IMG/VR virus record: IMGVR_UViG_3300023240_000069
Location: 1 to 32,245 of that record
Reading direction: 5' to 3' (one strand)
Origin: a virus
DNA: 32,245 bases
A model generated the notes under the pieces. It saw only the letters and a list, made by a program, of their open reading frames with translations, did not search any database and had not been told where the DNA came from. The stretch's first letter is position 1, and each line of letters starts with the position of its first letter. Both the position numbers and the translations under genes were made by a program. Positions 1 to 32,245 of this stretch are shown one piece after another.

Positions 1-4
1 ACCG

Positions 5-307
5 ATGGTAGGGCAAGGCGTATGGCTAACGATTATACCGGAGGGCGTTACACCGGCGTTTGAGTTGGACGAAACAAGGCTTTTAGGTGTGTATGACATT
101 ATGGGATACGAAGTTATGGAAACCGAAGGCATGGGCTATCAGCTATTCAATACAAAGAATTTGCCAGAACCTTTGACAGGCAAAAAGTCTGAGGGGATCT
201 ATCACGAAACACGCTGGAACGGGCGATTGGGGAAGGATTGCCGGATAACGTTACATCCATACGGTGTTCCCGCACCTCCGGCGTGCACCCTGAAGAAAGC
301 ACCTTAG
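5..307 (+). CDS. Hypothetical early protein (possibly 5'-truncated)
   Basis: This open frame of about 100 codons ends in TAG at 305-307. I do not recognise the family. The protein is mixed alpha/beta in composition, with no membrane segment and no zinc or nucleotide-binding motif, and its C-terminus is rich in proline and basic residues. The ATG at position 5 is only four bases from the window edge, so no ribosome binding site can be seen and the true start may lie upstream. The stop codon falls inside the first copy of a 53-bp hairpin element that recurs 1.1 kb downstream. It is co-directional with the early operon and is probably an accessory gene of the same transcript. Confidence 0.6.
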   Translation: MVGQGVWLTIIPEGVTPAFELDETRLLGVYDIMGYEVMETEGMGYQLFNTKNLPEPLTGKKSEGIYHETRWNGRLGKDCRITLHPYGVPAPPACTLKKAP

Positions 308-356
308 TTCCGGCTTATGCCCTGCTCTTTGCAGGGTGTAGACAGGTACTACCTGA
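304..356 (+). repeat. Paired-hairpin element, copy 1
   Basis: This is a 53-bp block repeated at 1415-1467 with only two differences. It can fold into a longer hairpin (core CCCTGC 320-325 with GCAGGG 331-336, extendable by A-U and G-U pairs on both sides) followed at once by a short hairpin (CAGGT 343-347 with ACCTG 351-355). It lies between the stop of the first gene and the ribosome binding site (AAGGGG) of the radC-like gene. No T-run follows, so it is not an ordinary terminator. The two differences between copies form one base pair of the second stem, which suggests the RNA structure is maintained. Confidence 0.75.
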
Positions 357-379
357 CTAAAATTTAAGGGGATGTTTTT

Positions 380-850
380 ATGTTACATGCACAATTCAAG
401 AATCTGAATAAATACACCATCAAGCTAGTATGTGAGACGCGCAAAAAGTACACTTTGCCGGATGATATATCACGGGTCCGCTGTTCGGCGGATGTACCTG
501 ACATGATACGTGCAGTATTTAATGTCAAGGAATGGCATAACGAAAAGTTTGGAATGATAGGGCTTGATACTCAAAACAACGTAATTAGCATTGACATAAT
601 GCATGAAGGTACTATTAACCAGTCCATTGTATATCCACGTGAGATTGTGACACGTGCACTACTCACTAATGCCGCTTCTGTCATATTATTCCATAACCAT
701 CCCAGCGGTAGCCTAAAGCCCTCAAAGGCAGACTTAGAAGTTACTGAGCGCCTTGTAAAGGCACTTGAAACGATAGATATATCGGTGCACGACCATATAA
801 TTTTAACAAGGTTTGAATATGTGAGTTTTTCAGAAAAGGGGCTACTATAA
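380..850 (+). CDS. radC: RadC-like JAB/MPN domain protein
   Basis: This 156-residue protein matches the C-terminal catalytic half of the RadC family. The JAMM-type metalloprotease signature is visible: Glu55 in NEKFG, the HNHPSG motif at residues 105-110, and S-x-x-D at 115-118. Chromosomal RadC has an extra N-terminal helix-hairpin-helix region; like many phage and plasmid versions, this one lacks it. The biochemical role of RadC proteins is unsettled despite the DNA-repair name. The ATG follows AAGGGGATGTTTTT. The stop overlaps the start of the next gene (TAATG), so the two are translationally coupled. Mobile elements often carry a RadC-like gene next to small accessory genes like those here. 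Confidence 0.88.
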   Translation: MLHAQFKNLNKYTIKLVCETRKKYTLPDDISRVRCSADVPDMIRAVFNVKEWHNEKFGMIGLDTQNNVISIDIMHEGTINQSIVYPREIVTRALLTNAASVILFHNHPSGSLKPSKADLEVTERLVKALETIDISVHDHIILTRFEYVSFSEKGLL

Positions 851-1410
851 TGAGTTTTTGGGACTATGCAAGACAAACAAGGACTAAGGATTACTTTGAG
901 GGATGCAACGGCAAAGTGGAGGTACGCAAGCAGTACATGAAGCTGGTGAAAGAGTTTCACCCTGACCGTGGCGGTGACGCTGAAATGATGAAGGTTATCA
1001 ATGCGCAATATGAGCGGTTGGAAAAGCGCATGTTCGATAATGCGCAAGAAGAGAACAAACGTTCTCACGCCTCCGGCAATGAGCAACGTGCTGACACTAG
1101 GCACTTTGATGCACATCTTTTTGAGGCAGTATTGAATAAGCTTATGAAGCTGCCGGATGAGGCATTAGAACACCTAACCTTTGAGGTTATCGGCGCGTGG
1201 GTATGGATATCCGGCGATACAAAGCCCGTCAAGGATATCATCAAGGATGCAGGGTTTAAGTTTGCACGTAAGAAAGTTGCGTGGTACTGGTACCCTGAGG
1301 GCTTCGAAGCTAAGGGCAAATCTCACGGTGACCTGGACAAAATCCGTGACATGCACGGGTCCACAACGCTCAACATGCACCGTGAGCACCGTAGCGCGTT
1401 ACCTGTATAA
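850..1410 (+). CDS. J-domain (DnaJ-like) accessory protein
   Basis: The N-terminal region (about residues 25-60) holds a J-domain core: a basic helix, the HPD motif at 37-39 followed by RGG, then a helix ending near QYERL. J-domains stimulate DnaK-type chaperones, so a co-chaperone role is likely. The C-terminal half (residues about 100-170), with tryptophan-rich stretches such as WVWISGDTK and WYWYPEGF, resembles small plasmid and phage DnaJ-like proteins of unknown target. The start overlaps the radC stop by one base. Together with radC it forms a two-gene block bounded on both sides by the 53-bp hairpin element. What it acts on is not known. Confidence 0.78.
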   Translation: MSFWDYARQTRTKDYFEGCNGKVEVRKQYMKLVKEFHPDRGGDAEMMKVINAQYERLEKRMFDNAQEENKRSHASGNEQRADTRHFDAHLFEAVLNKLMKLPDEALEHLTFEVIGAWVWISGDTKPVKDIIKDAGFKFARKKVAWYWYPEGFEAKGKSHGDLDKIRDMHGSTTLNMHREHRSALPV

Positions 1411-1414
1411 GATG

Positions 1415-1467
1415 TTAGTTCCGGCTTATGCCCTGCTCTTTGCAGGGTGTAGACGGGTACTACCCGA
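1415..1467 (+). repeat. Paired-hairpin element, copy 2
   Basis: This is the second copy of the 304-356 element; the first 40 bases are identical. The only differences are A-to-G at 1455 and T-to-C at 1465. These two bases pair with each other in the second stem, converting an A-U pair to G-C and leaving the fold intact. It sits 4 bp after the J-domain gene stop and 7 bp before the strong AAAAGGAGGG ribosome binding site of the next gene, the same intergenic placement as copy 1. Confidence 0.75.
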
Positions 1468-1505
1468 AAAATGAAAAGGAGGGATTGAATGCGAAATACT
1501 AGGGT

Positions 1506-1811
1506 TTGTTGTGTGTGTGTGACAAGACGTATTCGAGCAAGCCGAGCGCAAAGAGTACGACCTGTTCCCGTGAATGCAATGCCGAGCGGATGCGTAGACT
1601 ACATGCATCCGGCGTTACGTACACGTGCCGGAACCTGCATAAGTGGGTAAGGGATAACGAACATCTGTTTTACGGTCGCTTTAGGCAAGCATACTATGGA
1701 TTCGTCCGGCTTAAAGGGTATGCAAAGAAAAATCGGGATATGAATATCTCGAACTGGAAAGGCTGGAAGTTGCTTAACTATACTGAGGGGGATGTTGAGA
1801 ATGAAGATTAG
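1506..1811 (+). CDS. Small zinc-ribbon protein, out of frame with its apparent start
   Basis: The frame encodes a Cys4-type zinc ribbon: C-x-V-C-D-K near the start, then TCSREC about 17 residues on, followed by a basic helical tail. This layout is common in small phage DNA-associated zinc proteins. The start is anomalous. The only good ribosome binding site (AAAAGGAGGG) serves ATG 1489, which is in another frame and meets a stop after about 53 codons. The zinc-ribbon frame has a TAG at 1500-1502 and only weak TTG codons at 1506 and 1509. Losing one TG unit from the (TG)6 tract at 1510-1521 would join ATG 1489 to the zinc ribbon and create the expected C-x-x-C. The gene may be phase-variable, frameshifted or a fresh mutant. 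It overlaps the next gene by 11 nt. Confidence 0.6.
   Translation: MLCVCDKTYSSKPSAKSTTCSRECNAERMRRLHASGVTYTCRNLHKWVRDNEHLFYGRFRQAYYGFVRLKGYAKKNRDMNISNWKGWKLLNYTEGDVENED
1510..1521 (+). repeat. (TG)6 dinucleotide tract at the frame break
   Basis: Six TG units sit within the first codons of the zinc-ribbon gene. With six units, ATG 1489 reads into a short dead-end frame; with five units it would read through the whole zinc-ribbon protein. Dinucleotide tracts of this kind can slip during replication. Confidence 0.8.
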
Positions 1812-2136
1812 AGCACTAGCATTTAAGATTGGCGAAGCAGGTAAAGAGATAGAGATAGAGAACGGCTTGAGGTCGTTTCAAGAGTTCGTCGGAGGGTGTA
1901 TAGAGTGCCCGAGCATCATGAAAGGCGCGTATGACTTGGTATGTAACGAAGAAGGTCTATTCACATGCAAGCCTAACAGGCATTTGCCGGAACTACAAAC
2001 CATGATACGCGGTGATTTCTTTATCACTAAGCGTGATGGTAAGGGGGGGCATGCGTCGCTTGATGACATGGATATACAAGCCCTTAAAATCTATGAGCGG
2101 ATAGCGCTTCATCCGGTGGTGATGCTATGCGATTAG
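1801..2136 (+). CDS. DUF3846-family protein
   Basis: The N-terminus has the pattern typical of DUF3846: a basic start, an acidic strand, then a FQEFVGGCIE segment (family pattern LQ-x-x-VGG-x-IE) and, later, a GDFFI strand. The family is widespread in phages and plasmids of Gram-positive bacteria and has no assigned function. ATG 1801 was chosen over ATG 1792 because GAGGGG at 1785-1790 is about 10 nt upstream of it but almost touches 1792. The gene overlaps both neighbours slightly. Length (111 residues) is normal for the family. Confidence 0.75.
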   Translation: MKIRALAFKIGEAGKEIEIENGLRSFQEFVGGCIECPSIMKGAYDLVCNEEGLFTCKPNRHLPELQTMIRGDFFITKRDGKGGHASLDDMDIQALKIYERIALHPVVMLCD

Positions 2137-2372
2137 CACCGATAGCTATTAGAGCCTTGGGGCTTTGGGATTGCATGAAAGATGAAAATAACACAAAGAT
2201 ATACCGTGGGAATGTGAAGCTTTCAATCGAGGAGTTCAGCGAAGTAGCATTATTTATATCCGGCTGGAACGACATTATAAAAAGAAGCAATGACGTTTAT
2301 GATACGGTTGAGAACAAAGCAACGTTATCTCTGAACCCTGCTGGATTTGCCGTATTGTTCGAGTATAAATAG
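2127..2372 (+). CDS. Hypothetical protein, last gene of first early module
   Basis: This is an 81-residue acidic protein that I cannot assign to a family. It has no transmembrane segment and no metal-binding motif. The ATG at 2127 overlaps the end of the DUF3846 gene by 10 nt and is preceded by a purine-rich GGTGGTG. The stop lies 5 bp before a strong intrinsic terminator, so it closes the first transcription module of the early region. Its co-directional, overlapping placement is the main support for it being a real gene. Confidence 0.6.
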   Translation: MRLAPIAIRALGLWDCMKDENNTKIYRGNVKLSIEEFSEVALFISGWNDIIKRSNDVYDTVENKATLSLNPAGFAVLFEYK

Positions 2373-2377
2373 AGTTG

Positions 2378-2425
2378 TCGAGCGCCTAAAGTTATGGTAT
2401 TATTTTAGGCGCTCGATATTTTTTA
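2378..2425 (+). terminator. Strong intrinsic terminator inside the early operon
   Basis: A perfect 13-bp inverted repeat (TCGAGCGCCTAAA at 2378-2390 and its complement at 2404-2416) with a 13-nt loop is followed by TATTTTTT. It falls between two co-directional gene groups, and the next ribosome binding site starts only about 6 bp beyond the T-run. I see no convincing promoter immediately downstream, so expression of the replication genes may depend on read-through, antitermination, or a promoter I missed within the upstream gene. Confidence 0.88.
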
Positions 2426-2442
2426 AAATAGGCGGTGACGTT

Positions 2443-2994
2443 ATGAGCTTAGTGGAAGACCTTGCATTGGAGTTTTTGACCATGCACGACTGGAACTACA
2501 CGCGTTCAGAACTACACGACTACTACTCAGACCTACTCAAATTGCATCCTGACTCACGGCTTGCACAGAATGTATACACCTTACTATCCGGTTCAAGCGT
2601 GTCGGGTGCTGGCAGGTTGATTTCTCCGGCTGTATTCGAAGCCAGGATGACCGCTCACGCGCCCGACATGACACCGGAAATAGAATTAACTATCCGATAT
2701 GCCTACGAAAATCAATGTGGACTGGCAAGGCATATAAAGCGCGTCACAATGCGCGACATAGAGTTTAACCCGAACCTTAGCAATCACGTCAAGTGCCTTG
2801 CGTGGCGCGTGTTGGCGAAGAAGCAAATCGACATGGACTCATCGTTACTCTCACATGACAACGCACAGAACGCCATGAAAAAAGTATTCGGACCGAACGT
2901 AACCTTGAAGATATTAGCGAAGGAGAAATACCATGAAACGAAACACGAAGGTAACGCACAAGAACACGATTTACTTGAAGTGGAAAACAGTTAA
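2443..2994 (+). CDS. Hypothetical early protein
   Basis: This is a 183-residue, mostly helical, charged protein that I do not recognise. The same frame is open further upstream, but those codons lie in the terminator hairpin. ATG 2443 follows AGGCGGTGACGTT and is the sensible start. The C-terminus is lysine- and glutamate-rich. The last 62 nt overlap the next gene in another frame. It is the first gene after the internal terminator and leads into the helicase gene, so a role near replication is possible but only inferred from position. Confidence 0.65.
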   Translation: MSLVEDLALEFLTMHDWNYTRSELHDYYSDLLKLHPDSRLAQNVYTLLSGSSVSGAGRLISPAVFEARMTAHAPDMTPEIELTIRYAYENQCGLARHIKRVTMRDIEFNPNLSNHVKCLAWRVLAKKQIDMDSSLLSHDNAQNAMKKVFGPNVTLKILAKEKYHETKHEGNAQEHDLLEVENS

Positions 2995-3142
2995 AATGAT
3001 TGCTGATTTCCTTGAAAGTAACACGCACTATACCGGACAAAGTGACTTAATTGACGACAAAATGAGCGAACTACTAAAGGGGCTAGGTTATGACTGCACC
3101 GACGCTGAAGCTAAAGAACTATCAGAGCAGTATAGTCAATGA
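2933..3142 (+). CDS. Small hypothetical protein overlapping both neighbours
   Basis: This is a 69-residue protein with a very basic N-terminus (many Lys and Arg in the first 20 residues) and an acidic C-terminus. A clear AAGGAG lies 7 nt before the ATG. It overlaps the preceding gene by 62 nt and the helicase gene by 53 nt, all in different frames. The ribosome binding site and its position in a chain of overlapping genes support it. No domain is recognised. Confidence 0.6.
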   Translation: MKRNTKVTHKNTIYLKWKTVKMIADFLESNTHYTGQSDLIDDKMSELLKGLGYDCTDAEAKELSEQYSQ

Positions 3143-4586
3143 GACGATAGAGCGATACAACAACGGTAAGCAGTGGCTGTATGCAGCCAAAATGGGCAGT
3201 GGTAAAACCTTAATGGCAATAGCGTCAATGCAACGACTAATGGACATGGACAACGTAGCCCGTGTCTTAGTCGTATGCCCTAATGCAGTTGTCGATGCGT
3301 GGACTAGAGAGCTTGTAAAGTGGTATGAGCAGGGCTTGATGCGTGAGCCTGTTGATGCGATTAATATAAAACGTTTCAAAAAGCCAAAGTGGATTGAGTC
3401 GTTGCCCGAAACTGGCATGGTCGTTGTCAACTACGAATCGTGCTGGCGCAAGGAGACGGTCGAAACAGAAGTGATTGTGGACGGCAAAAAGACGGTGAGT
3501 AAGCAAGTTACTGTTCATCCGGCACACTTTATTGAGCACTGGAAGCCGGACATGGTGATTTGTGATGAGGTTCACGCGCTTGGAACTCCCGACAGCAATC
3601 AATCAAAAGCACTGCACATAATAGCCCTTACTGCAAAGTATCGGCTTGGTTTGTCCGGCACACCAATCCAGAACACTCCGCTTAACCTTTGGAGCGTATA
3701 CAAGTTCATCGACGATACGGTATTCCACCCATCCTACACGGCTTTTAAAGCGAGGCATGTTAGGTGCATCAGGGTGCCTTTTAGATCGCCCAAAATGAAA
3801 GGTAAGTTCCACTATGAGCAAGTAGGGTATCGCAATTTAGCTGAGCTATACGCGAAGTTCCACGCTAACGCAGTGGTCCTTGAACTTGCTGACGTTGTTG
3901 ACATGCCACCGTACCGGACCGTAGTTGTTCCGGTGACTATGAAAGAGCCTGACAGGGCAGTGATGGAGGCTATCAAGCGAGAAGGTATCAGAGCTATTAG
4001 CTCCGGCGATCAGGCAGGGGCTTTGACGCTAGCCACCAAACTCCGGCGATTCCTTGGGGGGTTTGTTCCGGACGAGGAGGAGCCGGACGCTTGGAAGCTT
4101 GGGAACACGTCAAAGATTGAAGGATTCATTAGCCTGGCACGTGAATTACATGAGCAACAAATCAAGTTCGCTGTGTTCTGTCAGTTCACGGCTGAAGTGG
4201 ACGGCTTAATTGATTTTTGTAATCGGATGGGTATAAATGCTCACGCCTTTTATGGACAAACGAAGCCAGATAAGAGACAATATTTAATAGACGAATTTCA
4301 GAAAGGCAACATCGATTGCCTAGTTTGTCAAACCTCCGTTGCCGGAACGGGTATAACGCTTACCAAAGGCACGGCATCTATCTTTTACAGTTTATCGTTT
4401 AAGTTCGTAGAGAAAGAACAAGCCGAATATCGTATGTGGCGCATTGGTCAAGAGAGTATGGTCACTTCGTACTTTTTGACGACTGTTGATAGCTATGACG
4501 AACATGTTTATAACACCGTGCAAAACAAGCAAGATGTTGCGCGGTCTATAACAGCCATGAAGGAGATGTTTGCCGATGAAGAATGA
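3090..4586 (+). CDS. SNF2-like superfamily 2 DNA helicase/translocase
   Basis: This 498-residue protein has the full set of SF2 motifs: a Q-type region at the N-terminus, Walker A (AKMGSGKT, 33-40), motif Ia with VVCPN near 61-65, DEVH at 159-162, LSGTPIQN near 187-194 (motif III), the C-terminal lobe with FAVFCQF, and YRMWRIGQ as motif VI. LSGTP and R-x-x-RIGQ are typical of SNF2 proteins, including phage versions found in replication modules. The expected activity is ATP-driven translocation or remodelling on duplex DNA. AAAGGGG precedes the ATG. The N-terminus overlaps the preceding gene by 53 nt and the C-terminus overlaps the next gene by 11 nt. Confidence 0.92.
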   Translation: MTAPTLKLKNYQSSIVNETIERYNNGKQWLYAAKMGSGKTLMAIASMQRLMDMDNVARVLVVCPNAVVDAWTRELVKWYEQGLMREPVDAINIKRFKKPKWIESLPETGMVVVNYESCWRKETVETEVIVDGKKTVSKQVTVHPAHFIEHWKPDMVICDEVHALGTPDSNQSKALHIIALTAKYRLGLSGTPIQNTPLNLWSVYKFIDDTVFHPSYTAFKARHVRCIRVPFRSPKMKGKFHYEQVGYRNLAELYAKFHANAVVLELADVVDMPPYRTVVVPVTMKEPDRAVMEAIKREGIRAISSGDQAGALTLATKLRRFLGGFVPDEEEPDAWKLGNTSKIEGFISLARELHEQQIKFAVFCQFTAEVDGLIDFCNRMGINAHAFYGQTKPDKRQYLIDEFQKGNIDCLVCQTSVAGTGITLTKGTASIFYSLSFKFVEKEQAEYRMWRIGQESMVTSYFLTTVDSYDEHVYNTVQNKQDVARSITAMKEMFADEE

Positions 4587-4827
4587 AGATATTGTGGCAA
4601 CGCTTGAGGATAGGCACCACGATGTTGACATTGCACTTGAGTACTACAGCGAGAAGAAGGCATCCTTGTTGCCATTCGTCGATGCTCTGGAATCCAGCTT
4701 ACTAGGACTCAACCAGCTATACAGGCGTTCGGCTGAGGAACTATCGGACTATGAGCATCAAGTCTTTAGCAGTGTATTAACCAGTGTCGAAGCGGCACTG
4801 GAACATTTACGTTCAGAAATGGAGTGA
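4576..4827 (+). CDS. Hypothetical helical protein
   Basis: This is an 83-residue acidic, predicted all-helical protein of unknown family. ATG 4576 is 10 nt after AAGGAG, better spaced than the in-frame TTG at 4570. It overlaps the helicase gene end by 11 nt and is separated from the next start by 6 nt, so it belongs to the replication transcript. No motif suggests a function; leucine and acidic spacing would allow helix bundling or dimerisation. Confidence 0.65.
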   Translation: MKNEDIVATLEDRHHDVDIALEYYSEKKASLLPFVDALESSLLGLNQLYRRSAEELSDYEHQVFSSVLTSVEAALEHLRSEME

Positions 4828-4833
4828 TTGAGC

Positions 4834-5151
4834 ATGGGTGAAAAGAAGGATTTAGACACGCAGGTGCAAGAGATTATGGCAAATTCCCCGTTACAAGTAA
4901 TTGAGTCCATCAACGGGATTACCGGGAAGATTGAAAATATCGAGAAGAGCCTTGAGCAAGTCAAAGAAAACCTGCAGTACTTCAAGGCGCTCAAAAGAAA
5001 GCTGTATAAAGAGCTTGATGCTGAGAACAACGTGTTTGTGTTTAATCCAGAGACGGAGGGTATGGAATGGACGCCATTAAAGAAATTGTTAGACTCACAG
5101 AACGAATCAAAAAAACCAAAGACAACCTCAAAAAAAGAGAAGGAAGACTAG
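4834..5151 (+). CDS. Coiled-coil hypothetical protein
   Basis: This is a 105-residue protein with a likely coiled coil at about residues 25-60 (regular I/L/K/E spacing around IENIEKSLEQVKENL) and a lysine-rich C-terminal tail of about 20 residues. The start is ATG 4834, 6 nt after GGAGTGA. The last 85 nt overlap the next gene in another frame, and both reading frames remain well formed across the overlap. The function is unknown; the place between the helicase and the ssDNA-binding candidate suggests a replication accessory protein. Confidence 0.65.
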   Translation: MGEKKDLDTQVQEIMANSPLQVIESINGITGKIENIEKSLEQVKENLQYFKALKRKLYKELDAENNVFVFNPETEGMEWTPLKKLLDSQNESKKPKTTSKKEKED

Positions 5152-5459
5152 AAGACCTGAAGAAGCAGCTCAACCTTACGATGGTCCTAACTGACACACA
5201 ATCAATAACCCGACATGGCTTCACGGTGAAGCCGGAGACTAAGCGCTACTGCACGATGAAAAAAGAATATGAGCCTGAGTTGTTGACGCAACTCAAGGCT
5301 CATAAGTACGGAGACTTAATCAAAGAGACTGTGCATTACAGGGCTTTGAGCGGTCTGTACGAAGAAATAAAAGACAATCAAGACCTTAGAGAGATAACTA
5401 GCAAGCTCAACGTGCACGAGGTAAGCACGGTATCACTCAGACGAACCGGAGGGAACTAA
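5067..5459 (+). CDS. Coiled-coil hypothetical protein
   Basis: This is a 130-residue basic protein. The first 40 residues form a probable coiled coil (ERIKKTKDNLKKREGRLEDL), followed by a mixed region with several aromatic residues. GGAGGG lies 7 nt before ATG 5067. The start is inside the previous gene (85-nt overlap). Many phages have short proteins with an N-terminal coiled coil beside the ssDNA-binding or recombination gene, but I cannot place this one in a named family. Confidence 0.65.
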   Translation: MDAIKEIVRLTERIKKTKDNLKKREGRLEDLKKQLNLTMVLTDTQSITRHGFTVKPETKRYCTMKKEYEPELLTQLKAHKYGDLIKETVHYRALSGLYEEIKDNQDLREITSKLNVHEVSTVSLRRTGGN

Positions 5460-5461
5460 CT

Positions 5462-6262
5462 ATGGATACCAGCAAACTAGACACGCTCGGTCTCGGGTCT
5501 TCCGTTGACCTTAAAGCCAAAAGCGAAAAACCACAAGCAACGCTGCCAGTTCCCGAAGAAATTAAGGCGCAAGAGGTTTGCTCGGTGGGAGAGCTTAAAA
5601 ATCAAGCGACACCTAGCGAGGATGCAAACCCTACAGAGCTTGCTATCCCTTTCGATCCACTAGCCTTTAACATGGACGATTTGCTCAACGGTGTAGAAGC
5701 CAGGTACCCGACGATTAAGTTCCCTCAAGGAACAACAACAGTGTTCATGGTGGATGGCGTTGCCCTCACTGAGCTTAAAGGCACCATCCTGCACCACCAC
5801 CGGACAAATGCTTATTACAAAGTTCCGTTTGCTGATAAGAAGCCGGAGGATGAAAAGGCACCGGATTGCGCAAGTCAGGATGGCGAGACAGGGATTGAGC
5901 GCATCACTGGCAACGAAATAGAGTGTGAGACATGCCCTTTAAACCAGTTTGTTGACGGGCATAAGGCGTGTACAAATCGAATCAGAGTGTATTTCTGTCC
6001 GGCTGGGCAATCAATGCCCTACATCTTGGATGTTCCACCCACCAGCTTAAATGCATACCAAAGCTTTTTAAATGCGTTCATCGGTCGAAGAAAGAACCCG
6101 TTTCAATTTCAGGCGACTGTCACGTTGTTTCTGGGTAAGTCATCCGGCGGTGCAGAGTTCTGCAAAGCTAAGTTTGAGATTGGTCCGGAGCATGAGCGGG
6201 ATGCAGCGATTGATTTCTATAGTCAAAAGATGGCCATCAAGCAACTCCTATCAAACGGTTAA
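5462..6262 (+). CDS. Zinc-binding, probable ssDNA-binding replication protein
   Basis: In this 266-residue protein the first 65 residues are low-complexity and acidic. The central region has a Cys4 cluster: PDC near 140, CETC near 160, and KAC about 11 residues later. Strands of an OB-like fold surround it (GTILHHH before, RVYFCPAG and FQATVTLFLG after). Phages with similar replication modules often have such a protein, annotated as hypothetical or ssDNA-binding, next to the primase-helicase. The position directly before that gene supports the same role here. The fold assignment is my inference from sequence pattern. Confidence 0.55.
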   Translation: MDTSKLDTLGLGSSVDLKAKSEKPQATLPVPEEIKAQEVCSVGELKNQATPSEDANPTELAIPFDPLAFNMDDLLNGVEARYPTIKFPQGTTTVFMVDGVALTELKGTILHHHRTNAYYKVPFADKKPEDEKAPDCASQDGETGIERITGNEIECETCPLNQFVDGHKACTNRIRVYFCPAGQSMPYILDVPPTSLNAYQSFLNAFIGRRKNPFQFQATVTLFLGKSSGGAEFCKAKFEIGPEHERDAAIDFYSQKMAIKQLLSNG

Positions 6263-6274
6263 GGGGGTGAGCCG

Positions 6275-8767
6275 ATGGCTGCCTATGACGCGCTACACAT
6301 TAACTGGGTAGATGTTTTCGCTGCCTGGGGCAAGCCTAAAAAATCAACCGGAGACAACTACTCTATGTCGTGCCCGATACCTGGGCATGATGATAAACAC
6401 GCATCATTCACCTTCAACGGTAAGAATGGTATGTGGCAATGTCGTGGAGCCTGTCTTTGCACTGGCAACGGGCACCAGATATTCGAGAAGGTACTTAATC
6501 TCTCTGCAGGTGATGCATTTAAACATGTTATGGCGCTTGGTGGAGTCATTGACGAGCCAAAGAAAAAGAAGAGTCGTTCCGCACGTGAAGCACTCTCCCT
6601 GACTGGCTACTCCAACATGAAGAAGATACCACCAGAATTCCTCATGTCGCTGGCGGTAACAGACAAGGTGCATCCTCAGTGGAAACTACACTGCGTTGCC
6701 ATGCCATACATGAATCCGGAGGGTGTCGTTACTGCAGTTAGATACCGGACTGAAGGACGGCCCAAGTTTGGGTGGGACGAAAAGAATGTTGTCTCTCTCT
6801 ATGGCCTATGGCTGGACCTAAACAAGAACTCTGAGAGCATCGTCTTTGTCGAAGGTGAGTCAGACTGTCATACCTTATGGCACCACCGAGTTCCGGCATA
6901 TGGTGTACCCGGAGCAACGGCATTCAACAAAGACTTTGTAAAGGTTATACCGCACGTCAAGAACGTGTATGTATTAGTCGAACCACCGGACGAAAAGCAG
7001 GATGCCGGAGAGCATTTCTTCAGGGATATTGCCAGTGCTGCTTGGGCGTCTGATGTAAAGGTATATCGCCTTTCATCGGCTGCAATCGGATACAAGGATC
7101 CTTCCGACATGCACCTGCAGTGCATTAACTTTAAAGAAAATTGGGACAAGGTGATGGCAGGAGCCGTGCTGGTGGAGCGCAACGAGCTTGCACGCAAATC
7201 ACACGACTGCCCTGTTGCCTTCAACACGCCTAACGGCTACACCTTCACCAAGCGTGGCATCTACTGCTACGACGAGGACGGTAGCGCAAAGCTGGTAACA
7301 AGCACACCTATCTGCATTGACGCTATCCTCACGGATGATTCCGGCTTAGAGTATGTACGACTTTGCTTCCGGCACCATATCAAAGGGTGGATATACACGA
7401 CTGTGAAACGAGGGGATGTCGTGTCCGGACGCAAGATACTTGAACTCGCTGATAGGGGGCTTGACGTGTCCGAGAGCAGTTCAAAGCGATTAGCCAACTT
7501 CATGTGTGACTTGCTCCGTTACAACCCTGAGACGCCTTACAAGACGCAGTACCAGCGCGGAGGGTGGAGCAACAACATGCGTGAGTTCGTGCCACTCAAA
7601 ATGTCAGCGGATGCGTGTGTTGATACTAACCTGTTTGCCGGATATGAAGCATCTGGAGATATTAGTACGTGGGTAGCAGGAGCGGTGGACGCGAGGAAAA
7701 ACTACTTTGTTCGCGCGGTCATGGCTGCGTACGCATCCAGCGCACTACTCAAGATACTTAACCTGCGCTCATTCTTCTTTCACATGTTCAACCATCAATC
7801 CGGGGTAGGCAAGACCTGCGCTCAAAAGCTGGCCTGTTCCCTGTATGGTGATCCGGAAAAGGTTATCCGGACATTCAATTCGACCATCACTGGATTAGAA
7901 AGAGCAGCAGCGCAGCACAACGATATCGGCTTATGCCTGGACGAATATCAAATGCTCAACGAGTTTGAAAAAGAGAAGTTTGTTAATGAGATATACAAGC
8001 TCATTCAAGGGGTGTCAAAGGCACGTTCGAACGTAAGGCTTGAGAGCGTACCCGTCGATTCATGGCGTTTATGCTTCGTTACCTCCGGCGAGTTTCCACT
8101 CACGGACAAGAGTAACCTGCAGGGGATCCGAACACGTGTACTAGAAGCCTATGGCGCACCGTTCGAAGACCAGAGCAAAGCGGATGCAATGTACGCTATG
8201 CTGTCGGATAACTACGGTCACATAGGCCCAATCTATATTGATTATGTGCAACGCTTCCGGGGTCAAATCAAAGAGAGATTCAAGGTGCTCAACGAGCAAG
8301 TGAGAGAGCATATGAAACGTTATAGGGGAGCTGTTAACCAACACACAGCAAACTTAACAGCAATAGTTCTGGCTGACGAAATATTATCCATGCACTTGAG
8401 GGAAAAGCCTAGCAAGCTATCTGACTTTCTGGACGCCATCTACGGCTACGAGGCTATCAAGGTACCCATCATAGAGCAGGTGCCTGATGCTTTTTATGAC
8501 TGGCTAGCAAAGAACTCCTCACGGATTCCGTTCATCACAGAAACCGGTACCGTGAGAGATTTGCTTGGGTGGACCGGGGATTCTCATATATTCTTGATTA
8601 ACAGCGCATTCGATGCGTTCGCTAAGGATATATGTTTGAGCCGGACAGCAGTGCTCAGCCAGCTAAAGGACTGCGGAATTATTGAACCCGGCACATCAAG
8701 ACACCCAAAGATGGCCGGACATGTGGTGCGTGGACACAGAGTCAAATTTGCTAAGGAGGTTAACTAG
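6275..8767 (+). CDS. Primase/TOPRIM-DUF927 replicative helicase
   Basis: This is a large multidomain replication protein of 830 residues. The N-terminus has a CHC2-type zinc site (C33, H38, C56, C60), as in DnaG-type primases. A TOPRIM-like segment follows near residues 188-215 (IVFVEGESDCHTL, then YGVPGATAF). The second half carries the DUF927 helicase with Walker A GVGKT near 510 and Walker B LCLDEYQ near 553, followed by an arginine-rich C-terminus. Such fusions are thought to prime and unwind DNA at the phage fork. The start has AAGGGGGTGA ahead of ATG. The stop is directly followed by the GTG of the next gene. No DNA polymerase gene is in the window; it is probably to the left. Confidence 0.88.
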   Translation: MAAYDALHINWVDVFAAWGKPKKSTGDNYSMSCPIPGHDDKHASFTFNGKNGMWQCRGACLCTGNGHQIFEKVLNLSAGDAFKHVMALGGVIDEPKKKKSRSAREALSLTGYSNMKKIPPEFLMSLAVTDKVHPQWKLHCVAMPYMNPEGVVTAVRYRTEGRPKFGWDEKNVVSLYGLWLDLNKNSESIVFVEGESDCHTLWHHRVPAYGVPGATAFNKDFVKVIPHVKNVYVLVEPPDEKQDAGEHFFRDIASAAWASDVKVYRLSSAAIGYKDPSDMHLQCINFKENWDKVMAGAVLVERNELARKSHDCPVAFNTPNGYTFTKRGIYCYDEDGSAKLVTSTPICIDAILTDDSGLEYVRLCFRHHIKGWIYTTVKRGDVVSGRKILELADRGLDVSESSSKRLANFMCDLLRYNPETPYKTQYQRGGWSNNMREFVPLKMSADACVDTNLFAGYEASGDISTWVAGAVDARKNYFVRAVMAAYASSALLKILNLRSFFFHMFNHQSGVGKTCAQKLACSLYGDPEKVIRTFNSTITGLERAAAQHNDIGLCLDEYQMLNEFEKEKFVNEIYKLIQGVSKARSNVRLESVPVDSWRLCFVTSGEFPLTDKSNLQGIRTRVLEAYGAPFEDQSKADAMYAMLSDNYGHIGPIYIDYVQRFRGQIKERFKVLNEQVREHMKRYRGAVNQHTANLTAIVLADEILSMHLREKPSKLSDFLDAIYGYEAIKVPIIEQVPDAFYDWLAKNSSRIPFITETGTVRDLLGWTGDSHIFLINSAFDAFAKDICLSRTAVLSQLKDCGIIEPGTSRHPKMAGHVVRGHRVKFAKEVN

Positions 8768-9157
8768 GTGCCAGACATTGATTATCTTTTAAAAAAGATT
8801 GTAGACTATAGGAGCCAACCGCTCGAAGGAATGATAAAACACCAGGAGTTATTTATTGACACCATCCTAATGACCTACCTCATGGCTTGCTTTGAGAGTA
8901 AGGAATTAGAAGACCTTTGCCATTACCTGCTACCTATGGAGCCGGAGACGGACGAGGACATTGAGTATATTATGCAGCTTGCCGAATCAGGCTCAATCGT
9001 TTGGAAGCACAAACACCAGTACTTTAATCCGGACAGAGTAAGACTTTGCGGTTGGATTGTTAACAACGATGCACGGCGCAAGCACGCACAAGTCACTGTC
9101 TCCGGCTGGATTGAAGACAAGAAGGCTGGTAACTTACCGGAGGGAGGAGAATTTTAA
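8768..9157 (+). CDS. Hypothetical early protein
   Basis: This is a 129-residue protein that I do not recognise. It begins with GTG behind a near-perfect AAGGAGGT and overlaps the next start (TAATG). The first 60 residues are helical and hydrophobic in places (ILMTYLMACF) but too charged for a clear membrane segment. The C-terminal half has scattered Trp residues. Tight coupling on both sides makes the coding call firm even though the function is not known. Confidence 0.7.
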   Translation: MPDIDYLLKKIVDYRSQPLEGMIKHQELFIDTILMTYLMACFESKELEDLCHYLLPMEPETDEDIEYIMQLAESGSIVWKHKHQYFNPDRVRLCGWIVNNDARRKHAQVTVSGWIEDKKAGNLPEGGEF

Positions 9158-9738
9158 TGAATGACAACCATGTAGCTACGCGACAACCGAAGCAGTTAAA
9201 GAAATACTTTAACGCCTTTGAGCTTGAACTCATCACAACACTGCTTTGCCTTGGGGGGTACGTAGAGAATAAGGTGATTGGCCTGATACCCAACACCAGT
9301 CTCTATAATCAAAAGGAGCAACGGCACTTGCTAGCGGCAAGCTACCACCTTTCAGCGGCGAATTACGAACTGCTCAGCCGGATGGATAAGACGCAAATCC
9401 AACGCGCTGTTAAAACTCTCGCTGAATGCGACCTCGTTTCACTGCCCAAAGGTGACATAAAAAAAGTTCGTGAGGAACTTAGACGCCTGGACAAACTGCA
9501 AACGATTGACCGCGCCTTGCTTGAAGAACTATATGTCGGAATCTCCGGCGCTACCTGTCAAGGGTGCACGATTAAAGACCACCACCGATGCAAGCTCAAG
9601 AAAGCGCTTATCATGGCTGACGCGCCCATGTATGACGAGTACGCAACAGATAGATGTGGCTACGCCTTTGACGGCAACACAGACAGAGAAGAATTTTTAT
9701 TGGAGGTATTGGAGGATGAAGATACAAAAGATATATAA
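9157..9738 (+). CDS. Cysteine-containing phage protein (DUF5651-like)
   Basis: This is a 193-residue protein. The N-terminal two thirds are helical. The C-terminal part has a conserved-looking metal site: C-x-x-C near 143-146, then H-x-x-C (HHRC), and a last Cys in DRCGYAF. This order resembles DUF5651-type phage proteins, though I am recalling the family from pattern only. The start overlaps the previous stop (TAATG). Its 3' end overlaps the next gene start by 23 nt. It sits in the stretch linking the primase-helicase to the resolvase. Confidence 0.6.
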   Translation: MNDNHVATRQPKQLKKYFNAFELELITTLLCLGGYVENKVIGLIPNTSLYNQKEQRHLLAASYHLSAANYELLSRMDKTQIQRAVKTLAECDLVSLPKGDIKKVREELRRLDKLQTIDRALLEELYVGISGATCQGCTIKDHHRCKLKKALIMADAPMYDEYATDRCGYAFDGNTDREEFLLEVLEDEDTKDI

Positions 9739-10018
9739 CACGGGTCTAGTGTACATAAAGAAAGATTTAAGGCACTGTATCGAAGGGTATGAAGTGGAGG
9801 TTCATGGAGTGCCGGGGAACGTGCTTATCAAAGAGGCCGGAAAGACATCTTGTGTGTTCTGCGGAAGTGAAGATTATTTATTTACACACCGACACGCTGC
9901 ACTGTGTAAGGAGTGTCTTTTAGAAATGCACGAGGGGATTTACAACACTGAAACAGACGCCATGATGCAACGACTTGAGGAGGTCGAGCATGGAAAGAAC
10001 ACCGCAACAACTAGGTAA
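9716..10018 (+). CDS. Small zinc-ribbon protein
   Basis: This 100-residue protein has two CxxC pairs (CVFCGS and CKEC, about 18 residues apart) separated by a histidine-containing segment, a typical zinc ribbon. ATG 9716 was chosen because TTGGAGG lies about 9 nt upstream; the same frame is open to 9470, but that part only shadows the previous gene. The C-terminus overlaps the resolvase gene by 29 nt. A DNA- or RNA-contacting role is plausible from the zinc ribbon but nothing more precise is supported. Confidence 0.65.
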   Translation: MKIQKIYNTGLVYIKKDLRHCIEGYEVEVHGVPGNVLIKEAGKTSCVFCGSEDYLFTHRHAALCKECLLEMHEGIYNTETDAMMQRLEEVEHGKNTATTR

Positions 10019-10526
10019 GTGGAGAAAGGCTAAGGGTGGAGCCGGAGAAAGGGAGTTGAAGAAGCTTATTGACTCCTACGGTTTCACAGCGGAACGAACG
10101 CAGCAGTTTTGCGGTAAGGGGTCCGACTCAGCCGATGTACGCTCGAACATACCAGGACTATATATCGAGAGCAAGAGATATGCCGACGATGTACACAACA
10201 AGCACACAATGATCCACTCATGGCTTGAGCAAGCAAAGATAGACGCTAAAGGCAAAGCAACGCCTGTTGTCTTTGTCCGGAGTGATAGACAAGAGTGGTT
10301 CGCGTACTTGTACCAAAACGCGAGAGTGTGGGACATCGTTACGGACAGCGTAATCGTTACGGACACCGTAATTGTCCGGATTAGAGCTAAAGACTTATTG
10401 GACGCACTAGCTAAGGCATTGCAGTGCCCACGATGCAAGTCTGTTATGCCGGAACGCAGGTTCATCTGCGAAGATTGCGAGGAGGAATTGAAAAATGGCA
10501 CTACATCTTGCGATAGTAACATTTAG
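9990..10526 (+). CDS. PD-(D/E)xK Holliday junction resolvase-like nuclease
   Basis: This 178-residue protein carries the PD-(D/E)xK nuclease core: G-x-G-E-R-E-L at residues 17-23, Asp49 (SADV), and E-S-K at 60-62, with the surrounding pattern of Hjc-like resolvases (GFTAERTQQFCGKGS, then GLYIESKR). The family cleaves branched DNA such as recombination or replication intermediates before packaging. An extra C-terminal zinc ribbon (CPRC near 149, CEDC about 17 residues later) is unusual for Hjc and may aid DNA binding. GAGGAGGT precedes ATG 9990. The last codons overlap a 29-residue membrane peptide gene. Confidence 0.82.
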   Translation: MERTPQQLGKWRKAKGGAGERELKKLIDSYGFTAERTQQFCGKGSDSADVRSNIPGLYIESKRYADDVHNKHTMIHSWLEQAKIDAKGKATPVVFVRSDRQEWFAYLYQNARVWDIVTDSVIVTDTVIVRIRAKDLLDALAKALQCPRCKSVMPERRFICEDCEEELKNGTTSCDSNI

Positions 10527-10584
10527 TTGCGTGCTCGGGCTAGGAGTAGGGCAATACTTGTTTAAACGGTCATGTAGCCAATAA
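10495..10584 (+). CDS. 29-residue single-span membrane peptide
   Basis: This short frame starts with ATG 10495, about 8 nt after GGAGG, and ends at TAA 10584. The peptide has one hydrophobic stretch of about 20 residues (LAIVTFSCVLGLGVGQYLF) and a basic C-terminus, as expected for a one-span membrane protein with the C-terminus inside. It overlaps the resolvase gene and is 12 nt before the endolysin start. Position and form would fit a holin-like or antiholin-like peptide, but that is inference. Confidence 0.55.
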   Translation: MALHLAIVTFSCVLGLGVGQYLFKRSCSQ

Positions 10585-10596
10585 CAAAGGAGCTGA

Positions 10597-11421
10597 ATGC
10601 ATATGTACTTTCATACACCATACTCTTATCTAAACTATTTAACGCCAAACGCATTCAGCCGTCCGGGGAGGAATAGAAAATTCACACGAGGCATTGTGTG
10701 GCACTGGGTCGCGAACGCAAATACCGACGAACGTATGAACCGGAACTACTTCGAAGGATTGAAAGACCAATCTGGGGTCGGCACGTTAATTTATGCAAGT
10801 GCCGTATCTATCATTGGTTTCAAGCGCATCATCTGCAACATGGCGGACAGCGAGGAAGCCTTTCACGTGGGCGCAAACAACTATACGGAGGTCGGGAAGC
10901 GCTTAATGGAGGGGTGCCGGAATCCGAACCAGTCACTCATGGGCGTAGAACTGTGTCATCCGGACTGGACCGGAAAACCCGACGACCTTACTTACAAACT
11001 GGCCGTGTCCTGGGGAGCCGAAAAAGCGACAGCATGGGGCTTGAATCCGTTGACCGACTTCTACCTACATGGGGAAGTTGTCCTGGACAAAGATCCTGCG
11101 ACCGGCAAGTTATCGCCAAGAGGATGTCATAGGTACTGGATTGACAACCCTCAAGCATGGGCTAAATTTAAGAAGGATGTTGTTGACTACCAAAACAGCC
11201 TTAGACCTAAGACTGTTGCCGATCAGGAAATGTGGAAGCACGACGCAGTTATGGGGATGCACGAGCGCGAGTTAATAACCTCCGTGGATTGGGCTAAGCG
11301 ATTCAATGAGCCATCACCGCTTTGGTTTGATGCCGTAACAAACAACAGGTTATACGATAAGATGCAAGATCAAATTGACGAGCTACACAAGCAAATAAAT
11401 GAGTTAAAAGCAGCGAAGTAA
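10597..11421 (+). CDS. Endolysin: N-acetylmuramoyl-L-alanine amidase (amidase_2/PGRP type)
   Basis: This 274-residue lytic enzyme has zinc ligands in the T7-lysozyme arrangement: His36 (IVWHWVAN), His158 (YLHGE) and Cys177 (RGCHRYW). It should cleave the amide bond between muramic acid and the peptide. The region after about residue 185 lacks an obvious SH3 or LysM repeat; the extreme C-terminus (KMQDQIDELHKQINELK) is a short coiled coil, which may permit oligomerisation. AAAGGAG lies 4 nt before ATG 10597 and 10 nt before ATG 10603; either start is possible. It is the last gene of the rightward operon, in front of a bidirectional terminator. Confidence 0.9.
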   Translation: MHMYFHTPYSYLNYLTPNAFSRPGRNRKFTRGIVWHWVANANTDERMNRNYFEGLKDQSGVGTLIYASAVSIIGFKRIICNMADSEEAFHVGANNYTEVGKRLMEGCRNPNQSLMGVELCHPDWTGKPDDLTYKLAVSWGAEKATAWGLNPLTDFYLHGEVVLDKDPATGKLSPRGCHRYWIDNPQAWAKFKKDVVDYQNSLRPKTVADQEMWKHDAVMGMHERELITSVDWAKRFNEPSPLWFDAVTNNRLYDKMQDQIDELHKQINELKAAK

Positions 11422-11423
11422 AC

Positions 11424-11467
11424 GCAAAAAAAGCCTCCGGAGGTGACAGCTCCTAGAGGCTTTTTGC
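11424..11467. terminator. Bidirectional intrinsic terminator between convergent arms
   Basis: GCAAAAAAAGCCTC at 11424-11437 pairs with GAGGCTTTTTGC at 11456-11467. An inner GGAG/CTCC pairing extends the stem. A/T runs flank both sides, so it can terminate transcripts from the early (+) and late (-) arms. It lies between the endolysin stop and the last late gene. Confidence 0.9.
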
Positions 11468-11497
11468 TTGCGCTTGAGCCAATTAATTATAACACGG

Positions 11498-11833
11498 CTA
11501 ACGTTGCTTGTCTCGAAGAACTCTCGGTCTGCTTGAGCAAAACTCAATGCTCTTTGCCATTTCTACGGTTGACCTAGCAATATTCTCAACCTGCTGCACC
11601 ATTAGCTCCATGTTCATCTTGTTCTGGTCAAGGGTTTTGACTATACTTTGATGCAAGAAGTCCTCACGCTCTTTAGCTGAAGCTTGCATGTAGACTATCA
11701 GCTTTGATATCAGCGTAAATAGTGCGGCAATCGCTGTAATCAAGATGCCCAAAAACCAATAGAACATAGTTATCAAAACTTCAATATCGTGCGTCGCAAT
11801 AATCTTTTGAGTCAAGTCAACTGCGTTGTCCAT
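11498..11833 (-). CDS. Holin-like membrane protein with coiled coil
   Basis: This is a 111-residue protein with one long hydrophobic segment at about 20-50 (LITMFYWFLGILITAIAALF and onward), possibly two close spans, followed by a charged coiled coil. This resembles small phage lysis proteins of the haemolysin XhlA/holin type. The start has GGGAGAGAG ahead of ATG, 1 nt past the stop of the large virion gene. It is the last gene of the late operon and faces the endolysin tail to tail. A holin role fits, but a membrane-anchored virion protein cannot be excluded. Confidence 0.55.
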   Translation of the reverse strand: MDNAVDLTQKIIATHDIEVLITMFYWFLGILITAIAALFTLISKLIVYMQASAKEREDFLHQSIVKTLDQNKMNMELMVQQVENIARSTVEMAKSIEFCSSRPRVLRDKQR

Positions 11834-11834
11834 C

Positions 11835-14800
11835 TCACTCTCTCCCTTGTAAGTAACTGTCCTTTAACAGCGATTCAATGTCGGTGTATATACTGCTTAT
11901 CTCGTTCGCACGTTCCACATCATCCATCTGGTTATAGTCACCGGAACTCATGAACTCTTCGACAGCTCCTTTAGCTAGTTGACCATAGGCCTTTTGATAT
12001 TGTACCCTTTCTTCCGCTGACATGCTATAACTTTGGACAACTTTGTTTTTTGTTCTCTTGAGTTCAAAGTCTTGATAGCGTGGGAACTGCTTTGTTTCTC
12101 CGGACTCTTTGTACATGCGCTGCAACTCAGTATCTATATACTCCGGCTTAGAGTTACGGATTCTTGCCGGAGATAGCCAGGTCTCGATTAAGCTTTGCTC
12201 GGGTACTTTCTCTCCCCACGTGTCCACCTTCTCAGGTAAGCCCAACCTTGAGAATGAATTAGTTCCTTGAGTTAAAGGCAACATCCTTTGCTTCATGGGG
12301 TTTACGCCGTGCTTCATGATGCTGTTAGGGTCGTCGTTCTCGCGCTTGTTAGTGTCGAATGTTTTACCAAGCGTGCTCTGCATCCCACCTAGCGGAACAA
12401 ACTGGCTGAACGCTTGAGCGCCTATTTTTGTTGCGTTCTCAACGACGTTGCTATTACCAGTCGAAGAGTAACCACCAAAGAGCCGTTGGATTGTTTGCAA
12501 CATAGCTTGATTGAACAGAGTGTTAGCCCCGGTGCCGACCGCATTTAAAACCGCGCTGTCCTCCGGAGTTCCGTTTTGCCTGTTCTGTTCATAGTCTGCA
12601 CCCATGGCAATAGCTAGTGCCTCCGGCTGCATCCAATCGTAAGGAACCCATGTATCCGTGCCGGGTACCTTCATGGTGTAAAACCCTGTGTTCATCTGCT
12701 GGTCAGCGTGCACGCGTGCGTCTTTGTCATTAGGTATGCCACCTGTGATATAGCCGTTGCGGTACATCCAGACACCGACATAGAGCGAACCCATGCCCGT
12801 TACAGTGTCACCTATGTAGCGAGTGAACTTGTACTGGTCAAACTCGCCACCTTTAGACGCAAGGTTTAACGCTTGCTTAGCAACCTTCGCCACGCCGCCA
12901 ACAGTATGATCCCCTGCCCTTGCTGCAAGGTTTGATGGAGTTAGTACGAAAGGCGCACCGATGTTACCAGCACCGAACTTTTGACCAGCGCTTGTGATGT
13001 ATCCGCCTTTGTTCACAGCCCTTCTCAGGTCCAGCATAAGCTCACTGAACTTATTCAAATCCTGGAATGTTCTCTGCAGCCCGATTTGACGAGCTTGTTT
13101 ATAGACGGCATCCGGAATCTCGATATCGTACATGCTGACACCTTTTTTAGCTTCCTCCGACATAGCTTTGTAGGCGGTCTTTTGGTAGCCATGAATCACT
13201 GTGTCGTAGTGCATTTGATAGAAAGGCCGGTCACCAATCTTGAGCGCGGTTTTGACTACCTTATCGGTGCCGGAATACAGTGAGCCGATTACCCTTTTTG
13301 ATTTCGCCACCGGATATTTAACGGCAAACGTTGCCATCTCTTTCGCTTCTTTCAAGCTGCCCGGGAAGGTTGGGAGGTCAGCATTCACCCAATCTCTCCA
13401 TGCGTTTTGTACGTTCGTGTCAAACTCAACAGCCGTGCCAGCAGGTGACGTATCAATCCCAAGCGCTGAGTCTTCGAGAACTTCATTCACAGCCCGGCCC
13501 ATGGATGTTTTTGCGTTAGGGTTGGCCCTAAAGTTCTTTCTTTTAGTCGCGAAGTTATAAGTAGCTCCAACACCTTCTTTGAGCGCTTTGTACGGATTGT
13601 TATCTGCAAGTTGTGGTAAGTACTGCGTCTTCTCAGAGCTTAGCTTCGACAGCGAACCTCTAAGAAGTTTATCAACCCAAGTGCCTTTTAATTTGCTTGC
13701 TCTGACTAAGATGTTATCCGCTACAACGGAGATCGCCTGTGATGGAGCAACCCAAAGCGCGTTGTAACCAACGTTGCCATAAACATTTTTCTCTAGCGAA
13801 GTCGGATTAAGAAGCAGGTTAACGCGCTGGTAGCTTCGCAGTTTATCCCCGACACCTGGCAATACATAGTTGTCCAGTATTTTTTTATACTTAGCCAAAA
13901 CAACTTGCCCCGGTCGGTCGAATTGCTGCGCTCTTGTTAAGCTATGGAACTCGTCGTACAACTTCACTATCGCAGTTGCATCCTCCGGCAATAACTTATC
14001 ACCAGCGTTCTTGACGCCAGCGTTCACCCACTCGTTCGGCTTATGGCCTGCTTCGAGGAGTATCTTTTTAGCAGCTTCAATCTGCTTGTTCCCCATGCGC
14101 AACCAACCTTCAGGGGAAAGCGTTTTGAATGCTGATAGCATCTGAACGCCTCCCCCGGTTGCCGCACCTTTTTCGGCAAGCATTATGATGGTGTCATTAG
14201 CTGCAGCAAAGTCACCCGCTTTCATCTGCTTTACGATGATTGCTTGTCCGAGCGCTGCCATGTCCTTATTCAGGGTATCGCCGGATGAAGTGAATTTTGA
14301 TATGGATCCACTCAAGTCAGCTTCGACAGCTTCCCATGCTTTATCCCACGCAACCTTCATTGGCATCGGCATACGCCGTGGCATGTGCTGTGCAAAGTTC
14401 TCAAGCACTTCTTTCGCAGTCAGGTCACTGCCCATAACGGAGTTCTCAATAAACTTGAGCGGCTTTCCTGCGAACTTATCTGCAAAAAGTTGCAGGTTGA
14501 GTGGTAATATTTTCGTGTTAAACGTCTTCACTTTATTTATCTGCCCAAAGGACAAACCCTCATCGTAAAACTGGTTGTACCATTGTGCTGCTTCATCACC
14601 CGTAGCCTTTTGAGTAATCGTATCGTCAAGCACAGCACCGGGGAATTGCTTATCCACCTTTGGCTTTGCTGTCGGAGCTTCACTCAAGCTCGCGGATAAG
14701 TCAGAACGCCTTATGGTTGAGGTGGTATTTGCGCCGGCTGGATTAATCTTTTGCCGGATAGACGACTCCATAGCCTCGCCGTAAGACTCCTGCACTTTAT

Positions 14801-16511
14801 TAGCAATGCCAACCTCCGCATCAGTGCTGTAAGGCGTTGGAGGAAAGGATTGCGCATTCTCCGCTGAAGGAATAATCCGTGGGGTCGTGGTCGTCGGAGG
14901 TTCACCACTCACGTTCACTGCCGGATCAACAGTTGCACGCGCCCCAGGATTAAAATTTTCAAGGTCTCCATACTTTTGTTTAATGACAAACTCCTGCTCT
15001 TGCTTTGAGAGTTTCCCCCATAGCTTAATCAGGAAGTCTTGTTCACTGGCTCCATACGGCACATCAGGCCCTGCAAACTCCTTTACGGCTTCTAAGTATC
15101 TCGCCGGAGGAATAGACTCAATGTTGCCTGTGTTAAAGCGTGCTCCACCCATCGGAGAAATAAAGCCATCGCCCTGTAGTTTAGGTGCTTGAATTTGCGG
15201 TTGGGCAACTGACCGCACAGGTGCCATTGGTTCCGGTTGACCAAATCTACTCAGAGACTTTGTGAACGCATCATCACGTAAGGCTGAGGTTCCATGACCA
15301 CCAGGCATTTGAATGTCAGTTCGTGGCGCATTGACTCCCCCAGCCGGAGTATCAACTCCTCGCAGGGAATCCATGAATGACTGTGATTTTTGGTCCGGCC
15401 TGTTGTATCTGCCCAACGAGCGCACAAAGGCGTTCTCTGTTGGCTCAGGAGTTAAGGTATAATTCTTGTTACCCGAAGTGACGCCATCAAGCAATTCTCC
15501 TTTGAGCTTTGCAAGGGCTGTTGTTGCACCCATCGCTTGAGGTTGTGGGATGTCAAGACTTGGCATGGCACCGGGTCCGGAGTACTCAGGCATACTAGCA
15601 AGGATGTGCTGTGCCTCGGGCATCTCTTGGATAAACTTCTCTACTGCATCCTCGGTTGGCTGTAGGTTGCGCGAGGATAGCCAGTTGCCAAACTTAGTTG
15701 TCAACACCCCTAACCCAGCGCCCATGCCAGCCCCGAGCGCTGTAGACGCGCCCACGCCTTCAGTGAGTGGTCTGTTGTTGTTGGCGTTATCTATCATCTG
15801 CATACCGCCACCGTAGGCAGCGCCCTCAGCGCCCATTAAACCAGCTTTGCCAGCCATCCCAGCTTTAGCAAACGCCCCAGTTTGACCGACTCCAGGAGTG
15901 ACAGCCATAGAACCAAATAAACCTGCAGCTTTACCTGCGAAACTTGATTTCGGATTAGAGTCTGACAAAGCTTCTCTGATCGAAGCTCTTTGAGAGCGCT
16001 TCTCATCCATCACTTCTTTCCCACGGATAAGCTCCATCAATTTTTCCGCTGCAGCATTACCAAGCCCGGTAAGCGGATCCATTGAGTTAAACCCTTCGTT
16101 AAACGCTCTCATAGGCCGTGTAATAGGGTCAATGTAGCGCTGACTGAATGTCGGCATCTTTATTTCCCCGAATTGCGCTTTCTTAGTTTCAAGCTCTTTA
16201 TTACGCTGGAAGGTTTCAGCTTCTTGTCGCGCTGCAAAGGCGTTGCTACGCTCAAGAGAACGGGCATTCTCAGCAGCCATTCTCCGTCGCTCACCTTCTT
16301 GGGAACCCATGGTTTGAAGCATCTGAATCAAGCCTCCGGGATTATCCCCGGAGCGCCTTTCTTGATACATCTCATACGCTTTATTGGCGTTAGCCTGAGC
16401 GCGAGCCGCAGCAGCTTCTTCTTGCTGTCTGCGCCGCTCTTCCGGGTCTTCGCCTTGACCAAGGCTTGGTGTTAGGTCAGACAAACTATTGCTGTAGAAT
16501 CTAATAGCCAT
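11835..16511 (-). CDS. Very large internal virion/ejection-type protein
   Basis: At 1558 residues this is the largest gene in the window. The first 100 residues are charged and helical, rich in Arg, Glu, Gln and Ala. Residues about 190-280 are rich in Gly and Ala, with GxxxG-like spacing (AGKAGLMGAEGAAYGGG, ALGAGMGAGLG), as in segments that insert into membranes. Residues 300-640 are Pro/Thr-rich and low in structure. The middle, near LLLNPTSLEKNVYGN, resembles a motif in large polyvalent phage proteins. In podoviruses, such proteins are packed in the head and ejected to form a DNA conduit. No lytic transglycosylase or peptidase motif is obvious. The start overlaps the previous stop by one base (TAATG). 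Confidence 0.7.
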   Translation of the reverse strand: MAIRFYSNSLSDLTPSLGQGEDPEERRRQQEEAAAARAQANANKAYEMYQERRSGDNPGGLIQMLQTMGSQEGERRRMAAENARSLERSNAFAARQEAETFQRNKELETKKAQFGEIKMPTFSQRYIDPITRPMRAFNEGFNSMDPLTGLGNAAAEKLMELIRGKEVMDEKRSQRASIREALSDSNPKSSFAGKAAGLFGSMAVTPGVGQTGAFAKAGMAGKAGLMGAEGAAYGGGMQMIDNANNNRPLTEGVGASTALGAGMGAGLGVLTTKFGNWLSSRNLQPTEDAVEKFIQEMPEAQHILASMPEYSGPGAMPSLDIPQPQAMGATTALAKLKGELLDGVTSGNKNYTLTPEPTENAFVRSLGRYNRPDQKSQSFMDSLRGVDTPAGGVNAPRTDIQMPGGHGTSALRDDAFTKSLSRFGQPEPMAPVRSVAQPQIQAPKLQGDGFISPMGGARFNTGNIESIPPARYLEAVKEFAGPDVPYGASEQDFLIKLWGKLSKQEQEFVIKQKYGDLENFNPGARATVDPAVNVSGEPPTTTTPRIIPSAENAQSFPPTPYSTDAEVGIANKVQESYGEAMESSIRQKINPAGANTTSTIRRSDLSASLSEAPTAKPKVDKQFPGAVLDDTITQKATGDEAAQWYNQFYDEGLSFGQINKVKTFNTKILPLNLQLFADKFAGKPLKFIENSVMGSDLTAKEVLENFAQHMPRRMPMPMKVAWDKAWEAVEADLSGSISKFTSSGDTLNKDMAALGQAIIVKQMKAGDFAAANDTIIMLAEKGAATGGGVQMLSAFKTLSPEGWLRMGNKQIEAAKKILLEAGHKPNEWVNAGVKNAGDKLLPEDATAIVKLYDEFHSLTRAQQFDRPGQVVLAKYKKILDNYVLPGVGDKLRSYQRVNLLLNPTSLEKNVYGNVGYNALWVAPSQAISVVADNILVRASKLKGTWVDKLLRGSLSKLSSEKTQYLPQLADNNPYKALKEGVGATYNFATKRKNFRANPNAKTSMGRAVNEVLEDSALGIDTSPAGTAVEFDTNVQNAWRDWVNADLPTFPGSLKEAKEMATFAVKYPVAKSKRVIGSLYSGTDKVVKTALKIGDRPFYQMHYDTVIHGYQKTAYKAMSEEAKKGVSMYDIEIPDAVYKQARQIGLQRTFQDLNKFSELMLDLRRAVNKGGYITSAGQKFGAGNIGAPFVLTPSNLAARAGDHTVGGVAKVAKQALNLASKGGEFDQYKFTRYIGDTVTGMGSLYVGVWMYRNGYITGGIPNDKDARVHADQQMNTGFYTMKVPGTDTWVPYDWMQPEALAIAMGADYEQNRQNGTPEDSAVLNAVGTGANTLFNQAMLQTIQRLFGGYSSTGNSNVVENATKIGAQAFSQFVPLGGMQSTLGKTFDTNKRENDDPNSIMKHGVNPMKQRMLPLTQGTNSFSRLGLPEKVDTWGEKVPEQSLIETWLSPARIRNSKPEYIDTELQRMYKESGETKQFPRYQDFELKRTKNKVVQSYSMSAEERVQYQKAYGQLAKGAVEEFMSSGDYNQMDDVERANEISSIYTDIESLLKDSYLQGRE

Positions 16512-18415
16512 TAGTGGCCACCTCCAATCGCTGAATTGTTAGAGCCTCCACTAACTTTAAATTGCGCCATTTGAGCTTTGACGCCATTAACAACAGATGG
16601 TGATACGTAGTCGGACGCCTGAAGGTTGTCGATGTAGTCATTAGCTTGCACGTATGACTCCGGCTCCATCCTTATCCTTCCGTCTCCGTCCATGTAACCA
16701 AAGTGGTCTGCAATATTACCAACTAAGATTGAGGATGTAACATCCCCGTACTCACTCTGCTTAACTCTCGCTTGAAGCTCTTTCGCTGCCAACTGCATTT
16801 TTTGCTGGTCCAGTGCTAGCCCTTGAGCCGCATTAGAAGCCATACGTCCTTCTTTCTGCTGGCTTAACGACAAGTTACCCTGCGCAACGCCTAGCTGACC
16901 TTGAGAAACGGCAAGCTGTCCACGCGAGACTTCCATTTGCGTTTTAACTGCCAAAATATCTGTCTTCAATTCCTCCGGCAAGAAGCTATTCCGGATTTCC
17001 TGCTCCACGATTTCTAACTGGCCTGACTCAAGTAACTGCCGGATTTGCTCAAACTCCAAGCGTTGCTTCTCCGGGAGAGCTTCAAGGTTAATCTTGTTAA
17101 TCTCGTTACTGATATCCAGTCCAAGCTGTTGTTTCTCTGCGGTCCGGCTGTCAGTGGTCCGGTACTCATCCCCGTATTGCCGGAGTAAACTTGGTGAGCT
17201 ACGGAGTTTGTCTAACCTTGCTGCTTCTAACTCCGGTATCATCGATTCTTGGTAGGTCATTTGCCCGCTCTTGACAAGTTGTTCACGCCTGTTGATTTCG
17301 GCCTGATAGTCACCGGAGTAAGGTGTAACCTTGTTGACATCATACTCTTGCATCATCTTATCGACCGGGAAGACATAGCCCATCTCACGGTTTGACTGGA
17401 ACTCGTTCTCAAACTGTCGTTGACGCTCAACTCGGTCTGCTTCCGTTTGACGCAGTGCCATATCCTGCATGAATTGGTCTACGTTAATATCTAGCCTGCG
17501 GTCTTCTCGTTGATTCCCTATTTCGTCCTGCCCTTTGCCATAGTTGAATTGCTCATTGTCAAAGCCTCTATCGTAGAGAATCGAATCCATCCTGGCATTC
17601 GCCTCTGCAAGCCCAGCCGTTGTCGTATCAGCGTTGAACTGTAGTTCTGCGTTTTTGTAGAAATCAAGCATTTGGTCCCGATAGGATTGATACTTGTTCT
17701 CGTCTTGTTGCTCCTTTGAACGAATCTGCTCTTGCATTGCTGACAGGTTGATATCCGTCAAGCCGGACGCAAGGGAATTGTTAAACGCTTTCTCAGCGTC
17801 GAACTTTTGGAAGTCATAATCCTTTGTCATTTCCTCTTGTTGAGAATTGAGCGAACCCATAGCCCCTTGCAATCCCTGTTGATTCATCAAGTTAGCTTGT
17901 ATCTGTGAACCTGTAGCGCCGGTGTTAGAGATGCCACGGTCAGCTAAAAATCTCTGGAAGTTGCGTTCGGCAATCGCAGCGTCTGAGGAAGTCATTTGCC
18001 GGGCTTCATCAAATCTTGGTTGCACTTTAGCGATTGACTCATTAATCGCGGCAAGCTGTCTGTCGGCCTGGCCTCTTAGCTTAGCTTCAAGGGCATCCGA
18101 TTGAGCCTGTGCGTATGCTTGTATATCCGCAGTAGAATCGTAGCTCCTATTGTACTGCTCTGGCTGTTGCCCAAAGTTATACTGACTTTGAGGCAGTTGG
18201 TTGCTGAACTGACTCGAACTCATTCCTTGTTGCTGGTTTTGCTGTTGAGGCAACTTAGAGAAGTTGTCCTGGAGCGCACCCATATATGCCCCTATAGGCT
18301 GTACATTACTCCCTGCAACCGGAGAAGATTGGTAGCCTAATGTTTGAGCAAATTGGTTATAGTCTTTGTATCCAGCCTTTTCACTGGCTGCTTTGAAATC
18401 ACTCATATTAGCCAT
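16511..18415 (-). CDS. Gln-rich coiled-coil internal virion protein
   Basis: This 634-residue protein has a glutamine- and asparagine-rich N-terminal third and long coiled-coil stretches from about 110 to 560, including repeated Q/L segments such as SRGQLAVSQGQLGVAQG. A segment near 160-190 (FLADRGISNTGATGSQIQ) resembles a pattern found in many phage structural proteins next to ejection proteins. Composition and position directly before the 1558-residue gene suggest a second ejection or internal core protein. AAGGAGGTG lies 7 nt before ATG. No enzymatic motif is seen. Confidence 0.65.
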   Translation of the reverse strand: MANMSDFKAASEKAGYKDYNQFAQTLGYQSSPVAGSNVQPIGAYMGALQDNFSKLPQQQNQQQGMSSSQFSNQLPQSQYNFGQQPEQYNRSYDSTADIQAYAQAQSDALEAKLRGQADRQLAAINESIAKVQPRFDEARQMTSSDAAIAERNFQRFLADRGISNTGATGSQIQANLMNQQGLQGAMGSLNSQQEEMTKDYDFQKFDAEKAFNNSLASGLTDINLSAMQEQIRSKEQQDENKYQSYRDQMLDFYKNAELQFNADTTTAGLAEANARMDSILYDRGFDNEQFNYGKGQDEIGNQREDRRLDINVDQFMQDMALRQTEADRVERQRQFENEFQSNREMGYVFPVDKMMQEYDVNKVTPYSGDYQAEINRREQLVKSGQMTYQESMIPELEAARLDKLRSSPSLLRQYGDEYRTTDSRTAEKQQLGLDISNEINKINLEALPEKQRLEFEQIRQLLESGQLEIVEQEIRNSFLPEELKTDILAVKTQMEVSRGQLAVSQGQLGVAQGNLSLSQQKEGRMASNAAQGLALDQQKMQLAAKELQARVKQSEYGDVTSSILVGNIADHFGYMDGDGRIRMEPESYVQANDYIDNLQASDYVSPSVVNGVKAQMAQFKVSGGSNNSAIGGGH

Positions 18416-18427
18416 GAGTACACCTCC

Positions 18428-18937
18428 TTACACGGATTGCCCGTGATTTTTAACGATAGCCCTAAAGATTATTTCCTCCAACGAGCCAGGAGTCCCGGAG
18501 CCATTAGAAACGATGCTAATAAACAAACTCGTTGAGGTAAGTTTAATAAGTATAGAACTCGCCTCATCAACCTTTTTACTTGTCAGGTAGCCGGAGGTGA
18601 GGTCGATAATTGCAGAGCCCAAGTTCCTTACTCCAACCTTTGACATAACGTCTTTAGTTGGCGCGAATGCTGAGTTGTCTGCAAAAGCCCCCAAAGATTC
18701 AGGCCCCCACACAGCAATGTGTTCATGTCCTGTGTCGCGAATTATATTTATGCTATCTAGCGCAACATAGTCGCCAACAACTCCAACGTTCGGTATTTCA
18801 ACTTGAAACATAAAATCTTTTGCTGTATACGCTGTGGTGCTTGCGCTTCTTGTTATGGTTTCTATGTGCTCTATTAGCTTCGACTTAATGCCAACGTTAC
18901 CCATTCTAATCATTGCTACTGCTGCTTCATGATTCAC
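18428..18937 (-). CDS. Small virion-module protein of unknown function
   Basis: This is a protein of about 169 residues, rich in beta strands, that I do not recognise. The in-frame ATG at 18946 touches the AGGAG and is badly spaced; GTG 18937, 9 nt after AGGAG, is preferred. It lies between the beta-rich tail protein and the internal virion protein, with 12 nt to each neighbour, so a structural or tail-accessory role is likely from context alone. Confidence 0.6.
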   Translation of the reverse strand: MNHEAAVAMIRMGNVGIKSKLIEHIETITRSASTTAYTAKDFMFQVEIPNVGVVGDYVALDSINIIRDTGHEHIAVWGPESLGAFADNSAFAPTKDVMSKVGVRNLGSAIIDLTSGYLTSKKVDEASSILIKLTSTSLFISIVSNGSGTPGSLEEIIFRAIVKNHGQSV

Positions 18938-18949
18938 TCGTAACATCTC

Positions 18950-20734
18950 CTAACATCTTGTTTTGTCGAGCGGTTGTGCTGGGAATATCAAGTTGAGCAC
19001 ACGCGCTGTCTTTGTTGCACTATCGAGCCTTAACTCAATAGACAGGTAGTTGAATCGGTGCACTGGCCCTTGAATGTAAAACGGTGTCGGCTCGTAGTTC
19101 GTATTGAAGCTGAAGTCTTCAAAATCCATGTTCTCAAAGCTGAACAGGCTAATTTTAAAGTTACTCGTGAATAACCTGCCCTCGTTACTAGAAATCAATG
19201 CCGTCTCGACATAGGTGTTAGGCTGCGGTGCTAACGTTATGTATGCGTTGCTCATTACTTTGTGTAAGTGAGGCGCCCCGAAATCCATGTACGCAAGCCG
19301 GAACAGACATTCGAAGGAATTGCCGTTATCCGCTAGCAAACCTTCCGAGAATCGGCATATATTTCCGTTAGCATCCCCAAACAGCAAGTCGTTGTCAACG
19401 ACGATGAAGCAGGTTGCCGCTATCCCGGTGTACTTATAGAACGCCTTGTGCAGGTAGTTGTGCACGAAAACAACGCCATCCGGAAAACCTATCCAGAACT
19501 CGTTCTTGTCCTTCACATGCACCATCTTAGCGGTGGATAGGTCGTAAGTAAGCAAGCTAGCCTCGACCTTTTGGCTGATACGCTTTGAGTTCGTTTGATA
19601 CTCTATTGCCGTAGAACGCCAGGCGTATATGCCTTGGTCTAATGTGACAGGGCTATTCTCAATCGTTATAACTTGGTCTACAGCGGCATTGCCTACCTCT
19701 TCACTGAGGTTGAATATCGGGAACGTGGTCAAATCCACGCCTGCCACATTCACAGTCTCTTGAATCGAGTAGTACGCTTGGTCTTGCGTGAATACCTTTA
19801 GCGTGCTGTATTGGACAATCATGCCTGTGATAGGCGTTCCGTCACCCACCTCATCAAAGCTATTTGCAGGGAAATACTCTGCGCTTGGGATGCCGTTTGC
19901 TATGTCGCTCCAATACCTTCTCGCCGGAGCTAAGGGATCGCCCCATACAAACATACGGTTAGAGGTCTTCCCTGAAAACACTTGCATGTACCTATGCCCT
20001 ACAATCTCAGAACGAGTGCCGTTGTCTTTGGTCCACTGGATTTCCACATTGTCCGTACCGTTTGATGGAGCAACCGTAAAGGTTACTGTGCCATTGGTCA
20101 GGTTAACAGAGTAGTCCACCGATACAACCATTAACACCGCATTCACATATACTTCATCAATGGAATCTATAGTAGTCTCAGCTACCTGGAAGGTCGTTGC
20201 GGAGCCACTGCCATTAAACGTCTGCGTCTTCTCACCTGTGAGTAAATTGACTTCATCAAACGCCGTTCCCCCACCTGTTGGAGGCGTCGAGATGAATATT
20301 TTAGGTCGATAACCCGACACCTCACTGTAGGTTGTCCCGTCATATGAGTAATAGCTAGCACCATCCCTGATATAAACCTTTGTGCCGAACTGTTGGAACG
20401 TTACATCACCTGTCGTGCTACACGCGCCTAGTAGCGTCTCTGTGAAGTCCGTCAAATCAAGGCTGTATATGCCGGAATCTGTAGCTACGAGCAAGAATAG
20501 GACGCCTGAAAGGTCACCGTACCAACCACCTCTAATAGGCTGTGCTGATAGAGCGTTCTTGACTTCCCATCCCGGACGCTTTTCAAGAGCTTGCTGAAGG
20601 TTGAGCCTCCAGTTATTCATGACGGAGGCTTCGCCGTCCTTGAGGTTAAGTGCGGATACATCAGACAAGTTCAGCCCCAAGAACTTACTTATAATTTTCG
20701 CTTGTTGTTCTCTGCGCCTAGTAATCCTAGCCAT
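18950..20734 (-). CDS. Beta-rich short-tail protein (tail-tube/stabilisation type)
   Basis: This 594-residue protein has a basic N-terminus (MARITRRREQQAKI), then a segment around GEASVMNNWRL and RPGWEV, which is typical of phage P22 gp10-like tail stabilisation and other podoviral nozzle-type proteins. The body is a succession of beta strands with aromatic and Gly turns, consistent with a propeller-like fold. AGGTGAG precedes ATG. Adjacent connector and ejection-type genes support a role in building the short tail. The exact P22 or T7 counterpart cannot be fixed by eye. Confidence 0.7.
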   Translation of the reverse strand: MARITRRREQQAKIISKFLGLNLSDVSALNLKDGEASVMNNWRLNLQQALEKRPGWEVKNALSAQPIRGGWYGDLSGVLFLLVATDSGIYSLDLTDFTETLLGACSTTGDVTFQQFGTKVYIRDGASYYSYDGTTYSEVSGYRPKIFISTPPTGGGTAFDEVNLLTGEKTQTFNGSGSATTFQVAETTIDSIDEVYVNAVLMVVSVDYSVNLTNGTVTFTVAPSNGTDNVEIQWTKDNGTRSEIVGHRYMQVFSGKTSNRMFVWGDPLAPARRYWSDIANGIPSAEYFPANSFDEVGDGTPITGMIVQYSTLKVFTQDQAYYSIQETVNVAGVDLTTFPIFNLSEEVGNAAVDQVITIENSPVTLDQGIYAWRSTAIEYQTNSKRISQKVEASLLTYDLSTAKMVHVKDKNEFWIGFPDGVVFVHNYLHKAFYKYTGIAATCFIVVDNDLLFGDANGNICRFSEGLLADNGNSFECLFRLAYMDFGAPHLHKVMSNAYITLAPQPNTYVETALISSNEGRLFTSNFKISLFSFENMDFEDFSFNTNYEPTPFYIQGPVHRFNYLSIELRLDSATKTARVLNLIFPAQPLDKTRC

Positions 20735-20737
20735 GAC

Positions 20738-21109
20738 TCACCTACTCACTTTTATAAATCTGTCGAAATCAATCATCTTAGACTCTTTCCCAAAAAACTC
20801 TGTGCTGGATTTAATCATCCAAGTGTCCCGGTTGTTAATATCCTCCACATGACAATAAACACAAAACTCCCTAGCGTCATACCCACCGTCAAACATAGCT
20901 TCCCCGGACAGGAGGTAGTAATGTAAGCCGTCTGAGTCTTGATATGTCGGTGGCTCTCCTTTAAGCGGATAGAGCTTTTTCTTGTTTCTTTCGTAAAGAA
21001 ACATCGCAAAACTAACGATAAGGATTGCTGAAAGAAGAAATACCAGATTCCGCTGCATGGTTAAAGCTTCGGTGCTCGTCTTCAATATCGACAAAGGATC
21101 CTGGCTCAC
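20738..21109 (-). CDS. Small one-span membrane protein in the tail module
   Basis: This 123-residue protein has a hydrophobic segment at about 20-40 (LVFLLSAILIVSFAMFLY) followed by NKKK, so the C-terminal 80 residues are probably cytoplasmic. They contain aromatic residues and two close cysteines (CVYC). GTG 21109 has GGAG about 7 nt upstream; the gene overlaps the connector gene by 98 nt in another frame. Its presence among head-tail genes is unusual. It may be a virion membrane component or an unrelated moron; no family is recognised. Confidence 0.55.
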   Translation of the reverse strand: MSQDPLSILKTSTEALTMQRNLVFLLSAILIVSFAMFLYERNKKKLYPLKGEPPTYQDSDGLHYYLLSGEAMFDGGYDAREFCVYCHVEDINNRDTWMIKSSTEFFGKESKMIDFDRFIKVSR

Positions 21110-21941
21110 GTAACCGCTCCCTTTCTTCTTCGTATTTTTCCTGAAAAAAACTGCCTGACGTCGGATCTATAAATAACGAAAACTGTGCTGCCAAAAAGTA
21201 TGCCCCGGATAAAGCGGCTACGTTGTCAACGACGAGCGTATCTGTAAGCGCTGTTATCATTACTGGCGTTGGCCTATACACTATCTTCAAAGATGCGTCA
21301 TGCTCGTTGTCCAGGATGAAGTTATTCCCTTGGGTGTTTAATGTAATGCCTATGCGGTCCCACTGCGAATCCTCAAGCACAATATCAATAAAGCGACAAT
21401 CAGCCGGTAGCGGAATCTTGATGAATCTGCGGTACTCTGGCACGACATAATATGCGTAAGAATACAGCGCATAGTTCTTTAAAATTGTGTAGTAGTTACC
21501 TGTTATGGAAATCCTTGATGTTGTCGTTCCTGCCGGAGGTGTGACGCTTCCACTAAATCGCTCGACACCGCCTGTTAGCTTTGTGTGCGTAACTAGCACT
21601 GCCCATGCTGCGCCATCATAGGCTTCAATCGTAACAACACAAGGCGCGTCCACTTCGAACGTGTATGCTTTTACCGAGCCACTGCCAGAAACGATGAGCG
21701 AATCATCGGACATTGTTTCGTCGTCGTAACCACTAGTAATCAAGTCTTTATGTACTCGATGATTGTACTCGTACTCCGAGTATGACTTACCAAATGGGAA
21801 CACTTCTTTTTGCCATAACGTCAAAAGTGACGGTGCCTCGGCATCCGTCCTAATTCTTCGCCCCGCTGTAAATGTTCCTGCGAGACAGTCTCGCATTTGC
21901 ATTAAATCGTAGGCCATATTTACAATTTCACTTGCAATCAT
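21012..21941 (-). CDS. Head-to-tail connector/adaptor protein
   Basis: This 309-residue protein is long for a T7-type adaptor. Its N-terminal helix (IVNMAYDLMQMRDCLAG) and C-terminal helices (AALSGAYFLAAQFSLF, then YEEERERLREPG) fit a podoviral connector, with an inserted beta-rich region in the middle (residues 85-165). ATG 21941 was preferred to the GTG codons at 21953 and 21950 because AGGTGG is well spaced from it. It follows a terminator that separates it from the capsid genes. The C-terminus overlaps the next gene. Confidence 0.65.
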   Translation of the reverse strand: MIASEIVNMAYDLMQMRDCLAGTFTAGRRIRTDAEAPSLLTLWQKEVFPFGKSYSEYEYNHRVHKDLITSGYDDETMSDDSLIVSGSGSVKAYTFEVDAPCVVTIEAYDGAAWAVLVTHTKLTGGVERFSGSVTPPAGTTTSRISITGNYYTILKNYALYSYAYYVVPEYRRFIKIPLPADCRFIDIVLEDSQWDRIGITLNTQGNNFILDNEHDASLKIVYRPTPVMITALTDTLVVDNVAALSGAYFLAAQFSLFIDPTSGSFFQEKYEEERERLREPGSFVDIEDEHRSFNHAAESGISSFSNPYR

Positions 21942-21955
21942 TACGTCCACCACCT

Positions 21956-21981
21956 AAAAAAGGGGAGCATAGCCCCCCCTA
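21956..21981 (-). terminator. Intrinsic terminator between capsid and connector genes
   Basis: On the minus strand a G-rich arm (AGGGGGGGC) pairs with GCTCCCCT across a TAT loop, followed by TTTTTT. It lies directly after the small capsid-associated gene and a few bases before the connector ribosome binding site. It probably lets capsid genes be transcribed in excess of the tail genes, as in other phages with a leaky terminator after the coat gene. Confidence 0.85.
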
Positions 21982-21988
21982 TTTATCA

Positions 21989-22378
21989 TTAGTTTGCAAT
22001 AGGCTCTTCAAGGACAGAGACAGTGAGAGCGTGATCCGTCAACAAACGTTTACCGGTTGCCGGAGTCGCGGTCATTGTGATTGTTCCTGCGTTAGCCTGA
22101 TACTTTGCTGACTCAAGGTAAAGCACTTGCTCCGTGCCGTCTGCGACGGTCAAAGCTCCTGCATCGCCTTTGCCAAACCAAAAACCATCCCCAACGGGAA
22201 TAGCAATCGTTACGGCTCCATGGCCCGCGCCATTCTTTACAAGAATAGCTGTACGGTGGTCTCCATCGAGAGTCATTACGAAGTCTTCCGTAGCGTTAAC
22301 TACAGAGCTTGCTGCAGCAGCCAGGACCAATGCAACACCTTCGTTAATCTTTCCTTGCGTATTAGTTACTGTCGGCAT
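21989..22378 (-). CDS. Small capsid decoration/head protein candidate
   Basis: This is a 129-residue, Ala-, Gly-, Thr- and Val-rich protein with short beta strands throughout. It lies directly after the coat gene and before a strong terminator, the usual place for decoration or head-fibre proteins. AAAGGAGG is 7 nt before the ATG. Composition and order support the call; no specific family motif was identified. Confidence 0.6.
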   Translation of the reverse strand: MPTVTNTQGKINEGVALVLAAAASSVVNATEDFVMTLDGDHRTAILVKNGAGHGAVTIAIPVGDGFWFGKGDAGALTVADGTEQVLYLESAKYQANAGTITMTATPATGKRLLTDHALTVSVLEEPIAN

Positions 22379-22406
22379 AAAATAACCTCCTTTTTCTTAT
22401 GGCATA

Positions 22407-23231
22407 TTAGATAGTGCTGATAGTACCTTCAGTCAAGCTCAAGCGGATAACCTCTTTCGGCCGGAGAATGTCAGCACCGAATACATGCCGTCCACGGATA
22501 CCAGCGCCGAAGAAGTTTGGATGCGGATTGATGACTTGGGATTCCATCATCTGGTCAGCAAACGCAATCGCACGACCTGATAGACACATTACGTAATCCA
22601 CTCCACCTGTCTGGTACACGTTGTTGGAGATATACACATCAACACCGAGCACTTTGGCATAGCTCACGCCATCACCAGCATCGGAACCGTTTTTAATCTG
22701 GAATACGATACCTGCGAGAGAGAGCATTGTCTCCATCCAAGGTGGGTATACCATCTTAATCATCTTCATCGGCACGTTGTTTTCAAGCATTACCTGCTTA
22801 GCGCGAGCAATTGTCGAGAGCACATTAGCCGGAGTAACGGTAACTGCAAACTCTTCAGGCAGTTTTTGCGCAAGTCCAAGAATGTACGTGTCGCAAATGT
22901 CCTGCAACTCATACATAGCTTCTCGCGCCTGGTCTTTTTGGATACTAACAACGGAACGCTTCTCGTCCAAGGACTCGATTTTAATACCGTAGTAGTTGTC
23001 CTGGTCAACCTTGATTACTGCGCCTGCGTCTGTAGGTTCTGTGTACGTAACACTGCCTGTGTAGGCTTGAACTGTTGGGCGATTAAGACCCGGAAATCTT
23101 ACTGTGTCACCTGACTGCTTGATTTCACCCATATATTCTGTGTAGCAAATTTGAGTCGCTGCCAGATTTTTATGCAAATCGTGAAAAATCGTTGCAGCAA
23201 TATGCTCAGGCGTTAAATTCTTAAAAGCCAT
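22407..23231 (-). CDS. Major capsid protein (HK97-fold type)
   Basis: This is a 274-residue protein located directly after the scaffold gene. The sequence shows the N-arm and E-loop-like pattern of coat proteins (GDTVRFPGLNRPTVQAY, then a YYGIKIESLDEKRS region) and a C-terminal P-domain/A-domain part ending near LRPKEVIRLSL. Typical HK97-fold coats are 280-400 residues, so this is compact. ATG 23231 follows AGAGG by 8 nt; the in-frame GTG 23240 overlaps the ribosome binding site. It should form the icosahedral shell. Confidence 0.82.
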   Translation of the reverse strand: MAFKNLTPEHIAATIFHDLHKNLAATQICYTEYMGEIKQSGDTVRFPGLNRPTVQAYTGSVTYTEPTDAGAVIKVDQDNYYGIKIESLDEKRSVVSIQKDQAREAMYELQDICDTYILGLAQKLPEEFAVTVTPANVLSTIARAKQVMLENNVPMKMIKMVYPPWMETMLSLAGIVFQIKNGSDAGDGVSYAKVLGVDVYISNNVYQTGGVDYVMCLSGRAIAFADQMMESQVINPHPNFFGAGIRGRHVFGADILRPKEVIRLSLTEGTISTI

Positions 23232-23283
23232 GCTGATCACCTCTTAGAGTATAGTAGTAGTGTGTATGAGGTATTTTATTTTC

Positions 23284-24153
23284 TTACCAGTGCTTCATTG
23301 AGTCTTCGACTCGCTTGTACACTGCCGGATCCGTTAGCTGTTGGAGAGACATGTTCGTGTACTCTTTCTCAGTAATGAACCCACTCTGCGTTGCAGTTCC
23401 GCCAACCTTACCCGGTGCGCTCTTCTTATTTGCTTCGTTCGACGCGCGTACCGTTTTACCCTTCTCAAGCTGTTGCATCTTTGTTGTGAGTTCTTTGACG
23501 CGCTGTACGGAGTAAGCTTCCGTTAAGCTTTTACCCAACACCTTTACTTGATACCAGGTATCTTCAGAAATCTGTGAGGGCTGCACGTCCGGATGCGTTG
23601 TCATGAAGTCACGGTACATTTGTTGTTCTTTTTCTTGCGTTATTCTAGACCTTTTTTCAGCAGCTTGTCTTTGCATGTCTTGCGCAATGTGTTCCGGAAT
23701 GTTGTTTTCCTGAGCTATGCGCTTAGTTTCATCTTCAGCTTCCATTCGCTCAGTCTCACGCATCAACTGTTCCGGCGTCATCCCTAACTTAGAAGCTCGC
23801 TGTTCGACAAACTGACGCACAGGATCCGTCTTGAGGGCTGATTCACGCTCTCTTCGTGCACGGTCTGCCATCATCCGATTTATTTCGTCCTGAGTGTAAT
23901 ACTTGCCTTTGTCAGCGGTATCTTCATCAGGCTTCGTAGAAACATCATCGGATTCGTCCTGCGACTCTTCATCGTCCGTAGTTGACGACGTATCACTATT
24001 TAATTCGTCTGAGTTATCCTGCTCATCAGTATTAGGAATTTGTGTTTCCTGACCATCCGTATCGTGGAAGTCCCCGGTATCCGTAGTTGCTCCATCTTCT
24101 CCATCGTTTTTTTGAGCGGTCAAGTCTCCGCTTTGAGCGTACATGTCAAGCAT
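23284..24153 (-). CDS. Scaffold protein
   Basis: This is a 289-residue protein. The first 90 residues are very acidic and low-complexity (Asp, Glu, Ser, Thr), the middle is a charged helical region rich in Met, Arg and Gln, and the C-terminus is short and basic. That composition and the position between portal and coat are typical of phage scaffolding proteins, which guide coat assembly and then leave or are degraded. GGAGG lies 8 nt before the ATG. No protease signature is present. Confidence 0.78.
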   Translation of the reverse strand: MLDMYAQSGDLTAQKNDGEDGATTDTGDFHDTDGQETQIPNTDEQDNSDELNSDTSSTTDDEESQDESDDVSTKPDEDTADKGKYYTQDEINRMMADRARRERESALKTDPVRQFVEQRASKLGMTPEQLMRETERMEAEDETKRIAQENNIPEHIAQDMQRQAAEKRSRITQEKEQQMYRDFMTTHPDVQPSQISEDTWYQVKVLGKSLTEAYSVQRVKELTTKMQQLEKGKTVRASNEANKKSAPGKVGGTATQSGFITEKEYTNMSLQQLTDPAVYKRVEDSMKHW

Positions 24154-24179
24154 GTATAAAACCTCCGTTTACAAAATAA

Positions 24180-26147
24180 TTATACAACATTTCCGCCTTG
24201 CTGTGAAACTAATTCTATTAATGCTTGTGCTTGTTGCTCTTGAGGGAGTGCTTTTATGCGTTCTTGCAGGTTAAGCGGTAACGATTGGAAGTACTCTGTC
24301 ACTTGGTCAATCTGTGACAACTGTTGCGGTGGTGACATGTCTTCAGGCATTTCTCCGGTTGGCATTGGTGGTACTCCTTGAGGCGGTTGTGCTCCCGGTG
24401 GTGGCGCTCCCGGCTCTCCTTGAGGTGGTGTTCCTGGAGGTGGTGGTTGCTGCGGATTTTGCATTTGTTGCATTTGCATTTTTAACTGCTCAGTTTGCAT
24501 TAGTGCGTTAACCATTGCCGGAGGTGGGTCTGTCTTGATTTCCTCCATCAACTGGTCACGCTTAGGCACATACCCTTCATGCGCACGGTTGAGGAATTGC
24601 GGAAGCGTTAGGTATCCGGCCTGCAACAGGTTACTGCTCGTCTCCATGGATGCAATCTGTGACCAGTGCGACGATGCGCCAACGTCAACTTTGACACGCA
24701 CGTCATCAGGCATTTCTTCGATATCAAGGATGCCGGATTCCTTCTTGTCGTTATTCTCATACTTCACTTCGCGCGGTACTGTGTACCGTGTCCGTATGAA
24801 GTCCTTTTGAATCAACGCAATGTCTTCGACATATTGATACAGGTTAGCTTTGACGTTCTCAAGCGGCACCGATGACGTCTGCTGTATCGCAATAATCGCA
24901 GCAGCGTTTTCTGGTCTGACATTACCAAGTATTACGTCATTTACGCCCATAACCTCGAATGTACGGTCAATCGTGCGGTCGAATAGTTGCACGACAATCG
25001 GGTTAATTTGCGCCGGCATAACTTGCTGTACCGCATCATTTACCGGACCGTCCATCTTGATAGCTTTGCCCACACCGTTAGACCAATTCCGGATCCTGGT
25101 TGCATCATAAATTACACGCCCGAACGCGCTGTCGATTGTCCAGCGTGCGCAAATGGCATGTATTTTATTTATTACGACATTGTTAGGAATCATTTCTTTA
25201 ATCTCAGAACGACCGATATAAGTACTCTTCCTTGGTGTCCACGGCATCAGTGCTACCGGGTACAAGGTGAGCTTTGTATCATACGGCTTTACAATGACAG
25301 CACTTCGGGTGTACTTACTGCTCCACACTGTTTTCGTGTCTGGATTGTAAAACATCTTTATGATATAGGTTGCTTTACGTGCAGTCTCAAGCTCGTACTT
25401 TGCATGGTCTCCGGCTGAATAGGTGATATCCTCATCCGGTCCGATTAGCTTAGGTGTTCCACCATTGGCCTCAGCTTCGCGGATAAGCTTATCAACGCTC
25501 TCTCTGCCAGTGAGGAGCACATACTCTTGATTCGGCTTTTGGTTTTTATTAATCCTGGAGTCCTGCGGTTCTGATAAGAATAGTTGCGTAATAGGAATAT
25601 GGTCAATGCAGTAGTCGCCCTCGATAGGCACGCGCTTTGTTTGCGGTGTACCATCAAGCCCATACAAAGGCTCTCCATCGTCGCTGACGCTTGGCTCATA
25701 GCCATCTGACTTACCAGCAACCATATCATCGTCCCAATACATGTAAGAGACAGCTACGCCCTCAACAGCAGCAGTGTGCGTTGATTGCCGGAGGTGGGAG
25801 TCCATCTTTAGCCATTCCCACTTGTTTTTCGTGTGTCCGTTAAGCGTCTTGATAAAGTCGTTCTCTTCTTCGCTCCATGAGGTGTACCGCATCGTGATCG
25901 GCTCTGAGGCTATTGCGGAGACTTTGAAGTCAATGACTCTCTTAATGAGATTAAAGACAGGCGTGGGATGTCCACTGGACTCAAGACCACGCCAATGGTC
26001 GCCCTCGTAAAAACGATTGCATTGATCCAAATCACGATACGCCCCCAGTTGTGAATTATACACTCTTCCAGCTTCAAATTCACGCCATGCTTGCGTTTCT
26101 GCAATTTTCCCGTTACCTTTGAGCATGTCCTTGATTTTATTAATCAT
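24180..26147 (-). CDS. Portal protein
   Basis: At 655 residues this is in the range of P22-type and other large portals. The N-terminal part shows the usual portal pattern (RDLDQCNRFYEGDHW and NLIKRVIDFKVSAIAS), with the wing and stem in the middle and a C-terminal Pro/Gly/Gln-rich tail from about 555 (QPPPPGTPPQGEPGAPPPG), then short helices to the end. The tail is probably disordered. The start shares four bases (ATGA) with the stop of the small membrane gene. The portal forms the DNA-entry vertex and works with the terminase encoded just upstream. Confidence 0.88.
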   Translation of the reverse strand: MINKIKDMLKGNGKIAETQAWREFEAGRVYNSQLGAYRDLDQCNRFYEGDHWRGLESSGHPTPVFNLIKRVIDFKVSAIASEPITMRYTSWSEEENDFIKTLNGHTKNKWEWLKMDSHLRQSTHTAAVEGVAVSYMYWDDDMVAGKSDGYEPSVSDDGEPLYGLDGTPQTKRVPIEGDYCIDHIPITQLFLSEPQDSRINKNQKPNQEYVLLTGRESVDKLIREAEANGGTPKLIGPDEDITYSAGDHAKYELETARKATYIIKMFYNPDTKTVWSSKYTRSAVIVKPYDTKLTLYPVALMPWTPRKSTYIGRSEIKEMIPNNVVINKIHAICARWTIDSAFGRVIYDATRIRNWSNGVGKAIKMDGPVNDAVQQVMPAQINPIVVQLFDRTIDRTFEVMGVNDVILGNVRPENAAAIIAIQQTSSVPLENVKANLYQYVEDIALIQKDFIRTRYTVPREVKYENNDKKESGILDIEEMPDDVRVKVDVGASSHWSQIASMETSSNLLQAGYLTLPQFLNRAHEGYVPKRDQLMEEIKTDPPPAMVNALMQTEQLKMQMQQMQNPQQPPPPGTPPQGEPGAPPPGAQPPQGVPPMPTGEMPEDMSPPQQLSQIDQVTEYFQSLPLNLQERIKALPQEQQAQALIELVSQQGGNVV

Positions 26148-26407
26148 ACTGTATCACCCATTTTCGGATGATATCCTAGCACTTGATTTAAGGCATCTTC
26201 CTGTTCTTGCGCGTACTTAATCTCCACTGCACTTGGTTCGTCACCCATCGGCTTACTAGCAACACGCGCTTTTTTAGGCGCTCCATTACTTAGATGTAAC
26301 GCGCTTGCTATATGCGCAACCATCAGGATCGCATAAGCAATAATCACTAATGCTGACGCTATCAAAAGCCACACAACCACCAAGGCTGCCGAAAGCAATG
26401 TTTCCAT
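26144..26407 (-). CDS. Small membrane protein between terL and portal
   Basis: This 87-residue protein has one or two hydrophobic spans at about 8-40 (AALVVVWLLIASALVIIAYA, then ILMVAHIASAL) and a basic then acidic C-terminus. The frame is open further upstream into terL, but ATG 26407 follows AGGTGGG and is the sensible start, 10 nt after the terL stop. The stop overlaps the portal start (ATGA). A membrane protein in this position is unusual; its role is unknown. Confidence 0.6.
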   Translation of the reverse strand: METLLSAALVVVWLLIASALVIIAYAILMVAHIASALHLSNGAPKKARVASKPMGDEPSAVEIKYAQEQEDALNQVLGYHPKMGDTV

Positions 26408-26417
26408 ATCATCCCAC

Positions 26418-27968
26418 CTATCCGTTAAATTCACCCGAGAAGTCACTAAACAATTCATCTTCCCACCGTTCACCATCACCATCATGCTGTACAGCCGGAG
26501 CAAAATGTCTTACGTCGTCAACGACGGGTTCTCGCAATTCTCCCGGCCTTATGTCTTTTATCTTGATAATCGCCTGTGTTGTGGCGTCTACTATGTCATC
26601 GTTCTTACCATTAGGAAAAAAGTTAAACTCGTCAATGAAGATTTGTTTCCATGGCGCAAACTTGTAAATGTACACCGATTCAGCTTGTATCCATGGCGAT
26701 ACGGCTTGGAGCCTGGCAATCTTGCTTTCGGTGGGATTGTAAGCAATGACTCCGCTTACTTTGCGCCGGAGTACATCTATAATCGCGCTGCCATTCGCCT
26801 TTTCCTCAATGTACAAGATGTCGTTACGTCTACGCATTACCAGTATCGCGTCCACGGTTTCAATAAAAGTCATACGCTCCCGGACCATCTCAGTTAGGTA
26901 CATTCTTCCGGAGACGCCAATCCCCCAACGCTGAATAACTATAAAGTCCGAGGTGTCCGACTTCTTGAATGCGGCATCTACTGACAGGCACCACCGTGTT
27001 ATCGGCTCTTCTATCTTGGTGTAGAACTGCCACCACGCTTCTTTAACCATCCCACCGGATAAAGGCGATGGCTCTTGCAAATACTGCCCGGTATATCCGT
27101 ACTCACCCAACATCCTTTTGAGCTTGTCTAGCGTTTCCTGCGGCTCACGTGCTGGCCATAAAACATCACCTTTCTTACGGTGTATGGTTCTGCCGGACAT
27201 AGGGAATATTAAAGTACGCTCTAAGCGTTCTTCAGATGGCAACTTGACGTGTACATAATCATCAAGTTCAAGAGCTACCCCGGATACATCACCTTGGTTA
27301 AGGCGTTGCATAACGACAATAATCGCGCCCGTTTGCTTATCGTTAAGCCTCGAAGGAATACTTTGCCGGAAGTAATCGACTTGTTTACCACGTTCCGCAT
27401 CACTCTCAGCGCCCTGTGGGTCATGTGGATCATCAATGATAATCAAATCGCCACCCTCACCCGTCGCGGTACCAGGCATAGGAGAAGCAAGCATCATTCC
27501 TGTTTTTGTGTTTTCAATTTTCTTTTGGGTATTCATGTCACCTTTCAGCTTTACATCTGGGAATAGCTGCTTATATAGGTTGGATTGCATAATATTACGC
27601 CTGTCGATGTTGAACTTCTTTGCGAGCGAGTCGGAATAGGAGAATGACAACATTCTCGTTTCCGGTCTTCTAGCCCATAACCAAGAGCCGTACATGACGT
27701 TTGTAAGTATGCTTTTCATACAACGGGGGGGGAGATTGAGTAGCAACCGTGTTATTTGTCCTGCTTCCACGGCTTCTAAATGCTCAATCATATAGTGCAA
27801 ATGCCAATTATCCTTGTACTCCGTAGCTGGTTCAAGTACCTTCCAGAATGTTGTCTGATACGCCAACAAGGAATTGAAGCACGTGTCTCTCAGCTCACTA
27901 AGGATATATTGATTGTACTGGCTCTGTAACTCCGGTGGTACGCTATCCGGTGTTATCAGACTTCGAAT
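26418..27968 (-). CDS. terL: Terminase large subunit
   Basis: This is the packaging motor ATPase and nuclease. The ATPase domain has a variant Walker A (PPRCMKS) and Walker B LIIIDDP about 95 residues later. The nuclease domain shows SVDAAFKKSDTSDF, an IEEKANG segment, and DDIVDATTQ near the C-terminus, as in the PPRxxKS group of phage terminases. The nearest conventional start, TTG 27869, has no ribosome binding site and would cut off about 33 residues whose sequence still looks coding (TPDSVPPELQSQYNQYILS). In the same frame an ATT at 27968 lies exactly 9 nt after AAAGGAGG. That start is used here; it is 516 residues. The 5' end overlaps terS by 26 nt. Confidence 0.9.
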   Translation of the reverse strand: MRSLITPDSVPPELQSQYNQYILSELRDTCFNSLLAYQTTFWKVLEPATEYKDNWHLHYMIEHLEAVEAGQITRLLLNLPPRCMKSILTNVMYGSWLWARRPETRMLSFSYSDSLAKKFNIDRRNIMQSNLYKQLFPDVKLKGDMNTQKKIENTKTGMMLASPMPGTATGEGGDLIIIDDPHDPQGAESDAERGKQVDYFRQSIPSRLNDKQTGAIIVVMQRLNQGDVSGVALELDDYVHVKLPSEERLERTLIFPMSGRTIHRKKGDVLWPAREPQETLDKLKRMLGEYGYTGQYLQEPSPLSGGMVKEAWWQFYTKIEEPITRWCLSVDAAFKKSDTSDFIVIQRWGIGVSGRMYLTEMVRERMTFIETVDAILVMRRRNDILYIEEKANGSAIIDVLRRKVSGVIAYNPTESKIARLQAVSPWIQAESVYIYKFAPWKQIFIDEFNFFPNGKNDDIVDATTQAIIKIKDIRPGELREPVVDDVRHFAPAVQHDGDGERWEDELFSDFSGEFNG

Positions 27969-28251
27969 TGCTAAGTGCCTCCTTTGCTGCTATCAAGTCA
28001 TCATACAGCTTTTGAGTATCGCCGTTGCTGACGTTGACTTGCATAGATGAATCTACAAGGTCATAGATTTCAGCTAGCATCTTTGCAGCGTTGTTTCTGT
28101 CCTTTACCGCAGCGCGTGTACTCTTAATATCCGCATCAGTTCGTCCGTCCGAATCCTTAGTGATGACAATATGTTCATCCCGGATATCGCCGTTCATAAC
28201 CTCCGTGAAATACTCAAGTACTTTTTTCTGCTCCTCGGTATATGTAGACAT
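27943..28251 (-). CDS. terS: Terminase small subunit
   Basis: This is a 102-residue, acidic, helical protein directly upstream of terL and overlapping its start. The size and position suit TerS, which recognises the packaging start and loads TerL. The N-terminal helix (EEQKKVLEYFTEVMNGDIRD) and the central helix (RAAVKDRNNAAKMLAEIY) resemble small terminases that lack a strong HTH signature. AGGGGGTGAAG precedes ATG. An intrinsic terminator and three copies of a 10-bp sequence lie just upstream. Confidence 0.72.
   Translation of the reverse strand: MSTYTEEQKKVLEYFTEVMNGDIRDEHIVITKDSDGRTDADIKSTRAAVKDRNNAAKMLAEIYDLVDSSMQVNVSNGDTQKLYDDLIAAKEALSNSKSDNTG
27966..27985 (-). promoter_or_regulatory. 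Ribosome binding site and proposed AUU start of terL
   Basis: On the minus strand, AAAGGAGG (27985-27978) is followed after 9 nt by ATT (27968-27966). Between the upstream in-frame TAG and the TTG at 27869 there is no ATG, GTG or TTG codon in the terL frame. AUU starts are rare and, in bacterial infC, make translation dependent on IF3. Confidence 0.6.
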
Positions 28252-28281
28252 AGCTTCACCCCCTTTATATCAGTGTACCAT

Positions 28282-28316
28282 AAAAAAACCCCCACACGTA
28301 ATGTGTAAGGGTTTTT
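28282..28316. terminator. Bidirectional terminator upstream of terS
   Basis: AAAAAAACCCCCACAC (28282 onward) pairs with TGTGTAAGGGTTTTT (ending 28316). Both flanks have A or T runs. It follows the 288-residue gene on the minus strand and precedes terS by about 30 bp, so terS transcription needs read-through or a local promoter; I see no clear promoter in the gap. Confidence 0.85.
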
Positions 28317-28367
28317 ATTTATCGTTTTTTATTTATCGCTTATATCCCGGATGCGTGTTATTTATCG
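28315..28367 (-). repeat. Three direct copies of a 10-bp sequence upstream of terS
   Basis: CGATAAATAA (minus strand) occurs at 28358-28367, 28329-28338 and 28315-28324, with starts 29 and 14 bp apart. The first copy includes the stop codon of the upstream gene; the last touches the terminator. Spacings near one and two multiples of 14 suggest regular protein binding. TerS recognition or repression are possible roles. Confidence 0.6.
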
Positions 28368-29228
28368 CTTCGTCAGCTTCTTCAACATTTCGCGCATATC
28401 AGGCGTCATACCGTCTTCGTAGCTCTTCTTACCTTCCTTACCTTTTATTAACCCAATTAGATCACCAACTAAATCTGACAACTCTTTTATATCGCTAGGC
28501 TTCACTTTATTATTCACTGACCTATATCTTGGGCAGGTACCTCCGACAGACTCAGGACCGCCTTCAACGGTCCTGAGCGCCTTGTTGACATCTTCTATCT
28601 CATGCATAAAGAAGTATCTAAGAGCTATCGGTTCATTATCACAGCGTTTCACGCCGTCACTAAACTTCCTGCAAACAAGCCGGAGCATCACACCAAGCAT
28701 CACGACTACGTTTGCGAACTCCTTTTCTCCACTCTTTAACCTGGCACTGAATTCATCCGTCTTTATGAGACTGCGCAACCCGAGAATCATGTTCATGACA
28801 TATTTAGGGATGTCGCTTAGTTGTAAGTTTACATGCTCAGCATTGAATTTATCAACCTCAATATCACCTCTTTGCGTCTGGAAATCTCGTAGTTCAAACA
28901 ATTCGTTTCGGTATGCGTAGCCCAGCGCATTAATTACAATTGACAGGTACGTTTCGTACTTATTTTTGAGTTTATGAGTTCCCAAACCAATTTCATCTGA
29001 AAGCGTGGCTACGCTATCTGCAAGATTATCAAAACACTTTAGCTCGCCGGACGGTAAGCGTGCTTCGCCAGAAAGTGATGCCAATCCCGCTTTTATCTCG
29101 TGCAGTTGCAGTACTAATATATCCCCTTTAATTTCATAATTCGCCGAAATCCTCAAGTTAAAAACCTCGTTTACAAACTCCATCTCAACATCCACTGGCG
29201 TTAATTCTCCTGCTTTTATTTGGCACAT
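28362..29228 (-). CDS. Hypothetical 288-residue protein upstream of terS
   Basis: I do not recognise this helical, charged protein. ATG 29228 follows AAGGAG by 7 nt; the same frame is open upstream through the promoter region but has no better ribosome binding site. The C-terminal 90 residues contain Cys and Arg/Lys-rich segments (RSVNNKVKPSDIKELSDL) and the last residues are basic. It is the first gene after the late-strand promoter and is followed by a terminator, so it may be a separately regulated gene (for example a regulator), but the sequence shows no HTH. Confidence 0.7.
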   Translation of the reverse strand: MCQIKAGELTPVDVEMEFVNEVFNLRISANYEIKGDILVLQLHEIKAGLASLSGEARLPSGELKCFDNLADSVATLSDEIGLGTHKLKNKYETYLSIVINALGYAYRNELFELRDFQTQRGDIEVDKFNAEHVNLQLSDIPKYVMNMILGLRSLIKTDEFSARLKSGEKEFANVVVMLGVMLRLVCRKFSDGVKRCDNEPIALRYFFMHEIEDVNKALRTVEGGPESVGGTCPRYRSVNNKVKPSDIKELSDLVGDLIGLIKGKEGKKSYEDGMTPDMREMLKKLTKR

Positions 29229-29268
29229 AATCATTCTCCTTCCGAATTTTAAAAATTGCTGCTTAGTG

Positions 29269-29298
29269 AGCATACCATAATCTAATGATGTTTTTCAA
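29269..29298 (-). promoter_or_regulatory. Probable promoter of the late-strand 288-residue gene
   Basis: On the minus strand, TTGAAA (29298-29293), an 18-bp spacer, then TATGCT (29274-29269) with an extended -10 TGG just ahead of it. The transcript would start about 30 nt before the ribosome binding site of the 288-residue gene. Confidence 0.6.
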
Positions 29299-29304
29299 CA
29301 TACT

Positions 29305-29327
29305 AAAAAGGACGCCGTTAGGCGCCC
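29305..29327 (-). terminator. Intrinsic terminator upstream of the 288-residue gene
   Basis: Minus-strand GGGCGCC (29327-29321), a TAAC loop, GGCGTCC (29316-29310) and TTTTT. The stem has one G-U pair on the minus strand, but the plus-strand copy would have an A-C mismatch, so the structure is built for leftward transcripts. Confidence 0.8.
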
Positions 29328-29375
29328 ATCTCAGCAATTTTCGGAAGAAAAATTTAATGTTACAACATGCAGCTA
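29305..29375 (-). ncRNA. Candidate short RNA or attenuated leader
   Basis: A near-consensus promoter (29382-29410) fires into a terminator ending at 29305, giving an RNA of about 70 nt with no ORF. It could fold into three stems: ATGTT/AACAT, an AATTTTT/GAAAATT stem, and the terminator stem. It may be a separate small RNA or the attenuated leader of the late operon. It lies wholly outside the IS. Confidence 0.5.
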
Positions 29376-29381
29376 CGGCTT

Positions 29382-29410
29382 ATTATACGCGCTTAATAGC
29401 GCAGTGTAAA
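29382..29410 (-). promoter_or_regulatory. Near-consensus promoter with palindromic spacer
   Basis: On the minus strand, TTTACA (29410-29405), exactly 17 bp, then TATAAT (29387-29382). The spacer holds a perfect palindrome GCGCTATTAAGCGC (29402-29389), a position typical of repressor operators. The IS target duplication begins only 10 bp upstream of the -35 box. Confidence 0.75.
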
Positions 29411-29419
29411 GCGAAATGC

Positions 29420-29429
29420 CCCTGCGTTG
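29420..29429. repeat. IS target-site duplication, left copy
   Basis: CCCTGCGTTG flanks the left inverted repeat; the same 10 bp follow the right inverted repeat at 30853-30862. Ten bases is within the range known for ISAs1-family elements. Confidence 0.9.
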
Positions 29430-29441
29430 CAGGGTAATCGC

Positions 29442-30664
29442 TTACCGATTAATCCCAGTTAAATCAATTCCAAGGACTTTAAAAAGAAATGTTTTATCCC
29501 ATCCACACTTTTTCCGCTTAGCCGCAATGCCCAGTTTCGAGGGTTCTTGCTTGAGTAAACTCGTTGCAAGGTGCCTAAATACAGAGACGTTCTCAGCTCC
29601 ACTACCTTTGCGAATCCTGCTGAGATCTTCTCGGAAGGCTACGTCTAATACCCAGTGGAGGCCGTTTTCAACAGACCAATGTCCGCGTTTATACTGTGCA
29701 TACGCCTCGGCAGTACAATGTTCAATGCTACAAATATCGTAGTGATAATTTACAGTAGTTTTATCGCCTACCTGCCTGCGACTGACACACATGCCAAGAC
29801 AAGATAACCCTTTGAAGTGATGATTTTGCTTGATGTATTCTATATCGTGAATCACATAGTACTCACGGATTTCCATTCGTCCATGACTGTTATCAAGTGT
29901 TCTATGATAGCGCTTTTGCTGCTTCAACAGCTCTTTTTCCTCTGGGTTTATATCGCTTATCAGCTCGTCAAACAGCAGCACTGTATCCTGGCATAACGTC
30001 TTTTGATTATCTTTTAGAGCAAGGACATAATCGGCTTCCTGCTTAATAATCTGCTCAGCTATTTTCTTTTGAGTACCCATCGCATCGATCGTGATCACTG
30101 CATTTTTCAAACAGAGTTTCTTTAACAATTCAGGTATAGCAGTTATTTCATTACTTTTCTCTTCTGTCGCTAACTGACCTAAAACAACCCTAGTTTCTCG
30201 TGCCCATGCGCTTACGACATGATAGACTTAAAGTTTCAATCCACGCACCCACACGGGCTAGTTTCTCGTGCCCATGCGCTTACGACATGCAATGCTTTTT
30301 TTCCATTAGCTTTATCTGCAGAGCCGCATAATGTTTTCCCATCGATGGCTATTTGTCGCCCAGATATTTTTGTGTCCAAGTAGGCAACCCATTCCATAAA
30401 AGCCTCATGGATTCCTTCGGGTTCCAAGCGCCCCAGTACGTCTCCGAACACATCATGGCTAGGCACACCAAACGGAAGCTCTAAAATATCTTTGAGCCAT
30501 TCCTCGTTAGAGTTACCCCATTCTTGTATATCCGTGTAGCCATCGGCCCCACAAAGTGTGCCCAATACTGAAAGTACTAGGATATCAATTAGTTTATGTT
30601 TCAATCCATTTCCTGTTCTATAGTCCGGTATTTTTTCAAAGCAAGTTTTCAGTGAATCAATCAT
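29442..30664 (-). pseudogene. ISAs1-family DDE transposase, disrupted by a 68-bp lesion
   Basis: The gene is in two pieces. The 5' part (30664 to about 30258) includes the first catalytic Asp in AIDGKTL. The 3' part contains ITIDAMGTQ (second Asp), ALKDNQK, and the region WSVENGLHWVLDVAFRED with the catalytic Glu. Between them, a 36-bp insert and a second copy of 32 bp shift the frame and create a stop. If one 32-bp copy and the 36-bp insert are removed, the frame runs without a break to give 384 residues, normal for the family. So the protein was intact until this one event. The upstream region holds GGGGAG and a plausible promoter. Confidence 0.9.
30190..30289. CRISPR. Single CRISPR-like repeat-spacer-repeat unit inside the transposase
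   Basis: Two perfect 32-bp direct copies (30190-30221 and 30258-30289) flank a 36-bp insert (30222-30257). The outer bases differ on both sides, so the duplication is exactly 32 bp. The insert's last 25 bp (30233-30257) read, on the minus strand, CCCGTGTGG then GTGCGTGGATTGAAAC, the distinctive 3' end of type I-C CRISPR repeats, which are normally 32 bp with spacers of about 34-36 bp. The first 11 bp of the insert (30222-30232) would be adjacent spacer sequence. Size and layout match one Cas1-Cas2 integration. A chimeric assembly is the main alternative. Confidence 0.5.
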
Positions 30665-30685
30665 TTTAAGTCTCCCCGATGTCAG

Positions 30686-30714
30686 TGTATAGTCTGGTTT
30701 AGACTAATCGACAA
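30686..30714 (-). promoter_or_regulatory. Probable transposase promoter
   Basis: On the minus strand, TTGTCG (30714-30709), 17 bp, then TATACA (30691-30686), about 20 nt before the transposase start. The inverted repeat AGTCT/AGACT (30691-30705) lies in the spacer and may form a hairpin or operator. Confidence 0.5.
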
Positions 30715-30797
30715 CGGATTTATTCTCAAGTAGCAACTCTGTTGGATGAATATCCATTAACGAAAGAATCGCTCGACTTCTGTATTCAATCTATCAT

Positions 30798-30825
30798 CTA
30801 AAAGCCTATTAGAACAGGCTTTTAG
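30798..30825. terminator. Terminator-like hairpin near the IS right end
   Basis: A perfect 10-bp inverted repeat (CTAAAAGCCT at 30798-30807 and AGGCTTTTAG at 30816-30825) with an 8-nt loop lies between the right IS end and the transposase promoter. Such structures often block outside transcription from entering a transposase gene. Confidence 0.55.
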
Positions 30826-30852
30826 AGCGAATTTCCGTAAGCGATTACCCTG

Positions 30853-30862
30853 CCCTGCGTTG
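30853..30862. repeat. IS target-site duplication, right copy
   Basis: CCCTGCGTTG, identical to 29420-29429, directly follows the right inverted repeat. Confidence 0.9.
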
Positions 30863-30939
30863 GCTGCAAGGGCATTTCAAATTTGAAGGAGTGCAATTGG
30901 TTTAAAAATATACTAACATACTTTGTCGCGGTGTTCAAA

Positions 30940-32245
30940 CTAGCTTATGTCACGGAGCACGCCGGATAGTGTTACTCTGTGATTTCCACTATTTTGGTGC
31001 GTTGTGTAGTAGAGAAGCTTGTCACCCGCGCTCAAGAATATTGGCGTGTTGGGTAAAGATATGATTTTCATATTAACGTCTTCACTACGGCTACTAGTCA
31101 ACGCAACATTTTCCGAGCTATTAACTGCAAGGTTCATATCAGGTGATTTTATTGATGTAACATCGTTGTACGCAAAGCCATATAGATAACCAGTAAGTTC
31201 CGGCAACGCAGCAATAACCAACGTCAACTCAAGAAGATACCCTGTTGGCACAGTGTACAACTCCGTAACAAACGTCTTGTCTTGTACTCCATTAAATAAA
31301 GTCATTCTGGCATTATAATGATTTGTGTTGTAACCTGCAAGTACTACGCCGTTTAAAAGCACTAAATTAAAAGTGTTGTGTTCGTAAGTTGGACTCGGCC
31401 TTGGTGGTCCGTGATAATCGGTCAAGGCTGAAATAGTCGTGCTGGCATACGATGAAACACTAGTCCCATTATGGGTGACGTCTATCTGGGAAAGCGTGTT
31501 GCTATAGTCATGAATTAACCGAACTGTTGTTGGATTTATTACGACAGCCCCCCAAAAATTATGAGTAGATAAGTTAATAGTTCCCGTAGAAAGTGTTATT
31601 GTTGCGACAGGAACGTTACCTATGGCTTGGTACATAAAGTTACTAGTAGTCTGCCTACCAACAACGAAGAATGAAGTGTCTGTTAAGCGAACGATTACGG
31701 GTTGATACGTCTGTTCAGCAAGAGCATAGGTGACCTCAGAAGTGGATGTCGTTATCGTCATATCTGATATACTTAAGAACTTAGTGTATACCGCGCTAGC
31801 TGTAACCCACGTCGCGACTGCGCTAACAGTAGTCAGTGTAGCTATTTGATGGTTAGAGCTTTTATTGGTTCCAGTGTCAACTGCTATGAAGAACGTAACT
31901 TCCTTAAGTGTTCCCGGAAGAGGGTCAACTCCCGAAGTGTCCACCATGCAAGCATAGCCCTTATTATCCACTGTGTTTTTATAGAAAGCAATAACCCTGT
32001 CTGCATCTACATAATCACAGCCAAGAGGTACTCCTGCGGTCCCACTTATTGAGATTGCATCAGACATTGTTACATCAAGCGTCACTGGGTCTACATCTAC
32101 TTGTACTGCAACAACCTCATCAACGCCGTTGTTATCTCTTATAAACGCAATAGCCCTTGTGTCAGTCACTCTACATGCACAAAGATAAGTTAGAAAGCTA
32201 GAATTTATAGATGTAAGATCTGGGTGATTGAACCGCTCACCTTGA
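30940..32245 (-). CDS. Probable tail fibre/receptor-binding protein, partial
   Basis: The frame is open to the right edge of the window with no stop, so the gene starts beyond 32245; an internal GTG at 32169 is probably not the start. The 435 visible residues are beta-rich with loosely repeated blocks (DTRAIAFIRDN, DADRVIAFYKN, DTSFFVVGR, NPTTVRLIHDY) of about 50-60 residues, as in beta-propeller-like fibre or adhesin domains. The C-terminus is a beta-rich head. A hairpin that formerly followed the gene is now split by the IS. Fibre identity is inferred from composition and position. Confidence 0.6.
   Translation of the reverse strand, partial: QGERFNHPDLTSINSSFLTYLCACRVTDTRAIAFIRDNNGVDEVVAVQVDVDPVTLDVTMSDAISISGTAGVPLGCDYVDADRVIAFYKNTVDNKGYACMVDTSGVDPLPGTLKEVTFFIAVDTGTNKSSNHQIATLTTVSAVATWVTASAVYTKFLSISDMTITTSTSEVTYALAEQTYQPVIVRLTDTSFFVVGRQTTSNFMYQAIGNVPVATITLSTGTINLSTHNFWGAVVINPTTVRLIHDYSNTLSQIDVTHNGTSVSSYASTTISALTDYHGPPRPSPTYEHNTFNLVLLNGVVLAGYNTNHYNARMTLFNGVQDKTFVTELYTVPTGYLLELTLVIAALPELTGYLYGFAYNDVTSIKSPDMNLAVNSSENVALTSSRSEDVNMKIISLPNTPIFLSAGDKLLYYTTHQNSGNHRVTLSGVLRDIS

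What the first reader, a model, noticed from the sequence alone, without database searches (positions are those of the whole stretch)
30190..30289. CRISPR-unit-sized duplication inside an IS transposase: possible ectopic spacer integration
The transposase is broken by exactly one lesion. A 32-bp segment of the gene is duplicated perfectly and a 36-bp foreign sequence lies between the copies. Cas1-Cas2 adaptation duplicates its target repeat (about 32 bp in type I-C) around a new spacer (about 34-36 bp), so the geometry fits one integration event at a non-CRISPR site. The insert supports this: 25 of its 36 bp look like the 3' part of a type I-C repeat and the other 11 bp would be the start of an array spacer, so the captured DNA may itself come from a CRISPR array. 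The duplicated target shows weak likeness to a repeat (GTCG at one end, GGG in the middle, GAAAC near the other end). Off-target spacer integration has been seen experimentally, but a natural footprint that inactivates a transposase in a phage would be novel. An assembly chimera joining IS and host-array reads is a real alternative.
Basis: partly seen in the sequence, partly recalled or inferred. Interest (0 to 1): 0.88.

Follow-up and report, generated by a model that had tools for sequence, protein, structure and literature searches.

The report
CRISPR-array fragment integrated into phage IS
A mobile element carried by a bacteriophage is broken by a 36-letter scrap of bacterial CRISPR memory flanked by a perfect 32-letter duplication, which looks like the scar of the bacterial memory-writing enzyme working at a wrong place in the phage's own DNA.

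Summary
A 32-bp stretch of an ISAs1-family transposase gene (30190-30221, 30258-30289) is perfectly duplicated around a 36-bp insert. This is the only lesion in an otherwise complete IS, which has a perfect 10-bp target duplication. Homologous transposases have the 32-bp segment once and lack the insert. The same 100 bp occurs in two further IMG/VR contigs from other metagenomes.

The insert is CRISPR DNA: 25 of its 36 bp equal the 3' part of a genuine 32-bp type I-C repeat (Parabacteroides distasonis), followed by 11 bp of would-be spacer. I-C arrays read here have 32-bp repeats and spacers mostly of 32-37 bp, so the duplication has repeat length and the insert spacer length. The insert ends inside the repeat and the duplication has no flanking TTC PAM, which argues against array/phage recombination or an array-loop misassembly. 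Contig L102 shows that contrasting anatomy.

Best explanation: one off-target Cas1-Cas2 integration of an array-derived prespacer into the IS. The target's likeness to a repeat is not supported. Donor array, host and reads are unknown, so an artefact is not excluded. Off-target integration is already known experimentally; a phage recipient and an array-derived prespacer would be new.

The parts
29420..29429 (.). Left target-site duplication of the IS, CCCTGCGTTG
   Evidence: identical to 30853-30862
29430..30852 (-). ISAs1-family insertion sequence, complete, with terminal inverted repeats CAGGGTAATCGCTTAC..., carried between phage genes
   Evidence: inverted repeats, target duplication, Pfam
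29442..30128 (-). C-terminal transposase piece (DDE_Tnp_1, PF01609); this listed ORF starts downstream of the lesion
30190..30221 (.). Copy 1 of the duplicated 32-bp transposase segment
   Evidence: single copy in homologues
30222..30232 (-). 11 bp of insert that would be the first 11 nt of an array spacer (minus strand TTTAAGTCTAT)
   Evidence: follows the repeat's ...GATTGAAAC end on the minus strand; source not found
30233..30257 (-). 25 bp of insert identical to nt 8-32 of the type I-C repeat GTCGCACCCCGTGTGGGTGCGTGGATTGAAAC
   Evidence: P. distasonis I-C locus L083, 3 of 14 repeats exact
30258..30289 (.). Copy 2 of the duplicated 32-bp transposase segment
30236..30664 (-). N-terminal transposase ORF (PF13808), ending in a stop inside the insert after 142 aa
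30853..30862 (.). Right target-site duplication of the IS, CCCTGCGTTG

Best explanation
An intact ISAs1-family element transposed into this phage (inferred from what is shown: a complete element with a perfect 10-bp target duplication). [quoted passage not shown] Instead of the leader-end repeat, the integrase attacked a 32-bp stretch of the transposase gene, one strand at each end; gap filling duplicated the 32 bp around the insert (inferred). The +68-bp frameshift broke the transposase and the allele spread with the phage (shown: identical in three contigs). No function is claimed; it is a scar.
For: Exact 32-bp duplication with unambiguous ends and 36-bp insert. The insert is 25 bp of an authentic I-C repeat plus 11 bp. 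I-C repeats are 32 bp; spacers of exactly 36 nt make up 1/13, 2/44, 5/69 and 14/81 of spacers in four I-C or I-C-like arrays. Duplicated segment single in all homologues. Identical lesion in two other contigs of other metagenomes. No microhomology at the insert/copy-2 junction, where the donor repeat context can be inferred. Such duplications are otherwise nearly confined to arrays. Off-target Cas1-Cas2 integration is established in vitro (PMC6895254) and in vivo (Nivala 2018, as cited in PMC11788318).
Against: Donor array and host not found. No reads. The target does not resemble a repeat beyond 13/32. Both target 5' bases are C, whereas off-target sites of a type II-A enzyme favour G (PMC6895254). 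The repeat-side end of the insert would be preceded by CAC in the donor, not a TTC PAM. Known off-target sites tend to resemble leader-repeat junctions; none is evident here.
Confidence: 0.68

Rival explanations
1. Assembly artefact: IS reads and host-array reads were joined, for example through a repeat-spacer-repeat loop in the assembly graph.
For: Contig L102 shows what such a loop would give: an IS transposase segment X of 34 bp next to TTC, then a complete 32-bp I-C repeat, then X again. Contig B (3300022851) looks hybrid elsewhere, with two terminase/portal sets.
Against: The window has the opposite anatomy: duplication of repeat length, insert with an incomplete repeat ending mid-repeat (CACGGG|CTAG), no TTC beside the duplication. 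A loop or shared k-mer join needs a sequence shared between IS and array at the junctions, and none is seen. Identical in three contigs.
Confidence: 0.15
2. A staggered break in the phage DNA, filled in to give 32-bp duplications, with capture of a random array fragment by end joining or template switching, without Cas1-Cas2.
For: Fill-in plus fragment capture can give duplication plus filler DNA in general (own knowledge). The target shows no repeat likeness.
Against: It must hit by chance the repeat length of the very system the filler comes from and that system's spacer length. No microhomology at the testable junction.
Confidence: 0.1
3. Recombination between the IS and a spacer in a host array that targets the IS.
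For: Spacers against transposases exist (L102).
Against: It should leave a complete repeat next to the homologous segment and a TTC PAM; neither is present. The 11 bp are not a variant of the IS: in frame they hold a stop and match 4 of 11 positions (by inspection).
Confidence: 0.05
4. A phage-borne solitary repeat that acts as an RNA anti-CRISPR (Racr).
For: Solo type I-C repeats are common in viral contigs: about 50 with a GTCG-type start among 139 non-array matches. RacrIC1 is functional (PMC10651486). The repeat sense strand lies in the transposase transcript.
Against: Seven 5' bases are missing. The -12.5 kcal/mol hairpin of the full repeat falls to a 3-bp stem. The other solo repeats with this start have no flanking duplication apart from L102 and array edges. 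Promoter and acr neighbours were not examined.
Confidence: 0.02

Closest known systems
Non-canonical (off-target) spacer integration by Cas1-Cas2, Nivala, Shipman and Church 2018 (10.1038/s41564-017-0097-z; not held, known through PMC11788318, PMC9456107 and recall)
   Same: Repeat-length duplication of a non-CRISPR site around a spacer-length insert
   Different: Here in a phage-borne IS, with a type I-C signature and a prespacer cut from a CRISPR array; observed in metagenomes, not under Cas1-Cas2 overexpression
Canonical type I-C adaptation (Cas4-Cas1-Cas2)
   Same: 32-bp duplicated unit; insert length within the natural spacer range
   Different: Target is a coding sequence without leader or repeat likeness; no TTC PAM on the testable side
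Viral solitary repeat units / RNA anti-CRISPRs (Racr), PMC10651486
   Same: Type I-C repeat sequence in a phage genome
   Different: Truncated, hairpin lost, inside a transposase gene, flanked by a 32-bp duplication
ISAs1-family insertion sequences
   Same: Pfam domains, inverted repeats, 10-bp target duplication
   Different: This copy carries the 68-bp CRISPR-unit-like lesion

Membership tests
Off-target Cas1-Cas2 spacer integration | Target duplication of the length of the system's repeat | tested here: met
   32 bp exact; I-C repeats 32 bp
Off-target Cas1-Cas2 spacer integration | Insert of the system's spacer length | tested here: met
   36 bp; 1/13, 2/44, 5/69, 14/81 spacers of exactly 36 nt in four arrays
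Off-target Cas1-Cas2 spacer integration | Empty site in relatives (single copy, no insert) | tested here: met
   Gap-free alignment of 14 homologous loci across the site; homologues are only 43-51% identical, and no allele of the same IS without the lesion was found
Off-target Cas1-Cas2 spacer integration | Target resembles a leader-repeat junction or repeat (a tendency in other types, not an absolute requirement) | tested here: not met
   8/32 or 13/32 matches; 5' bases C/C
Off-target Cas1-Cas2 spacer integration | Identified prespacer donor with a PAM | tested here: inconclusive
   25-bp part matches a I-C repeat; donor array not found; no PAM on the repeat side
Off-target Cas1-Cas2 spacer integration | Cas1-Cas2-dependent formation | not testable with these tools
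   Needs experiment; host unknown
RNA anti-CRISPR (Racr) / solitary repeat unit | Complete repeat with processing hairpin | tested here: not met
   7 nt missing; stem reduced to 3 bp
ISAs1-family insertion sequence | DDE_Tnp_1_assoc + DDE transposase, inverted repeats, 8-10-bp target duplication | tested here: met
Array/protospacer recombinant or assembly loop | Complete repeat flanked by spacer-length copies next to a PAM | tested here: not met
   Repeat truncated, copies 32 bp, no TTC; contrast L102

The most novel reading that the evidence does not exclude
The host's adaptation machinery wrote a piece of its own CRISPR array into an infecting phage: reverse adaptation, with the phage as recipient. 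Such events could seed repeat fragments in viral genomes and might be one origin of viral solitary repeats and mini-arrays.
Probability: 0.5. Interest if true: 0.75.

Novelty: new variant of a known kind. Interest (0 to 1): 0.58.

Why it matters
If true, Cas1-Cas2 mutates the genomes of infecting phages in nature, inactivates a gene by spacer-sized insertion, and can take its own array as prespacer source. It gives a searchable signature (repeat-length duplication around a spacer-length insert containing repeat DNA) to measure how often adaptation goes astray, and a testable route by which viruses could gain CRISPR repeats.

Tried and rejected
Donor array: 25-nt pattern of spacer start plus repeat start absent from 84,980-species genome contigs; best plasmid and phage hits match mainly the repeat; none of the viral contigs with this repeat core continues with the 11 bp; 297 genomes of the phylum of the Desulfobacula relative had no exact 25-mer, and one of 300 genomes of the phylum of the Lachnospiraceae relative had one copy, not read in context. 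Host: transposase relatives are mainly Desulfobacterota and Clostridia at 43-51%, portal protein relatives are Bacillus phages at 25-27%; neither names a host. IS in phage and plasmid records: nothing close. Sample identity: IMG/VR metagenome numbers not found in papers; I suspect Ace Lake, Antarctica, from memory only. Internal origin of the insert: the IS has GTTTCAATCCA at 30598-30608, but only 11 bp match, against 25 for the I-C repeat. Origin from mature crRNA: the insert spans the repeat across the expected Cas5 cut, so it is not a processed crRNA copy (established knowledge of I-C processing). Nivala 2018 full text was not held.

Full report
What is there. In the window a 32-bp segment, CTAGTTTCTCGTGCCCATGCGCTTACGACATG, is present twice (30190-30221, 30258-30289), identical, 68 bp apart. 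The 36 bp between the copies are ATAGACTTAAAGTTTCAATCCACGCACCCACACGGG. Neither boundary can slide by one base. The copies lie in a transposase gene on the minus strand: the N-terminal ORF (30236-30664) matches DDE_Tnp_1_assoc, the C-terminal ORF (29442-30128) DDE_Tnp_1, the domain pair of ISAs1 elements. The IS runs 29430-30852, with terminal inverted repeats and a perfect 10-bp target duplication CCCTGCGTTG. The joined flanking sequence AAATGCCC...GGGCATTT suggests it landed in a terminator hairpin between phage genes (by inspection).

Single lesion. Joining the flanks in a script, with one 32-bp copy kept, gives a 384-aa open frame that aligns with 373-381 aa of homologues at 43-46% identity. 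Across the site (HVVSAWARETRVVLGQ) 14 homologous loci align without a gap and have the segment once. The extra 68 bp shift the frame, and translation stops inside the insert.

Not one assembly's accident. Exact search of IMG/VR finds the duplication in two more contigs, 3300022848_000022 and 3300022851_000059, both with two copies 68 bp apart and 100% identical over at least 26.6 kb to the window. No contig with one copy was found. The contigs may come from related samples, so they are not fully independent biology, but they are separate records. Contig B differs beyond the tail fibre and carries a second terminase/portal set, so it may be hybrid there.

The insert is CRISPR DNA. On the minus strand it reads CCCGTGTGGGTGCGTGGATTGAAAC + TTTAAGTCTAT. 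The first 25 nt equal nt 8-32 of GTCGCACCCCGTGTGGGTGCGTGGATTGAAAC, a repeat of the type I-C locus of a Parabacteroides distasonis plasmid with cas3-cas5c-cas8c-cas7c-cas4-cas1c-cas2. Near relatives lie in I-C loci of Peptoclostridium acidaminophilum and Nitratidesulfovibrio vulgaris. Repeats there are 32 bp and spacers mostly 32-37 nt; 36-nt spacers are 1/13, 2/44, 5/69 and, in a spirochaete array with a similar repeat, 14/81. The duplication thus has the repeat length and the insert a spacer length of the system from which the insert comes.

Mechanism. Cas1-Cas2 joins the two ends of a prespacer to opposite strands at the two ends of a repeat; filling the gaps duplicates the repeat (established). 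At a non-CRISPR site the same reaction gives what is seen here. Off-target integration is shown in vitro for a type II-A enzyme (PMC6895254) and in vivo in E. coli (Nivala 2018, cited in PMC11788318 and PMC9456107). The captured piece runs from the middle of a repeat into a spacer, so it came from an array or a copy of one.

Tests that went against or were neutral. Its 5' bases are C on both strands, while repeats begin with G and off-target sites of the type II-A enzyme prefer G. In the donor the repeat-side end would be preceded by CAC, not the TTC PAM of type I-C (TTC: abstract of PMC8406640). The donor array was not found.

Contrast case. Survey of viral contigs for I-C repeat cores found many complete solitary repeats without flanking duplications, and one instructive exception, L102. 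There a transposase segment of 34 bp, directly after TTC, is followed by a complete 32-bp repeat plus one base and then the same segment again. That is the anatomy of protospacer-repeat-spacer, as expected from an assembly loop or recombination with an array. The window differs on every point: duplication of repeat length, truncated repeat, no PAM. This makes the array-loop artefact unlikely for the window.

Not an RNA anti-CRISPR as it stands. The complete repeat folds at -12.5 kcal/mol with a 7-bp stem; the truncated one keeps a 3-bp stem.

Order of events (inferred). The clean target duplication and otherwise undamaged transposase suggest that the IS moved in intact and was hit later, in the phage; the alternative is a host copy that was already broken and moved with transposase supplied in trans.

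Verdict. Observation confirmed; interpretation mostly right; the likeness of the target to a repeat is not supported; artefact reduced but not excluded without reads. It is a new variant of a known kind, of fair interest because the recipient is a phage element and the donor an array.

Noticed in passing
L102 8729-8829 (contig IMGVR_UViG_3300032053_000217): An IS3-like transposase gene (PF13276) carries a 34-bp segment next to TTC, a complete 32-bp type I-C repeat plus one base, and the 34-bp segment again: protospacer-repeat-spacer, either an assembly loop or recombination with an array.
   Followed up: partly
L098 2968-2985, L105 3136-3153, L112 2819-2836 and about 45 other viral contigs: Complete solitary type I-C-like repeats (about 32 bp, many with hairpin stems kept by compensating changes) without flanking duplications: candidates for RNA anti-CRISPRs.
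   Followed up: partly
L080 1-6980 (contig IMGVR_UViG_3300022851_000059): The contig joins a second, different terminase (apparently with an intein-like insertion), portal and capsid set to the window's phage within the tail-fibre gene; the record may be a hybrid of two related phages.
   Followed up: partly
window 1-220 and L078 1-220: The window's start matches the end of the longer contig, so the phage genome is circular or circularly permuted, about 41 kb.
   Followed up: partly
L078 5546-5619: A possible phage tRNA gene with a four-base anticodon call (ggca).
   Followed up: no
window 30598-30608: The IS itself holds GTTTCAATCCA, 11 bp shared with the I-C repeat end, probably by chance.
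   Followed up: partly
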